Below, piece by piece: positions 1-64,000 of a DNA stretch of 64,000 bases (position 1 is its first letter; each line of letters starts with the position of its first letter). The DNA lies in the NCBI GenBank assembly GCA_001770725.1, contig MERU01000004.1, positions 248,001 to 312,000 on the forward strand, in the 5' to 3' direction. Position numbers and translations under genes: made by a program. The notes below the pieces were generated by a model that made no database searches, was not told where the DNA came from, and was given only the letters and a program-made list of their open reading frames with translations. The stretch is from Burkholderiales bacterium RIFCSPHIGHO2_01_FULL_63_240 (GTDB lineage Bacteria > Pseudomonadota > Gammaproteobacteria > Burkholderiales > Burkholderiaceae_C).

Positions 1-705
1 CGCCATCACCACCTGACTCAAGCCACCCCGATCCTTGACCACCACGCCCCAGCCATTCGCCAACTGATTCAGCAAAGAAACTGGACTTCATTGGGACTAC
101 ATGATCGCGTTGGGGCGGCGTATGCCTTCGTGCGTGACGAGATCGCGTTTGGCTACAACACCCAAGACGATCTGCCCGCTTCCCGTGTGCTGGCAGATGG
201 CATCGGCCAGTGCAATACCAAGGGCACCTTGTTGATGGCACTGCTCAGAGCCATGGACGTTCCCTGCCGATTCCATGGCTTCACCATCGACAAGGCCTTG
301 CAAAAAGGTGCCATCACCGGTTTGGCCTATTTGCTCGCCCCCGGGAACATCATCCACAGTTGGGTGGAAGTTGACATGGATGGGCGCTGGATCAACCTTG
401 AGGGGTTCATTCTGGACCGAACCTACCTGAGTGCCCTGCAAAAGCGCTTCTCTCAGCACAACGGGCCGTTTTGCGGATACGGTGCTGCGGTGGACGACCT
501 GCAAAACCCGCCCATCGCTTGGCAAGGTGAAAGCACCTACATCCAGCGCAATGGCATCAACCATGATTTTGGGCTTTTCGACACGCCCGACGACTTTTAC
601 ACCAGACACGGCACCAACCTCTCGGGCTTCAAGCGGTACTTGTTTCAGCACGTGGTTCGCCACTGGATGAACAAAACCGTGCAATCCATCAGGTCCGGCA
701 AGTGA
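1..705 (+). CDS. Transglutaminase-like domain protein, 5' end outside window
   Basis: Frame open from base 1 (HHHLTQATPILDHHAPAIRQLIQQRNWTSLGLHDRVG...); GQCNTKGTLLMALLRAMDVPCRFHGF...HSWVEVDMDGRWINLEG matches the transglutaminase Cys/His/Asp core. Confidence 0.8.
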   Translation, partial: RHHHLTQATPILDHHAPAIRQLIQQRNWTSLGLHDRVGAAYAFVRDEIAFGYNTQDDLPASRVLADGIGQCNTKGTLLMALLRAMDVPCRFHGFTIDKALQKGAITGLAYLLAPGNIIHSWVEVDMDGRWINLEGFILDRTYLSALQKRFSQHNGPFCGYGAAVDDLQNPPIAWQGESTYIQRNGINHDFGLFDTPDDFYTRHGTNLSGFKRYLFQHVVRHWMNKTVQSIRSGK

Positions 706-746
706 ATCACCACGAGCGCCGTCCGTACCCTGCTACACTTTTCACC

Positions 747-1103
747 ATGCGTCGCTGGATCGCCATTTTCTTGCTGTGTTGGTTGCCTTTGCAGTCCCTC
801 TGGGCGGCAGCGGCACCCTATTGCCAGCACGAACATTCGCCCCAGACAACGCATCTGGGGCACCACCAGCATGAGCACAGCGAACTGAGTGGTGGTGACT
901 TCCCGTCACCCGATGGCCAAACATCCAACGCCGACCACGCCGACTGCCATGCTTGCCATGGTCACTGCGCAGCGTTGCCCCAATTCACGAGCCGCAACCA
1001 GATTGGCACGCCCAATCGAGGCCTGATGCGCACTGAAGACGCCAGGGTGCCCGCTGCGCCCGTGGCCTTGCCCGACCGCCCCAACTGGTCAAACCTCGCC
1101 TGA
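747..1103 (+). CDS. czcI: CzcI-like His-rich periplasmic protein (copy 1)
   Basis: MRRWIAIFLLCWLPLQSLWAAAAPYCQHEH... signal peptide + YCQHE + His-rich + HADCHACHGHC; upstream of czcC. Confidence 0.75.
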   Translation: MRRWIAIFLLCWLPLQSLWAAAAPYCQHEHSPQTTHLGHHQHEHSELSGGDFPSPDGQTSNADHADCHACHGHCAALPQFTSRNQIGTPNRGLMRTEDARVPAAPVALPDRPNWSNLA

Positions 1104-1113
1104 GCGGCGAGGT
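1093..1113 (+). promoter_or_regulatory. Hairpin straddling czcI stop codon
   Basis: ACCTCGCC-TGAGC-GGCGAGGT, perfect 8-bp stem; stop TGA (1101-1103) in loop. Confidence 0.6.
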
Positions 1114-1270
1114 GCTGCCCGGGGTTCGCGCCCCACATTCAGCCTGTCTTATCGCGTGTGATTGACGCATCGGTGCCATGCCATTTGTGCGGCCCTTTTC
1201 GCCTTCAACGCCGCGACCCTGACCCTCGCCGATTCCTTCCACCTGTGGATTTTTCCCGGAGAAGAATCGG

Positions 1271-2608
1271 ATGCATTTCCGTCATCAAACACTAAGCTCA
1301 GCGCTGGCCATGATGGCCTCGCTAGCCTGCCTGTCACCCCTTCAAGCTCAAACAACGGGGGCTCAGGCACCTGTCATCTCACAGAGCGACGCTCAACACC
1401 TCACCGCTGCGCCCTCCAAACTGACGCTTTTAACCTTGTTGGAAGCAGCCTGGTCGCGTCAGCCAGAGGCGCAGTCCTACACCGAACGCCTGCGTGCAGC
1501 GGAGTCATTGAGGGCCGCCAGCAGCGCGTGGACGGCCGATTCGCCTGCCATGCTGCTGCAAGGCAAGACCGACCGCCCTGGCTCGGGTGCAGGCAGCCGC
1601 GAAGTAGAAGTTGGTGTGGCACTGCCCTTGTGGCTGCCCGGCCAGAGTCAACGCGCGACTGCACTCAGCCATGCCCAAATCTTGGCGCTACAAGGCAGTA
1701 TGAAGGCCCAACGCTTGCAACTCGCTGGCCTTGTTCGTGAAGGCTGGTGGCAAACGCAGCGCACGCAAACCGAGCTGGCCTTGGCCCAAACCAGGGTTGC
1801 CAATGCCCAGCAAATTGCCCTTGACGTGGCCCGCCGCGTCAAAGCAGGTGATCTGGCCCGCGCGGATCAGCATCAGGCAGAGGGAGCCGTGGCACAGGCC
1901 GAATCGGCCGTTGCTGAAGCGCAAGGCGCCTACGAGGCATCGCTGCATGCACTCAGGGGCCTGACCGGACTGCTGGATTTGTCTCCTGACAACCTCGAAG
2001 CGACATCCGAGGGCGACGTTTCGACACCACTGCCCTCAGCGGATGCCCTCGCATCGGATGCCCCATCAGTCGATGAACACCCGTTGTTCGCGGAAGCCAT
2101 GGCCCAACAGTCCATGGCCAGTGCGCAAGCGGATTTGGCCGCCTCATCGAGGCGCGCCAGTCCAGAGCTCACCGTGTTGACAACACGCAGCCGAGGGCAA
2201 ACAGGCGATCCGTATCAGCAGAGCATCACAGTTGGTCTGAGGGTTCCGTTTGGCACAGGCGCACGAGCCGATGCCAGGCAGGCCGAAGCCTTGGCCGCAG
2301 CCCAGGAAGCGCAAGCCATGACCTTACAAATGCGGGCACGCCTGCAAGCGCAAGCCGCTTCGGCGCTGGCACGACTGCGAAGCGCCCATACGCAATGGCA
2401 GGCAACACATCGCCAGGCGCAACTTGCGCAGGAGAGCAAAAACTTCTTCGACAAGTCATTCCGCTTGGGAGAAACCGATCTGCCCACCCGCCTGCGCATT
2501 GAACAGGAGGCCGTTCAGGCGCAAAAAGCACTCAGCCGAGCACGCATTGACGTGTCCGCCGCCTGGTCGGCCTGGTGGCAAGCCTTGGGCGAACTGCCCA
2601 AGCCATGA
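1271..2608 (+). CDS. czcC: Outer-membrane efflux protein, CzcC family
   Basis: 445 aa TolC/OEP-like coiled-coil protein (LLEAAWSRQPEAQSYTERLRAAES...) between czcI and czcB/A. Confidence 0.85.
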   Translation: MHFRHQTLSSALAMMASLACLSPLQAQTTGAQAPVISQSDAQHLTAAPSKLTLLTLLEAAWSRQPEAQSYTERLRAAESLRAASSAWTADSPAMLLQGKTDRPGSGAGSREVEVGVALPLWLPGQSQRATALSHAQILALQGSMKAQRLQLAGLVREGWWQTQRTQTELALAQTRVANAQQIALDVARRVKAGDLARADQHQAEGAVAQAESAVAEAQGAYEASLHALRGLTGLLDLSPDNLEATSEGDVSTPLPSADALASDAPSVDEHPLFAEAMAQQSMASAQADLAASSRRASPELTVLTTRSRGQTGDPYQQSITVGLRVPFGTGARADARQAEALAAAQEAQAMTLQMRARLQAQAASALARLRSAHTQWQATHRQAQLAQESKNFFDKSFRLGETDLPTRLRIEQEAVQAQKALSRARIDVSAAWSAWWQALGELPKP

Positions 2609-2639
2609 ACACATCGCCATCGCAAAGGTAAACCCCCAC

Positions 2640-3203
2640 ATGACACACATTCAAACCATCCGTGCCTGGGCCGCAGCCCTTGGCCTGAGCACCGTGACGG
2701 CTTTGGTCATGGCCGGTGAAGGCCATGACCATGGCGAGGCGCCAAGCGCCGCAGCCGAGCCGACTTTGGCCCGCTTCGAAGCAACGTCGGACCAGTTCGA
2801 GCTGGTCGGCGTGCTCGACGGCCGCCAGCTGACGCTCTACCTGGATCAAGCGGCAGACAACAGCCCTGTCAAAGGCGCCAGCCTGGAGATCGAATTCGCA
2901 GGCAAGGCATTGCCCGTCAAACAAACCGAAGAAGGCACGTTCGAAGCCACCCTGGCCGCTGAACCTGAAGAGGGTGAATACCCTGTGAGCGCCACCGTGG
3001 TGGCTGGTCAGGCGTCCGATCTGCTGGCGGCCGAGCTGGATGTGCACGAAGCCGCCCACACCGATGCTGCCGATGCCTCTGGCGGTGGCACATGGCCCAT
3101 GAGCCGGTGGCTCAAGTGGGCGCTGCCCGGGCTGGTGGTGGTCGCCGGTGGGCTGTTCTTCATTCAGCGCAACAAGCGCACACGCATGGGAGGTGCCGAA
3201 TGA
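2640..3203 (+). CDS. His-motif membrane-anchored accessory protein encoded between czcC and czcB
   Basis: Signal peptide, AGEGHDHGEAPSA, FELVGVLDGRQLTLYLD..., C-terminal TM anchor; ATGA overlap with the next gene. Confidence 0.7.
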   Translation: MTHIQTIRAWAAALGLSTVTALVMAGEGHDHGEAPSAAAEPTLARFEATSDQFELVGVLDGRQLTLYLDQAADNSPVKGASLEIEFAGKALPVKQTEEGTFEATLAAEPEEGEYPVSATVVAGQASDLLAAELDVHEAAHTDAADASGGGTWPMSRWLKWALPGLVVVAGGLFFIQRNKRTRMGGAE

Positions 3204-4333
3204 GCACGACAAAGATTTCTATGGCGCTGGCTTCGTGTCTGGCCTCATGCCTGGTTCTGGGTGCCGCACTCAGCCCCTCACTTGCTCGCGCAGGCGAGGG
3301 GCATGACCATGGCGATGCCCCGCCTGCTGCAACGGGCAATGGCCCCAAGCGCCAACCCGATGGCAGTGTGTTCTTGCCCAAGCCTGCCCAAAGGCAGTGG
3401 CAACTGCGCACCCTGGCTGTCACTGACGGCGACTTGCCCCGCGCATACGAGCTCTCAGGCAAGGTGTCGATGGACCCCAATGCGGGCGGCAAAGTACAAG
3501 CTTCTTTGGCGGGCCGTTTGCAAGCCGGGCCCAAGGGCTTGCCCAGCCTGGGGCAGCAGGTCAAACAAGGCGAGGTCCTGGCCTATGTGGTGCCCACAGC
3601 GGGGGCCATCGAGCGCAGCAACCAGGTCGCGCAACAGGCCGAACTGAAAGCGGCCCGGGCATTGGCAGCCAAACGACTGGCACGCCTTCAGGAACTCTCT
3701 GACACGGTGCCTGCCAAAGAGATTGAAGCGGCGCAAAGTGAGCTGGCCAGCCTGAGCGAGCGCCTCTCGGCCATCTCGGGTGGTCTGGGGGGGCGCGACA
3801 CGCTCGTGGCACCGGTATCCGGCGTGATTGCTTCGACACAGGCCGTGGCTGGCCAGGTGGTGGACGCCCGCGAACTGGTCTTCGAGGTCGTTGACCCACA
3901 GCGCCTGCGCATCGAGGCGCTGGCCTATGACACGGCTCAGGCCCAGAACGTATCCAGCGCAACAGTGAACATTGGTGGACAAAGGGTGCCGCTCAAGTTC
4001 ATTGGCGGAGCCAAAAGCCTGCGTGATCAAGCACTGCCATTGGTCTTTTCGGCAACAGGACAGGCGCTGTCTCAACTGGCTGTCGGGCAGCCCCTGAAGG
4101 TCTATGTGCAATCTGACCTGAAGGTCAAAGGCCAAGCCGTCCCGTCGGCATCGGTGCTCAAAAACCCATCGAATCAGAACATCGTCTGGGTCAAGCAATC
4201 GCCCGAGCGCTTCACGCCACGCGTGATCACCTTCGAGCCGCTGGATGGCGCCTCGGTGGCCGTCACCTCCGGCTTGAAGGCGGGTGAGCGCGTGGTCACG
4301 CATGGCGCCAGCTTGCTCAACCAAATTCGCTGA
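3200..4333 (+). CDS. czcB: RND efflux periplasmic adaptor, CzcB family
   Basis: GEGHDHGDAPPA plus membrane-fusion-protein architecture (LAGRLQAGPKGLPSLGQQVKQGEVLAYV... APVSGVIASTQAVAGQVVD). Confidence 0.85.
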   Translation: MSTTKISMALASCLASCLVLGAALSPSLARAGEGHDHGDAPPAATGNGPKRQPDGSVFLPKPAQRQWQLRTLAVTDGDLPRAYELSGKVSMDPNAGGKVQASLAGRLQAGPKGLPSLGQQVKQGEVLAYVVPTAGAIERSNQVAQQAELKAARALAAKRLARLQELSDTVPAKEIEAAQSELASLSERLSAISGGLGGRDTLVAPVSGVIASTQAVAGQVVDARELVFEVVDPQRLRIEALAYDTAQAQNVSSATVNIGGQRVPLKFIGGAKSLRDQALPLVFSATGQALSQLAVGQPLKVYVQSDLKVKGQAVPSASVLKNPSNQNIVWVKQSPERFTPRVITFEPLDGASVAVTSGLKAGERVVTHGASLLNQIR

Positions 4334-4347
4334 AAGGGCCACGCATC

Positions 4348-7300
4348 ATGTTCAAGTGGCTACTCGAAAGCAGCCTGGCCAACCGGCTGCTCGTTCTCAT
4401 CGCTGCGGCGGTGCTGATGGCCTACGGGGCCTTCACGCTCACACGCACGCCGGTGGATGTGTTTCCTGATCTCAACAAACCAACCGTCACCATCATGACG
4501 GAAGCGGGCGGCATGGCCGCCGAAGAGGTGGAGCAACTGATCACCTTCCCGCTGGAGACCACGATGAATGGCCTGCCGGGGGTGGAGAGCGTGCGCTCGA
4601 CCTCCAGCGCAGGCCTGTCCTTCATCTACGTCACCTTTGACTGGAGCACCGAGATCTTCCGAGCTCGGCAGATGGTGTCAGAGCGCTTGACCTCCATGGA
4701 AGAAGGCTTGCCCGAAGGCATCACGCCCAGGATGGGGCCCATCAGCTCCATCATGGGCGAGATCATGCAGGTCGCCATTCCCATCGATCTCGCAAAGACT
4801 TCACCCATGGCGGTGCGCGAATATGCAGATTGGGTGCTCAGGCCTCGGTTGATGGCCATCCCAGGAGTCGCCCAGGTCATCCCAATTGGCGGTGAGGTGC
4901 GCCAGTTCCAGGTGCAACCCAACACTGTTCGCATGGCGGAGCTGGACATCACGCACGACCAACTGGAGGGTGCGCTGCGGGGGTTCTCTTCAAACAGTTC
5001 GGGCGGGTTCATGGAGCTCAATGGCCGCGAATACCTGATCCGTCATTTGGGCCGCACCTCGCGCCTGGATGACCTGAAGAACCTGGCTCTGACGGCCCGC
5101 AATGGACAGGCCATCCGGTTGCGCCAGGTGGCCGATGTGAGCTTTGCGCCTGCGCTCAAGCGTGGTGATGCAGGCTTTGAGGGCAAGCCAGCCGTCATCC
5201 TCGGGATTCAGAAGCAGCCGACCGCAGACACCATTGGTTTGACCCGCACCATTGAGGCGGCGCTGGGCGAGATGAAGACCTCCCTGCCTGTCGGCATGGA
5301 GGCGCCTCGCGTCACTTTCCGCCAGGCCAGTTTCATCGAAGCCTCGGTGACCACGCTGCAAGGCAAGCTGATCGGTGCGTCCGTTTTCGTGGCGGTCATT
5401 TTGTTCGTTTTTCTGGGCACGCTGCGCCCTACCATCATTGCGCTGACCGCCATCCCGGTGTCCATCTTTGTCACGGCACTGGTGTTCCGGTACTTCGGTC
5501 TGTCGATCAACACGATGACGCTGGGCGGCCTGGCCATCGCCATCGGCGGCCTGGTTGACGACGCAGTGGTGGACGTCGAGAACGTGTTGCGCCGCCTCAA
5601 GCTTGAGCGCCAAAAGCCCGAGGCGGAGCGCATGCCCATGCTGGAGGTGGTCAAGCTGGCCTCGATGGAGGTTCGCTCGGGCATCCTGTACGCAACGGCC
5701 ATCATCGTCCTGGTGTTCCTGCCCTTGTTTGCGCTGCCCGGCATCGAGGGGCGCTTGTTCGTGCCCCTGGGCATTGCGTTCATCGTCTCGACCATGGCTT
5801 CGCTGCTGGTCTCGGTCACTGTGACGCCGGTTCTGGCCTCCTACCTGTTGCCACGCATGAAGAGCCTGGACCACGATGACACCCGCGTGCTGGCCTGGCT
5901 GAAAGCGCGTTACCGCAAGGCTTTGCAGGCCGTTTTGAGCGCACCCAGGTCGGCATTGCTGGCCGGTGGACTGGCGGCAGTCTTGTCGGCCGTGGCGGTG
6001 CCCTTCTTTGCCACCACCTTTCTGCCGCCATTCAACGAGGGAACGCTGCTGATCGGCTTGCGCTTGAACCCCGGCGTGACCTTGGCCGAATCATCTGCCC
6101 TGGCCAGCCAGGCCGAGGTACTGGTGCGAAAGGTGCCTGAAGTCACTCACGTGGGTCGTCGCAGTGGCCGGGCGGAGCTGGATGAACACGCAGAAGGCGT
6201 GCACGTCAGTGAATTGGATGTCGGCCTGCTGCCAGCGTCCGAGCTCACGCGCAGCATGGACGAGGTCAAAGCCGACATCCGTTCGCGCCTGTCGATGCTG
6301 CCCGCGGCCATTGCCATCGGGCAGCCGATTTCGCACCGCATCGACCACATGCTCTCAGGGGTGCGCTCGCAAATCGCCATCAAGCTGTTCGGTGAAGACC
6401 TTGACACCTTGAGGGGGCAGGCCGACGCTTTACGCGGCAAGTTGGCGCAAGTGCCCGGCCTGGCAGACCTGGAGATTGAAAAGCAGGTGCTCGCACCTCA
6501 AATCAAGGTGCGGGTGGATTACGACGCAGCGGCGCAGTACGGCGTGCCAACGCCTCAGATCCTGGCGGTGCTCCAAAGCTTGGTGGAGGGGGAAAAGGTC
6601 ACCCAGGTGGTGGAAGGCAGCCGTCGCTTTGCCCTGGTGGTTCGCCTGCCAGAGCGCGCCCGCACCTTGCAGGGGCTGGGTCAGATCATGCTGGAGACAC
6701 CGACCGGGCGGATCCCCCTGTCCAAGATCGCCACGATCGAAGACAGCGATGGCCCCAACCAGATCAGCCGCGACGACGGCAAACGCCGCATCGTCTTGTC
6801 TGCCAATGCGCAAGGGCGAGCCTTGTCAGACGTGGTGGCCGACATCCGCAAGGTGGTGGCCACCACGCCTTTGCCTGAAGGCTACTTCGTGACCCTGGGC
6901 GGGCAGTTTCAGGCACAGGAAGAAGCCAGCCGACTGGTCGGCCTGCTCTCCATGGTGTCGCTGGTGCTGATGTTCGTGGTGCTCTACACCCGCTACAAAT
7001 CAGCCAACCTGGCTGCGCTGATCATGGCCAACATCCCGCTGGCCCTGGTGGGTGCGGTGCTGGGCTTGTGGCTGGCAGGACAGCCCCTGTCGGTGGCAGC
7101 CTTGATCGGCTTCATCACCTTGGCGGGCATCTCGGTGCGCAACGGCATCCTCAAGGTCAGCCACTACCTGAACCTGATGCGACTCGAAGGCGAACGTTTT
7201 GACCACGCGATGATCTTGCGCGGCTCGATGGAGCGGCTCAGCCCGGTGTTGATGACCGCTCTGGTGACCGCCTTCGCGCTGGCACCCCTGTTGTTCGAGG

Positions 7301-7467
7301 CCGAGCGGCCTGGCACCGAGATCCTGCACCCCGTGGCGGTGGTGATCTTCTCAGGCTTGATCAGCTCAACCTTGCTGGACACCTTCCTGACCCCGGCCAT
7401 GTTCTGGCTGTTTGGCCGACGCGATGCCGAGCGCCTGCTCGGTGACAAGAGCGCCGAAGTTTACTGA
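4348..7467 (+). CDS. czcA: Heavy-metal RND efflux transporter, CzcA/CusA family
   Basis: 1039 aa; PVDVFPDLNKPTVTIMTEAGGMAAEEVEQLITFPLETTMNG; GGLAIAIGGLVDDAVVDVENV. Confidence 0.93.
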   Translation: MFKWLLESSLANRLLVLIAAAVLMAYGAFTLTRTPVDVFPDLNKPTVTIMTEAGGMAAEEVEQLITFPLETTMNGLPGVESVRSTSSAGLSFIYVTFDWSTEIFRARQMVSERLTSMEEGLPEGITPRMGPISSIMGEIMQVAIPIDLAKTSPMAVREYADWVLRPRLMAIPGVAQVIPIGGEVRQFQVQPNTVRMAELDITHDQLEGALRGFSSNSSGGFMELNGREYLIRHLGRTSRLDDLKNLALTARNGQAIRLRQVADVSFAPALKRGDAGFEGKPAVILGIQKQPTADTIGLTRTIEAALGEMKTSLPVGMEAPRVTFRQASFIEASVTTLQGKLIGASVFVAVILFVFLGTLRPTIIALTAIPVSIFVTALVFRYFGLSINTMTLGGLAIAIGGLVDDAVVDVENVLRRLKLERQKPEAERMPMLEVVKLASMEVRSGILYATAIIVLVFLPLFALPGIEGRLFVPLGIAFIVSTMASLLVSVTVTPVLASYLLPRMKSLDHDDTRVLAWLKARYRKALQAVLSAPRSALLAGGLAAVLSAVAVPFFATTFLPPFNEGTLLIGLRLNPGVTLAESSALASQAEVLVRKVPEVTHVGRRSGRAELDEHAEGVHVSELDVGLLPASELTRSMDEVKADIRSRLSMLPAAIAIGQPISHRIDHMLSGVRSQIAIKLFGEDLDTLRGQADALRGKLAQVPGLADLEIEKQVLAPQIKVRVDYDAAAQYGVPTPQILAVLQSLVEGEKVTQVVEGSRRFALVVRLPERARTLQGLGQIMLETPTGRIPLSKIATIEDSDGPNQISRDDGKRRIVLSANAQGRALSDVVADIRKVVATTPLPEGYFVTLGGQFQAQEEASRLVGLLSMVSLVLMFVVLYTRYKSANLAALIMANIPLALVGAVLGLWLAGQPLSVAALIGFITLAGISVRNGILKVSHYLNLMRLEGERFDHAMILRGSMERLSPVLMTALVTAFALAPLLFEAERPGTEILHPVAVVIFSGLISSTLLDTFLTPAMFWLFGRRDAERLLGDKSAEVY

Positions 7468-7497
7468 TTCATTCACCTCAACTGAAAGGACATTCCC

Positions 7498-7899
7498 ATG
7501 CGCATTCACCACATCATTGCTTCTTCCCTGCTGGCCTTGGCCTTTGGCGCACAAGCTGGCGACGAGCACAACCACGGCCATGAGCATGGCCATGAGCATC
7601 AGTCCCTCCACGGTGGCATCGTCACCGAGGCCAAGGACATGGACTTCGAGTTGGTGGCCAAGCCAGATCAAATTGCCTTGCACGTGAGGGATCACGGCAA
7701 ACCGGCCAGCGCCAAAGGCGCCACAGCCAAGTTGACCTTGCTCAATGGCGCTGAGAAGACATCGGTGACCTTGTCACCGGCAGGTGACTCTCACCTGCAA
7801 GCCATGGGCAACTTTGCGATCAAGAGCGGCACCAAGGTGGTGGCGCTGGTGACGCTGGCAGGCAAAAAACCGATCAACGTCCGGTTCGCGATCAAGTAA
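7498..7899 (+). CDS. His-rich periplasmic protein (HisX paralog 1)
   Basis: [48 protein letters not shown]...; clear paralog at 30403-30792. Confidence 0.75.
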   Translation: MRIHHIIASSLLALAFGAQAGDEHNHGHEHGHEHQSLHGGIVTEAKDMDFELVAKPDQIALHVRDHGKPASAKGATAKLTLLNGAEKTSVTLSPAGDSHLQAMGNFAIKSGTKVVALVTLAGKKPINVRFAIK

Positions 7900-7908
7900 T
7901 GTGGAAAT

Positions 7909-7936
7909 GGCCTGTTGAAAACCTATTCAACAGGCC
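7909..7936. terminator. Palindromic hairpin between convergent genes
   Basis: GGCCTGTTGAA-AACCTA-TTCAACAGGCC, perfect 11-bp stem between genes ending at 7899 (+) and 7944 (-). Confidence 0.7.
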
Positions 7937-7943
7937 AGTCTGA

Positions 7944-8315
7944 TCAGTCCAGCATCTTTCTTTGATCGACCCGTTTCAAAGGCTGCTGGCAATCGGTGAT
8001 GTTGACATACACCCAATCCCCAACGTTCAGATTCATGGCATTCGGAACGGCGACGACACGTTTAGCCCTCAGATTCGGACTGCCTCCGTAGCTGTAGGAC
8101 GCAACGGCGTAGCGGGCATAGGGTGCATCGGCACCCAACTCTGTTCGGCAGTCTTTGGCGACTCGCTGCATCATGGTTTTGGCTTGACCAATTTCCATGA
8201 TTTGTGATCGGCGCCATCCTTCCCGGTACCCATAGGGCTCGTAGTCAAGCGTAGAGCACGCGGTTGTCAGCAATGAAATACCTGTGAGCACACAGGTCAG
8301 AGTGAATTTGTTCAT
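7944..8315 (-). CDS. Small lipoprotein (paralog of 45768-46136)
   Basis: MNKFTLTCVLTGISLLTTACSTLDYEPYGYREGWRRSQIMEIG...; lipobox TTAC. Confidence 0.7.
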   Translation of the reverse strand: MNKFTLTCVLTGISLLTTACSTLDYEPYGYREGWRRSQIMEIGQAKTMMQRVAKDCRTELGADAPYARYAVASYSYGGSPNLRAKRVVAVPNAMNLNVGDWVYVNITDCQQPLKRVDQRKMLD

Positions 8316-8429
8316 GATCGGCTCCTGATGAAACACACAACGGGGTGGGTTCGACGAGCCGGAAGCTGAAAGATCTACGCCTGCTGGCGTGTCATCTCAA
8401 TGACAATTCATCAGAACGGCCCCGTCGAA

Positions 8430-8783
8430 TCAGAGGGAGTCGATCCAGTTGGGGCGCTCGATCCGAGGCGGATCGGATGTTGGATGAAGGTGGGTTTCCA
8501 AGGACGAACTGCTGCTCAGTCGTTGAGCTTGACCAAACACAAGACCCACGGGAAGCAGATGGGCGCTGCACAGGTGACCAGAGCAGCCACAATCGTTCTC
8601 AGCCTTTTGGGTGATTTTGGTCGGGTGCTTGCCTGTATCCGCGCGGTCTTGGTGTGAATGCACGTGGTGACCAAAATGCTGGGCACCGGGATCTTGCTCA
8701 TCTTGACAGTACGTGGCCGCCACAGCCCAACTCAATTGGAGTGGCAGCACGATCATCAAAAGAATGGCAATCAACCGGCGCAT
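8430..8783 (-). CDS. czcI: CzcI-like His-rich protein (copy 2)
   Basis: MRRLIAILLMIVLPLQLSWAVAATYCQDEQ...HFGHHVHSHQD...RIERPNWIDSL. Confidence 0.75.
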   Translation of the reverse strand: MRRLIAILLMIVLPLQLSWAVAATYCQDEQDPGAQHFGHHVHSHQDRADTGKHPTKITQKAENDCGCSGHLCSAHLLPVGLVFGQAQRLSSSSSLETHLHPTSDPPRIERPNWIDSL

Positions 8784-8828
8784 GGTCCGCAGTATATCGA
8801 CCAATGTCCGTGACTACGAAGTGTTTTC

Positions 8829-11072
8829 TCATGGGCTCGTGCGAGCCCGCAACAGGCGCAAGCCATTGGCCACGACCAGCAAACTGGCCCCCATGTCGGC
8901 AAACACAGCCATCCACATCGAGGCGTGTCCAAACACCGCCAGCACAAGAAACACCGCCTTGATGCCCAGCGCCAGGGAAATGTTTTGCCACAGCACAGCA
9001 TGTGTCAGGCGAGACAAGCGAATCAACTCAGGGATGCGGCGCAGGTCATCGTTCATGATGACCACGTCGGCGGCCTCCATGGCCGTGTCGGTGCCCGCGC
9101 CGCCCATCGCAATGCCGATGTCCGCCTTCGCCAACGCAGGCGCGTCGTTGATGCCATCGCCAGTCATGGCGCTCAGCCCATGCTCCGCCCGCAATCGCTC
9201 GATGGCTTGCAACTTGTCTTCGGGCAGAAGGTTGCCTCGGGCGTCATCAACACCTGCCTGCTTGGCAATTGTTTGAGCGGTTGCGTCGTTGTCGCCCGTG
9301 AGCATGACCGGACGCACGCCAAGTGCTTTGAGTTCAGCGACCGCTTGGCGAGACGACTCCTTGATGGTGTCGGCCACTGCGAACAACGCCAATACACCTT
9401 GATCACTGGCCAGCAGTGTCACGCTGCGTCCCGCATGCTCTTGGGCCAGAAGTTTGGCCTCCAGTTCGGGGCTGCACTGCCCACGCTCTTCGATCAAGCG
9501 GTGGTTGCCCAGCACATAAGTCGTGGCTTCACGTCGCCCCCGTACACCTCGTCCAGGCAGAGCCTCAAAGTTTTCAAACGCCAGGGGCTCTGCCGTCAAG
9601 CCTTGGGCTATGGCTTGCGAGACTGGGTGATCTGATCGAGAGGCCAAACCAGATGCCAACTGAGCGATGGCATCTCGATTACCCTGAAGGGCCTCCCACA
9701 CCACCAACTTCGGCTTTCCTTCTGTGATGGTGCCCGTTTTGTCCAGCGCGATCACACGCAGATTGCGCGCATCCTCCAGATAGGTGCCTCCCTTGATCAA
9801 GATCCCTCGGCGCGCTGCGGCTGCCAGTGCGCTGACCACGGTCACAGGCGTTGAAATCACCAAGGCGCAGGGGCATGCGATGACCAGCAGCACCAGCGCC
9901 TTGTAGATCGACTGCATCCAACTCCAGCCCATCAGCCAGGGTGTCAACACCGCAACCGCCACGGCAATCACAAACACGGCGGGGGTGTACAAAGCTGCAA
10001 AGCGATCAACAAATCGCTGAGTGGGCGCGCGCGTGCCTTGCGCTTCTTCGACCGCATGGATGATGCGTGCCAAGGTCGTGTTCGATGCGGACGCCGTCAC
10101 CTTGAAGACGATCTCGCCAGTTTCGTTGATGGTTCCGGCAAACACCGGGTCCCCAGCTTCCTTGTCGACCGGGATGCTTTCTCCAGTGACGGGTGCCTGG
10201 TTGATCGCGCTGTTGCCCTGAACCACGGTGCCATCCAATGGCACACGCTCGCCTGGGCGAATGCGAACAAGGCTGCCCAGTTCGACCTGATCGACAGGCA
10301 CCACTGTCCACTGTCCATCTGCCTGTTGCACCATGGCCTGCTGCGGGGCCAGATCCAGCAAGCCTTTGATGGCGTTGCGTGCCCGATCGACCGACCGAGC
10401 CTCGATCAACTCAGCGATGGCGTAGAGGGCCATCACCATGGCCGCCTCAGGCCATTGACCAATGACGAAGGCACCGGTAACCGCCACCGTCATCAAGGCA
10501 TTGATGTTGAGCTTGCCTTGGCGCAAAGCCCACAAGCCTTTGCGGTAGGTGCCCAGGCCAGCCAGCGCGATGGCACCGGCTGCGACCGCAAGACCGATCG
10601 CCTTGAACAAAGCAGTATCAGGCGCGAAAAAGCCGATGCACTCCGCTGCGATGGCCAGGCCCAAAGCCCAGATTAGCCTAGACCCACCCTCACTTCCACT
10701 GTGCTCATCATGGGCATTGTGTTCGCTTGGTGTTTTGGTCTGCGTTGCAAGCAGAGGTTGGGGATCAAACCCCGCTTTGCGAATGGCTTGCAGTGCCTGG
10801 CGCAACGCCTGCTCCGTGGCCTGGATGTCCAGCGTCCGAGCGCTCAGTTGAAACCTCAGTGCCCTGATGCCGGGGATGGCATCCACAGCGCGGCGGATTT
10901 CCGCTTCCTCTGAGGAACAGTCCATAGAGGCGATGTGGAACATGGTCCACCCAGCGTCCGGGGGTTTGGGCGAGATCGCCGCCGCAGTGGATGCCCCTGC
11001 GCATCCGCAACTGTGATTCTCGCAAGCTGAGGGGCTGGTGTTTTCGGGCGATGTGGTTCGGGGCGTGGTCAT
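8829..11072 (-). CDS. cadA: Cd/Zn/Pb-exporting P1B-type ATPase
   Basis: 747 aa; CENHSCGCAG, HMA-like MDCSSEE, CPCALVIS, DKTGTITEGKP, TGDNDATAQTIA, GDGINDAPALAKADIGIAMG. Confidence 0.92.
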   Translation of the reverse strand: MTTPRTTSPENTSPSACENHSCGCAGASTAAAISPKPPDAGWTMFHIASMDCSSEEAEIRRAVDAIPGIRALRFQLSARTLDIQATEQALRQALQAIRKAGFDPQPLLATQTKTPSEHNAHDEHSGSEGGSRLIWALGLAIAAECIGFFAPDTALFKAIGLAVAAGAIALAGLGTYRKGLWALRQGKLNINALMTVAVTGAFVIGQWPEAAMVMALYAIAELIEARSVDRARNAIKGLLDLAPQQAMVQQADGQWTVVPVDQVELGSLVRIRPGERVPLDGTVVQGNSAINQAPVTGESIPVDKEAGDPVFAGTINETGEIVFKVTASASNTTLARIIHAVEEAQGTRAPTQRFVDRFAALYTPAVFVIAVAVAVLTPWLMGWSWMQSIYKALVLLVIACPCALVISTPVTVVSALAAAARRGILIKGGTYLEDARNLRVIALDKTGTITEGKPKLVVWEALQGNRDAIAQLASGLASRSDHPVSQAIAQGLTAEPLAFENFEALPGRGVRGRREATTYVLGNHRLIEERGQCSPELEAKLLAQEHAGRSVTLLASDQGVLALFAVADTIKESSRQAVAELKALGVRPVMLTGDNDATAQTIAKQAGVDDARGNLLPEDKLQAIERLRAEHGLSAMTGDGINDAPALAKADIGIAMGGAGTDTAMEAADVVIMNDDLRRIPELIRLSRLTHAVLWQNISLALGIKAVFLVLAVFGHASMWMAVFADMGASLLVVANGLRLLRARTSP

Positions 11073-11078
11073 GACCGT

Positions 11079-11109
11079 ATTTGAAACCCTGAAGTAGGTA
11101 CAGAGTCAA
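11079..11109 (-). promoter_or_regulatory. MerR/CadR-type promoter-operator for cadA
   Basis: On minus strand: TTGACT-19 bp (CTGTACCTACTTCAGGGTT)-TCAAAT with dyad; between divergent cadA and cadR. Confidence 0.8.
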
Positions 11110-11150
11110 GCGGTAATATGGCCGTATCTGCTTGCCAACAGGAACCCGCC

Positions 11151-11603
11151 ATGAAAATAGGTGACTTGTCAGCCCAGTCTGGCACCCCTGTGGAAACGAT
11201 TCGCTTCTACGAGCGCGAGGGCCTGCTTCCAAAGCCTTCACGCACCATCAGCAACTACCGGATCTATGAAGGGCCCCACGTCGAACGTCTAGCCTTTATT
11301 CGCCACTGTCGATCACTGGACATGGCCCTGGATGAAATTCGGGCTCTGCTGGCGCTCCAGGCAGCCCCCAACGAGAGTTGTGAGGCCGTGAACAACGTGC
11401 TGGATGAGCACATCGAACACGTGGCCCAACGGATTCGAGAGCTGACCGCCTTGAAAAAACAACTGGCGGCACTGCGGGGGCAATGTGCTCAGGCAAAAGA
11501 TGTCGCGCATTGCGGCATCTTGAGTGGACTTGGCCAGGGGGAGACTCTTGAGCAGCAGACAGCTCGACAACATGTCTCAGCAAGCCACGGCAAACGCCGT
11601 TGA
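11151..11603 (+). CDS. cadR: MerR-family Cd/Pb-responsive regulator
   Basis: MKIGDLSAQSGTPVETIRFYEREGLLPKPSRT.SNYRIY...; divergent from cadA. Confidence 0.88.
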   Translation: MKIGDLSAQSGTPVETIRFYEREGLLPKPSRTISNYRIYEGPHVERLAFIRHCRSLDMALDEIRALLALQAAPNESCEAVNNVLDEHIEHVAQRIRELTALKKQLAALRGQCAQAKDVAHCGILSGLGQGETLEQQTARQHVSASHGKRR

Positions 11604-11694
11604 TCGACACCCGTTGATCATCTGACCAATGTTAATCTCAACCTTGGAAGGACTCAAGACGGTGGTCATCGGAGCCCATATGGCCGAGGTTCGC

Positions 11695-12942
11695 TCAATG
11701 ACTCCTGGAAGTCACTGTCTCTGGCAACGCGGGCATCTCTTCGCCACTCCACCAGAGCCAGGATGAAACACCGGACGTCCGCAAGACGCGTTCTTTTTCC
11801 GCCCGATCCTTCGGGGGCATGAATGCGCTGATGACATGCAAAGGCAGCGGCAATGGTCCCGCGTCCAAGAGCAACGCATTGGGAAACGCAGCGGCGCTCC
11901 TGGCGTCGTAACGCAGCGGTTTGACAAAGCGCCTGCCCTGAGCCACGAGTTCATGCACCAGAGGCAGTTCATGCACACCCTCCACCGGGATCCAGTGCTC
12001 GCTGGTCAACATCAAACTGGCCGCATCAATTTCATAGGTGTGCTCACGGCGAGCGCGGATCAGTACCGCCAGCACCAAACGTACCTTGTATCCGCTGTCG
12101 GCGTCACGGGCTTCAAACAATGGCGCGAAGACCCGCTCAATGCGCTCCCAGGTCTTGGTGACCACCAGCAGGGGTGCATCGGGCATGTGCTTGATCCAAA
12201 CACGTCGCCCCAGGGCCGTTACCTCGCTGACCTTGAATTCTCCGATGACCACAGCCAGAGGGCTTTGCCCTTCGTGCGGATGCAAGACCGCCAGCTTGTT
12301 ACGACGGCGCTGAGCTACCTCGAATTTGCTGGCTTCGCTGAAGGGCTCGGGCACATACAAGCGCTCACTCAGCCCAACGCCCTTGACCATCACGTCCTCG
12401 GCCGCATTCATCAGGTATTTGTGCAGGACACCTTGATTGCGCTTGCCCTCCATGGCCGGGCTCCATCGGTTGAAGCCTGCCCGCTCGAACAGGAAGTGCA
12501 TCAGGGCATGCAGGCTCATGCGCCGCCTGGGTGCTTCCACCTCGTTCACGTCATGCGTTTCACCTCTTACCAAGCTACGCCCCACCATGCGAACCCACGG
12601 AAAGTCCACACGCAGTTGAATCTGCCCAGGCACCATCTCCAGAACAGCCTCGCCCACCAATTCGCCCAGACCTGATTGTTGCCACTCTGGCTCGAAGGAT
12701 GGGCACGATGGGTGATGTCGACACCCGGTTTCCGGCATGCGCTTGACAACGAACTGACGGTGCCGCGCCACGTACATCTCCACACCACCAGGAACACACA
12801 GACATCGGGGACGTTCGGGGGTCTCGTACACGTGTGCCAGCAGATCCTGCATGTCTGGCGCGCTTGCATCCACCACCCGCCCTTTGATGGAAAAGCGCTG
12901 ACTGTCGCCTTCAGCGCTTTGACGGGTGGGCATGGTGTTCAC
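11695..12942 (-). CDS. DUF1173-like ICE protein
   Basis: RPRCLCVPGGVEMYVARHRQFVVKRMPETGCRHHPSCPSFEPE, recalled as characteristic of DUF1173. Confidence 0.65.
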   Translation of the reverse strand: MNTMPTRQSAEGDSQRFSIKGRVVDASAPDMQDLLAHVYETPERPRCLCVPGGVEMYVARHRQFVVKRMPETGCRHHPSCPSFEPEWQQSGLGELVGEAVLEMVPGQIQLRVDFPWVRMVGRSLVRGETHDVNEVEAPRRRMSLHALMHFLFERAGFNRWSPAMEGKRNQGVLHKYLMNAAEDVMVKGVGLSERLYVPEPFSEASKFEVAQRRRNKLAVLHPHEGQSPLAVVIGEFKVSEVTALGRRVWIKHMPDAPLLVVTKTWERIERVFAPLFEARDADSGYKVRLVLAVLIRARREHTYEIDAASLMLTSEHWIPVEGVHELPLVHELVAQGRRFVKPLRYDARSAAAFPNALLLDAGPLPLPLHVISAFMPPKDRAEKERVLRTSGVSSWLWWSGEEMPALPETVTSRSH

Positions 12943-13913
12943 ACCAGCTCATCGAGCAGTTGCTCGATGGTCGGCTTGTGGCGAGCCAGCAGTTCGCGCA
13001 CCGCACTGCGTTCGCTGATGCCCAGGATCAGGCCGACATCGTCCTCATCAGCGCCACGCTCATAGAGGCGTGCCACGACGGTGCGACGCACAGACAGCGC
13101 CGTCACGCCTTTCATCTCGGCATAGCGAAACAGCTTGCGATAGGTCTCCAGGATCGGTCGACACAAGAACCGTCGCTGACCAGGCGCACCATAGGGTGTG
13201 ATCTTGAACCCCTCGCCTGCTGTGGACAGGAACAAGCGGCTATCTGGATCAAGCCCTCTATAAGCGCCGTCCCGTCCCGATCCCAGCCCGAACCTCAGGC
13301 GCTCTTCCAGGTAGTTTGAAAGCGATTCGTCCAACCTCGTGCTGGCGAAGTGCAATGGGCGGGCCTTTCCGGTAATGGCCACCTCGGCACGCATCTGGGA
13401 GTGGCGCCGAACGCTGCCATCGGAGTTCAGGTAGTCCCTCACTTCGAGGCGGGCGATTTCCAGGGGACGTGCGCCCGTGGCAAACAGGAGATAGAACAGC
13501 GACAGATCATGCCAGGCCCGATTGCTGCGCCCCTTGATGCGCTTGCCTGCCTGGATGATCTCATCCATGGAGACGATGCGGCTTGAACGATGTCCGACCG
13601 TCTTTCTCGGATCGAAATCCTCCAAGGCCGTCAGGATGGCATCGCGGTGCAGGCGCAAGCGTCTGACGAATGCAGCGCCATCTTCATTCAAGCCATCGAT
13701 GTCGGCCACTTGGCTCAACTGCACCGCAATGGCTTTGATGCGCCGCTCAACCGCCGTGCGTGACACGCCAAACCGCGCGGCCACGGCCTCATAGGTGTCG
13801 CCATCGATGACCTCCTTGAGCATCCTGATCGAATGGGCAACGGTGCCCCCGTCTGGTTCCAGTTCTGGTGCGCATGACATGACCCTCTCCCTGCTCTGTT
13901 TACTTGTCCTCAC
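12939..13913 (-). CDS. Tyrosine recombinase-fold protein with N-terminal HTH; catalytic motifs look degenerate
   Basis: HTH EAVAARFGVSRTAVERRIKAI; ATGARPLEIARLEVRDY (Arg I region); TALSVRRTVVARLYERGADEDDVGLILGISERSAVREL; 4-bp overlap with the DUF1173-like gene. Confidence 0.6.
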   Translation of the reverse strand: MRTSKQSRERVMSCAPELEPDGGTVAHSIRMLKEVIDGDTYEAVAARFGVSRTAVERRIKAIAVQLSQVADIDGLNEDGAAFVRRLRLHRDAILTALEDFDPRKTVGHRSSRIVSMDEIIQAGKRIKGRSNRAWHDLSLFYLLFATGARPLEIARLEVRDYLNSDGSVRRHSQMRAEVAITGKARPLHFASTRLDESLSNYLEERLRFGLGSGRDGAYRGLDPDSRLFLSTAGEGFKITPYGAPGQRRFLCRPILETYRKLFRYAEMKGVTALSVRRTVVARLYERGADEDDVGLILGISERSAVRELLARHKPTIEQLLDELV

Positions 13914-14206
13914 GCTGCCAAAGCGCCTTCATGCTCAACCCTGATCGCAATTTTCACCAGTCGAAATCGCCGGTGAAGGCGGGGGGTTTCGGCATCAGGC
14001 AGATCTGCTTTGGCGTGGACAAAAGCCACGTGAAAACACCCAGAAGCAAGCAAGTTCCGTGGCACCGCCCCGCATGGGATGAGGCACACTTCCCATGCAT
14101 TGGCGTGTGCCAAGTCCCCTGCGCGCTCAATGTCGGGGCAAGGCATGCCAAGCAAGGTGCATGGCAAGGGGGTGGGCTCTGCAAGCGTGAACATTGGCTT
14201 CAGCAA
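13910..14206 (-). CDS. Hypothetical protein
   Basis: 98 aa ORF between the AlpA-like and recombinase-like genes, co-oriented. Confidence 0.35.
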   Translation of the reverse strand: MLKPMFTLAEPTPLPCTLLGMPCPDIERAGDLAHANAWEVCLIPCGAVPRNLLASGCFHVAFVHAKADLPDAETPRLHRRFRLVKIAIRVEHEGALAA

Positions 14207-14212
14207 GGGGCG

Positions 14213-14467
14213 TCAGGCACGGCTACTCTGTTCAGCGATCCATTGCCTGATGTCCTCCACCCGCCAGACGGTCACGCGCACCGACAGCTTGACGGGTTCA
14301 GGAAAGGTGCGCGTCTGCACGCGCCGCCACAGTGTGGACTTGGAGATGGGAACAAATTGCAGAACCTGTGCCTGTCGGAGAAAGCCAACTTGCGGCAATG
14401 ATGGCGCCGCAACAGCATGGACAGGTGCCGCGGGCACGACAACGGCACCCCGGTTGGGTTTAGGCAT
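14213..14467 (-). CDS. AlpA-like HTH transcriptional regulator
   Basis: GFLRQAQVLQFVPISKSTLWRRVQTRTFPEPVKLSVRVTVWRVEDIRQWI. Confidence 0.75.
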   Translation of the reverse strand: MPKPNRGAVVVPAAPVHAVAAPSLPQVGFLRQAQVLQFVPISKSTLWRRVQTRTFPEPVKLSVRVTVWRVEDIRQWIAEQSSRA

Positions 14468-14842
14468 GATCTGGCCTCTTCACGGCGAATGCCGATGGAA
14501 GACATGACCTGCTCTGTAGCGGCGGCGCTAGGTCAGGGTTTGCGCATGCCGATAGGGACGCACGACTCCGGCATCACATCGGCGGCGTCCCGGTCGCACG
14601 GTGTGGTTGTGAGCAACTCCAAGTACATAGTGCCTCGTCAACGGGATGGCTCAGCGCAACGTGGACAGGCACAGGCAGGCAGGTATCGACTGCGACGGTG
14701 GCGCAACATGCGTCCCGATATCACCTTAGCGGACGACATGGGACGCCTCAAGGCAAGAACGGCTTGTGCTCCTCGAAATCGTCCGTGAAGTCGGCCCCTT
14801 GCGCGTGGCGCTTGCCAGCATCAACCAGGTCGCGTTGAGTAG

Positions 14843-15598
14843 CTACTTGACGACAACAGCAGCAACCACAGGCTCCATGGTGTCCGTGGCTGACGAAACA
14901 CTTGCATCATCGCCGGTCGCTTCCAGCTCCTGAGCAAGCACACCAGATGCTTGAACATTTGCTGCTGGGGCTGGCACAGACTCGGGACCGCCCTCACCCC
15001 GTTCACCCATGGCATTCATGCGGCGCCTCAGGCCAGTGGCCAGATTGCGAGCCCCGTTGGCCACGTCGCGCACCTGACGTTTGAGGCTGGCGCGCTGGAT
15101 GTCCACCGCCTGCGCAGTGATCACTTCATGGATCTCCAGCGTCTGGAGCAGTGGCATCAACTGGTCCAGCTTACCCAGGACCTCCAGGAAGCGACGCCCA
15201 AACGACGACAGCACACTGACGTCCACCGACAGGGCCACGGTGTCATACGTCGCCACACTGGTGATGCCATGGGCCTTGAACAAGGCTTCTGCGCCATCGA
15301 TGGCACTGTTCAAGCTCTCGTTGACCGCGTCAAGCTTCGCCCGAACGCTGGCCTCCACCTTGACGATGTCATCGTGATCCAGACGGGTGCGTGCGATCAC
15401 CGAGATGAAGTGCATGTTGAGTTGCAAGGTGTTGAACAGGCGAACAAAGAAGCGCTTGCCCTCTGCGCTGGTGAAGCACGTGGGCATCTTCACACTGGCC
15501 GCTTCGATGCGCCTGAAATCTGCCTTGCTTTCTTTGGCCAGGATCCGGTCGTTGACCCCGCCTTGGTCCATCTTGACGATCTGGTGAATATCAGACAT
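14843..15598 (-). CDS. ICE-associated protein, possibly DUF1845/AcaB-like
   Basis: MSDIHQIVKMDQGGVNDRILAKESKADFRRIEAAS...; internal start chosen from the 277 aa ORF; family call tentative. Confidence 0.5.
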   Translation of the reverse strand: MSDIHQIVKMDQGGVNDRILAKESKADFRRIEAASVKMPTCFTSAEGKRFFVRLFNTLQLNMHFISVIARTRLDHDDIVKVEASVRAKLDAVNESLNSAIDGAEALFKAHGITSVATYDTVALSVDVSVLSSFGRRFLEVLGKLDQLMPLLQTLEIHEVITAQAVDIQRASLKRQVRDVANGARNLATGLRRRMNAMGERGEGGPESVPAPAANVQASGVLAQELEATGDDASVSSATDTMEPVVAAVVVK

Positions 15599-16090
15599 GT
15601 CGCGCTCCCGTGACTGGCGTGCTCGCCACCATCTTGCGAACCGCGTTCGTGCATCACCACCGGGAATCATCGGCAATTGAATGCCCTTTCGGCATCAGCC
15701 CCCGTTTTGGCATGGAACCACCTTGACCATCCTCATGGCAAGGCACTACCTTGCAGACATGCAGCAGCTGGCCCTGCATTCAAACAAGGCAAGCCCTGGA
15801 GTTCACATCAAACCCTTGACGGTCACCACCGTCCCGATTCCATCGAAGCGACTTTCGTGGTGAGTGCACGACCGCACTGACGCCGCATGCGCGCGCTCAC
15901 CCAGAAAGCCTTCTTCGATCGGTAGCTGGCAAACCGATCCGAACGGGCTCAATACCCGATCAAGCCAGCCCTGGAGTCTTTTCATCGCCATCGGCAGTGC
16001 GTCAAAACACTTTGCCGACTGTTCATCACCCTGTGGGGCATTGCCCCACCCGTGGTGCGCCGTGCCTCCCAATTTCACATGGAGGCCACG

Positions 16091-16633
16091 ATGCTGCACA
16101 CGAGCACATCCCTGGTTCACCCCCCACCTGCCTTGAATGGCTTCATGGGGGCGACGCAGTCCGTTTTTCCGGATAAATCGCCAGACCCACCTTCGCTGGA
16201 CGATCCGACCGAACGCATCGACTGGAGCGAGGAGGACATCGTCTTCCTGCACTGGCGCTTGCTGCAGGAGATCAACCAGTTATCTGACCCGGCCACGCCG
16301 CTGGAAGAGAAGTTCGACACCCTGCGCTGGGTGTTCACCGAGCGGGACAAGGACCAACAGCCCTTCTCGTTCGTGAACTGCCTGCGTGTCGTGGGATGCA
16401 GCCCGCTGTCGCCCATCGCGTACTGCGGCCTCGTGGATGCGCAAGACATCCGCGACCACATCCGCAACAAGCTCAAAGCCTGGCTGTCGGAATCGCTTGA
16501 GCGCTATCCCCAATGGGTTCGCGATGCCATCGCCAGCAACCTCCAGTGGGTTGAGGCCCGCTTGGCCAGGAATCCGCAATGGATCAATGAACAGCTCAAG
16601 CAGATGTCCGAGCAGGGTGACCTGTTCACCTGA
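16091..16633 (+). CDS. Hypothetical ICE protein
   Basis: ERIDWSEEDIVFLHWRLLQEINQLSDP...; well-formed ORF heading a co-directional set. Confidence 0.55.
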   Translation: MLHTSTSLVHPPPALNGFMGATQSVFPDKSPDPPSLDDPTERIDWSEEDIVFLHWRLLQEINQLSDPATPLEEKFDTLRWVFTERDKDQQPFSFVNCLRVVGCSPLSPIAYCGLVDAQDIRDHIRNKLKAWLSESLERYPQWVRDAIASNLQWVEARLARNPQWINEQLKQMSEQGDLFT

Positions 16634-16698
16634 TCCCAACAGCCCCAAACAACGCCAAGGCCAGATCGTGCCGATCGGCCCTGGCCCTCACCTCACAC

Positions 16699-17028
16699 AT
16701 GGAGAGCCCTATGCACAAACAAGCATACGCCCATGGCCACCGCATTCCGATGCTGATGGTCGATGAGCCCCAGGACATCGAGTTCCTGGTCAAGGAAAGT
16801 GAAGTCCTGACGGGCCAGGCTGGCCGCATCTTTGTCATCGCCGGTGCCGACTGGCTGACCTACCGCGTGCTGTGGAACCAGGCAGGTTTCAAGGTCGAAC
16901 GCCTGGACGACAAAGGCCAGGTCTTGCACACGCAGCACCAACTGCCCTGGGAGTTCGTCGAGCACAGCGTGATCGAAGCACTGCAGGCGGGCCAGTTGTT
17001 CACCCCATCGGTTCGCCATCGCGGCTGA
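16699..17028 (+). CDS. Hypothetical ICE protein
   Basis: 109 aa ORF, co-directional with neighbours. Confidence 0.55.
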   Translation: MESPMHKQAYAHGHRIPMLMVDEPQDIEFLVKESEVLTGQAGRIFVIAGADWLTYRVLWNQAGFKVERLDDKGQVLHTQHQLPWEFVEHSVIEALQAGQLFTPSVRHRG

Positions 17029-17075
17029 CCGCTGCTCTATCCCCTGGAGGACATGTCATCAACACGGAGTTCATC

Positions 17076-18086
17076 ATGAACAACCCCGAGTACGAAGCTC
17101 GCATTGAAGACGTCAAACGCCGGGCCCACGGTCGCTGGACCGAAATCCTGGGCAGCCTGGGCGTTGGCGAACAGATCCTCAAGAAACGGAACCTGCCTTG
17201 CCCGCTTTGTGGCGGCACCGACCGGTTTCAGTACACCGACAAATTCGGTGAAGGCAACTACCACTGTCGCGCCTGTGGCGCGGGAGGTGGCTTCAAGCTG
17301 CTGCAGGCCGTCACAGGCCTGGATTTCAACACCGCGCTCAAGGAAGTCGAGCGCGTGGTGGGCACCTCGCGCCCTGCCCCGCATGTGGCGTCACCGGAGC
17401 CGTCTGCCGAGCGCATGAAGGCTCTGGCCAAGCGACTCTGGGAGGAAGCCACGCCCGTGACACCCGGTGATGAGGTGGACCGCTACCTGTCCGGTCGGCG
17501 GCTCGCCTTGGCCCACTACCCCAAGGTGCTGCGCCTGCATCCAGCGCTGGGCTATTACGAGAAGGATCCGACCTCGGGCAAGTCGCGCAAAGTGGCCGAA
17601 TACGCCGCCATGCTGGCTTGCATCCAGGGTGCCGATGGTCACGCAGTCACGCTGCACCGCACGTATCTGAAGGATGGCCGCAAGGCCAATGTGAGCGAGG
17701 CCAAAAAGGTTCTCTCCTCGGGTATCAATGGTGCTTCCGTGCGCTTGTTCGAACCCGAGCACGAACTGGCCATTGCCGAGGGCATCGAGACCGCCATGGC
17801 GGTGCACCTGGCCACCGGCAAACCCGTGTGGGCAGGACTCAACGCCGGGAACCTGGAAAAGCTGTGGCTGCCCGACTCGGTGCAGAGCATCTGCATCTAT
17901 GCCGATAACGATGCCCAAGCGGACTTTGACGGCCAGATGTTTGCCTTTGCCCTGGCTCGGCGGCTGAAGAAGCAGGAGCACCAGAGCGGCCCCCGGCAAG
18001 TGCGGGTGCTCTTGCCCAAGACCCCGGGCACCGACTGGGCCGATGTGTGGCTGGCCAAGGCGGAGCACGCCTCCCGAACCACGTAA
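17076..18086 (+). CDS. Primase with zinc-finger and TOPRIM domains (P4/phage type)
   Basis: CPLCGGTDRFQYTDKFGEGNYHCRACGAGGG zinc finger; LAIAEGIETAMAVHLATGKPVWAGLNAGNLEKLWLP...CIYADND TOPRIM. Confidence 0.85.
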   Translation: MNNPEYEARIEDVKRRAHGRWTEILGSLGVGEQILKKRNLPCPLCGGTDRFQYTDKFGEGNYHCRACGAGGGFKLLQAVTGLDFNTALKEVERVVGTSRPAPHVASPEPSAERMKALAKRLWEEATPVTPGDEVDRYLSGRRLALAHYPKVLRLHPALGYYEKDPTSGKSRKVAEYAAMLACIQGADGHAVTLHRTYLKDGRKANVSEAKKVLSSGINGASVRLFEPEHELAIAEGIETAMAVHLATGKPVWAGLNAGNLEKLWLPDSVQSICIYADNDAQADFDGQMFAFALARRLKKQEHQSGPRQVRVLLPKTPGTDWADVWLAKAEHASRTT

Positions 18087-18320
18087 GTCATGTATCCCCA
18101 CTGGTAGCTGTCAGACCAGGCCAAGCCACATGGCAAGGCAAATACAGCCCTGGCGTTTTGTATGAGTGATTTGTAAGTTGGGCGCAGCCCTGGCCTGTGG
18201 TCAGTTTGCGCCCTGTGTGGATGGGTCAACACCCATCCGTCATCAACCCTGGCGGGGATGTGCATCCCCGCATGTGGGTCATGCCGTCTCCGCCATTTCT
18301 TTCCCGAACAGGAGCTTGAT

Positions 18321-19382
18321 ATGAGAAGCGGACGTTCCCTGGTGAGCCTGGCCCATGAACTTGAGCGCCAGTTGCAATCAAAGAAGGACCTGGTGGTCCC
18401 CTCGTCGCTGCTGCGGCACGACACCGATGACACAGGCGAGACCCGCCTCGTCATTGGCGAAGGCGGGGTCTCCACGCCCTATGGCGTTTTGCCGCTGGCG
18501 CGCCGCCAGTTGGCGGACAAACTGAAGATTCCCTATGCGTACTTCGAGCGCATGCGCTCCGAGCAGCCGGTGCTGCTGGACCGCAACGTCAACACCTGGC
18601 TGCAAAGCGACGATGACCGCCGCATGATTCGCACGCTGGATGGCAACGTCCGGGCCGTGCTGTCAGACCGCTATCGTCGCCTTGACAACTACGATCTGGC
18701 CGAAAGTGTGCTGCCCATCCTGCAGCAGTTGCCTGATGTGCGCTTCGAGTCGGTGGAACTCACCGACACGAGGATGTACATCAAGTGCATCACACCGCAA
18801 TTGAAGGTCGAAATGGCGCCTGGCGACATCGTCCAGGCTGGCGTGGTCATCTCCAATTCGGAGGTGGGACAAGGCACGCTGTCGGTGCAGCCCTTGCTGT
18901 ATCGACTGGTGTGCCGCAATGGCCTGATTGCTTCAGACCGCTCCTTGCGCAAAACCCACGTCGGGCGGGCACTCGGATCTGACGAAAGCATCATGGTCTT
19001 CAAGGACGACACCTTGCAGGCCGACGACAAGGCCTTCTTCCTGAAGGTTCGCGACGTGGTGCAGGCGGCCGTGTCTGAAGCAACGTTCATGCAGGCAGCG
19101 CAGAAGATGCAAAAGACCTTGCAGATTCACCTCGTCGGCAACCCCGTCAAGACGGTGGAAGTGCTGGCTCAGCGCTACACATTGAATGACGCCGAACGCG
19201 CCGGGGTGCTGCGACACCTGATCGCCGAAGGTGATCTGTCCGGGTATGGCCTGGTGAATGCCGTCACGCACTTCTCCCAGGAAGTTGAGGACTACGACCG
19301 TGCGACGGAGTTCGAAGCCCTGGGCGGGAAGTTGATCGAACTGCCCGTCAAGGAATGGAAGGAACTGGCGCAGGCCGTTTGA
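18321..19382 (+). CDS. DUF932 domain protein
   Basis: LARRQLADKLKIPYAYFERM...RRMIRTLDGNVRAVLSDRYRRLDNYDLAESVLP; ATG with upstream AGGAG. Confidence 0.8.
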   Translation: MRSGRSLVSLAHELERQLQSKKDLVVPSSLLRHDTDDTGETRLVIGEGGVSTPYGVLPLARRQLADKLKIPYAYFERMRSEQPVLLDRNVNTWLQSDDDRRMIRTLDGNVRAVLSDRYRRLDNYDLAESVLPILQQLPDVRFESVELTDTRMYIKCITPQLKVEMAPGDIVQAGVVISNSEVGQGTLSVQPLLYRLVCRNGLIASDRSLRKTHVGRALGSDESIMVFKDDTLQADDKAFFLKVRDVVQAAVSEATFMQAAQKMQKTLQIHLVGNPVKTVEVLAQRYTLNDAERAGVLRHLIAEGDLSGYGLVNAVTHFSQEVEDYDRATEFEALGGKLIELPVKEWKELAQAV

Positions 19383-19437
19383 TCCGATGTGCAAGCAGGC
19401 TCATCCCAATGGGCCAGCTTTCGCAGCAGTGACCTCA

Positions 19438-19466
19438 CCACCAGGGCCTTGGCTCTGGTGGTTTTT
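19438..19466 (+). terminator. Rho-independent terminator
   Basis: CCACCAG-GGCCTTGGCT-CTGGTGG-TTTTT. Confidence 0.8.
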
Positions 19467-19707
19467 CTACTTCCCCACCAGGCACCCAGCATGTCGCAGG
19501 CTGGCGCAACAAATGCGGCAGGGAGTGTGGGCCTTTGTGGATGGCAAGCGCGGCATCCCCCCGCTCTCGGGCATTGATCCCAATTGACACTCATGAATAT
19601 GCTGAACTGCCTTGTCACTCCCAACACACGACACCAAAGCCGTCACACCTCGCCACCACACCTGGCCCATCTCGTTTCACATCCGGGCAGACCGACAGGA
19701 GAAGACC

Positions 19708-20028
19708 ATGAGCAGCATCCAGTTCACCGATGTGCAGTTGACCAATTTGTATTTGCTTCAGGCCATCAGGCTGGGCATCGCACAAGATCGGGTATCGACA
19801 TGCTGCAAGTTCGGGCTGGATACGGCACAGGCCGAATACCTTGGTGCCATGAGCCAGGAAGATGTATGGTCATTCATTGCTCACATCGGCCAAAGCACCC
19901 TCTTCCCTCCCCGACAGGATCTACTCGCCTTGCTCAAGGCGCCTGCGCCACTTCAGGCTTCACTGGCCGCCGTTCACGCCCCAAGGCCGCAGCAACTCGC
20001 GTCCATGGTGCCCGCAAGCACGTCGTGA
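19708..20028 (+). CDS. FlhD-family (SetD/AcaD-like) activator subunit
   Basis: LTNLYLLQAIRLGIAQDRVSTCCKFGLDTAQAEYLGAMSQEDVWSFIAH resembles FlhD; followed immediately by an FlhC-like gene. Confidence 0.7.
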   Translation: MSSIQFTDVQLTNLYLLQAIRLGIAQDRVSTCCKFGLDTAQAEYLGAMSQEDVWSFIAHIGQSTLFPPRQDLLALLKAPAPLQASLAAVHAPRPQQLASMVPASTS

Positions 20029-20043
20029 TCGGAGGGCGCCACG

Positions 20044-20544
20044 ATGTCAACACGTGCCGATCGTCAACTCAGCGCCATGCGCCTGGCGCGGGACTGCGCT
20101 CAACTGGGCGCCCGGGTGCGCACCATACATCACCTGACCGGGCTCAACCCTCGGGACGTGCAGAGGCTGTTCTTCAATGACCCACAAGCCATCCCAAGAG
20201 GTCGTCCGCCCAACTCCTTGGAGTGGTACCACGGCGCCAATCTCATCGCGAGAGCTGAATCGTCCATCTTCATGTCGATCTACCGCCGCCTGCGCAACAC
20301 TGGATTCGGCGCCGCAGAGACGCTGGTCGGCGCATATCGCGGGTACCAAGCGGTCTGCCAATGTCCGCACCGCATCAGCTTTGACCGGGCGTTTGATCTA
20401 GCATCGCACACTGACGGCATCTGGCTGGCCAGCACCCCGGTGTTCGATGTCATCGCTTGCCCGACCTGCGGCAGCGATGTGCTGATGGCCATCGGCACCA
20501 TGGTCCACGCGGGCGACAACTGTCCGTTCTGCAAACTGATGTAG
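20044..20544 (+). CDS. FlhC-family (SetC/AcaC-like) activator subunit
   Basis: RDCAQLGARVRTIHHLTGLNPRDVQRLFF...GRPPNSLEWYHGANLIARAESSIFMSIYRRL...CPTCGS...NCPFC zinc site. Confidence 0.78.
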   Translation: MSTRADRQLSAMRLARDCAQLGARVRTIHHLTGLNPRDVQRLFFNDPQAIPRGRPPNSLEWYHGANLIARAESSIFMSIYRRLRNTGFGAAETLVGAYRGYQAVCQCPHRISFDRAFDLASHTDGIWLASTPVFDVIACPTCGSDVLMAIGTMVHAGDNCPFCKLM

Positions 20545-20638
20545 CGCTACAGTTGCGACCCTCGGCTCCAGGCCTCATTTCCCAAGCACGGGATGGCAAC
20601 CGTACCAGCGACTGCCTCCTGAACCGATGACCTTGTAA

Positions 20639-20974
20639 TCAACCTATTTTCAGTTGATCCAGCGTCTTGCCAGCGGCCAATGCAGCCTTGATCCACTTGG
20701 GCTGAAGTCCACGTCCGCTCCAGGTCTCGCCCGTGTCAGTGTTGCGATACTTTGGAGCGACCTTGCTTCCTGCTGCAGCACTGGAGCGGTTCGCCACACC
20801 GACCTTCAAACCCAGATCGGCGACAGTCAAACCATTGGCAGCCAACAGTTGCTTGATATGGTCAATCACACCAGCTCGCTCAGCTTTGCGGGCATACTGC
20901 AATTGCCTGTCCAGCTCCAAAGCCTGCTTGTCCAGGGCGGCTTTCTGGGCCAGTAGTTCTTGATACGTAGTCAT
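20639..20974 (-). CDS. H-NS family nucleoid protein
   Basis: Coiled-coil N-terminus plus YRNTDTGETWSGRGLQPKWIKAALAAGKTLDQLKI DNA-binding domain. Confidence 0.85.
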   Translation of the reverse strand: MTTYQELLAQKAALDKQALELDRQLQYARKAERAGVIDHIKQLLAANGLTVADLGLKVGVANRSSAAAGSKVAPKYRNTDTGETWSGRGLQPKWIKAALAAGKTLDQLKIG

Positions 20975-21219
20975 GATTGCAGTGTTTGGCGATCGCCGAG
21001 TTTGGATGCCAACATCCTACATTGCAAGCTCCTTGGCTACCTGACCAAAGTGCCTGGATCTCCGTCGTTGCATTCAGAGTCAAGGCCAAGGCATCAGACG
21101 GATCGACGCCCATCGCACTGATCCGAAATTGCTCCTCTTTAGTCAAGTCTCGATGGCGAAAGCCCAGATGAACAGATGACATTTTGAGGTGCGCACGGCA
21201 ACGCATGGTGACCAAATGA

Positions 21220-22950
21220 ATGGGTCATCTGCAATGGACCACCATGCTTGCCCCGTCTCTGCCACACAGCACTTTTGCATCGTCAGATCCCGGCTTCGAG
21301 GCCCTGCCCATTGATGCTCTGCTGTCGCAAAACGATGACCTGATCGCCCGCATCAAGCTCTGCCATGGGTCTGACCGTACCGAGTTCGAACAAACCATCC
21401 TGTCACTTATCAGACGATACGCCAACCTAGTACACCTGCTGCCAGCCACATCAGACAACTACTTCTGCACCCCTGGCGGCCTGTTGCGCCTGGGCATGGA
21501 AGTCAGCTTCTTCAGCCTGCAGGGCACAGACGCGCACATATTCTCCGGTCGCTCCAACATATCGGCACGCCGCCACTTGGAGCCGCGCTGGCGCCTGGCA
21601 ACCTTCGTCGCGGGGCTTTGCTGCGAGGCCCACCGGGTGCTCAGTCACATCATCGTGACCAACGCCCCAGGCGATGTGTGGCCAGCCTACCTTCTGTCCC
21701 TGAGTGATTGGCTGATGGAGCGACAAGCGGACCGCTACTTCTTGCGCTGGCGCCCACACGCCATCGAGACACGCAGCCTGGGCGTGTTCACGCTGGCCCA
21801 TGTCGTACCCCCAACGGTCATGCATTACCTGGCTGAAGACAACACAGTCATCGTGCCTCACCTCATGGGCAGCGTCAGCGGCATCTCGCAGCATCGCGAT
21901 CACAACTTGCTGGACGAGTTGGTCCGGCGCTCCTTGGCGCTGGTGATTGACCGCAACCTGCTGGCCAATGCCGACCGCTACGGTACGCCTCAATACGGTT
22001 CGCACCTGGAACGCTACCTGGTTGACGCGCTAAGGCATCTCGCGGTCTCCAACTCGGGGTGGCAAGCCAATCGCGAGAAGTCTCGCGTCTGGCTCGGCCC
22101 CGATGGCCTGTTCCTGGCCTGGCCTAGCGCTGCCGAAGACCTCCAAAAGCAACTGGACGCCGCCCAGTTGCCAGGCATTCCCAAAGCGCCGGAGACCATC
22201 ATGGAAGTGCTCCTGCTAGCCGGCGTCTTCGAACCCACGCCCACAGGAGCCCCAATCTGGCTCATCCAACCACCAGGCGGCAAGGCCAAAATCGACGCAG
22301 TCAAGCTGTCGTCGCAGGCGATCCTGTTTGCAGGACATGACCCGTTGCCGCCGCCTCTGGCGGAAAACCTCACGAGTGCGCCAAGCAACAACAGTCCGTC
22401 GGCCCAAGCGGGCGAACCGGTTGCACCAAGATCTCGCCCTGATGGCCCGCCAGGCACACAACTCTCGCTCATCCCTGGTAACGCCGAGCAAACTCCACAA
22501 GCAGCTTCGAATGTCCGAGAGGCTCAAGCCGAAGCGGCACTTTTGTCGACCGCCCCGCCGACTGCCTTGGTATCGACAAGCGATGCCCACCCAACTCAGC
22601 AAGCGACGATTGATCTTCAAGCGCCGCTGCGCCTCAACCCCGTGGTGCGCGACGCATTGACCGTGGTGGTCAACACCTTGAACACAGGCGCTGGACCCGC
22701 TCAGTGTTGCACTGTCGCTTTTGGGGTGTTTGTGCCTCTGCACGAATTCGAGCGCCGCGGCATTCAACCGTCTATGGCCCTGCGCGCCCTGTCGGATGTG
22801 CACATGCTGGTTCGCGCCCAGGGCAAAGGTCCACCCACCACTTCAAGAGATTTCAATGGCACACCGACCGTGGGTTTGACCATTGATCCGCGCTTCATCA
22901 GCGGCGTGGACATGGAAGCATTTGCCTCGCCAGAGGCTCAGGGCGAGTGA
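21220..22950 (+). CDS. traI: MobH-type relaxase TraI
   Basis: GGLLRLGMEVSFFSLQ...FSGRSNISARRHLEPRWRLATFVAGLCCEAHR...VWPAYLLSLSDW (TraI_2-type); adjacent to traD. Confidence 0.82.
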   Translation: MGHLQWTTMLAPSLPHSTFASSDPGFEALPIDALLSQNDDLIARIKLCHGSDRTEFEQTILSLIRRYANLVHLLPATSDNYFCTPGGLLRLGMEVSFFSLQGTDAHIFSGRSNISARRHLEPRWRLATFVAGLCCEAHRVLSHIIVTNAPGDVWPAYLLSLSDWLMERQADRYFLRWRPHAIETRSLGVFTLAHVVPPTVMHYLAEDNTVIVPHLMGSVSGISQHRDHNLLDELVRRSLALVIDRNLLANADRYGTPQYGSHLERYLVDALRHLAVSNSGWQANREKSRVWLGPDGLFLAWPSAAEDLQKQLDAAQLPGIPKAPETIMEVLLLAGVFEPTPTGAPIWLIQPPGGKAKIDAVKLSSQAILFAGHDPLPPPLAENLTSAPSNNSPSAQAGEPVAPRSRPDGPPGTQLSLIPGNAEQTPQAASNVREAQAEAALLSTAPPTALVSTSDAHPTQQATIDLQAPLRLNPVVRDALTVVVNTLNTGAGPAQCCTVAFGVFVPLHEFERRGIQPSMALRALSDVHMLVRAQGKGPPTTSRDFNGTPTVGLTIDPRFISGVDMEAFASPEAQGE

Positions 22951-22951
22951 C

Positions 22952-24859
22952 ATGCCCATCCGCCGCTACGAGATGCCATGGCGCCACGCCTACGAGGCCT
23001 ACGCAGGCCTTGCCTGGGGCATCGCGCTGACGTTCTTCACAGCCGTCGGCGCCATCGGCCAATTGCCAAGTGTTCTTGCTTTTCCCCTGTCCATCGCTTG
23101 CCTTGGCATGAGCGCTCTCAGGGTCTCGCAGGCGCTGCGCATTCTCGTGCTGAGGGCATCTCTGGCTGGTCATGCCATCCAGGTGATAAGCACGCAAACC
23201 CAGGCGCGGTGGTGTCAGGATTCAACGGCCGTGTTCCTTGGGTTCGGCTTCGAGTGGCGGCCCGTGCACTCTCAGCGTCTGTATGAACTGGCCAAGATCG
23301 ACTACCGCGACTTCACGGTATCTCCGCGCCTCCTGAGTCTGCTGGGCTATGACAGCGCACCCCAACCCGATGCCGAGATTGGCTTGCCTTACATACACGG
23401 CGTCGAGCCCCATGAGGTGCCGCTGCATCGCCCCTTGCAGAACTTCGAAGGCGGCACGCTGCTGGTCGGCACCACCCAATCCGGCAAAGGTGTGGCCCTG
23501 GCCAACCTGATCACCCAAGCCGTCAGGCGCGGCGACGTGGTGATCGTCATCGACCCCAAGAACAGCCGTCGCCTCAAGCGCGTGGTTGAGCGCGCCTGCC
23601 AAGACTGGCGTGAGCCCGACACCTTCATGGAGTTTCATCCTGCCTTCCCGGAAGCCGGTGTGCGGCTGGACTTCACCTTCAACTGGCAAAAGCCCACCGA
23701 GATTGCATCCCGCATCCAATCGATCATGCCGCCGGACACGGCTGGCGCGTTCTCCGCCTTCGGCTGGGATGCGGTCAACGTGGTCGTGCAAGGTCTGGTT
23801 GAACTGGAAGAGCGCCCCAACCTGGCCAAGCTGACCCGCTACATCGAGGGTGGCATCGAACCCGTGCTGGAGGGCTCTCTGCGCCGCTTTTATGAGGAAA
23901 CCTTGGGGCCAGCCTGGCGTGAGTTGCCAGAAATGAAGAAGCTGATGCAGGAGGCACACCGAGGCCACATGAAGCGCCCCTCAGAAGCTGCCAGCGCCGA
24001 GTTGATGACCTTTGTCGCGTACTACGAACACCACATTGCCCAGTCACAACGCAGCAAGGTGATCGATGCCCAGGTGCGCACCTTCAGGCACAACCGCGAG
24101 CACTACCAGAAGATCACCGCCAACCTGTTGCCCGTGCTGTCAATGCTGACCTCGGGCGACTTGGGCCGCACGCTGTCGCCCGACCCGTTCGACGCCAACG
24201 ACACGCGCCCGATCATGAACTTCGAGAAAATCGAGCGCGGCGGACATGTGCTGTACATGTGTCTGGATTCGCTGCCCGACCCCTCGGTGGCATCAGCCAT
24301 CGGTGCACTGGCACTGGCCGACCTGGCCGCTCGGGCGGGCATGCGCTACAACCTGGGCGGTTACCGGCGCATTGCGCTGTTTGTGGATGAGGTGGCCAAC
24401 GTCATCAACCAGCCCTTGATCGAGATCCTCAACAAGGGTGCGGAAGGCGGTATCTACACCACCTGCGCGATGCAGACGCTGGCCGACCTGGCCAAACGCC
24501 TGGGCAGCGAAGCAGCAGCACGCATGGCGCTGGGTAATCTGAACAACCTGATTGCGCTGCGCTCGAAAGACCGACCCACACAGGATTTCATCGTGGAGAC
24601 CTTTGGCAAGACGGCCATCCATTCGATGCGCGTTGGGCTGGGGCATGGTGCGGACACCCATCTGGGTGACTTCTCGACCAGCTATTCAAGCCAGCTCTCC
24701 GAGAGCTTCGAGGAGATGGTGCCTGCCGATGTCCTGGGCAAACTGCCCAACCTTCAGTACTTTGCCTCGGTGTCTGGCGGGCGCATCATCAAAGGCCGCT
24801 TTCCCATCCTGGATCCGGATGCGCAAGGGGACGATCAACCCATCAGGAGGGCGGCATGA
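22952..24859 (+). CDS. traD: Conjugative coupling protein TraD
   Basis: GGTLLVGTTQSGKGVALANLITQAVRRGDVVIVIDPKNS Walker A/B; VDEVANVINQPLIEILNKGAEGGIYTTCAMQT. Confidence 0.9.
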   Translation: MPIRRYEMPWRHAYEAYAGLAWGIALTFFTAVGAIGQLPSVLAFPLSIACLGMSALRVSQALRILVLRASLAGHAIQVISTQTQARWCQDSTAVFLGFGFEWRPVHSQRLYELAKIDYRDFTVSPRLLSLLGYDSAPQPDAEIGLPYIHGVEPHEVPLHRPLQNFEGGTLLVGTTQSGKGVALANLITQAVRRGDVVIVIDPKNSRRLKRVVERACQDWREPDTFMEFHPAFPEAGVRLDFTFNWQKPTEIASRIQSIMPPDTAGAFSAFGWDAVNVVVQGLVELEERPNLAKLTRYIEGGIEPVLEGSLRRFYEETLGPAWRELPEMKKLMQEAHRGHMKRPSEAASAELMTFVAYYEHHIAQSQRSKVIDAQVRTFRHNREHYQKITANLLPVLSMLTSGDLGRTLSPDPFDANDTRPIMNFEKIERGGHVLYMCLDSLPDPSVASAIGALALADLAARAGMRYNLGGYRRIALFVDEVANVINQPLIEILNKGAEGGIYTTCAMQTLADLAKRLGSEAAARMALGNLNNLIALRSKDRPTQDFIVETFGKTAIHSMRVGLGHGADTHLGDFSTSYSSQLSESFEEMVPADVLGKLPNLQYFASVSGGRIIKGRFPILDPDAQGDDQPIRRAA

Positions 24860-25479
24860 TCAGGGCGATGGCCGTGGTGTCATTGCTGGCATTGCTGGTT
24901 CTGGTGCTCTATGTGCCGTCCGCCCATCCCCCAGAACGGTTCATAGAGCAACTGCGAACGGAATACACCAATGCGGCGGTGTTCTGGGGCAAGGACGCAG
25001 GCACCCGCATGCTGTCGCGTGCGATGAACATGCAGGAGTCGGCACGTCAGGCATCACCCGTCCCCTCATCCAAAGACGCGGCCCCCGCGGGTGGCGTCAA
25101 CGCGGCTGTCGGGCAAGAAATGGCCTCGGTCAACCAACGGCTGTTCAACAACCCCTACTTCCGCTCGATTGACGCACTGCTGCTGCTCGCCAGCTTCCGC
25201 CTGGCCATGCTGCTGGAGTGGCTCCCCTGGCTGTCGGCCTTCCCGGTTGCTGCCTTGGTGGATGGCTGCCTTGTACGAGTGGTCAAAGCCAAAGAGTTCC
25301 TGCACCACAGCCCGGAGATGTTCGCCTTGTATGCCTGCTTGGCCATCCTCACCAGTTGCGCAACCGTCCTGGCGTTTGTGCTGCCCTTCACCTTGCATCC
25401 CCTGGCCGTGCCATGCGTGCCTGTGGTCATCGGCACGTTGATGGGGACGGCGATCAGGGACTTTCACGCAAGAATCTGA
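24856..25479 (+). CDS. DUF4400-like integral membrane ICE protein
   Basis: Overlaps traD stop; FNNPYFRSIDALLLLASFRLAMLLEWLPWLSAFPVAALVDG. Confidence 0.7.
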   Translation: MIRAMAVVSLLALLVLVLYVPSAHPPERFIEQLRTEYTNAAVFWGKDAGTRMLSRAMNMQESARQASPVPSSKDAAPAGGVNAAVGQEMASVNQRLFNNPYFRSIDALLLLASFRLAMLLEWLPWLSAFPVAALVDGCLVRVVKAKEFLHHSPEMFALYACLAILTSCATVLAFVLPFTLHPLAVPCVPVVIGTLMGTAIRDFHARI

Positions 25480-25504
25480 ACATCAGGCCTGCAAGAACCT
25501 TGCT

Positions 25505-25963
25505 TCAAGTACCACAGCAGCCTGAGCTTCGGCTCGGCGCGGCCGCGGCCGGACGAGACAGATCCTCCAGAATGGAACAATCGAGCGTAGGGCCCCCCGC
25601 GCAATCCCTGTCGCATGCGCGCACAAAGGCTCCCAGGCTGCTCTCTAGTGCCTGGAGTTCCAACAGCCTACGCTGCACCTCAGCCAAATGCTTGGCAGCG
25701 AGGTCTCGGACTTCAACGCAAGGTCGAGTTGGCTCATCGACAAGACAGACAAGTTCTCGCACCTGATCAATGGAGAAGCCGAAGTCTCGACATCGACGGA
25801 TGAAAGTCAGACGTGCGATGGTCGCCTCCGAGAAATTTCGTCGACATCCATCCGTCCGATCTGCGTTTGGCAAGAGGCCAATATCCTCGTAGTAGCGGAT
25901 GGTCGGGACAGAGCAACCCGTCCGTTTGGCAACAACGCAGATTGATAAATTTGGTGCAGCCAT
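25505..25963 (-). CDS. MerR-family transcriptional regulator
   Basis: CVVAKRTGCSVPTIRYYEDIGLLPNADRT..., C-terminal SSGCCGT. Confidence 0.85.
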   Translation of the reverse strand: MAAPNLSICVVAKRTGCSVPTIRYYEDIGLLPNADRTDGCRRNFSEATIARLTFIRRCRDFGFSIDQVRELVCLVDEPTRPCVEVRDLAAKHLAEVQRRLLELQALESSLGAFVRACDRDCAGGPTLDCSILEDLSRPAAAAPSRSSGCCGT

Positions 25964-26135
25964 CTTTCTATCTTAGATCACGCGCAGACTCCTGCTGCAC
26001 ACCCACAGGGTTTGAGTGGACGCGGCGGCACCTGCGAGCCACAAGCCCAAGCGGCTCGAATCACCCGTGCACTTCTAGTTCAACCACCAAGCCCGTTGCC
26101 CAGACTGCCGAGCTTAGGTCAACGGGCCATGCCGA

Positions 26136-26408
26136 TCATCTGAGATTGCAGCCCCCCGAACACATGGAGACCTTAGGACTGACCGATGTGCGCCGACGGC
26201 GCCAGGCCATCAGCACACTGCCTAAGGCCAACACCAGCAATACCCCACCAATCAGGACAAGCTCATCAGCACATGCAACCATGGATGCTCCGATTGCAGC
26301 AAGGGCGGTAGATCCTGCCGCCAGGGCAGCAGTACCACCAAGCAGGGGGACGGCACAGCAGGCAGCACATTCTGCTCCGACACCGACAGCGGCTTTCCAA
26401 GGTCTCAT
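26136..26408 (-). CDS. Small Cys-rich membrane protein, possible metal transporter
   Basis: AECAACCAVPLLGG...ACADELVLIGGVLLVLALG...MCSGGCN; upstream of and co-directional with merR-like gene. Confidence 0.55.
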   Translation of the reverse strand: MRPWKAAVGVGAECAACCAVPLLGGTAALAAGSTALAAIGASMVACADELVLIGGVLLVLALGSVLMAWRRRRTSVSPKVSMCSGGCNLR

Positions 26409-26447
26409 TTCAGTCTTTCCGTAAGTGAGCACGTCGCCCACATCACA

Positions 26448-26478
26448 ACGGTACGACCTCAAGCTACTTGAGATGCAA
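26448..26478 (-). promoter_or_regulatory. MerR-type promoter-operator
   Basis: Minus strand TTGCAT-19 bp (CTCAAGTAGCTTGAGGTCG)-TACCGT with dyad CTCAAG-TAG-CTTGAG. Confidence 0.65.
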
Positions 26479-26501
26479 GAGGTTTGTATGAAAATGCCGA
26501 C

Positions 26502-26834
26502 ATGGATTTGCTCAAAACCTTCCTGCTGTTTGTCGTCACGGCCATCGCCGAGATCCTTGGGTGCTACCTACCTTACCTTTGGCTTCACCAGGGCCGCTCG
26601 GCGTGGCTTTTGTTGCCAGCGGCGGCAAGTTTGGCCCTTTTTGCATGGCTACTGTCGCTGCACCCCAGCGCGGCTGGCCGCGTCTACGCCGCCTATGGCG
26701 GGGTCTACATCCTTGTGGCCATCGTGTGGTTAATGCTGGTCGACAAAGTCCAGCCAACAGCGACAGACTGGATCGGGGTAACCGTCAGCCTGTGTGGAAT
26801 GGCCATCATCATGTACGGCCCGCGGACAGACTGA
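26502..26834 (+). CDS. YnfA/UPF0060 family small membrane protein
   Basis: [12 protein letters not shown]...[46 protein letters not shown]. Confidence 0.88.
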
Positions 26835-26883
26835 TCGTCCACAGAGAAAGCAGAGCCACATCCGATAGCAGTGATGACATCAG

Positions 26884-27192
26884 TTAGCTCCTGGCTCTGT
26901 ACAAAGTGCGGTATCCAACGTCGAGCAACGGTTCATCAAAAACGTCGAACAGATTTGAAGCGATGGCCAGCTTCTTGAGCGTGGCGTGGCCATGTCTGTC
27001 CTTCATGTGCGTGACCGCATCAGGCTCCTGTAGCCATGCAATGCGCCCCGCATCCGCGAGATAGGTCCATCCTTCGGCCCGCCGTCTTTGTGCAGCCACA
27101 TCGCTCAGGACCGCATCCAGACGGCTGTGCTGCAACAGGATCAACTCGAAGTGGCGCAAGCCCTCATCAGATGCGAAGAATGCGCCATGCAC
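26884..27192 (-). CDS. Hypothetical protein or gene fragment
   Basis: 102 aa ORF in a degraded region; no confident family. Confidence 0.3.
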   Translation of the reverse strand: MHGAFFASDEGLRHFELILLQHSRLDAVLSDVAAQRRRAEGWTYLADAGRIAWLQEPDAVTHMKDRHGHATLKKLAIASNLFDVFDEPLLDVGYRTLYRARS

Positions 27193-27299
27193 TGGCCAAC
27201 ATCAAGCAACGCCTTGGAGAGCGAACGGAGATTTTCGTACATGGGCAACACCCTGCCCCGCTGATCATCGAGATACTTGGCTGCCTCGGCCACCTTCTC

Positions 27300-27721
27300 C
27301 TGTGGGCCAGGCTGGCCCTGCGCTATGTCAGACCATCGACCAGCATGGCGTCAAGACTGTTCTGAACCTGCGTGGCACGAATCATGGTCAACCTTGGTAC
27401 GACAGCGACGTGGCCATCACGGAAACCACCGGAGTCAGGCTTCTGGATGTGCCCCTGTCCGCCTACAGGGAGAACTGACACTTGAGCAGTCTCCTGATGA
27501 AGACATCGCCCACGCCCTTGTTGGTTCACTGTGCATCGGGTTCCGATCGAACAGGCCTGGAATTGAGTCGAGGGGCGCCGATCGCGGTGGCCAATGATGA
27601 GCTCTCGGCAAAGTATGGTCACTTTCCAACGCTGGAGTCAGATTCTGCGGCCATGGGCCGCAGCTGGACGAAGTACGCCGATTCTGGACAAACAAAGACG
27701 CCTTCGGCACTCTCGCCATAG
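27300..27721 (+). pseudogene. Tyrosine/dual-specificity phosphatase remnant with in-frame TGA
   Basis: VKTVLNLRGTNHGQPWYDSDVAITETTGVRLLDVPLSAYREN*HLSSLLMKTSPTPLLVHCASGSDRTGLELSR...LSAKYGHFPTLESDSAAMGRSW in one frame; HC(X5)R P-loop present. Confidence 0.7.
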
Positions 27722-27879
27722 GCCCAGCAAGTTGCTCGGCGCGGCAAAAGGAGATGACAAAACTGTAACCAATCTGTACGGAGCGTGTCGGGCACGAACT
27801 TCTAGAGTCACCTCCAGGACATGCCGCTCAAGCCCATCAATCGATGTGCCGGTTGTCCCGGAACCAACTGGAGCTGATC

Positions 27880-28224
27880 ATGAATCATTGCCTGACCAAA
27901 ACCGCCTTCGTTCTCAGCCTCGCATTGTCTGCGGCCTTGGCGAGCGCCACGACGGATCGATCGACTACCCGCGACGGCAAGTCCATGTATGGCGCCATGT
28001 CCAGCCCATCCCAAGCAGTCAAGGTCGTCGATGTCGAATCCGCCAAGTTCGTCAACGTGGTCTGCGGCGAAACCGTCACTTTCCGCAGCGGCGACAAGAG
28101 CTTCAGCTGGAAGTTCGAGGTGCTCAACCATCAGGCCGTGGACCTGATGGCCGTGGCACCGAAGGGCTTCACTAACAAATCGCTGAAGGTCTACATCACC
28201 CCCAACCTGCACGAAAGCAATTGA
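27880..28224 (+). CDS. czcE: CzcE-like periplasmic metal-binding protein
   Basis: Signal peptide; KSMYGAMSSPSQAVKVVDVESAKFVNVVCGETVTFRSGDKSFSWKFEVL; next to czcRS. Confidence 0.75.
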   Translation: MNHCLTKTAFVLSLALSAALASATTDRSTTRDGKSMYGAMSSPSQAVKVVDVESAKFVNVVCGETVTFRSGDKSFSWKFEVLNHQAVDLMAVAPKGFTNKSLKVYITPNLHESN

Positions 28225-28244
28225 CGGAACGGGGCAGCGGCCCA

Positions 28245-29600
28245 TCACAAGGTTGGGCCAGGTCCAGCGGCGTCGGGCAACATCATCCCGATGCGGGTCA
28301 CGCCTGCGGCTGACTCCGCGAATGCATGGCCGCCATGCATTCGCGCGATGGCCGCCACGATGGACAAGCCAAGCCCATGGTTGCGATCCGCAGGGCTGCG
28401 CGCGGGATCGGCTCGGTAGAAGCGGTCGAACAACCTGGGCAGATGCTCCACACCGATGGTCGCCCCCTTGTTGTAGACGGCAATCCTCACCCAGCCGATT
28501 TTCTCGCGATCGATCTGGATCAACACCGATGACTCCGGTGAAGCGTAGCGCGTGGCATTGCCCAAGAGATTCGACAGCGCCCGCCGCAACAACGGGCCAT
28601 CCACCGTGGCGAAAGCATCGCCCGAGATCTTGGCAGTCAGCCCCGCGTCAAGGAGCGCCGCCTCATGAAACTCGATCACCTCTTCCGCCAAGACACTAAG
28701 GCAAGGCGTCCATTCGCGCCGCGCAGGCCCACCACGTTCGGCATTGGACAGAAACAGCATGTCGCCGACGATACTGGCAAGACTGCGTAGCTCTTCTAGA
28801 TTGGATGCCAATGCCTCTCTGAGATCATCGGCACTTCGAGGTTTGCGCAACGCCAACTCACAGCTGCTGATCAACGTCGCCAGCGGCGTGTTCAGTTCGT
28901 GTGCCACATCGGCATTGAAGGCCTCCATCTGCTTGTAGGCAACGCCAAGGCGGTCCAGCAAGGCATTGAACTGCTGAATCAAGGGTTGCAGTTCGTAGGC
29001 CTGACCCGCGCCGTCCAGGCGTCGTTCCAGGTCCGTGGCCGTGACGAGTCCGGTCTGCTCGACAAGCTTGTGCAGTGGCGCCAGACCCAGGCGAACCAGC
29101 ATGAACCCTCCGACGGAAACCGCCAGGGCACCCACCAGCGCCGCGACCGCCAGCGTCCACGCCAGGCGGGCGAGCAAGGCGTCATCCATGCGTTTGTCCA
29201 GTACCAAGATGGCCCGAGCCATTCCGCCATCTTCAGACCGCACTTTGATGTCGAACGCCCTGCTCTTGATCTCATTTGGACCGGCCCGCCATGAAGATGT
29301 CTCAAAAAGCACTTGGCCATCACGCCCCATCAAGCGCAAAGAAAGTTCGTCATGCCCTGCCAGAAAGCTGCCAAGCACTTGACGCACATCAGCCAGGTCC
29401 CGCTCACCGTCGCTGCCTGCAAGCAGGTGTTCGACGGTGTTCTGCTTCTGTGACAGCGCTTCATCCTGCCGCTCGGACACCGTCAGCGCGAACAGCACGT
29501 ACACCACCACGCAAACCAGGCCAAGGCCCAGCATGGTCTGGAGCGCCAACCAGCGTGACAGCCGCCCCCGAAGGCTGGCCGTCGTGACAATGTCGCTCAC
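28245..29600 (-). CDS. czcS: Heavy-metal sensor histidine kinase
   Basis: [25 protein letters not shown]-box, [29 protein letters not shown]. Confidence 0.9.
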
Positions 29601-30283
29601 GGCTCGCGAACCTCCAGCACGTAGCCCATCCCGCGCACCGTGTGCAACAACGGTCTCTCAAAAGGCTGATCCAGCTTGGAGCGCAGGCGACGAATGGCCA
29701 CCTCCACGACATTGGTCTCGCTGTCGAAGTGCATGTCCCAGACCTGCTCGGCCAATTCGGTACGCGACAGCACTTCGCCCTGGCGTCGCAGCAGCAGGCT
29801 CAGCAGGTTGAACTCCTTAGCCGTGAGGTCGAGCCGCTGCCCAGATCGCGTGGCTTTTCGACGAAGCAGATCCGCATCCAGATCGGCCACCTTCAAAACC
29901 GTCGGCTCGCCAGCATTTCGCTGCCCGCCCGACCGTCTGAGCAGAACCTGGATGCGCGCAACCAATTCCGAAAACGCGAACGGTTTGACGAGGTAATCGT
30001 CCGCTCCGCCTTGAAGGCCTTTGACACGGTCTTCGACCTGTCCGCGGGCCGTCAACATGAGCACCGGCGTCTGTTTGCTTTGCCGCAGAGCAGCGAGCAC
30101 TGCCAGGCCGTCGATGCCGGGGAGCATGCCATCCAGGACGAGAAGGTCATAGTCGATCTCGATCGCCATGTGCAAGCCGTCAATGCCGCTGTTGGCCACG
30201 TCGACCACATAGCCTTCCTCGCAGAGACCCTTGCGAAGGTACTCGGCCATCTTGACGCTGTCTTCGATCACCAGAATTTTCAT
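29597..30283 (-). CDS. czcR: OmpR-type heavy-metal response regulator
   Basis: [25 protein letters not shown]...[11 protein letters not shown]...[18 protein letters not shown]...RGMGYVLE; 4-bp overlap with czcS. Confidence 0.92.
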
Positions 30284-30315
30284 GCGTTTGATTGTTAAAT
30301 GGCTGTTACACAAGG

Positions 30316-30337
30316 AAGATGACGAATTTGTCATCTT
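30316..30337. promoter_or_regulatory. CzcR/CusR-like palindromic box
   Basis: AAGATGAC-GAATTT-GTCATCTT, perfect 8-bp inverted repeat between divergent czcR and HisX2. Confidence 0.7.
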
Positions 30338-30402
30338 TGAGTTGGCCTTCTGTCGCCTGCATCTGCATAGGCTTTCACCTCCATAACCTTCAAGGACTGA
30401 AG

Positions 30403-30792
30403 ATGAGAAAAGTGAACAGCCTGATTGCCTGCTCGATCCTGGCCATCAGCGCCAGCGCCTTTGCGGCGGACGGACACGAACACGGGCACGAACATGACCC
30501 GCTGCACGGCGGCGTGGTGGTGGAAGCCAACGAAATGGACTTCGAACTGGTGGCCAAGGCCGACCTGATCAGCCTGTACGTGCGCGATCACGGCAAGGCG
30601 GTCAAGATGCAAGGTGCCAGCGGCAAACTGACCCTCATCAAGGGCGCCGACAAAAACGAAGTGCAACTCGCGCCAGCAGGTGACAAGCTGGAAGCCAAAG
30701 GCACCTTCGATGTGAGCGCGGGCGCCAAGGCGGTGGCTGTCGTGACGCTGCCTGGCAAGAAGCCCGTCTCTGTTCGCTTTGTGCTGAAGTGA
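30403..30792 (+). CDS. His-rich periplasmic protein (HisX paralog 2)
   Basis: [48 protein letters not shown]... strongly similar to 7498-7899. Confidence 0.8.
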
Positions 30793-30798
30793 TGCAAA

Positions 30799-30834
30799 CC
30801 CCCGAGGCTGGCCGATGACTCGGCTGCTTCGGGG
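30799..30834. terminator. Nested hairpin between convergent genes
   Basis: CCCCGA...GCCGA-TGAC-TCGGC...TCGGGG between genes ending at 30792 (+) and 30867 (-). Confidence 0.55.
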
Positions 30835-30866
30835 CGAGCGCAGGTCCTGATGCATCCGCTGCCAGA

Positions 30867-32807
30867 TCATTGCTGATGGGGGCAATTGGGCAGCTTCAAT
30901 GCCCCCAGTTTGAAGGACCTCGATGCCGTCTGGTAGTAGGCGATCGCCTCATTCAACAGTACCGGATCCACTGCTTTGGGCGTCGTCTCCAGCGTCCGAG
31001 GATCGACCCTGTAGCTCTCCACCCGTTGCCGAGGCAGCAACACCGTGAGCGTGTTGCTTCGCAGGTAGCCAAGCGACTGATAGTTGCTGACGAAGACCCT
31101 TCTCAACGGCTCCTCTTCTTCGAAGAGACAGCGTCCAAAGAAGTAGTCGGCCCCCTTTTTCTCCAATAGCTCGACGATCGTGGGGGCCAGGTCCAACTGG
31201 CTGACCAGCGGTTCGTATACACCTGGCTTCAGCAGATCAGGCGCGAAGAAAATCAAAGGGATTCTGTAGCCATCCAGTGGCAACTTGGTCTTTCCCGCCA
31301 CTGACGCACCATGGTCGGCGACGATGATGAACAGGGTGTCCTTGAACCAGGGTTGCGTACGCGCCCTGTCGATGAAGTCGCCGATCGCGAAATCGGTGTA
31401 CTTGACGGCGCCGACTCGCCCACCGGGTGACGGGATGTCGATGCGGCCGGCGGGATAGGTGTAAGGGCGGTGGTTGGACGTTGTCATGATGTGCGCAAAA
31501 AAAGGATTGCTTTGCGCCCTTCCCTCATCCAGCGTGCTCAAGGTCTGGCTGAACAGCACCTCGTCCGCCACCCCCCAGACGTTTTCGAAGACGATGGTGC
31601 GCTTGTCCATGTCCGTCCTGTCGATCACCTTGTAGCCGTTGCCCCCGAAATAGGCATTCATGTTGTCGAAGTAGCCGTACCCGCCGTAGAAAAAGTAGGG
31701 CTTTAAGCCTTGAGAGCCAAGCACTTCTCCCAGCGTGGCGAGGTGCTCGTTCTGAGGTCGGCGGACAATGGCTTGCCCGGGGACGGGGGGCGTTCCCAAC
31801 GACAACGCTTCCAACCCCCTGACCGTGCGCGTTCCCGTGGCATAGGCGTGCGAGAACAGCAGTCCTTGCTTGGCGATCGCATCGAGCCGGGGCGTCAACC
31901 CTCGCGAGTCGCCGTATGCGCCAAGAAATGAAGCCGAGAGGCTTTCCACCGAGATCAGCACCACGTTCCGTGGACGCCGGGTGAAGGGCCATGCGTGGTT
32001 TGCGGCGCCCTTCAATGCCTGAGCGGAAAGATCGGACAGCGGTCTGCGCTGCATCCCCATGGTTTGAAGAATGCGGTCCGCCTCGCTTTGCGGCATTGTT
32101 CGATAAAAGCGATCGAAATCCAGCTCGTTCCGCCGCATGGCCGCCGCCAGCGTGAACAGACCGTTCCCGGAGATCTCGTCCGCATAGGCGTTGCCTGCCC
32201 CTTCCATCTGGTCCACGCTGACCGTGAACCCCGCGATCACGGGCAGAACCACACCCGCTGCCACCAGCTTGGCGCGCTGGATGCGCGTGATCTTGACGTT
32301 GTCCATGTTTCGAACGGCGCCCCGCAAGAACCAGACAATGAGACCAGCCACCACTGCGATGGCCGCCAAGACGGTTGGAACAGGATAGGACTGCCGGATG
32401 TTGCCGATCACCTCCTGCGTGTAGAGCAGGTAGTCGACCGCGATGAAGTTGAACCGTGTTGAAAATTCCAGCCAGAAGGTGACCTCCGCTCCGATGCCAA
32501 ACAGCATGACGAAGACAGAAAACCACAGCCACTTGAGCCGAAGCGTTTTATGCCAAAAGCTGGTTCGCCAACGATTGGGCAGCACCGCCTCGTAAAGGCA
32601 AACCGGTGCAACCAGGAAGGCCAGCGTTGCCAAATCGAACAGAAGTCCCTTGGCAAGCACATAGGGCCAGAGATCGATGCCGACCTGCCCCGCATCCAGC
32701 GTGATCAGCAGGCCGATGCGCAGGCAGGTGAAGGCAGTCAACCAGATGATGGCGACCAGCCAGGGAACGCCCATGGACCTGAAAGCATTCGTGGGAACTG
32801 AAAACAT
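30867..32807 (-). CDS. LTA synthase-like membrane sulfatase/alkaline phosphatase superfamily protein
   Basis: N-terminal TM helices; ISVESLSASFLGAYG...LTPRLDAIAKQG...HIMTTSNHRPY...IIVADHGA. Confidence 0.85.
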   Translation of the reverse strand: MFSVPTNAFRSMGVPWLVAIIWLTAFTCLRIGLLITLDAGQVGIDLWPYVLAKGLLFDLATLAFLVAPVCLYEAVLPNRWRTSFWHKTLRLKWLWFSVFVMLFGIGAEVTFWLEFSTRFNFIAVDYLLYTQEVIGNIRQSYPVPTVLAAIAVVAGLIVWFLRGAVRNMDNVKITRIQRAKLVAAGVVLPVIAGFTVSVDQMEGAGNAYADEISGNGLFTLAAAMRRNELDFDRFYRTMPQSEADRILQTMGMQRRPLSDLSAQALKGAANHAWPFTRRPRNVVLISVESLSASFLGAYGDSRGLTPRLDAIAKQGLLFSHAYATGTRTVRGLEALSLGTPPVPGQAIVRRPQNEHLATLGEVLGSQGLKPYFFYGGYGYFDNMNAYFGGNGYKVIDRTDMDKRTIVFENVWGVADEVLFSQTLSTLDEGRAQSNPFFAHIMTTSNHRPYTYPAGRIDIPSPGGRVGAVKYTDFAIGDFIDRARTQPWFKDTLFIIVADHGASVAGKTKLPLDGYRIPLIFFAPDLLKPGVYEPLVSQLDLAPTIVELLEKKGADYFFGRCLFEEEEPLRRVFVSNYQSLGYLRSNTLTVLLPRQRVESYRVDPRTLETTPKAVDPVLLNEAIAYYQTASRSFKLGALKLPNCPHQQ

Positions 32808-33023
32808 CTAAGGTGATCCTGATGTGTGTCGGGCGGGTATCGACCCTATTCCCAACACGTCTGACAAATGAACGAAGACGTGATCGTTTCAAGTTGAATG
32901 GCGATGGCTCACGCCACCGATGCCAATTGCTTGCCTCGGTAAGTTGCCTGTAATGCATCTCAGCAAAAGACGCGACGACAATCTCGCCATGCTTTGACCG
33001 ACCTCACAGGCATATCCGCGAGA

Positions 33024-33539
33024 TCAATATCGAAGTGCGTCCCGTTCCTTGATCAATTTGTCCAACTTGCGCTGGGCCTGCTCCGTCTCCGAAGCCAACG
33101 AGCGCTGACGGCGGCCATACTGTGAAGAAAATCTACGGCCTTGCCGATCCCCCTCTACGATCTGGCGCCCGGCCTCCTGATCGGACCGACGGCCCCTGAG
33201 CTCTTCGTAGGCACTGGCAATCTGGTTGTCCAGATCCTTCAGCCGAAGAGATCGCGCAGTAGCGTCTTTCAGCAACTGCTCTCGCGTCATCGCAAGCGCG
33301 CGTTGCGCCGCCTCGGCCTGCTGCGGATCAGCCGGGTGAGGTTCGACAGATATCGCGTAAGACCGCTTCGCCTTTGCCTCGGGTTCGTCGCCATACACGA
33401 CCTGCCCATTGGGCATGATCGACTTGTAGAGGATGTGTTCCTCGGCCCAACAGTAAGGGGTCATGCAGAGACATGCCAGCGCGATCAAGCTGCTGGCGAG
33501 ATGTCCAGGCACGCTTCGCATTGAATTGCTCATCCACAA
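33024..33539 (-). CDS. DUF4124-like periplasmic protein
   Basis: Signal peptide + ILYKSIMPNGQVVYGDEPEAKAKRSY... Confidence 0.6.
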   Translation of the reverse strand: MWMSNSMRSVPGHLASSLIALACLCMTPYCWAEEHILYKSIMPNGQVVYGDEPEAKAKRSYAISVEPHPADPQQAEAAQRALAMTREQLLKDATARSLRLKDLDNQIASAYEELRGRRSDQEAGRQIVEGDRQGRRFSSQYGRRQRSLASETEQAQRKLDKLIKERDALRY

Positions 33540-33609
33540 GCTCCTTCTTCATTTCTCGCCATTGCAAAAGCTCGCGTGTTCAGACGCGCTATGCAGTCGA
33601 ACCGCCAGA

Positions 33610-34245
33610 TCAGGGAACCGTGCCTTCGCCACCAGTTTTAGTCGGTGACGGAACCGTACGATCCAGCGCGCGCAGAATCCGGCTTTCGTCGATCAGCGCA
33701 CGCCCTTCCTGCCGCGACAAGCGAACAAGGTCGAATCTCTTCCCATACCTTCCACGCCTGCGTACTTCCAGCACAACGACATCACCTGCTCGCAGTTCCA
33801 GGGGAATGGTCGCGTCCACCCCCTCCTGAATGCGAACTTCGTGAAGCCCCGGCGAAACGTCCACGGCAACGACCGAATAGGGGATGAGGCTTTCCAGCGG
33901 CTGCCCATTCAACCCCAAAGGCACCAGCCCTTGGATGTCGCCGTCCCGCGCTCGAACGATCACCACCCGCCCCGCATCCGGCCGCAATGCCAGGTTGCGC
34001 ACCTTGGCCGCGTCGGCGGACTTCGGCGATGGCCCCGGCACGCAAGTTCTCGTCTTGAGCATGGTGAAACATATGGGCTTCAGCCGCTTGGCCTCATCCC
34101 TCTCGGCGAGGGCACAGCCTTGCAACACCGCGGCGGACAGCCCCAGCAAGACCATGCCGGGCGCAGAGAACATCGCGCAAGGGAAGGCGCACGCGTTTCC
34201 CTCACCGGGCCAAAGCCGGGGCCACCGGCCCCATGCTTTGGTCAT
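33610..34245 (-). CDS. Hypothetical lipoprotein downstream of czcA
   Basis: LGLSAAVLQGC lipobox-like; PGLHEVRIQEGVDATIPLELRAGDVVVLEVRR. Confidence 0.55.
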   Translation of the reverse strand: MTKAWGRWPRLWPGEGNACAFPCAMFSAPGMVLLGLSAAVLQGCALAERDEAKRLKPICFTMLKTRTCVPGPSPKSADAAKVRNLALRPDAGRVVIVRARDGDIQGLVPLGLNGQPLESLIPYSVVAVDVSPGLHEVRIQEGVDATIPLELRAGDVVVLEVRRRGRYGKRFDLVRLSRQEGRALIDESRILRALDRTVPSPTKTGGEGTVP

Positions 34246-37200
34246 GCAATCGCTCCATCCTCGTGTGCGTCAGGAGAGGGCTTGGTTTCGGTGGTCTGGG
34301 CGTCCTCTTCATCCTTTCGATGGACGATGCGGTAAAGCACAGGGAGCACCAGCAAAGTCAGCATCGTCGAGGACAGGATGCCTCCGATCACGACGGTCGC
34401 CAGCGGCCTTTGAACCTCCGCGCCCGTGCCGGTGGCCAGGGCCATCGGTACGAAGCCCAGCGAAGCCACCAACGCGGTCATCAGGACCGGCCTCAGCCGC
34501 GTCAAGGCGCCCTCGTGGATGGCCTCGTCAAGCGACCGCCCTTCGTCACGCAAGTTGCGAATGAAGGAGATCATCACCAGCCCGTTCAGCACGGCCACCC
34601 CAGACAGTGCGATGAATCCGATGGCCGCCGAGATCGACAAGGGGATGTCCCGCAGCCACAGGGCCAGGATGCCCCCCGTCAGCGCGAACGGGATCCCGGT
34701 GAACACCAGCAAGCCGTCCTTCACGTTGCCGAACATGGCAAAGAGCAGCACGAAAACCAGCAGCAGCGAGACCGGCACGACGATCTGCAGGCGCTGCGTG
34801 GCGGACTGCAGGTTCTCGAACTGGCCGCCCCACACGGTCCAATAGCCCGTGGGGATCTTGACCGCTTCCAGCGCCTTCTGGGCATCCCCGACGAAGGTGC
34901 CGATGTCACGGCCACGCACGTTGGCGCTGATGACGATGCGGCGCTTGCCGTTCTCGCGGCTGACCTGGTTGGGACCAGGCGCCGAGTCGATGGAAGCCAC
35001 CTCGGACAGCGGAATGAAGCGCGCGCCCTCGCCGTCTCCGCCCTTCAAGGCGATGGGGAGGCGCCGAACGGCTTCCAGATCCGTGCGGACATCTTCCGGC
35101 AGACGCACGACGATGTCGAAACGGCGGTCGCCCTCGAACAGCGTCCCAGCCTCCTTGCCGCCCACGGCCGTGGCCAGCGTGTCCTGGATGTCGCCGATGT
35201 TCAGGCCATAGCGCGTCGCCTTCTCGCGGTCGATGTTGATGGTCAGCATGGGCAGGCCCGTGGTCTGTTCCACCTTCACCTCGGACGAGCCCGGGATGCC
35301 TTGCAGCACCTTCGCGATCTGGTTGGCCGTGTTGTTGAGGACATCCATGTCATCGCCGAACAGCTTGACCGCGACGTCACTGCGCACCCCGGAGATCAGC
35401 TCGTTGAAGCGCAGCTGGATCGGCTGAGAGAACTCGTAGTTCTGCCCCGGCAGTTTGGCGACCTCTTCCTGAACAGCGGCCAGCAGTTCGTCGCGCGTCT
35501 TGCGCGGCTCGGGCCATTTGTCCACCGGCTTGAGCATCACGTAACCGTCCGAGATGTTGGGCGGCATCGGGTCGGCCGCGATCTCGGCGGTACCGGTGCG
35601 TGCAAACACACGTTCGATCTCAGGGAACTTGGCCTTCAGATGGCTTTCCAGCTTGGTCTGCATGGCCACCGATTGGCTGAGGCTGGTGCCGGGAATCCGC
35701 AGCGCCTGCACCGCGAAATCGCCTTCGTTCAAGCTTGGCACGAACTCGCTGCCCATGCGGGAAGCCACCACGCCACAGACCAGGACGAGCACCGCTGCCG
35801 CCGTCAGCACGACAGGCTTGGCCCCCATCACCGTGTTCAGCATGGGCTCATACCAGCGCTTGGCGGTGCGGATCACCACGTTTTCGGTCTCCGACACCTT
35901 CTTGCCGATGAACAGCGCCACGGCAGCGGGGATGAAGGTGATGGACAGGATCATGGCACCCAACAACGCCGTCACCACGGTGAACGCCATCGGATGGAAC
36001 ATCTTGCCTTCCACACCGGCCAGGGCGAAGATGGGCAGGTAGACGATCATGATGATCAGCTGCCCGAACAGCAGCGGACGACGGGCCTCCTGCGAAGCCG
36101 CGAAGACTTCATGGAAACGCTCGCGCAAGGTCAACTCTCGCCCGTGATGCGCCTGCGCATGCGCCAGGCGGCGCACGCAGTTCTCCACGATCACCACCGC
36201 GCCATCGACGATGATCCCGAAGTCCAGCGCGCCCAGGCTCATCAGGTTGGCGCTGACCTTCTGACTGACCATACCGCTGAAGGTGAAGAGCATGGAAAGC
36301 GGGATCACCATGGCGGTGATCACCGCGGCACGCATGTTGCCCAGGAACAGGAAGAGGATGGCGATCACCAGGATGGCGCCTTCCATCAGGTTCTTCTTCA
36401 CCGTGGCGATCGCCTTGTCCACCAGGACGGTCCGGTCGTAGACGGTCACGGCATGAACACCAGCTGGCAGGGACTTGTTGATCTCCGCCATCTTGATGTC
36501 AACTGCTTGCGAGACCTTGCGGCTGTTCTCGCCAATGAGCATGAACACGGTGCCCAGGACGACCTCTCGGCCGTTGTCGGTGGCGGCGCCCGTGCGCAAC
36601 TCCTTGCCCTGCCCCACTTCTGCGATGTCGCGGATGCGGATGGGCACATCCGTCGTCTGCTTGACGATGATGCTGCCCAGGTCCTGGGTGCCACGCACCT
36701 GACCAGGTGCACGGATCAGGTACTGCTCGCCTTCGCGTTCGATGTAGCCGGCGCCAACGTTGCCGTTGTTGCGCTCCAGGGCATTGACCACGTCACCCAA
36801 CGTCAGGCCATGCGCCATGAGCTTCTCAGGGCTGGGCGCGACCTGGTATTCCTTGGCATAGCCGCCGATGGAATTGATCTCGGTCACGCCCGTCACATTG
36901 CGCAGTTGAGGCTTGATGATCCAATCCTGGATTTCGCGCAGGTCAGTCGGCGTGTAGGGCGTGCCATCCGGCTTCTTGGCGCCGTCCTTGGCTTCGACAG
37001 TCCACATGTAGATCTCGCCCAGGCCTGTGGAAATGGGGCCCATGGCCGGCGTGACGCCTTCCGGCAGCCGCGCCTTGGCCTCCTGGATCCGCTCGTTCAC
37101 CAACTGGCGCGCGAAATACAGGTCGGTGCCGTCCTTGAAGATCACGGTGATCTGGGACAGGCCGTAGCGCGACAGGGAGCGAGTCTGCTCCAGGCCGGGC

Positions 37201-37427
37201 AGGCCAGCCATCACGGTCTCCAGCGGGTAGGTCACGCGCTGCTCGGTTTCCAGCGGCGAATAGCCGGGTGTCTGGGTGTTGATCTGGACCTGGACGTTGG
37301 TGATGTCCGGCACGGCATCGATGGGCAGCTTCTGATAGCTGAAGACGCCCAGGGCGGCCATGCCGAAGACGGCCAGCAGCACAAGCCAGCGCTGCTCAAT
37401 GGCAAATCGGATGATGCGTTCAAACAT
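34242..37427 (-). CDS. czcA: Heavy-metal RND transporter CzcA (copy 2)
   Basis: 1061 aa; KLPIDAVPDITNVQVQINTQTPGYSPLETEQRVTYPLETVMAGLPG; SLGALDFGIIVDGAVVIVEN. Confidence 0.95.
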   Translation of the reverse strand: MFERIIRFAIEQRWLVLLAVFGMAALGVFSYQKLPIDAVPDITNVQVQINTQTPGYSPLETEQRVTYPLETVMAGLPGLEQTRSLSRYGLSQITVIFKDGTDLYFARQLVNERIQEAKARLPEGVTPAMGPISTGLGEIYMWTVEAKDGAKKPDGTPYTPTDLREIQDWIIKPQLRNVTGVTEINSIGGYAKEYQVAPSPEKLMAHGLTLGDVVNALERNNGNVGAGYIEREGEQYLIRAPGQVRGTQDLGSIIVKQTTDVPIRIRDIAEVGQGKELRTGAATDNGREVVLGTVFMLIGENSRKVSQAVDIKMAEINKSLPAGVHAVTVYDRTVLVDKAIATVKKNLMEGAILVIAILFLFLGNMRAAVITAMVIPLSMLFTFSGMVSQKVSANLMSLGALDFGIIVDGAVVIVENCVRRLAHAQAHHGRELTLRERFHEVFAASQEARRPLLFGQLIIMIVYLPIFALAGVEGKMFHPMAFTVVTALLGAMILSITFIPAAVALFIGKKVSETENVVIRTAKRWYEPMLNTVMGAKPVVLTAAAVLVLVCGVVASRMGSEFVPSLNEGDFAVQALRIPGTSLSQSVAMQTKLESHLKAKFPEIERVFARTGTAEIAADPMPPNISDGYVMLKPVDKWPEPRKTRDELLAAVQEEVAKLPGQNYEFSQPIQLRFNELISGVRSDVAVKLFGDDMDVLNNTANQIAKVLQGIPGSSEVKVEQTTGLPMLTINIDREKATRYGLNIGDIQDTLATAVGGKEAGTLFEGDRRFDIVVRLPEDVRTDLEAVRRLPIALKGGDGEGARFIPLSEVASIDSAPGPNQVSRENGKRRIVISANVRGRDIGTFVGDAQKALEAVKIPTGYWTVWGGQFENLQSATQRLQIVVPVSLLLVFVLLFAMFGNVKDGLLVFTGIPFALTGGILALWLRDIPLSISAAIGFIALSGVAVLNGLVMISFIRNLRDEGRSLDEAIHEGALTRLRPVLMTALVASLGFVPMALATGTGAEVQRPLATVVIGGILSSTMLTLLVLPVLYRIVHRKDEEDAQTTETKPSPDAHEDGAIA

Positions 37428-37445
37428 GATGAGTTGACCTCGTGC

Positions 37446-38858
37446 TCAATGCTCGTGCTCGGCCGAAGCCTTGCCGATTTCAGCTTTGATGACGAAGCTG
37501 TTCGTCGCCGCATAGCGGGTACCGGCGCTCAAGCCCTTGACGACTTCCGTGCGCTTGCCATCGGTGTGACCGACCTCCACAGGCTTGGCCTGGAATCCGC
37601 CCGGGACTTCGACGAACACGACTTGGCGGCCTTCCATGGTCTGCACCGCGCCAGCCGTCACGGTCACGGGTGCTTCCGTCTCGCCGGAAGTCACGGCGAC
37701 ATTGACGAACAGGCCGGGACGCCACGACAGGTCTGGATTGGTCAGCACCACTCGGGCGGTTGCTGTGCGCGTCTGCTCGCCAATCAGCGATCCAACGTAG
37801 GTCACGGTGCCCTTGGCCGTGGCTTCGAACGAACTGGATCGCACGGTAACCTTCTCGCCCACCTTCACGAGGTTCAGGTCCTTGGCGGGCACGTTGATTG
37901 TGGCCCACACGGTGGACAGGTCGGACAGGGTGAACACATTGGCGTCTTCCTTGACCGACTCGCCCAGAGCGATGTGCTTCTCGACCACGACCGCATCAAA
38001 CGGTGCGCGCAGCTCGTAGCGATTCAATGCCCCAGCCGAAGGCGAGGCACCCAACGCCTTGAGCTTCTGGTTGGCGTTGTTGACCGCAATCTCGGCTTCG
38101 CGCAGGGCCTGGGTGGCCTGCAGAAGATCCATCTGCGGCGAGATCTTGTCTTCGAAGAGCTTCTTCTCTCGGTCGTAGGTGGTTTGCGCCAAGGTCAGGC
38201 GCTTCTGGGCCGCCTGCAACTCGCTGCGCTGTTCGGACAGCAACACGCTGGAAATGACCGCGAGGACCTGGCCCTTCTTGACCTGCTGCCCCAGGTTGGC
38301 CGACACCGATTCGACAACGCCACCGACACGGGGCACAACGTGTGCCGTGCGATCCTCGTTGAACTTGATTTCGCCGGACAGCTGCACCGTCGAAAGGATC
38401 TTGCCAGGTTGGGCCGCTTGGACTTCAACGCCCGCTGCTGCGATCTGCTGAGCATTCAGAGAGACAGGCTCTTCCTCGCCTTCCTCGTGCTTGCCAGCGT
38501 TGGCGGCGGCAGCGCCCTTTTCAGAAGCGGTTTCGCCTTCATGCTTGTCATGCGCCCCATGCTCCTCGGCCTTCTCATGATGTTCCTTGTCATCGTGTCC
38601 CTTGGCTTCGTCGTGGCCGGACTCGGACTTCTTCTCGCCGTGGTGCTCGGCGTCATCGTGTCCCTTGGCCTCGCCGTGACCGTGGCCATGGCTCTCCTCG
38701 GCCGCTTCGCCGGCAGGCGCGCTGGCAGACCGCGTCAGCACAAATGCGCTGGCGCCCAACCCCGCCAAAACGATGGCGATGATGGCAACGAGTTGCTTTT
38801 GGCTGATGCGCCCAGCCTGGCGTTGTGATTGGGAGCGTGTCATGCGATGCTTTCTCAT
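37446..38858 (-). CDS. czcB: RND adaptor CzcB (copy 2) with long His/Glu/Asp-rich linker
   Basis: N-terminal TM, EESHGHGHGEAKGHDDAEHHGEKKSESGHDEAKGHDDKEHHEK..., then HlyD-like domains. Confidence 0.92.
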   Translation of the reverse strand: MRKHRMTRSQSQRQAGRISQKQLVAIIAIVLAGLGASAFVLTRSASAPAGEAAEESHGHGHGEAKGHDDAEHHGEKKSESGHDEAKGHDDKEHHEKAEEHGAHDKHEGETASEKGAAAANAGKHEEGEEEPVSLNAQQIAAAGVEVQAAQPGKILSTVQLSGEIKFNEDRTAHVVPRVGGVVESVSANLGQQVKKGQVLAVISSVLLSEQRSELQAAQKRLTLAQTTYDREKKLFEDKISPQMDLLQATQALREAEIAVNNANQKLKALGASPSAGALNRYELRAPFDAVVVEKHIALGESVKEDANVFTLSDLSTVWATINVPAKDLNLVKVGEKVTVRSSSFEATAKGTVTYVGSLIGEQTRTATARVVLTNPDLSWRPGLFVNVAVTSGETEAPVTVTAGAVQTMEGRQVVFVEVPGGFQAKPVEVGHTDGKRTEVVKGLSAGTRYAATNSFVIKAEIGKASAEHEH

Positions 38859-40153
38859 GGCTTGGACGTCGTCTGTTCTTCGCCGCTGGTCCCCAGCAGG
38901 CGATCGATGTTGGCGTTGGTGCGGTACAGCTCATTGAGCGCACGCAGGTACTGGGCGCGGGCCTGGAGCAAGGTCCGTTGGGCATCCAGGGCGTCGAGGA
39001 AGCTGAACTTGCCCAGCTCGAAGCCGGTCGTGGCGGCCTGCCACGCGCTCTCGGCGCCCGGCAGTACCTCGCTGCGCAGGACGTCCACCTCAGCCTGGGC
39101 GAAGCGCTGACGCTCCGTCAATTGCACCCACTCGGTCTCGACGCGGATCCGCGTTGCCTGGAAGTCCGCTTCGGCCTTATCGTGCAGGCGCAAGGCCTGA
39201 AGCAGGTTCCCCCGGTTGGTATCGAGCACAGGGATGGGAATGGCCAGGCCGATCACAGCCTGATTGCGTCCGACCTGCTGATCCCGCTTGGCACCCAAGG
39301 TCAGGGTCACGTCCGGAACACGGCGCGCCTCCTCAAGCTCGACCATGGCTTGCCGCTTGTCGACCTCCAGGCGTGCCTGCCGCAGCACCGGCACATCTGA
39401 CAACTGAGAAGCCTCCAGATTGCGAGAGGCTGGCTGGACACCCGATTGCCAAACCAGTGTCTGAGCACGAACGGCAGATGCTGGGCCCAGCAGAGCTGCC
39501 AGCCCTTGGCGAGCGGATCGGAGTTCGCTCTGCGCTTGAAGCAGTTCCAGTCGGACACCAGCGTGAGCAACCTTCGCCCTGGTCTCGTCCATTGCAGAGA
39601 CCTTGCCGGCCTGGACTCGCTTGGAGACCGCATCCGTGCCTCGCATGGACAAGTCGACGGAGGCCTGCGCCAGCTTCACCCGTTCCTGAGCGATGGCGGC
39701 AGCAAAGAATGCATCGGCCACATCCGCTCTGATCTGCGCGCGACGCCCTTCGATGTCCACGGCGGTTTGAGCCCGCGCGGCCTCGGCGACCGAGATCCGC
39801 GCTGACCGTTTACCGCCCAGCTCGATGGGCAGGCTCAACTGCACCGTGGTCGTCCGGCTGTCTCGCCGCGTATCTTCCAGCAGTGCCTGGACTTCAGGAT
39901 TGGGACGTGCACCCGCTTGAATGACGGCCCCTTCGCTGGCTGCCAGTTCCTGCTGGTTGGCCACGATTTGAGGACTGAACTGAAGCGCCAGCCTGATGGC
40001 CTCGCTCAGCGTCAAGGGCTGCGCCACGGGCACCGCCTTGTGCACGGCTTGCCCATCCGAATTGGACGGGCTAACTTGAGCAAAGGTGGCGGAAGAAAAA
40101 AGTGTGGCCGTGACCAACGCGAACGTCGTCATCGGCACCATGTGCCTGTACAT
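38855..40153 (-). CDS. czcC: Outer-membrane efflux protein CzcC (copy 2)
   Basis: 432 aa OEP: LTLSEAIRLALQFSPQIVANQQELAASEGAVIQAGARPNPEVQALLEDTRR; overlaps czcB start. Confidence 0.9.
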   Translation of the reverse strand: MYRHMVPMTTFALVTATLFSSATFAQVSPSNSDGQAVHKAVPVAQPLTLSEAIRLALQFSPQIVANQQELAASEGAVIQAGARPNPEVQALLEDTRRDSRTTTVQLSLPIELGGKRSARISVAEAARAQTAVDIEGRRAQIRADVADAFFAAAIAQERVKLAQASVDLSMRGTDAVSKRVQAGKVSAMDETRAKVAHAGVRLELLQAQSELRSARQGLAALLGPASAVRAQTLVWQSGVQPASRNLEASQLSDVPVLRQARLEVDKRQAMVELEEARRVPDVTLTLGAKRDQQVGRNQAVIGLAIPIPVLDTNRGNLLQALRLHDKAEADFQATRIRVETEWVQLTERQRFAQAEVDVLRSEVLPGAESAWQAATTGFELGKFSFLDALDAQRTLLQARAQYLRALNELYRTNANIDRLLGTSGEEQTTSKP

Positions 40154-40251
40154 CGAATTCTCCGGGTTGTGGGAACAACAACAAGAAGGAATCCGGCGAG
40201 AGAGGCCGTGGCCTCGCTATCTGAAGACAGGAAAAAAGCTTGCGCAGCAGC

Positions 40252-40278
40252 CGTCTCGCCGAATCAAACGGCGAGACG
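40252..40278 (-). promoter_or_regulatory. Hairpin straddling czcI stop codon
   Basis: Minus strand CGTCTCGCCG-TTTGATT-CGGCGAGACG, perfect 10-bp stem with stop TGA in loop. Confidence 0.7.
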
Positions 40279-40641
40279 TATGTCGGGACGCTCGGGTCCC
40301 GCTGGAATGTTGGAGGCGTAGCCCTCGATCGAGTGGCCAAACCATTCCCTGCTGGACGCCACCTGAGGGGTGTGCGTCTCACTGACCGGCGAGGCAGCGC
40401 TCATGTGGCAGACAGTGCAGTCGTTGTCGGCACTGGCCTTCTTGTCGCTACCGCTCTTGTCCTTTGCGGCTTTATCGCCAGGGCGCTCCCCACGTTGCGG
40501 ATCAAGATGGTTGTGCTCGTGGTGCCCGAAATGGCGCTGCGCGGCAGGGTTGCTTTCATGCTGACAATAGCTGGCCACCGCAGCCCAGGACATCTGGAGC
40601 GGAAACCAAATCAGCAGGAACAAGCAAAGCAATCGACGCAT
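40264..40641 (-). CDS. czcI: CzcI-like protein (copy 3)
   Basis: MRRLLCLFLLIWFPLQMSWAAVASYCQHESN...HFGHHEHNH...NDCTVCHMS; directly upstream of czcCBA. Confidence 0.85.
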   Translation of the reverse strand: MRRLLCLFLLIWFPLQMSWAAVASYCQHESNPAAQRHFGHHEHNHLDPQRGERPGDKAAKDKSGSDKKASADNDCTVCHMSAASPVSETHTPQVASSREWFGHSIEGYASNIPAGPERPDIRLAV

Positions 40642-40764
40642 GGCGCGGCAAGTATAGGTTGAAAAAAATGCCTTGTGGATCAGAAATGAGTTGCGCCTGA
40701 CAAATACACGTGAAGGAAGTTGCCTGGCATGTCCGTCGATAGAAGATCCAATCTCTTTGAATCC

Positions 40765-40795
40765 ATTTGAATCCCTGTAGCGGCTACAGAGTCAA
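40765..40795 (-). promoter_or_regulatory. CadR/MerR-type promoter-operator upstream of czcICBA
   Basis: Minus strand TTGACT-CTGTAGCCGCTACAGGGAT-TCAAAT, 19-bp spacer with strong dyad. Confidence 0.75.
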
Positions 40796-40840
40796 TACCC
40801 TTCGCGAAGATTGTTGTGAATTTTTCCACAGGGCAATGAA

Positions 40841-41050
40841 TCAAGCCTGTCTAGGTTGCTCGGTCTCGCTCTGAGCCACATGCCCGTCCACATTGCTGGC
40901 CTCCACACTGTGGGCATGCCGATCCGGCGCCGCTTTGGGATTGTCGACTTGGGGTTCTACGCCCTCGTCTTTGACAGCGTAGTTGCGCTGCGGCTCGCGA
41001 TCTTTTTGAGGCTTCGCAACAGTCCTGGCATGTTTGGAAGTGGCACCCAT
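40841..41050 (-). CDS. Small hypothetical hydrophilic protein
   Basis: 69 aa; AAAGGAG Shine-Dalgarno immediately upstream of ATG. Confidence 0.5.
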   Translation of the reverse strand: MGATSKHARTVAKPQKDREPQRNYAVKDEGVEPQVDNPKAAPDRHAHSVEASNVDGHVAQSETEQPRQA

Positions 41051-41253
41051 GATGGCTCCTTTGCAATGACAACGAGTGTCATCGGCAAGGCATATGCCGA
41101 TCTGGTTCGAATTGAATCCAATGTCATGCCAGACGCCAGAAGGCTGAAGCCACTATAGATTTTCCGGCTCCCAGCATTTCAAGGCGGCGTCTTGAAAATT
41201 ACATTTTTGTCATGTTTGGTTTAGGCCGGTATTCATCGGCACAATTCGCAAGC

Positions 41254-41953
41254 ATGACAAGTGTGCAGGCGAAGATATTGGTCGTCGAAAACAACCTCAA
41301 GACTGGCGACCACTACCGCCTCGGTTTGAGCGAGGCCGGATTCGCCGTCGACCTTGCCAAAAGCGGCATTGAGGCGTTGAAACTGGCATCGCTGCAAATG
41401 TTCGATCTCTTGATCATCGACACCGCCCTGAAAGGCATGACGGGCTGTGAACTGCTGCAGGCGCTCCGGCGTCAGGATTCGTTGATTCCAGTTCTTTTCT
41501 TGAATGGACGCGACCATCATGAATGTCGCGTCAACACGCTCCAGCGTGGCGTTGAAGACTTTCTCAAAAAAGCCGTTCTCCTTCTCGGAACTCCTGTGCA
41601 GCGTCAGGACCATCCTGCGTGGACGCACGGTCGACGCCAGCAGCCTCCCTTCGATCTGCATCGGTGATCTGGAGTTGGACCTGTTGCGCCGCCGCGTGCA
41701 CCGTGCAGGGACCCACATCGATCTGACGCCCAAGGAATTCGGCCTGCTGGAACTTCTGATGCGTCGCCAAGGGGAAGTCCTTCCGCGATCACTGATCGCC
41801 TCCCAGGTATGGGACATGCCCTTCGGGAGCGACACCAACGTCATCGATGTGGCCGTGCGTCGCCTGCGACTCAAGATCGATGAAGGGCAAGAGACGAAGA
41901 TGATTTTCACGGTGCGAGGCATGGGCTACATGCTCGAAGCGCCCGAACAGTGA
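41254..41953 (+). pseudogene. Frameshifted OmpR-type response regulator (CzcR-like)
   Basis: Receiver in one frame (KILVVENNLKTGDHY...GVEDFLKK), effector in another (KPFSFSELL...[12 protein letters not shown]); junction at A6 run 41566-41571. Confidence 0.75.
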
Positions 41954-41974
41954 CCGCATTCGAGGAACAAGAGC

Positions 41975-42565
41975 TTGATGTCGACCACAGGCAATTTCTA
42001 CGAGGACAAGGCGGAGGAGTATTTTTCCCTCACCTTCGATGCCGACACGTCCGCACCCAGGGAACGCTTCCTGGCGAAGCTGCCTCGACGAGCACGTATC
42101 CTGGATGCGGGTTGCGGTTCAGGCAGGGATCTTCGCGCCTTCAAGCGTGCAGGCCATGTCGCTCTTGGAATCGACTCCTCAGTCGCCATGGCCAGCCTCG
42201 CTTATGCCTACTCTGGCGTCGAATGCATGGTGCTTCGTCTCGAAGACATTGCCTTTGAGCGCAGCTTCGATGGCATCTGGGCTTGCGCTTCCCTGCTCCA
42301 CCTGCCAAGGGCGCAACTCGTTCCAGTACTGATGCGCCTGCACCAAGCACTCGTGTTTGGCGGAACGTTGTTCCTTGCTCTTCAAGAGGGACAAGGAGAA
42401 CGCTGCATCGAGGATGGGCGACACTATGTGTACTACCGTCTCTCGGAGGTTCTAAACGCCCTAGGTCAGGCTGGTTTCGAAGCAAGCGAATCATGGCTGA
42501 CAACCAGCTCCCCTCTTCTCTATGGCACGCCACATTGGATCAACGTCCTTGCCATCGCCAGTTGA
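41975..42565 (+). CDS. Class I SAM-dependent methyltransferase
   Basis: ARILDAGCGSGRDLRAFKRAGHVALGIDSSVAMASLA. Confidence 0.85.
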   Translation: MMSTTGNFYEDKAEEYFSLTFDADTSAPRERFLAKLPRRARILDAGCGSGRDLRAFKRAGHVALGIDSSVAMASLAYAYSGVECMVLRLEDIAFERSFDGIWACASLLHLPRAQLVPVLMRLHQALVFGGTLFLALQEGQGERCIEDGRHYVYYRLSEVLNALGQAGFEASESWLTTSSPLLYGTPHWINVLAIAS

Positions 42566-42651
42566 TATGAACCGTGCATAAGCCAAGGCTAATGCAACTT
42601 CAAGGTTTGATGCGCTGAATTGACACCGTCTGATCAAAGAAAGGAATCTTC

Positions 42652-42939
42652 ATGCAATGCCCCGCTTGCAAAACCGTTCAACTTGCGATGAGCCATCGCG
42701 AGAACGTCGAAATCGATTACTGCCCGCAATGCAGGGGCGTATGGCTGGACCGAGGAGAGTTGGACAAAATCATTGAACAGAGCCAGCGCGACCCCGTGTC
42801 GACGCAGGCCCACATGGATCCCGGCATTTCGACAGGACGTGGTGAACACCATGGTCGGCGTGAACATGGCGGCGGCCATCAAAAGTCTGGTCATGGCTCC
42901 AGCCATGGAGGCAGTTTTCTGAGGAGACTGTTCGATTGA
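42652..42939 (+). CDS. zf-TFIIB domain protein with His/Gly-rich tail
   Basis: MQCPACKTVQLAMSHRENVEIDYCPQCRGVWLDRGELDKII...EHHGRREHGGGHQKSGHGSSHGG. Confidence 0.85.
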   Translation: MQCPACKTVQLAMSHRENVEIDYCPQCRGVWLDRGELDKIIEQSQRDPVSTQAHMDPGISTGRGEHHGRREHGGGHQKSGHGSSHGGSFLRRLFD

Positions 42940-43049
42940 TGTGCTGGCATTGCCGGAGCGATTTTGGTGACGGGAATAGTGGGCATCTGCATGCTCATGT
43001 CTCGTCATCCATCCTTGGCACACCCATTTGATGGTGATACATTTTTGCG

Positions 43050-43406
43050 ATGCGCCGCCTGATTGCCATTTTCTTGTTGTTGATTGTGCCGCTGCAGCTT
43101 GGATATGCTGCGGCCGCGGCCTATTGCCAGCACGAGACTGGCAGTGCGGCCGGGCATTTCGGGCACCATGCGCATGAACACAGGGCGCAGGTAGGAGCCG
43201 ATCAAGACAATGGCAAAGGCAAGTTGTCATTGCAGCTTGACCAGGATTGCGGCCTCTGCCATCTCCAGATGCCCCAGCTGCTGCCCCAGCACACCACGGT
43301 GACACCGACCTCCGTCGAGACTTCCCTCTACCGTGCACCGGTGATTGCGTATTCCTCGGCCGATCGCCGCCGTCTCGAACGCCCCAATTGGACATCCTCG
43401 CTGTAA
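43050..43406 (+). CDS. czcI: CzcI-like protein (copy 4)
   Basis: MRRLIAIFLLLIVPLQLGYAAAAAYCQHETG...HFGHHAHEHR...CGLCHLQ...RLERPNWTSSL. Confidence 0.78.
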   Translation: MRRLIAIFLLLIVPLQLGYAAAAAYCQHETGSAAGHFGHHAHEHRAQVGADQDNGKGKLSLQLDQDCGLCHLQMPQLLPQHTTVTPTSVETSLYRAPVIAYSSADRRRLERPNWTSSL

Positions 43407-43415
43407 ATCGGCGAG
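43397..43415 (+). promoter_or_regulatory. Hairpin straddling czcI stop codon
   Basis: CTCGCTG-TAAAT-CGGCGAG, 7-bp stem with one G-U pair; stop TAA in loop. Confidence 0.5.
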
Positions 43416-43654
43416 CAGTTCGTCCATTCCTGGCTTCCATACGCTTCGAATGAATCCGTCATGAACTGACGGCTTCTGCTCGTCGAATTCCTCCCATCAC
43501 GCTTGGAGAATTCGATGCGAAGTTCATTGGCCGTGCCCATGTTTTGCCATGGCAGACGCGGTAGTGCCCACCTGCCCTTGATTGCATCCATCCAGACAAC
43601 GCCCGTAGCCACCGGAGCGCAGCGGCCAGTCCTGCGCGCGCAAGGGGCCCTTAC

Positions 43655-43939
43655 ATGACCACGCCCTTCACCCACAAGGAGTTGGGCCTGGTGTGGTTGG
43701 CTTTGGGACTGTGTGGGGTGCTTGCACTGCTTCTGTTTGCCTGGTGGCTGGCGCATCACCCTCCCAAGGTGACACCAACCTCACAGCCCAAGTACACCGA
43801 TGCTCTCCGGCATCGACTGAACGGCAAACGATTTTCGGAACGGCAAGCGCCACCGAATTCGACCGGCACGGCATCGGGTACTCATGGTCAGCCGCCCGCT
43901 GGAAAACAAGACGGCAAAGCCAAAGGAAGAAGGCCATGA
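43655..43939 (+). CDS. Small single-TM hypothetical protein
   Basis: 94 aa, one strong TM segment LGLVWLALGLCGVLALLLFAWWLA. Confidence 0.45.
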   Translation: MTTPFTHKELGLVWLALGLCGVLALLLFAWWLAHHPPKVTPTSQPKYTDALRHRLNGKRFSERQAPPNSTGTASGTHGQPPAGKQDGKAKGRRP

Positions 43940-43994
43940 GCATACGTTCCACCCGTTTGTGGATGGCATGCCCCTCACTCCCTGAGCAAATGCC

Positions 43995-44465
43995 ATGAGG
44001 TACACGACGCTCCGATCCTTCGGCTCCTTGCTGTGCATCCGGGTCGTGGCTGCGCGTCTCGCTGCCAATGATGAAGCTCCGTTTACGGCCCATTCATGGC
44101 GCGCGCCGGAGGTGGCAGCCCAGGTTCAGCCTTCAGGATCCAGCACCACATCAGATGAACTGATGCGCGCGGTGGTCTCCTGGCTGGTCTGCGAGTTGAT
44201 GCTCCAACGCTCAGCCCTGCACTTCCGATTGTGCGGTCAAGCCATGACCGCCGGCCTGCACATCGCGCGTGCCACTTTGAGCTGGGATGGTCCGCACGGC
44301 AGGCGCAGCGCGGCGGTAAGCCCCCACAGCGGTTTGCTCGGCCCTCAAGGCATTTTCGAGCTACCTCCAGAAACCAGGATCACCGCCGTGTTGCACCTCC
44401 AGGGCCGCCGTCCAGTGACTGTCAGGTTCGTGCTACCGCCAAACCGACCTCCTTGTGCCTGCTGA
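43995..44465 (+). CDS. Divergent HisX paralog 3 lacking the His cluster
   Basis: C-terminal GPQGIFELPPETRITAVLHLQGRRPVTVRFVLP aligns with [32 protein letters not shown] of 30403-30792. Confidence 0.55.
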   Translation: MRYTTLRSFGSLLCIRVVAARLAANDEAPFTAHSWRAPEVAAQVQPSGSSTTSDELMRAVVSWLVCELMLQRSALHFRLCGQAMTAGLHIARATLSWDGPHGRRSAAVSPHSGLLGPQGIFELPPETRITAVLHLQGRRPVTVRFVLPPNRPPCAC

Positions 44466-44512
44466 GCATCAATCTTCGATCCGGCATCCGATTCAACACC
44501 AGAGACCGCATC

Positions 44513-45043
44513 ATGATCAAACCCATCTCCATGAATCTGCCACTGCCCTCCACGCCGGCGGTGCCATCGCCCCGCTTGACGCCTCCAGTGGTTCCACCGA
44601 CGAATCCTTCTGGGGAACAGGAGGAGGACGGTTTCAAAGAGCACGCGATCCTGCTGCGTTCCAAGAGGCAGGAAATACTGGCTTCCAACATCGCGAACGT
44701 CGATACCCCTCACTACCAGGCCAAAGACCTCGATTTCCGGACCAGCCTGCGGAACGCCGTGAACAACCAGCGCTCAGAGGGCACCGATCCCAGTGACCTT
44801 CGAAAGACGGCCGCGGGACACTTGTCGCAGTTGCCGCAACCATCAGGAAGCATATTCAACAGCACGGTGGCGCTTGTCTACCGCGTTCCGCTCCAGACCA
44901 GCCTGGACAGCAATACCGTGGACATGGACGTCGAACGTGGGCAAATCGCCGACAACGCCATCCGCTATCAGTTGGCCTTGCAGGCCTATGAGGATGAGTA
45001 CAAGGAATTCCGGCAAGCTTCGATGACGGGAGGGACACGCTGA
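44513..45043 (+). CDS. Orphan flagellar basal-body rod protein FlgB-like
   Basis: LLRSKRQEILASNIANVDTPHYQAKDLDFRTSL...YRVPLQTSLDSNTVDMDVERGQIADNAIRYQLALQAYEDEY. Confidence 0.82.
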   Translation: MIKPISMNLPLPSTPAVPSPRLTPPVVPPTNPSGEQEEDGFKEHAILLRSKRQEILASNIANVDTPHYQAKDLDFRTSLRNAVNNQRSEGTDPSDLRKTAAGHLSQLPQPSGSIFNSTVALVYRVPLQTSLDSNTVDMDVERGQIADNAIRYQLALQAYEDEYKEFRQASMTGGTR

Positions 45044-45049
45044 TAGCGC

Positions 45050-45080
45050 TTGACTCTGTGCCCACTACAGGGTTTCTAAT
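45050..45080 (+). promoter_or_regulatory. CadR/MerR-type promoter-operator
   Basis: TTGACT-CTGTGCCCACTACAGGGTT-TCTAAT, 19-bp spacer. Confidence 0.78.
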
Positions 45081-45166
45081 GCAGGTACGCGCTGACATGG
45101 CTTGTTGACTGCCTGTCCGCTTGGCCTTTCAGCACCATTGTTCGCCTTTCCCTATACTGCCCAACC

Positions 45167-45523
45167 ATGCGCCGCTGGCTGATCTTGTTCCTGGTGTTTG
45201 TCCTTCCGCTCCAACTCAGTTGGGCGGCGGCTGGCATCGCCTGTGCGCATGAGACCGGCCCTGCCGCCGACCACTTCGGGCATCACGTGCATCAGCACCA
45301 GGACAGTGGCAAATCGGTGGAGCACGGAAAGTCAGTTGCCGACAAAGGCCAGGCCGATACAGATTGCCCATACTGCCATGTGAGCGTTCCAACGCCCGTC
45401 GTGGAGTTCCATTTCTTTGATGCTCCGCTGACCAGCTCGACCGCCTTGCCCGAACCGCTGTCCTGGCGGGCATGGGTATTCGAAGAGGCGCCCGAGAAGC
45501 CCAACTGGCGTATGCCCAGTTGA
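45167..45523 (+). CDS. czcI: CzcI-like protein (copy 5)
   Basis: MRRWLILFLVFVLPLQLSWAAAGIACAHETG...HFGHHVHQHQD...DCPYCHVS...EKPNWRMPS. Confidence 0.78.
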   Translation: MRRWLILFLVFVLPLQLSWAAAGIACAHETGPAADHFGHHVHQHQDSGKSVEHGKSVADKGQADTDCPYCHVSVPTPVVEFHFFDAPLTSSTALPEPLSWRAWVFEEAPEKPNWRMPS

Positions 45524-45767
45524 TCCAGCTGAGCGCTCTTCCCCGCTGAAACCAACAGCCTCAAGCTTCCCGCGCCGCTGGATCCACCAGTTCTGACTTT
45601 GTTCAACTGGAGGACTCGATGCGCCATGTGCCATCACCCACTGATTGCCCTGCCTTGTCGGCCACCCTCCGGGACTGCTCGGAGGACTACTGCCGCGCTC
45701 GAAACGCTTCTCATGCGCCGCAGGCAATCCTGGTCCTCCGTAGATCCCTCTATCTGGAGTACCTCTC

Positions 45768-46136
45768 ATGATCAAGTCACTGACTTGGGTATCACTGCTT
45801 CTGGCCCTGCTGGCGTCTGGATGCGCCAGCATGGACACCGACACTTACGGCCGCAAGGAAGGCTGGCGCAGGGCCCGTGTGGTCGAAGTGGGCGGCATTG
45901 AATCGCCCATGAAGACCCTGCAGACGGACTGCCGTTCGGAACTGGGTCCTAACCCGCCCTACACCCGGTTTGCCGTTGTTTCCTACAACGTGCGCGGTAG
46001 TCCAAGGAACAAGGCCCGGCGAATCTCGGCCATTCCCAATGATTTGGACCTCCAGGCCGACGACCTCGTCTTCGTCAACATTCAAAACTGCTTTGCGCCG
46101 TTGCGCAAGCGGGATGCGTTGGGTAACACCCCATGA
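45768..46136 (+). CDS. Small lipoprotein (paralog of 7944-8315)
   Basis: ASGCASMDTDTYGRKEGWRRARVVEVG...DCRSELGPNPPYTRFAVVSYNVRGSPRNKARRISAIPND. Confidence 0.75.
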   Translation: MIKSLTWVSLLLALLASGCASMDTDTYGRKEGWRRARVVEVGGIESPMKTLQTDCRSELGPNPPYTRFAVVSYNVRGSPRNKARRISAIPNDLDLQADDLVFVNIQNCFAPLRKRDALGNTP

Positions 46137-46272
46137 GATGCCGGCCATGGATCCAACTCATCCCTGGGAGCGTCCTGATCAAGGCCGCTTCCCCAGGATA
46201 CGGCTCGTTCATCGCTTATGCCCAAGGGCGCGTCTCTGATTCCGCTTCCATCAAAAAAGAAAGGTCGCGAAA

Positions 46273-48900
<2,628 letters not shown>

Positions 48901-48933
48901 GCCACTGGCTTTCATCAAACAGAGAGGCGTCCA

Positions 48934-49386
48934 ATGAAAATCGGCGATCTTGCCAACCTCACCGGCACCCAGGTGGAGACCATCCGCTACTACGAAAGGG
49001 AAGGACTCCTGCCCGAGCCCGCGCGCACGGCCACGAACTATCGCATCTACGATGTTGAGCACGTTGAGCGACTGGCCTTCATACGGCGCTGCCGCTCCCT
49101 GGACATGGGCCTCGACGAAGTTCGTGTCTTGCTTGGACTGAAGGACAAGCCCTCCCAGAGTTGCGAAGATGCCAACCGGGTGCTCGATGAGCACCTTGGC
49201 CATGTCACCCAGCGAATTGATGAGCTGATGGCCCTTAAGGCACAGTTGGAGAGCTTGCGTTCCCAGTGCGGTGAGGCCAAGGAATCAGCCGACTGCGGCA
49301 TCCTCAAAGAACTGAGCAACGGGAATCAACAGCCCTCGCAAACCGGCCACCAGCACATCGATTCGGTACATGGCCTTGGTAGATAG
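48934..49386 (+). CDS. cadR: MerR-family CadR-like regulator (copy 2)
   Basis: MKIGDLANLTGTQVETIRYYEREGLLPEPARTATNYRIYDVEHVERLAFIRRCRSLDM. Confidence 0.88.
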   Translation: MKIGDLANLTGTQVETIRYYEREGLLPEPARTATNYRIYDVEHVERLAFIRRCRSLDMGLDEVRVLLGLKDKPSQSCEDANRVLDEHLGHVTQRIDELMALKAQLESLRSQCGEAKESADCGILKELSNGNQQPSQTGHQHIDSVHGLGR

Positions 49387-49458
49387 CCCCTCTCCCACGC
49401 CTCCCGCAGAAACTATAGGGTGGCGCAGAAGCGTGGTGCTTTGCATTTGGCAGCCAGT

Positions 49459-49832
49459 TCACGCTGAAATGCGCTCGGGCTCTTGGCTGTCCATGCATTT
49501 GTTGGCGTCGCCGCCATTCAGAGGCTTTTCTCGTTGCTGCATGGCTGGTCCAATCTCGTAGAACCGGATCTCGCCACCACCCTTGAGGTGTCGGTCAGAA
49601 GAATCAATCATTTGCAGTGTATGAACCATTGGCCTTGCCAGCGTTTCCACGCTGCTCGCATCGGTGGAAAAGCGAGCCCCCTCCCAGAACTTGAATGGGA
49701 AAACTGGCCACTTGCACAAGGCAACGCTTGCTCTATGGCCTGGGCACACCCGTGCTCAGGCCACATCTCCTCCAATTCCCCTATCATCTTTACAACTTCA
49801 GCTTGGCTCATGTTCACTCCTTGAGTAGTCAA
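49459..49832 (-). pseudogene. Possible frame-disrupted small gene
   Basis: MSQAEVVKMIGELEEMWPEHGCAQAIEQALPCASG... in one frame and EGARFSTDASSVETLARPMVHTLQMIDSSDRHLKGGGEIRFYEIGPAM in an overlapping frame. Confidence 0.3.
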
Positions 49833-49880
49833 ACACCAAAAGAATCGACGTTAATGTGGAAATGGCCGCCACGCAGTTAA

Positions 49881-50702
49881 TCATGCTCGTGGATGTCCAT
49901 CAAGGCAGACTGATTTGAGCACCGTGCCCCTTGATATGGTGGCCAGCTCCCCTTCAGCAAAGGCCCTCCAAGGCCCATCAGTCAAGGCGACGCTCGCGAT
50001 CAGCACGATGTCCTGAAACCCGGGATCGACCGATATGCCATCGGCATGCAGAACCTTGTCGCTATCCTCGCATCGGCGCTCCAACACCCACAGTCCAGGC
50101 GATCGCGTGTGGCCGTCCTCTGCCTGCAGCCGACGGTCACCATGAGCAAACAGGACATCACTGTCTGCGTAGAAGAAATTGGCTGGACCCAGTTGACGCA
50201 GTTCGCTTGCAAAGGCTGAGATCACACTCAGCCGTGCATCCAGCGTGGGCACCTCGGTGGTGGTCCACAGTTCATGGATTCGGTCCAGCAACACACAAAA
50301 TGCATGTTCAGAATCATTGTTGCCTATGGGCCGGTACCGACCCAGGGTCAGACCGGGGTGATGCTCAACGCCGGGCAAATTGCCGTTGTGGGCGAACGCG
50401 TGCATCCGCCCCATCACCTCTCGCACAAACGGCTGGGTGTTGGCCAGCGCCACCTCGCCCATCGTCGCGTGCCGGATGTGTGAGATGGCCAGCGTCGTGC
50501 TGGGCCCCTGGCTTTGCAAAAAATTGACCAAGGCACTGCCACTGGCGGCCCCTGGCTCCCTAAACAGCGCCACATCGTGCCCCGCGTAGAACGCTGCGTC
50601 CCACCCATCCCGGCTGCCATTTACCGAGTGCTCGGCTAAGGCCTGAAGTGAAAACGTCAGGTGGCTTGGTCGCGAACTGGACATGGCCAAGAGTTCACAC
50701 AT
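49881..50702 (-). CDS. Class II glutamine amidotransferase (YafJ/EgtC-like)
   Basis: N-terminal nucleophile MCELLAMSSSRPSHLTFSLQ; SHIRHATMGEVALANTQPFVRE...AHNGNL. Confidence 0.85.
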   Translation of the reverse strand: MCELLAMSSSRPSHLTFSLQALAEHSVNGSRDGWDAAFYAGHDVALFREPGAASGSALVNFLQSQGPSTTLAISHIRHATMGEVALANTQPFVREVMGRMHAFAHNGNLPGVEHHPGLTLGRYRPIGNNDSEHAFCVLLDRIHELWTTTEVPTLDARLSVISAFASELRQLGPANFFYADSDVLFAHGDRRLQAEDGHTRSPGLWVLERRCEDSDKVLHADGISVDPGFQDIVLIASVALTDGPWRAFAEGELATISRGTVLKSVCLDGHPRA

Positions 50703-50711
50703 GGCTATTTC

Positions 50712-51995
50712 CTAAGGCACGATGACGACAGGTGCGAACCCACCACCAGGCGTGCGGAAGTTGGTGGTTTGCCCGGTGTACATGCGCGCGGCCAGGAGCT
50801 GCACCTGCCCCGCGTAAGCGTAGGCCCGAATGTCGAACTTGAGGTCGGTCTGCACGCCATCCACCTCAATCAAACGTCCGCTGGGCGGCACCATCGCCTG
50901 CGCCACGAAACCACCCGCGGTGATGTCCTGCCAGACGCGGCGCGTCAGCTTGTCGCCTCGGTAGACGGCCTTGCCGCCATAGCCGGACTCGGGCTTGAAG
51001 AACCACTGGCGGCGTTGCGCCCAGAGTTCGTCAGACCGCTCGGGCGTGACTTGTACGGTTTGCGGCACCACCGCCGCCAGCAGGGCACGATCGGCCTCGC
51101 TCACGCCCCATGCTGCCAGCAGCGCCGTGTCGCTGAGGGCGACCAGGTTGCGCTTCTCGGCGTGCAAGGCGTGTGCACGCGGGTGCGGGCTCATCACCAC
51201 AGCACCGGCTTCATAGGCGCTTCGCAAGGCGCCGTGCGCAGGCTCGGCCAGGTAGAAATCGGTGAGCCGGTTGTAGACCATACCGACCACGCTGCCATCA
51301 ACCAGCAACTGGCCATCGCGCCATTCAAGGGCTTCGGGTGCCACGATGCGGGCATCCAGGCCGCGCTGTTTCAGCATCTGGCGGCATAGCTCGAACTCGG
51401 GCGCCAGGTACTGGGCGGCGGGATCGTCGTCCACGATGGCCACCAGACCCATGGGGGCGTCGCCCCGCTGGCGACGCCATTCGCTGACGAACATCTCGAA
51501 AAACGCATCTTCCAGACCGGCCAACGTGGGGTCGGGCTGAAACGCCCAGTTCATGGCTTCACAGCATGATTGCTGGGCGCGGGCCAGCGCCGCATTGAGC
51601 ATGGCACCACCGGCATTGGTGTTGACCTCAATGAGCCGGGGCCCTTGCGCACCCAGGTGGAAGTCATAGCCCATGAACATGCCCAGGGGACCCAAGTCAT
51701 GCCCGGCGATGGCCGGTGCGCGCGCCAGCGCCTGGGCCTGGTACGCCGGTTGCGCCATGACGCGCTCCAGGGCTTGCACGGCCAACCGCATCTGCTCGAC
51801 AACCGGCTGGGCCAGAAAGACCACGGTGGAGGAAAACAGGTGCGGGCGCGTGCGGGCGATGTCTTGCGCCATGCCCGCCAAGCTGGCGTCACTCTCCAGT
51901 TGACTTTGCAATTTGTCGGTGCTCAGCGTGCGGCAATAGCACCCCAGGTTGAGTGCTTCGGCGGTGTTCAAGGGCAGCGCAGTGGTGTTCATCAT
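50712..51995 (-). CDS. ATP-grasp-like ligase, apparently circularly permuted
   Basis: GPRLIEVNTNAGGAMLN near N-terminus; FKPESGYGGKAVYRG and LKFDIRAYAYAGQVQLLAARMYTGQTTNFRTPGGG at C-terminus. Confidence 0.65.
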   Translation of the reverse strand: MMNTTALPLNTAEALNLGCYCRTLSTDKLQSQLESDASLAGMAQDIARTRPHLFSSTVVFLAQPVVEQMRLAVQALERVMAQPAYQAQALARAPAIAGHDLGPLGMFMGYDFHLGAQGPRLIEVNTNAGGAMLNAALARAQQSCCEAMNWAFQPDPTLAGLEDAFFEMFVSEWRRQRGDAPMGLVAIVDDDPAAQYLAPEFELCRQMLKQRGLDARIVAPEALEWRDGQLLVDGSVVGMVYNRLTDFYLAEPAHGALRSAYEAGAVVMSPHPRAHALHAEKRNLVALSDTALLAAWGVSEADRALLAAVVPQTVQVTPERSDELWAQRRQWFFKPESGYGGKAVYRGDKLTRRVWQDITAGGFVAQAMVPPSGRLIEVDGVQTDLKFDIRAYAYAGQVQLLAARMYTGQTTNFRTPGGGFAPVVIVP

Positions 51996-52450
51996 TCAAC
52001 GCTCATGTCGTGAGCCGGTTCTTTGCGACGCAATACACCCGACAGATCGGTGCCCGGCGCCACGGTATTGAACACCGTTCCGTACTTCTTGACGTTTTCG
52101 TGCAGCAAGGCCAGCCTGCGGTCAGGTTCGTCTGTATCGACCACAATCTCATAGGTGATCGATTCCATTCGGGGCGGCACGTCCTGACGCACGCCATGCA
52201 CATGCACCTCGACGCCTCGCAGTTCAAACTTCAGGATGGGCATGCCCCGTTCAATGCTCTTGAGCATGCAAGCAGACAACGCTGCCAGCAACAACTCCGC
52301 CGGGTTGAAGGCCTGGGCGTTGCCAGCCAAGTCGGTATCCAGTGAGATGGTGGCTTGCTTGCACTGTGCCTGACTGCCATGCGCGTTCAGCCGCACCGAC
52401 ACCACGTCAAACGTGAGCTTGTTCGTGGCCGGGGCGCTCATGCGAGCCAC
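51992..52450 (-). CDS. OsmC-family protein
   Basis: NPAELLLAALSACMLKSIER... peroxiredoxin-like OsmC motif. Confidence 0.82.
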   Translation of the reverse strand: MARMSAPATNKLTFDVVSVRLNAHGSQAQCKQATISLDTDLAGNAQAFNPAELLLAALSACMLKSIERGMPILKFELRGVEVHVHGVRQDVPPRMESITYEIVVDTDEPDRRLALLHENVKKYGTVFNTVAPGTDLSGVLRRKEPAHDMSVE

Positions 52451-52671
52451 TGCGCAATCTTGTCACGGCTTGGCACGCCACCGGCGTGCACCACCTTGCC
52501 ATCGATGACCACGCCTGGGGTGGACATGACGCCATAGCCAATGATGGCCTGCATGTCCTGGACCTTATCCAACTTGATCTCCTCGCCTTTTTCCTTGGCG
52601 ATCTGTTCGATCAGCGCGATGGTGGTCTTGCAGTTGGCACAACCGGAGCCCAGAACCTTGATGTCTTTCAT
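52438..52671 (-). CDS. Thioredoxin-fold CxxC protein
   Basis: MKDIKVLGSGCANCKTTIALIEQIAKEKG...GVMSTPGVVIDGKVVHAGGVPS. Confidence 0.88.
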   Translation of the reverse strand: MKDIKVLGSGCANCKTTIALIEQIAKEKGEEIKLDKVQDMQAIIGYGVMSTPGVVIDGKVVHAGGVPSRDKIAQWLA

Positions 52672-52695
52672 GGTGGTGTCCTTGAGGATGGCGGT

Positions 52696-53748
52696 TCACA
52701 GAACCAGGTTGAATACATAGCCCACCATCAAGATGCCAAATGCGACGATGCCGACAAAGGTGGCAATCAGGCGGGGCTTGAGGGCCTTGCGCAAGATGAT
52801 CATTTCAGGTGCGGACAAGGCGATCACGCTCATCATGAACGCCAGCACGGTGCCCAGGGCTGCCCCCTTGCCGATCAGCGCTTCGACAATGGGGATGACA
52901 CCCGCTGCATTCGTGTACATGGGCACGCCCAGCAAGACCGCTACCGGCACCGACCACCATGCCTCGCGTCCCATGATGGAGGCCATGAAGTCTTCAGGCA
53001 CATAACCGTGGATGCCGGCGCCCAGTGCGATGCCCACGACCACGTAGGGCCAGACCTTGCCCACAATCTCGCGCACATGCCCCCAGCCCGCCTCGAAGCG
53101 CTGCACCCAGTTCAGGCGCTCTTCCTGCATATGAACGGCTTCACCCCGAGCAATGGCCTGCACCCAGTCTTCCAGGTGGTTTTCCATGTGCAGGCGACCA
53201 ATCACCAAGCCTGAGACGATGGCCACCAGCAAGCCCATCCCCAGGTAGAGGCCCGCCACCTTCCAGCCAAACAGGCCGAACAAGAGCGTCAGGGCCACCT
53301 CGTTGACCATGGGTGCCGAGATCAGAAACGAGAAGGTAATGCCCAACGGCACGCCCGCCGAGAGCAAGCCAATGAACAAGGGCACGGCCGAGCATGAACA
53401 GAACGGGGTGACGATGCCCAACAGGGCCGCCAGCACATTGCCGATCCCCGTTCGCTTGCCCGCCAGCAAGGCGCGGGTGCGCTCAGGGGCAAAGAAGGTC
53501 TGCACGATGCCCATGACGAACACGATGCCCGTCAGCAGGAGCAAGACCTTGGGCGTGTCAAAAAAGAAGAAATGCAGGGCCTCGCCCAGGGCGCTTTGGC
53601 GTGACAGCCCGGTCAGACTCAAGGCAGCGTTGGCGAAGTCCGTGAGGTGTCCGTAAGCCCAAAACCAAACGGGGACCACCAGGGCCAGGCCCACCAGCCA
53701 ACGAATCAAGGGCGTAGCCTGGGGCGCGGGGGATGCAGTGGTGTTCAT
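52696..53748 (-). CDS. ArsP/DUF318-type permease
   Basis: TPFCSCSAVPLFIGLLSAGVPLGITFSFLISAPMVNEVAL; multiple TM helices. Confidence 0.85.
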   Translation of the reverse strand: MNTTASPAPQATPLIRWLVGLALVVPVWFWAYGHLTDFANAALSLTGLSRQSALGEALHFFFFDTPKVLLLLTGIVFVMGIVQTFFAPERTRALLAGKRTGIGNVLAALLGIVTPFCSCSAVPLFIGLLSAGVPLGITFSFLISAPMVNEVALTLLFGLFGWKVAGLYLGMGLLVAIVSGLVIGRLHMENHLEDWVQAIARGEAVHMQEERLNWVQRFEAGWGHVREIVGKVWPYVVVGIALGAGIHGYVPEDFMASIMGREAWWSVPVAVLLGVPMYTNAAGVIPIVEALIGKGAALGTVLAFMMSVIALSAPEMIILRKALKPRLIATFVGIVAFGILMVGYVFNLVL

Positions 53749-53843
53749 GGCAGCAGTGTGATCTTCTAGGTCATCAGGTCAAGCCTGTCAGTCAAGAAGA
53801 CGCACATGCTGTCAAAAAGATGCAGGCGTCAAATGGAAAAGCA

Positions 53844-54392
53844 TCAGGTACGAGGCACAAAACAGCAGACTTGCCCCAGCGGATCCAGCGTCACCTGGCA
53901 GGATTGCGTTAACTGCGCCCTCAGCCGTTTGCGGGCCCGCTGGATACGTGATTTGGCGCCGGGCAAACTCAAGCCCAGCTTGCGGGCGTAGTCTTCCTGG
54001 CTCATGCCGTTGAGGTCGCACTCGGTGATGGCATCCCGGTCTTCGTCACTCAACTCACCCAGGACGCGGGTCAGGCAAGATGCCAGGCTGTCCACCGCAA
54101 GCACGGCATCGTCTTCTCCAGCGGGCAAGTCATCGGGCAAATCCACCCACTCGCGGCGACGACGCATGTGGTCGGTCACGGTATTGCGTGCAACCTCGTA
54201 CAGCCAGGCTCGGGCATTGACGATGTCACAAAAACCCCGCCCCTGGCGCAGGGCCTTCATGAAGACGTCTTGCAGCAGGTCTTGCGCCGTGGCCTGATCT
54301 TCAACGTGTTTGATCAACCAGCCCCGCAACTCCCGCTCGTGGGCATGCCACGCGACCATCAGGCAGGGCAGTTCTTGCACGCCTGTCATCAT
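53844..54392 (-). CDS. ECF-type sigma factor (SigZ-like) with Cys-containing tail
   Basis: EDQATAQDLLQDVFMKALRQG...ARAWLYEVARNTVTDHMRRRR...MSQEDYARKLGLSLPGAKSRIQRARKRL; tail SCQVTLDPLGQVCC. Confidence 0.85.
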   Translation of the reverse strand: MMTGVQELPCLMVAWHAHERELRGWLIKHVEDQATAQDLLQDVFMKALRQGRGFCDIVNARAWLYEVARNTVTDHMRRRREWVDLPDDLPAGEDDAVLAVDSLASCLTRVLGELSDEDRDAITECDLNGMSQEDYARKLGLSLPGAKSRIQRARKRLRAQLTQSCQVTLDPLGQVCCFVPRT

Positions 54393-55145
54393 TCAGATCG
54401 CCGCCTGGTTGACGCGCTTCATCAAAGCTTCTGCGCTCTCCTTGCGCTCGCTGTAGCGGTCCACCAGATAGGGCGCGGCGTCACGCGTGAGCAAGGTGAA
54501 CTTGACCAACTCTTCCAGCACATCCACCACACGGTCGTGGTAGCTGGAGGGCTTCATGCGGTCGTGCTCATCAAACTCCAGAAAGGCTTTGGCCACTGAC
54601 GACTGGTTGGGGATGGTGATCATCCGCATCCAGCGGCCCAGCACCCGCATCTGGTTGACGGCATTGAAGGACTGTGAACCACCACTGACTTGCATGACCG
54701 CCAGGGTCTTGCCTTGCGTGGGGCGAACGGCGCCGCTGTTCAAGGGGATCCAGTCAATCTGCGCTTTCATGATGCCGGTCATGGCGCCATGCCGCTCAGG
54801 CGAGCACCACACCATGCCTTCGGCCCAGTTCGTCAATTCACGCAACTCGACGACCTTGGGGTGGGTGTCTGGCGCATCATCCGGCAACGGCAAGCCGCTG
54901 GGATTGAATATCTTCACGTCAGCACCCATGGCCTGCAGCAAGCGCGCTGACTCTTCGACCACCAGGCGGCTGAAAGACCGCTGCCGCAAAGAGCCGTACA
55001 GCAGCAAAAAGCGTGGTGCGTGCGTCGAGGGTTGCGTCGGAAGCAAGCGGGTCAGGTCAGGCACCTGAAAGTGTTCGGCCGCCACCTGAGGAAGGTCTGC
55101 CAATACATCGGGTTGATCAGACAAGGCGGCGCCCCTGTTCGTCAA
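54393..55145 (-). CDS. arsH: ArsH NADPH-dependent FMN reductase
   Basis: [26 protein letters not shown]...[11 protein letters not shown]...[23 protein letters not shown]. Confidence 0.93.
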
Positions 55146-55542
55146 TCACCACTTCACCGTCTTCCTTGGTGAAAGGCCCTTGTTGCGCTTGCGCCAGGAT
55201 GTCCAGCACAAGTTCAGAGGGGCGACACAGCCGCGTGCCCATGGGCGTGACCACAATGGGCCGGTTGATCAGGATAGGATGCGCGATCATGAAGTCCAGC
55301 AACTCGTCGTCCGTCCACTTGGCGTCGTCCAGCTTGAGTTCGTCATAGACCTCGCCCTTACCGCGAAGGACCTCACGCACGGACAGCCCGCACGCTGCAA
55401 TCAGCTGAACCAGTTGATCACGCGTGGGCGGCGTCTCCAGATAGTGGATGACCTGTGGCTCGATGCCCGCATTGCGGATCAAGGCCAGCGTGTTGCGGGA
55501 CGTGCCGCACTTTGGGTTGTGATAGATGGTGACGGTGCTCAT
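55117..55542 (-). CDS. arsC: Arsenate reductase, glutaredoxin-dependent type
   Basis: [41 protein letters not shown]...[26 protein letters not shown]. Confidence 0.93.
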
Positions 55543-56627
55543 GCTTTGCATTGCCCTTGCTCGTACCAGCCCTTGCTCTGGTTGACCACGCGGACCACCA
55601 GCAGCATCACGGGCACCTCAATCAGCACGCCCACGACGGTGGCCAGGGCCGCTCCCGATTCAAAGCCGAACAGGCTGATGGCGGCGGCCACGGACAGCTC
55701 GAAGAAGTTGCTGGCGCCGATCAAGGCCGAGGGGCAGGCCACTTCATGCGATTCGCCCACGCGGCGGTTGAGCCAGTAAGCCAGCGCCGAGTTGAAGAAG
55801 ACCTGGATCAGGATGGGCACCGCCAACATGGCAATCACCAGGGGCTGCTTGATGATGGCTTCACCCTGGAAGGCAAAAAGCAGCACCAGTGTGGCCAGCA
55901 AGGCGGTGATCGACCACGGGCCGATCTTGGCCAATGCCGCATCAAAGGCCGCCTGGCCACGCTGGAGCAGTGCCTTGCGCAGCATCTGGGCCAGGGCCAC
56001 CGGGATCACGATGTACAGCAGCACCGAGGTGATCAGCGTGTCCCAAGGTACGACGATGGACGACAGGCCCAGCAACAGCGCCACGATGGGGGCAAACGCA
56101 AACACCATGATGCTATCGTTCAAGGCCACCTGCGACAGCGTGAACAGGGGGTTGCCACCGGTCAGGCGGCTCCACACAAACACCATGGCCGTGCAGGGGG
56201 CCGCAGCCAGCAAGATCAGGCCCGCGATGTAGCTGTCCAACTGACCTGCCGGCAGGTAAGGCGCAAACAGGTGGCGCACAAAGATCCAGCCCAGCAACGC
56301 CATCGAGAACGGCTTGACCGCCCAGTTGACGAACAGGGTGACGCCAATGCCCTTCCAGTGCTGCTTGACCTGAGACAGGCTGCCGAAGTCCACCTTGACC
56401 AGCATGGGGATGATCATCACCCAGATCAGCATGCCCACGGGCAGGTTGACCTTGGCGACTTCCATATGGCCGATGGTCTGAAAGACCCCGGGCAGCACCT
56501 GGCCCAGCACAATGCCGATCACGATGCACAGAAAGACCCACACGGTCAGGTAGCGCTCGAAGACGCTCATGGGCTCGGGAGCCGGTTGGCGCGGTGCCAT
56601 GGCGGTAGCGGTGGTGTTCATTGTCAA
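55539..56627 (-). CDS. Arsenite efflux transporter, ACR3 family
   Basis: FERYLTVWVFLCIVIGIVLGQVLPG...AAAPCTAMVFVWSRLTGGNPLFTLSQVALND. Confidence 0.93.
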   Translation of the reverse strand: MTMNTTATAMAPRQPAPEPMSVFERYLTVWVFLCIVIGIVLGQVLPGVFQTIGHMEVAKVNLPVGMLIWVMIIPMLVKVDFGSLSQVKQHWKGIGVTLFVNWAVKPFSMALLGWIFVRHLFAPYLPAGQLDSYIAGLILLAAAPCTAMVFVWSRLTGGNPLFTLSQVALNDSIMVFAFAPIVALLLGLSSIVVPWDTLITSVLLYIVIPVALAQMLRKALLQRGQAAFDAALAKIGPWSITALLATLVLLFAFQGEAIIKQPLVIAMLAVPILIQVFFNSALAYWLNRRVGESHEVACPSALIGASNFFELSVAAAISLFGFESGAALATVVGVLIEVPVMLLVVRVVNQSKGWYEQGQCKA

Positions 56628-56632
56628 TGTCC

Positions 56633-57148
56633 TCAGCTGCGGGCAATGCCATTGAGGGCGGCCAGCAAGGCCCCCTGATCCATGGTGTCCAGCGGCAAAG
56701 CCAGCAACTGCAGCATCTTGTAGCCAATGGCCTGGCGCGTCAGCTCGAACGCACGGCGCTTGCCTTCGTCCCCGCCCTCGGCGTTGGACGGATCGGGGTA
56801 GCCCCAGTGCACCTTGACTGGCTGGCCTTTGCCACCGAAAAACACAGGGCAGGCTTCGGCCGCCGCGCTGTCACACACCGTGATGACGATGGACAGGGGC
56901 GGTGCGCCGTCGGTGCTGAACTCGTCCCAGCTTTTGCTGCGGTAAGCCGCGGTGTCAATGCCAGCGTTGTTCAGGGCCTCGATGGCGAACGGGTTCAGTC
57001 GGCCGCTGGGGGCGCTGCCCGCGCTGTGCGCCTTGACGTCTTTGCCCAACTTCTTAGCGAGGTGATTGAGCATGCCTTCCGACAGCACACTGCGGGCCGA
57101 GTTGTGGGTGCACAGGATAAGAACGTGGGTGGTCATGGTGGGCTTCAA
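56633..57148 (-). CDS. arsC: Arsenate reductase, LMW-PTPase type (copy 1)
   Basis: HVLILCTHNSARSVLSEGMLNHLAKK...SKSWDEFS...ITVCDSAAAEACPVFFG. Confidence 0.92.
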   Translation of the reverse strand: MKPTMTTHVLILCTHNSARSVLSEGMLNHLAKKLGKDVKAHSAGSAPSGRLNPFAIEALNNAGIDTAAYRSKSWDEFSTDGAPPLSIVITVCDSAAAEACPVFFGGKGQPVKVHWGYPDPSNAEGGDEGKRRAFELTRQAIGYKMLQLLALPLDTMDQGALLAALNGIARS

Positions 57149-57639
57149 ATTTTGCCAATGGCGTTGAGTTGAGACTGAATCGACAACGAGTGGAGGCTTT
57201 GGGGCGGCAGCGCCAGCATTAGCTCAATGCGGCGCTTGAGAATCTGTGCGACGTCATTGAAAGCTCGGCGCTGCTTGTCGTCGTTGCCCTCAATTCCGGC
57301 CGGGTCATACACGCCCCAGTGGGCCGTCAAGGGTTGACCTGGCCACACTGGGCAGATCTCACCTGCCGCGTTGTCGCACACGGTAAAGACAAAATTCATC
57401 ACTGGCGCGTCAGGCGATGCGAACTCATCCCAACTCTTGCTGCGAAAGTGCCCCTGTGACATGCCAAGGTGCTGAAGTACATCCAGGGCCATGGGGTGAA
57501 CCTCACCCTTGGGGTGGCTGCCTGCTGAGTAAGCCTTGAAGCGGTTGCCCCCCAATGCATTGAGGATGCCCTCAGCCAGAATGGATCGGGCGGAGTTGCC
57601 TGTGCAGATGAAGAGCACGTTGAGCAGTTTGTCAGTCAT
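57145..57639 (-). CDS. arsC: Arsenate reductase, LMW-PTPase type (copy 2)
   Basis: NVLFICTGNSARSILAEGILNALGG...SKSWDEFA...FTVCDNAAGEICPVWPG; 4-bp overlap with the next gene. Confidence 0.92.
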   Translation of the reverse strand: MTDKLLNVLFICTGNSARSILAEGILNALGGNRFKAYSAGSHPKGEVHPMALDVLQHLGMSQGHFRSKSWDEFASPDAPVMNFVFTVCDNAAGEICPVWPGQPLTAHWGVYDPAGIEGNDDKQRRAFNDVAQILKRRIELMLALPPQSLHSLSIQSQLNAIGKI

Positions 57640-57640
57640 G

Positions 57641-59419
57641 TCATGTTCCGTGGTTGATGTGGTGGGACAGGAGCAGCAAGCGGTCTACGCCCACTGGCTC
57701 CTCTCGTTGAAGTGGCACCACGGCGTAGCGCGAGGCATGTTGCGTGGCCACGGCGTCGATCTCGCGCAACTCGTTGAGGGCACGCTGGCGCAGCAAGGGT
57801 GAGCGAGGCGGCGGCGAACTGGCCGCCACACTGTTGTTGACGACCCAGGCCCAAGGTGCCATGCCGGCACGGCGCAAATCAGCCTGCAGATTGGCTGCTT
57901 CCAGAACGGGGGTGGTTTCTGCCAGGGTGACGATCAGCACCTTGGTTTGCTTGGGATCCTGAAGCTGCATCATTGGCGTCGTGAAGTGCACGCCTGATCC
58001 GCCCATTTGCCGCGCCACGTCCCGGTGGTAGGCACCCGTTGCGTCGAGCAAAAGCAAGGTGTGCCCGGTAGGTGCCGTGTCCATCACCACAAACTGCTTG
58101 TCAGCATCTCGGATGATGCGAGAGAAAGCCTGAAAGACGGCGATCTCCTCGGTACAAGGCGAGCGAAGATCCTCCTCAAGCAAGGCGCGCCCCTCAGTGT
58201 CAAGCTGGGCACCTTTGGTCGCCAAAACTTGCTGGCGGTATTGCTCAGTGACTTCGTGTGGGTCAATGCGACTGACGGTCAGGTGATCGAGACTACCCGC
58301 CAGTGTCTCCACCAGATGCGCAGCCGGGTCTGAGGTCGTCAGGTGCACTGGCAGCCCTCTGCTGGCCAACTCAACCGCCACGGCGGCTGCCACGGTGGTT
58401 TTGCCGACACCGCCTTTACCCATCAGCATGATCAAGCCATGGCCATCGGCCGCGATCTCGTCCACCAGCGTCGATAGCGCAGGCGCGTTGATTGCAGCGG
58501 GAAGTTGAACAAGACGCACCAGGGGCCCTGGTGCATCCGCAGCCAGCAACTGACCAAGCGCTTGCAAGCCCACCACATTGAATGACTTGAGGGCAACCTC
58601 GTCGCGAGGCAAAGATTCCAAGCCAACTGGCAGGCCCACCATCGCAGCGGCTTCGCGGGCAATGATGACGGCCGCAAGCGGATCCTTCTCGCCTTCGCTG
58701 GCGGGCATCACACCGTTGATAACCAGGTACTGCTGAGACAGCCCGATGGCCGCCAACTCTTCATGCGTACGAGCAGCCTCGCGCAGGGTGGCGCCTTGGG
58801 CTCTGGCCACCAAGACCAGGCGTGTACGCAGCGGATCAGCCAAGGCTGCGACGGCCGCCTTGTAGAGCGACCGCTGCTTTTCCAAGCCGGCCAAGGGCCC
58901 CAAACAGGAAGCGTCACCTTTGCCTGACTCAAGGAAGCCAGTCCAGGCTCCCGGCAGTTGCAACAGGCGGATCGTATGCCCTGTTGGCGCCGTATCAAAG
59001 ATGATGTGATCGAAGCCTGCCGTGAGGTCTGAATCCGTCAGCAGGCCGGTGAACTCGTCGAACGCCGCGATCTCGGTAGTGCAGGCACCGGAAAGCTGCT
59101 CTTCGATTCCCTTGACAACCGTATCAGGCAAGATCCCGCGCACCGGTCCGACGATGCGGTCACGGTAGGCCTGTGCCGCTGCTTGAGGGTCAATCTCCAG
59201 CGCTGACAAGCCTGGAACGGCGGCGATGGCCGTGATCTTGTTGCCAATGGTGGTGCCAAAGACCTGCCCCACATTGGACGCAGGATCAGTGCTGACCAGC
59301 AATACGCGCGAGCCAGATTGAGCGAACTGCACGGCAGTTGCGCATGCAAGTGATGTCTTGCCCACGCCCCCTTTGCCTGTGAACAACAGAAAGCGCGGAG
59401 GGTGGCTCAGAAAGTTCAT
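57641..59419 (-). CDS. arsA: ArsA arsenite-stimulated ATPase (two-domain)
   Basis: Two P-loops GKGGVGKTSLA and GKGGVGKTTVA, two DTAPTGHT motifs. Confidence 0.95.
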   Translation of the reverse strand: MNFLSHPPRFLLFTGKGGVGKTSLACATAVQFAQSGSRVLLVSTDPASNVGQVFGTTIGNKITAIAAVPGLSALEIDPQAAAQAYRDRIVGPVRGILPDTVVKGIEEQLSGACTTEIAAFDEFTGLLTDSDLTAGFDHIIFDTAPTGHTIRLLQLPGAWTGFLESGKGDASCLGPLAGLEKQRSLYKAAVAALADPLRTRLVLVARAQGATLREAARTHEELAAIGLSQQYLVINGVMPASEGEKDPLAAVIIAREAAAMVGLPVGLESLPRDEVALKSFNVVGLQALGQLLAADAPGPLVRLVQLPAAINAPALSTLVDEIAADGHGLIMLMGKGGVGKTTVAAAVAVELASRGLPVHLTTSDPAAHLVETLAGSLDHLTVSRIDPHEVTEQYRQQVLATKGAQLDTEGRALLEEDLRSPCTEEIAVFQAFSRIIRDADKQFVVMDTAPTGHTLLLLDATGAYHRDVARQMGGSGVHFTTPMMQLQDPKQTKVLIVTLAETTPVLEAANLQADLRRAGMAPWAWVVNNSVAASSPPPRSPLLRQRALNELREIDAVATQHASRYAVVPLQREEPVGVDRLLLLSHHINHGT

Positions 59420-59433
59420 GTCAGCCCCGGCGC

Positions 59434-59793
59434 TTAGCAGCAAGCACTACCGGCGCAACACCCGCCTTGCGGCGTGCCTGCCGTCACCTGCGCAATCTTG
59501 GCCCAACGTGCAAGATCGGCCCGCGAAGGGTATCGGCCCGCCATGGCCACTTCACCACCCACCAGGATCAGCGGCAAGGCCTCTTGCCCAGAACGCTCCA
59601 AAAACCCCTTGACGGCGGCGTTCTCAGCGAAAGGCATCGGCTGCTGCGCCAGATTGAAGCGCTCGATCTGGGCACCGTTTTGCTTGGCCCAATCCACATC
59701 AGCGGAGAAAGTGACCAGCGTCTGATCTACCTCTACGCCACAAACGCCAGTACTGCAGCACAGTGCTGGGTCAAAAACTTGGATCGTTTTCAT
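59434..59793 (-). CDS. arsD: ArsD arsenic metallochaperone
   Basis: IQVFDPALCCSTGVCGVEVDQ...C-terminal GGCCAGSACC. Confidence 0.95.
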   Translation of the reverse strand: MKTIQVFDPALCCSTGVCGVEVDQTLVTFSADVDWAKQNGAQIERFNLAQQPMPFAENAAVKGFLERSGQEALPLILVGGEVAMAGRYPSRADLARWAKIAQVTAGTPQGGCCAGSACC

Positions 59794-59853
59794 TTTGAAG
59801 CCCCATGAAACATTGAATCAATGCGCGCAAGCATGTGCGATGTGAGACGAACA

Positions 59854-60207
59854 TCAACAAGTTGTGCAAGCCCGCTTGCGAGCAGACTTGCTTGTTTGAG
59901 CGTCAACAATCGGTACACAAGGCTGCCCTTGGCAGCAAAACTCAGTCAGGTAGCCCAGAAGGTCATCCATGTGCTCGAAGGCCGCGCGGTAAATGAGGTG
60001 ACGTCCATCGCGCTCCTGACTGACCAGATCGGCGTACATCAACTCTTTCAGGTGGAAGGACAGTGTGGTGGCGGCCACCTCCAACTGCGCCGCCAAATCC
60101 CCTGGCGTGAGTCCTTGCGGGCCAGCGACAACCAAGGCACGAAAGACACGCAAACGCACGGGCTGGGCCAATGCGGCGAGGGATTTAACGACGTTTTTCT
60201 CTTCCAT
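59854..60207 (-). CDS. arsR: ArsR-family repressor
   Basis: ALAQPVRLRVFRALVVAGPQGLTPGDLAAQLEVAATTLSFHLKELMYADLVSQERDGRHLIYRA...FCCQGQPC. Confidence 0.93.
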   Translation of the reverse strand: MEEKNVVKSLAALAQPVRLRVFRALVVAGPQGLTPGDLAAQLEVAATTLSFHLKELMYADLVSQERDGRHLIYRAAFEHMDDLLGYLTEFCCQGQPCVPIVDAQTSKSARKRACTTC

Positions 60208-60218
60208 ACTCCAATGGT

Positions 60219-60242
60219 GATCGAATAATCAAATTATGTCAA
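60219..60242 (-). promoter_or_regulatory. Candidate ArsR operator/promoter of the ars operon
   Basis: Minus strand TTGACATAATTTGATTATTCGATC: TTGACA -35-like hexamer overlapping near-palindrome TTGATTATTCGA upstream of arsR. Confidence 0.5.
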
Positions 60243-60356
60243 GCCCTCATCAACGCAACTGCACCCCCCGTGCCATTGCCCCCTGATGTCAAAACCCCCA
60301 GCACAAAGCTCCCATTCACACGCGACGACAGCACGTCCGGCACCTAACCTTCAGTC

Positions 60357-60905
60357 ATGCGCTCTCCAGAGCAAACACAGCATCAGACAACAGAGGTACG
60401 CGCCATGCTCACCGCTGCACTGCCCAGACTGCAAAAATCACTCAAGACAGACCAGATGGACAACCATCAGCCTCCTGACGTCATCGAAACACGTCTGTGG
60501 ATTGAAGAACATGTTTGGCTCTATGGCGTACTCAAGTCCGATCTCAACATCGGCCCGATCTTTCGATTCCCTGACCTGATCAGCGCCTGCGTCTCACTGA
60601 TCTTCTCCGACCCTGAAGCGGCAAGGCAGATCTTCGGCTTTCTCGGCACCGACCTCGTGGCCCGCTCGCCCAATACGCCTCGTCGTCGCGAGGCCATGTG
60701 GCGACCGCAGTACGACTTGCTCCTTGAGTTGCAGCGCTCACCTGCCAACCGGCACCCCAACCCGAAGTTCCAACTCGACCATTTGACCACCGCCTGCGTG
60801 GCGCTGTGTCGGCTGTCGGATGAGACAGGTGCCCTCGTCCTGCAACAAGCTCGGGTCAACATGGCCCAGCGCTTTCGTGCAGAACACGTCACACAGACGC
60901 GCTAA
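60357..60905 (+). CDS. Hypothetical ICE protein
   Basis: 182 aa well-formed ORF at the head of the tra block. Confidence 0.5.
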   Translation: MRSPEQTQHQTTEVRAMLTAALPRLQKSLKTDQMDNHQPPDVIETRLWIEEHVWLYGVLKSDLNIGPIFRFPDLISACVSLIFSDPEAARQIFGFLGTDLVARSPNTPRRREAMWRPQYDLLLELQRSPANRHPNPKFQLDHLTTACVALCRLSDETGALVLQQARVNMAQRFRAEHVTQTR

Positions 60906-61101
60906 CGCCATCGACTGCCCGGCACGCTGCCCCATACACGGCATGAAGAATCCCAAGCGATTCACGTGTCTGACCACGCCAAGGCCCTCCAGCCACGGCT
61001 GACCTGAACAAGACCCTGATCGGCACCGTGCCGGTCTCACCCAGCCCTTCCTGCCTTGCGATGTGCATTGGCGGGTCCATCGGTCTTGTTAGGAGTGCGC
61101 C

Positions 61102-61644
61102 ATGCAATGGGGTCTCTTGCCTGGATGTCTTACGCTGCTGAGCCTGCCAGCACACGCTCTGGCTTGCTGGGACGAGGCGGCGCAACGATATGGCGTTTCA
61201 TCCCAACTGCTCTATGCCGTTGCCAAGGTCGAGTCGCACCTCAATCCAAATGCGCTCAACCTCAGCCACCGGCAACACACAGGTAGCTATGACATCGGGC
61301 TGATGCAGATCAACAGTTCGAACCTGCCTGCGCTGGCTCGGTTCGGCATCTCCGAGAACGATCTGTACAGCCCCTGCACGAACATCCATGTGGGCGCCTG
61401 GCTGCTCGCTCAAACCCTGGCCAGGCAAGGCCTCAGCTGGGACGGTGTGGGAGCCTACAACGCCGCCTGCACCCAACTCAAGGGTGACGCCTGCCAGGAA
61501 GCGCGCAGGCGCTACGCCTGGAAGGTCTATCGGAATTTGCCAGCTTCGGCAATCCAGTCCGCACAGCCAACCGCAGTACGGCCGCAAGAGCGCGCAGACA
61601 CAAAGCTGCCTCTGTTCATCCTTGCCGCTCGGGTGTCGCCATGA
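61102..61644 (+). CDS. Lytic transglycosylase (T4SS-associated)
   Basis: CWDEAAQRYGVSSQLLYAVAKVESHLNPNA...SYDIGLMQINSSNLPAL. Confidence 0.9.
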   Translation: MQWGLLPGCLTLLSLPAHALACWDEAAQRYGVSSQLLYAVAKVESHLNPNALNLSHRQHTGSYDIGLMQINSSNLPALARFGISENDLYSPCTNIHVGAWLLAQTLARQGLSWDGVGAYNAACTQLKGDACQEARRRYAWKVYRNLPASAIQSAQPTAVRPQERADTKLPLFILAARVSP

Positions 61645-62315
61645 CGCGCGTACAGGACATCGCCATGACCGGCGCCTCGGCAGCGGTGATTTTGTTTGCA
61701 TTCTCGTCTTGCACCTTGCCTGCCAAACAGGACCATGCAATCGAGACACCGCAAGCCAAGCCGAACGCGTCACACATCGCGCAGCTTGAACGTGGCCGCG
61801 ATGCGTACTTTGCCCAGTGCGTCGAGCCTGCCTGTCCGACCACCACACCCAAGACACTGGCGGTGGCCGTCGCAGATCCGCAGACACAGCCGTCGATGCA
61901 AGGCAATGCCCGCGCCCTTGAATCCGTCGCGCCAGCTCAAATGACCACGCCTGCCCCGCTGCGCAAGCCTCAGGTGTTGGTCCTGGAGTTTGCAACCGAC
62001 AGCGCGGTGCTGACACCTGCACATCGGACCTTGCTGAACAACGCAGCCAGAGCCCTGGGACGCGCCGAGCGTGTACTCATCGTGGGACGCACCGACAACG
62101 TCGGCCCCGATGCGCCCAACCAGGCCGTCGCGCTGGCACGGGCTGGCGCTGTTCGAGATCACATCAAGCGCGTCATTCCCGCACAACCCGATGACATCCG
62201 CATCGATGCCCGGGGCCTGTGCTGCTACGTCGCCAGCAACGACACACCCGAGGGCCGTGCGCGCAATCGTCGCGTTGAGGTCGTGTTCACTGCCTCATCC
62301 GAGGGGGTGCCATGA
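61641..62315 (+). CDS. OmpA-family protein
   Basis: LEFATDSAVLTPAHRTLLNNAARAL...GRTDNVGPDAPNQAVALARAGAVRDHI. Confidence 0.85.
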   Translation: MTRVQDIAMTGASAAVILFAFSSCTLPAKQDHAIETPQAKPNASHIAQLERGRDAYFAQCVEPACPTTTPKTLAVAVADPQTQPSMQGNARALESVAPAQMTTPAPLRKPQVLVLEFATDSAVLTPAHRTLLNNAARALGRAERVLIVGRTDNVGPDAPNQAVALARAGAVRDHIKRVIPAQPDDIRIDARGLCCYVASNDTPEGRARNRRVEVVFTASSEGVP

Positions 62316-62443
62316 CACGCCGATGGCCCTCGCCCGTGAGCCCGTTCGCCCACCGCATCCCCTTCCTGAAACGTGCCCGCACGTTCGCAGGATCGCCCCC
62401 GCCTGCGTCAGGCCTTGACGCGCAACCCAGCCAGGAGATTCCC

Positions 62444-62857
62444 ATGCGCACAGCCATCATCCATCCCTTCACCCCTGTTCGCCCCTCTGTCCAGGTGGAC
62501 GGCCAGCAAAGCCGTCAATCCAACGCCAGTGACGCCAGCAAGCCCACACACAAGCGCTGGCGTGTGGCTTCGGCGCTGGCCATGCTCGCTCTGGGCTTGG
62601 GGCTGTCCATGCCCGGCTTCGCCCTTGACCTGGTGGCCTTCACTGGCATCACCGGGCCGCTGACATCCGCCCTCGCCCAGATCTCCGCGCTGGGCCCCAG
62701 CGTCAAGGCCCTGGTCGGCTTCGTCGGTTTCGTGGTCGCCCTGATCTCGCTGTCGGCGCTGCGCAATTTCGGGCCGGTGCTGTTTTACGTGGGCCTGGCC
62801 ATCTTCGGTGCGGTGGGCCTGGTGATCGCGGGCGCCATCATGGGCGCGGTCGTCTGA
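62444..62857 (+). CDS. TraA-like pilin candidate
   Basis: Small protein with hydrophobic segments, directly upstream of traL; AGGAG Shine-Dalgarno. Confidence 0.6.
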   Translation: MRTAIIHPFTPVRPSVQVDGQQSRQSNASDASKPTHKRWRVASALAMLALGLGLSMPGFALDLVAFTGITGPLTSALAQISALGPSVKALVGFVGFVVALISLSALRNFGPVLFYVGLAIFGAVGLVIAGAIMGAVV

Positions 62858-62885
62858 GCTCAGCTCAAACCTGCAGGAGCCTGAC

Positions 62886-63185
62886 ATGCAAGCCGACACC
62901 TACATCCCCCGTCGCCTGGATGACCCCTGGAAGATCGGCTTCTGGGACATCGATGTGGCCGCCCCGGTGATTTTCTTTTTCTTCGTCGGCTACCTGTCGG
63001 GCACCAAGCTGGCCTTTGCGGCCTGCGCAGGTGCGGGGATCTTCCTGTCGCGCTGGATCGCCCGCATCAAGGCTGACAAGCACCAGGCCTTCGCGATGCA
63101 CTGGCTGTACTGGCACCTGCCGCCCAGCCCCATGACAGCGATGCGCGCCACCCCGCCCTCCCACATCCGCCGGATGGTCGGCTGA
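62886..63185 (+). CDS. traL: T4SS protein TraL
   Basis: YIPRRLDDPWKIGFWDIDVAAPVIFFFFVGYLSG. Confidence 0.88.
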   Translation: MQADTYIPRRLDDPWKIGFWDIDVAAPVIFFFFVGYLSGTKLAFAACAGAGIFLSRWIARIKADKHQAFAMHWLYWHLPPSPMTAMRATPPSHIRRMVG

Positions 63186-63199
63186 GTCTGGAGCACGCC

Positions 63200-63763
63200 A
63201 TGGACTTCGAGCGACTCAACAGCGACATCAACGAGATGCGCCGCCGCAACCGCAGCCTGGGGCTCGCGGTGGGCGTCCTGGCTTCAGGTAATGTTGTGGC
63301 ACTGCTCGTCATCCTCAACCTGATTGGCACCGTTCGCACGGTGGTCGTGCCACCCACGATCGACAAGACCTTCTGGGTCAGCCGCGACAAGGCCAGTGGC
63401 GAATACCTGGAGCAGATGGGTGGCTTCATGGCCTGGCTGGTGCTGGACGTCACGCCCTCATCGATCGACTGGAAGAAAAACATCCTGCTCGGCTATGTGG
63501 AGCCGGACCAGTACGGCGCACTCAAGACCAGGCAAGAGGTCGAGGCTGAAAGGCTCAAGCGCATCAACGCCAGCACGATGTTCATGCCGCAGCAGTTGGT
63601 GCCCAGCGAGGACAAGCAGAGCGTGGTGGTGCGTGGCCGCCTGCGCACCCTGGTCAATGGCTTTGAGACCGCCAACGACCTCAAAGCCTACCTGATCGAG
63701 TTCAGTTTCAACGGGGCACGCATGCACCTCAAGACCTTCAAGGAGGTTCCCAATGCGAGCTGA
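63200..63763 (+). CDS. traE: T4SS protein TraE
   Basis: NSDINEMRRRNRSLGLAVGVLASGNVVALL...VVPPTIDKTFWVS...YLEQMGGFMAWLVLDVTPSSIDWKKNILLGYV. Confidence 0.88.
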   Translation: MDFERLNSDINEMRRRNRSLGLAVGVLASGNVVALLVILNLIGTVRTVVVPPTIDKTFWVSRDKASGEYLEQMGGFMAWLVLDVTPSSIDWKKNILLGYVEPDQYGALKTRQEVEAERLKRINASTMFMPQQLVPSEDKQSVVVRGRLRTLVNGFETANDLKAYLIEFSFNGARMHLKTFKEVPNAS

Positions 63764-64000
63764 TCTCAAGCCACGCCAGCAGCCCTCCAAGGCACAGGCA
63801 AACCTGCTGCTGGCCATGGTGACAGCCGTTGGGATGGCAACGTCACCAAGCCCTGCCAGGGCGCTCCAGTTGGTCGAAGCCCGCGACGGTGTCTCCGTTG
63901 AGGCCATGGTGTCGATCAAGGAGCCCACACGCATCCGCATCGATGGCGCCCCCATCACCGATGTGTTCGGCAACATCTATTCGAGCAACTGTGCCAGCAC
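63753..64000 (+). CDS. traK: T4SS protein TraK, N-terminal part (runs off window)
   Basis: Signal peptide then LQLVEARDGVSVEAMVSIKEPTRIRIDGAPITDVFGNIYS; overlaps traE stop. Confidence 0.8.
   Translation, partial: MRADLKPRQQPSKAQANLLLAMVTAVGMATSPSPARALQLVEARDGVSVEAMVSIKEPTRIRIDGAPITDVFGNIYSSNCAS

Follow-up and report, generated by a model that had tools for sequence, protein, structure and literature searches.

The czc genes encode the textbook bacterial zinc/cobalt/cadmium efflux system, and the locus analyzed here raises the question of what a hairpin formed around the stop codon of czcI does to the translation of czcC, the next gene. An earlier note had described a perfect 10-bp hairpin with the czcI stop codon in its loop, and the structure was recovered to the letter on the coding (minus) strand, CGTCTCGCCG-TTTGATT-CGGCGAGACG (40278..40252), with the TGA of a 125-aa czcI (40641..40264) in the 7-nt loop. 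Across the window (the whole 64-kb stretch of DNA that was analyzed), a search for perfect 10-bp stems with loops of 3–10 nt gave 11 overlapping matches at 5 sites, while 40 dinucleotide shuffles of the window gave an average of 0.8 and a maximum of 3; the hairpin at 40252-40278 is thus real and beyond chance. Among 214 mechanically called ORFs of at least 100 aa, this czcI had the longest perfect stem spanning a stop codon (10 bp), and the runner-up (8 bp, ACCTCGCC/GGCGAGGT) was another czcI, at 747-1103. A stem of 7 bp including one G-U pair, CTCGCTG/CGGCGAG, was found at the czcI of 43050-43406. The similar stems ascribed earlier to two other czcI genes are therefore present at 747-1103 and 43050-43406, but the copies in the window number five rather than three: 747 (+), 8783 (−), 40641 (−), 43050 (+), and 45167 (+). 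At 8783-8430 and 45167-45523, the arms differ in sequence from the CTCGCC/GGCGAG type.

Two further segments near the czcC start, overlooked in the earlier note, complete the arrangement; they are designated arm3 (40188-40204) and arm4 (40154-40169), and the two sides of the stop-codon hairpin arm1 and arm2. The features of the locus and of the other copies were as follows:

40264..40641, minus strand: czcI (40641 copy), ORF and translation; NCBIfam NF045614 CzcI, 105.8 bits with a cut-off of 100.
40269..40278, minus strand: arm1, the final czcI codons, CGTCTCGCCG, in the copy with which the analysis began.
40251..40263, minus strand: arm2, directly past the czcI stop, TTCGGCGAGACGG; partner of arm1 (helix P1) or of arm3 (helix P2).
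40188..40204, minus strand: arm3, CTCTCTCGCCGGATTCC; 5' part pairs with arm2 (P2), 3' part with arm4 (helix P3).
40154..40169, minus strand: arm4, CAACCCGGAGAATTCG, from the ribosome-binding site to the czcC ATG (40153).
38855..40153, minus strand: czcC, outer-membrane factor, the presumed regulated gene; Pfam OEP.
37446-38858, minus strand: czcB, after czcC; HlyD.
34242-37427, minus strand: czcA, after czcB; NCBIfam CzcA/CusA.
747..1103, plus strand: czcI copy 1.
1093..1270, plus strand: switch of copy 1, arm1 1093-1100, arm2 1104-1114, arm3 1223-1236, arm4 1255-1270; czcC ATG at 1271.
43393..43514, plus strand: switch of the czcI of 43050, arm1 43393-43403, arm2 43407-43418, arm3 43476-43494, arm4 43502-43514; the putative target is a 47-aa ORF.
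8316..8442, minus strand: switch of the czcI of 8783, arm1 8442-8433, arm2 8429-8417, arm3 8362-8348, arm4 8327-8316; the putative target is a lipoprotein gene, ATG at 8315.
45514..45618, plus strand: diverged switch of the czcI of 45167, arm1 45514-45520, arm2 45524-45535, arm3 45571-45585, arm4 45607-45618; the putative target is a 50-aa ORF.

All four arms were found at each of the five czcI copies of the window. Arm3 always lies shortly before the next gene; it repeats the arm1 sequence and complements arm2, while its 3' part is complementary to the segment from the ribosome-binding site through the ATG. Since arm3 is shared by arm2 and arm4, P1 (arm1:arm2) and P3 (arm3:arm4) are compatible with each other, and P2 (arm2:arm3) excludes both. 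By itself, the stop-codon hairpin does not cover the czcC ribosome-binding site; what it decides is which of the two later helices forms.

A sixth czcI copy, located elsewhere in the genome, also has the switch, with a different covarying P3 (CGATGC/GCATCG before the ATG); it had escaped the automatic start finder. Behind two of the switches in the window, short ORFs of 47 and 50 aa (43515-43658 and 45619-45771, plus strand) stand in place of czcC, and both terminate in an ATGA overlapping the next ORF (43655-43939 and the lipoprotein gene 45768-46136, respectively); these overlaps suggest either a relay via translational coupling or a czcC remnant. Two related small lipoproteins are encoded behind czcI-type switches, at 8315-7944 (minus strand, MNKFTLTC..) and 45768-46136 (plus strand, MIKSLTWV..). 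They matched no Pfam family at E-values up to 0.001 and may be previously unrecognized participants in the metal response.

To follow the arrangement beyond this genome, czcI loci were gathered from 77 GTDB contigs, 700 whole genomes of the family and order, and 100 further stretches, and were reduced to 96 non-redundant junctions, 86 of which had a usable next start. Arm3 was present in the expected fixed zone in 73 of these 86 betaproteobacterial junctions and missing from it in 13. The consensus was CTCGCC-stop-T-CGGCGAG ... CTCGCCGATTC ... GGAGAATCGG-ATG, with a distance from arm3 to the ATG of mostly 27–39 nt and an arm2-arm3 spacer of 23–253 nt. The switch was also found on plasmid pMOL30 of Cupriavidus metallidurans CH34: CGTCTCGCT[TGA]TCGGCGAGACG ... 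CGTCTCTCGCCGAATTC ... GGTGCAATTCG-ATG. A tblastn search of plasmids with CzcI of the 40641 copy gave no match; the pMOL30 locus was retrieved with a Cupriavidus-like CzcI as the query. The widely conserved four-arm RNA switch is well supported, and we found no published description of it. At two loci from Comamonadaceae (L025 and L058), the gene past a CzcI-like ORF resembles lspA (signal peptidase II), as judged by eye; their stop-codon hairpins are CCCTGATC-TGA-CCAGGG and CCCCGGTA-TGA-CCGGGG, respectively, and no arm3 was seen at either.

Covariation at czcI 3' ends, on which the earlier note had made its idea depend, was then assessed, and P1, P2, and P3 all covary, distant arms included. 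Pairing of a locus's own arms was stronger than pairing of arms swapped between loci for P1 (−18.1 vs. −15.1 kcal, z −10.9), P2 (−21.9 vs. −19.1 kcal, z −10.1), and P3 (−14.8 vs. −12.9 kcal, z −7.7), kinship being ignored in all three z values; the partner segments of P2 and P3 overlap in 68 of the 86 junctions. A search-free test compared the 4 nt past the czcI stop with the 4 nt preceding the next ATG, roughly 100 nt apart, and found that they match (z 7.2); with each combination counted once, this arm2/arm4 test gave a z value of 3.3 (p 0.001). Compensatory changes were mapped on a quick tree of CzcI and CzcC proteins: 25 double changes on 17 branches for P1, 45 on 24 for P2, and 13 on 13 for P3, the last helix covering the SD/start of the next gene just as the stem-loop of CutF-type systems covers the next ribosome-binding site. 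Because one-base register shifts yield several changes together, a strict single-register count was also made and retained 4 changes on 3 branches, 11 on 9, and 5 on 5, respectively. Four of the nine P2 pairs (a3–a6) had at most one mapped loss. Control partners slid by 1–3 positions mostly showed far fewer double changes and many losses. The clearest case is a triple change at two loci (L196 and L224), from CTCGCC/GGCGAG/CTCGCC to CTTGCC/GGCAAG/CTTGCC. For P3 alone, the z value against shuffled partners was weak (median −1.0), so this helix is supported by the tree, the arm swaps, and the search-free comparison of arm2 with arm4. A DNA operator was rejected as a reading of the repeats because the spacers differ widely in length and changes on the two sides occur jointly.

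The czcI-czcC junction is probably a four-arm translational attenuator that works by ermC logic and is driven by a nascent, exported, metal-binding leader. When the end of czcI is free of ribosomes, arm1:arm2 and arm3:arm4 would form, so that arm4, which carries the czcC ribosome-binding site and start, would be closed. If a ribosome paused while R-P-x-W occupied its active center, arm1 would be covered but arm2 would remain free to capture arm3; arm4 would then be released and czcC translated. A ribosome completing czcI would cover arm2 also, and arm3 would re-close arm4. Exclusive pairing of 1:2 plus 3:4 against 2:3 was found here as in the ermC attenuators, where the former state is closed, the latter is open, and stalling of the ribosome over arm1 exposes the ribosome-binding site (PMC5118997 and general knowledge). 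The ermC leader is a short drug-stalled peptide, whereas CzcI is a full exported metal-binding protein of about 118 aa whose final codons form arm1; the czcI switch has no short antibiotic-stalled leader peptide and is ermC-like in its working without being a member of that class.

The effect of ribosome position was computed with an idealised ribosome, removing the covered mRNA stepwise and calculating how much free energy it takes to open the start of czcC; the energies are those of isolated RNA at 37 °C, ignoring co-transcriptional folding and ribosome unwinding. The opening cost was about 10 kcal with the ribosome upstream, 6.7 kcal with its leading edge at −3..0 from the stop, and 12.9 kcal when arm2 was covered; the terminating state (12.3–12.9 kcal) was the most closed one predicted. 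Shuffled controls were flat, near 8 kcal. The minimum lay inside −6..0 in 57 of the 73 native junctions and in 9 of 73 shuffled ones, and every one of the five czcI copies in the window showed the dip, which was modest in the 40641 copy (from 10.5 to 7.0 kcal). Chimeric junctions retained a dip (−1.8 vs. −3.1 relative to upstream, p 0.04), owing to the resemblance of consensus arms between loci; comparison against the terminating state gave a stronger difference (p 4e-7). RAPP-type DUF2946 junctions (n = 17) likewise become open close to the stop, without re-closing at it, so re-closing is peculiar to CzcI. With the leading edge assumed to lie 15 nt ahead of the P-site codon, an edge at −6..0 places codons −7 to −5 in the P-site. 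The R-P-x-W motif occupies codons −8 to −5 of CzcI, since four residues follow the W in 96 of 114 proteins; the location of the motif and the geometry of opening, independently derived, coincide.

These calculations bear on the mechanism first proposed for the hairpin, plain translational coupling, in which a terminating ribosome melts the stop hairpin and released or arriving ribosomes start czcC. Simple coupling is widespread, and the hairpin does span the stop codon in most czcI copies; however, the czcC start is outside it, far downstream beyond the variable arm2-arm3 spacer; the terminating state comes out of the prediction as the most closed rather than the open one; and neither arm3 nor the conserved place of RPxW is explained. 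We regard plain coupling as quite unlikely. From the original proposal, the link between czcI translation and czcC by an attenuator is supported, given that all three helices covary, while termination as the opening event gives way to a predicted hold 5–7 codons before the stop.

Transcript data from strain CH34 bring in another reading, in which the stop hairpin is a terminator, a point of Rho polarity, or the protective 3' end of a monocistronic czcI message, and arm3 and arm4 are secondary. A monocistronic czcI message is known in CH34, where czcI and czcCBA transcripts are proposed to part downstream of czcI via cleavage or termination (PMC9045368, PMC10127602), and a T6 run lies about 14 nt beyond the stem in the 40641 copy. 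Yet this run is too distant from the stem and not general, pairing of arm3 with arm4 over the ribosome-binding site and the mutual exclusion would be left unexplained, and polarity beyond a closed czcC would yield identical transcripts; we hold this reading to be very unlikely. An intrinsic terminator in particular was rejected because a conserved U run is lacking. Helices that exclude one another ahead of a metal-efflux gene could also belong to a ligand-binding riboswitch or other RNA-only sensor with the nascent protein uninvolved. A conserved unpaired core is absent, the arm2-arm3 spacer is variable (23–253 nt), Rfam scans at gathering and permissive thresholds gave no relevant family, and arm1 is part of the coding sequence, its distance from RPxW being fixed, all of which makes such a sensor extremely improbable.

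The attenuator reading directs attention to the leader protein. CzcI of the 40641 copy is an exported protein of 125 aa with HHxHxH and DCxxCH motifs and the C-terminus ERPDIRLAV, its motif thus being RPDI, not RPxW; CzcI leaders in general have about 112–137 aa and carry RPxW (ERPQW, ERPNW, etc.) near the C-terminus. The distance from CxxC to the RPxW proline is 41.1 ± 0.48 residues (range 40–43, n = 114) across an otherwise variable stretch, while the length from HHxH to CxxC varies (standard deviation 9.2). All five CzcI proteins of the window match DUF2946 (PF11162), one above the cut-off (28.8 vs. 23.7 bits) and the rest weakly, including the 40641 copy (E 0.0095, under the cut-off); another CzcI copy scored 23.9 bits. 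By these matches and the fixed spacing, CzcI groups with the DUF2946 copper leaders CruR and CutF. No RAPP or proline-rich arrest motif was found at the C-terminus of CzcI, which has RPxW instead; RAPP-type relatives have mostly 45–48 residues from CxxC to PP. We found no published report of stalling at RPxW. Leu-Ala forms the C-terminus of 49 of the 86 CzcI proteins, is encoded by the CTCGCC of arm1, and might double as a degradation tail. A DUF2946 match on contig C11 (G000 C11:20337-20696) has one in-frame TGA inside and is possibly a broken copy.

In Rhodobacter capsulatus, CutF opens a stem-loop covering the cutO ribosome-binding site; CzcI and CzcI2 of C. metallidurans were listed as CutF-like (cluster 20) with their mode left open, and CutF's C-terminal proline motif was noted to be absent from CzcI (PMC9973294). 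Both CutF and CzcI are exported DUF2946-type proteins with a Cys metal motif, encoded directly upstream of a metal-homeostasis gene, and in both systems an mRNA stem-loop masks the next ribosome-binding site and leader translation governs its opening, as predicted for czcI-czcC. CutF has a proline-rich end and a single stem-loop unfolded by the ribosome, whereas CzcI has RPxW and two mutually exclusive RNA folds, predicted to re-close once the ribosome reaches the stop. CruR, the leader of bfrG in Bordetella pertussis, is a DUF2946 protein with CxxC located 45 residues from its arrest motif RAPP (PMC9426467); arrest at this motif was toeprinted with its third residue in the P-site (PMC12992588). 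As in CzcI, the CxxC of CruR stands at a fixed distance from the C-terminal motif, which in CruR sits 3 residues before the end, and the nascent chain reads the metal, as is proposed for CzcI; CruR differs from CzcI in the RAPP motif, in acting through Rho-dependent termination, and in that copper switches the gene off. SecM, VemP, and MifM resemble CzcI in being exported leaders with a C-terminal motif, of arrest in their case, and in controlling the next gene via mRNA structure, but they report protein export, not metal, and their motifs are others (PMC10987492).

Regarding CzcI, we infer the pause at RPxW, its control by Zn/Co/Cd, and a metal-on sign for czcC: outside the membrane, the His-rich and CxxC region of nascent CzcI would bind the metal, in the way that CutF binds copper, and the pause would depend on this binding. 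The same switch and leader could act with the opposite sign, metal relieving the pause and turning the downstream gene off, or the pause could report CzcI export or folding. The former sign is used by CruR in Bordetella (PMC9426467) and would agree with the description of CzcI as a quencher of the CzcCBA pump (PMC10127602); export is what SecM, VemP, and MifM report (PMC9973294). Against the opposite sign, CzcCBA is an efflux pump needed at high metal concentrations, and CzcA and CzcB rise 9–10 fold in CH34 under metal challenge (PMC11647595), which fits a CutF-like "metal turns on" response; we therefore consider these variants unlikely. CzcI itself went undetected in the CH34 proteome, which missed other small Czc proteins too (PMC11647595). 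These proteome data and the parting of the CH34 transcripts are compatible with the attenuator but are no proof of it. Only tentatively do we propose that CzcI is chiefly a leader that senses Zn/Co/Cd outside the membrane while ribosome-bound and that a pause at RPxW, a new arrest motif, sets the four-arm switch of czcCBA. The periplasmic quencher function long ascribed to CzcI could coexist with the leader role.

If this proposal is true, the copper-sensing nascent leaders CruR and CutF would be extended to zinc-type metals, RPxW would be an additional arrest motif, and an ermC-like attenuator would be driven by an exported full-length protein. A czcI deletion made without regard to arm1 would free arm2:arm3 and raise czcC translation, so the loss of arm1 could explain part of the quencher phenotype of czcI deletions. 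The switch is conserved in the model plasmid pMOL30, which makes the role of CzcI and the separation of the czcI and czcCBA messages directly testable.
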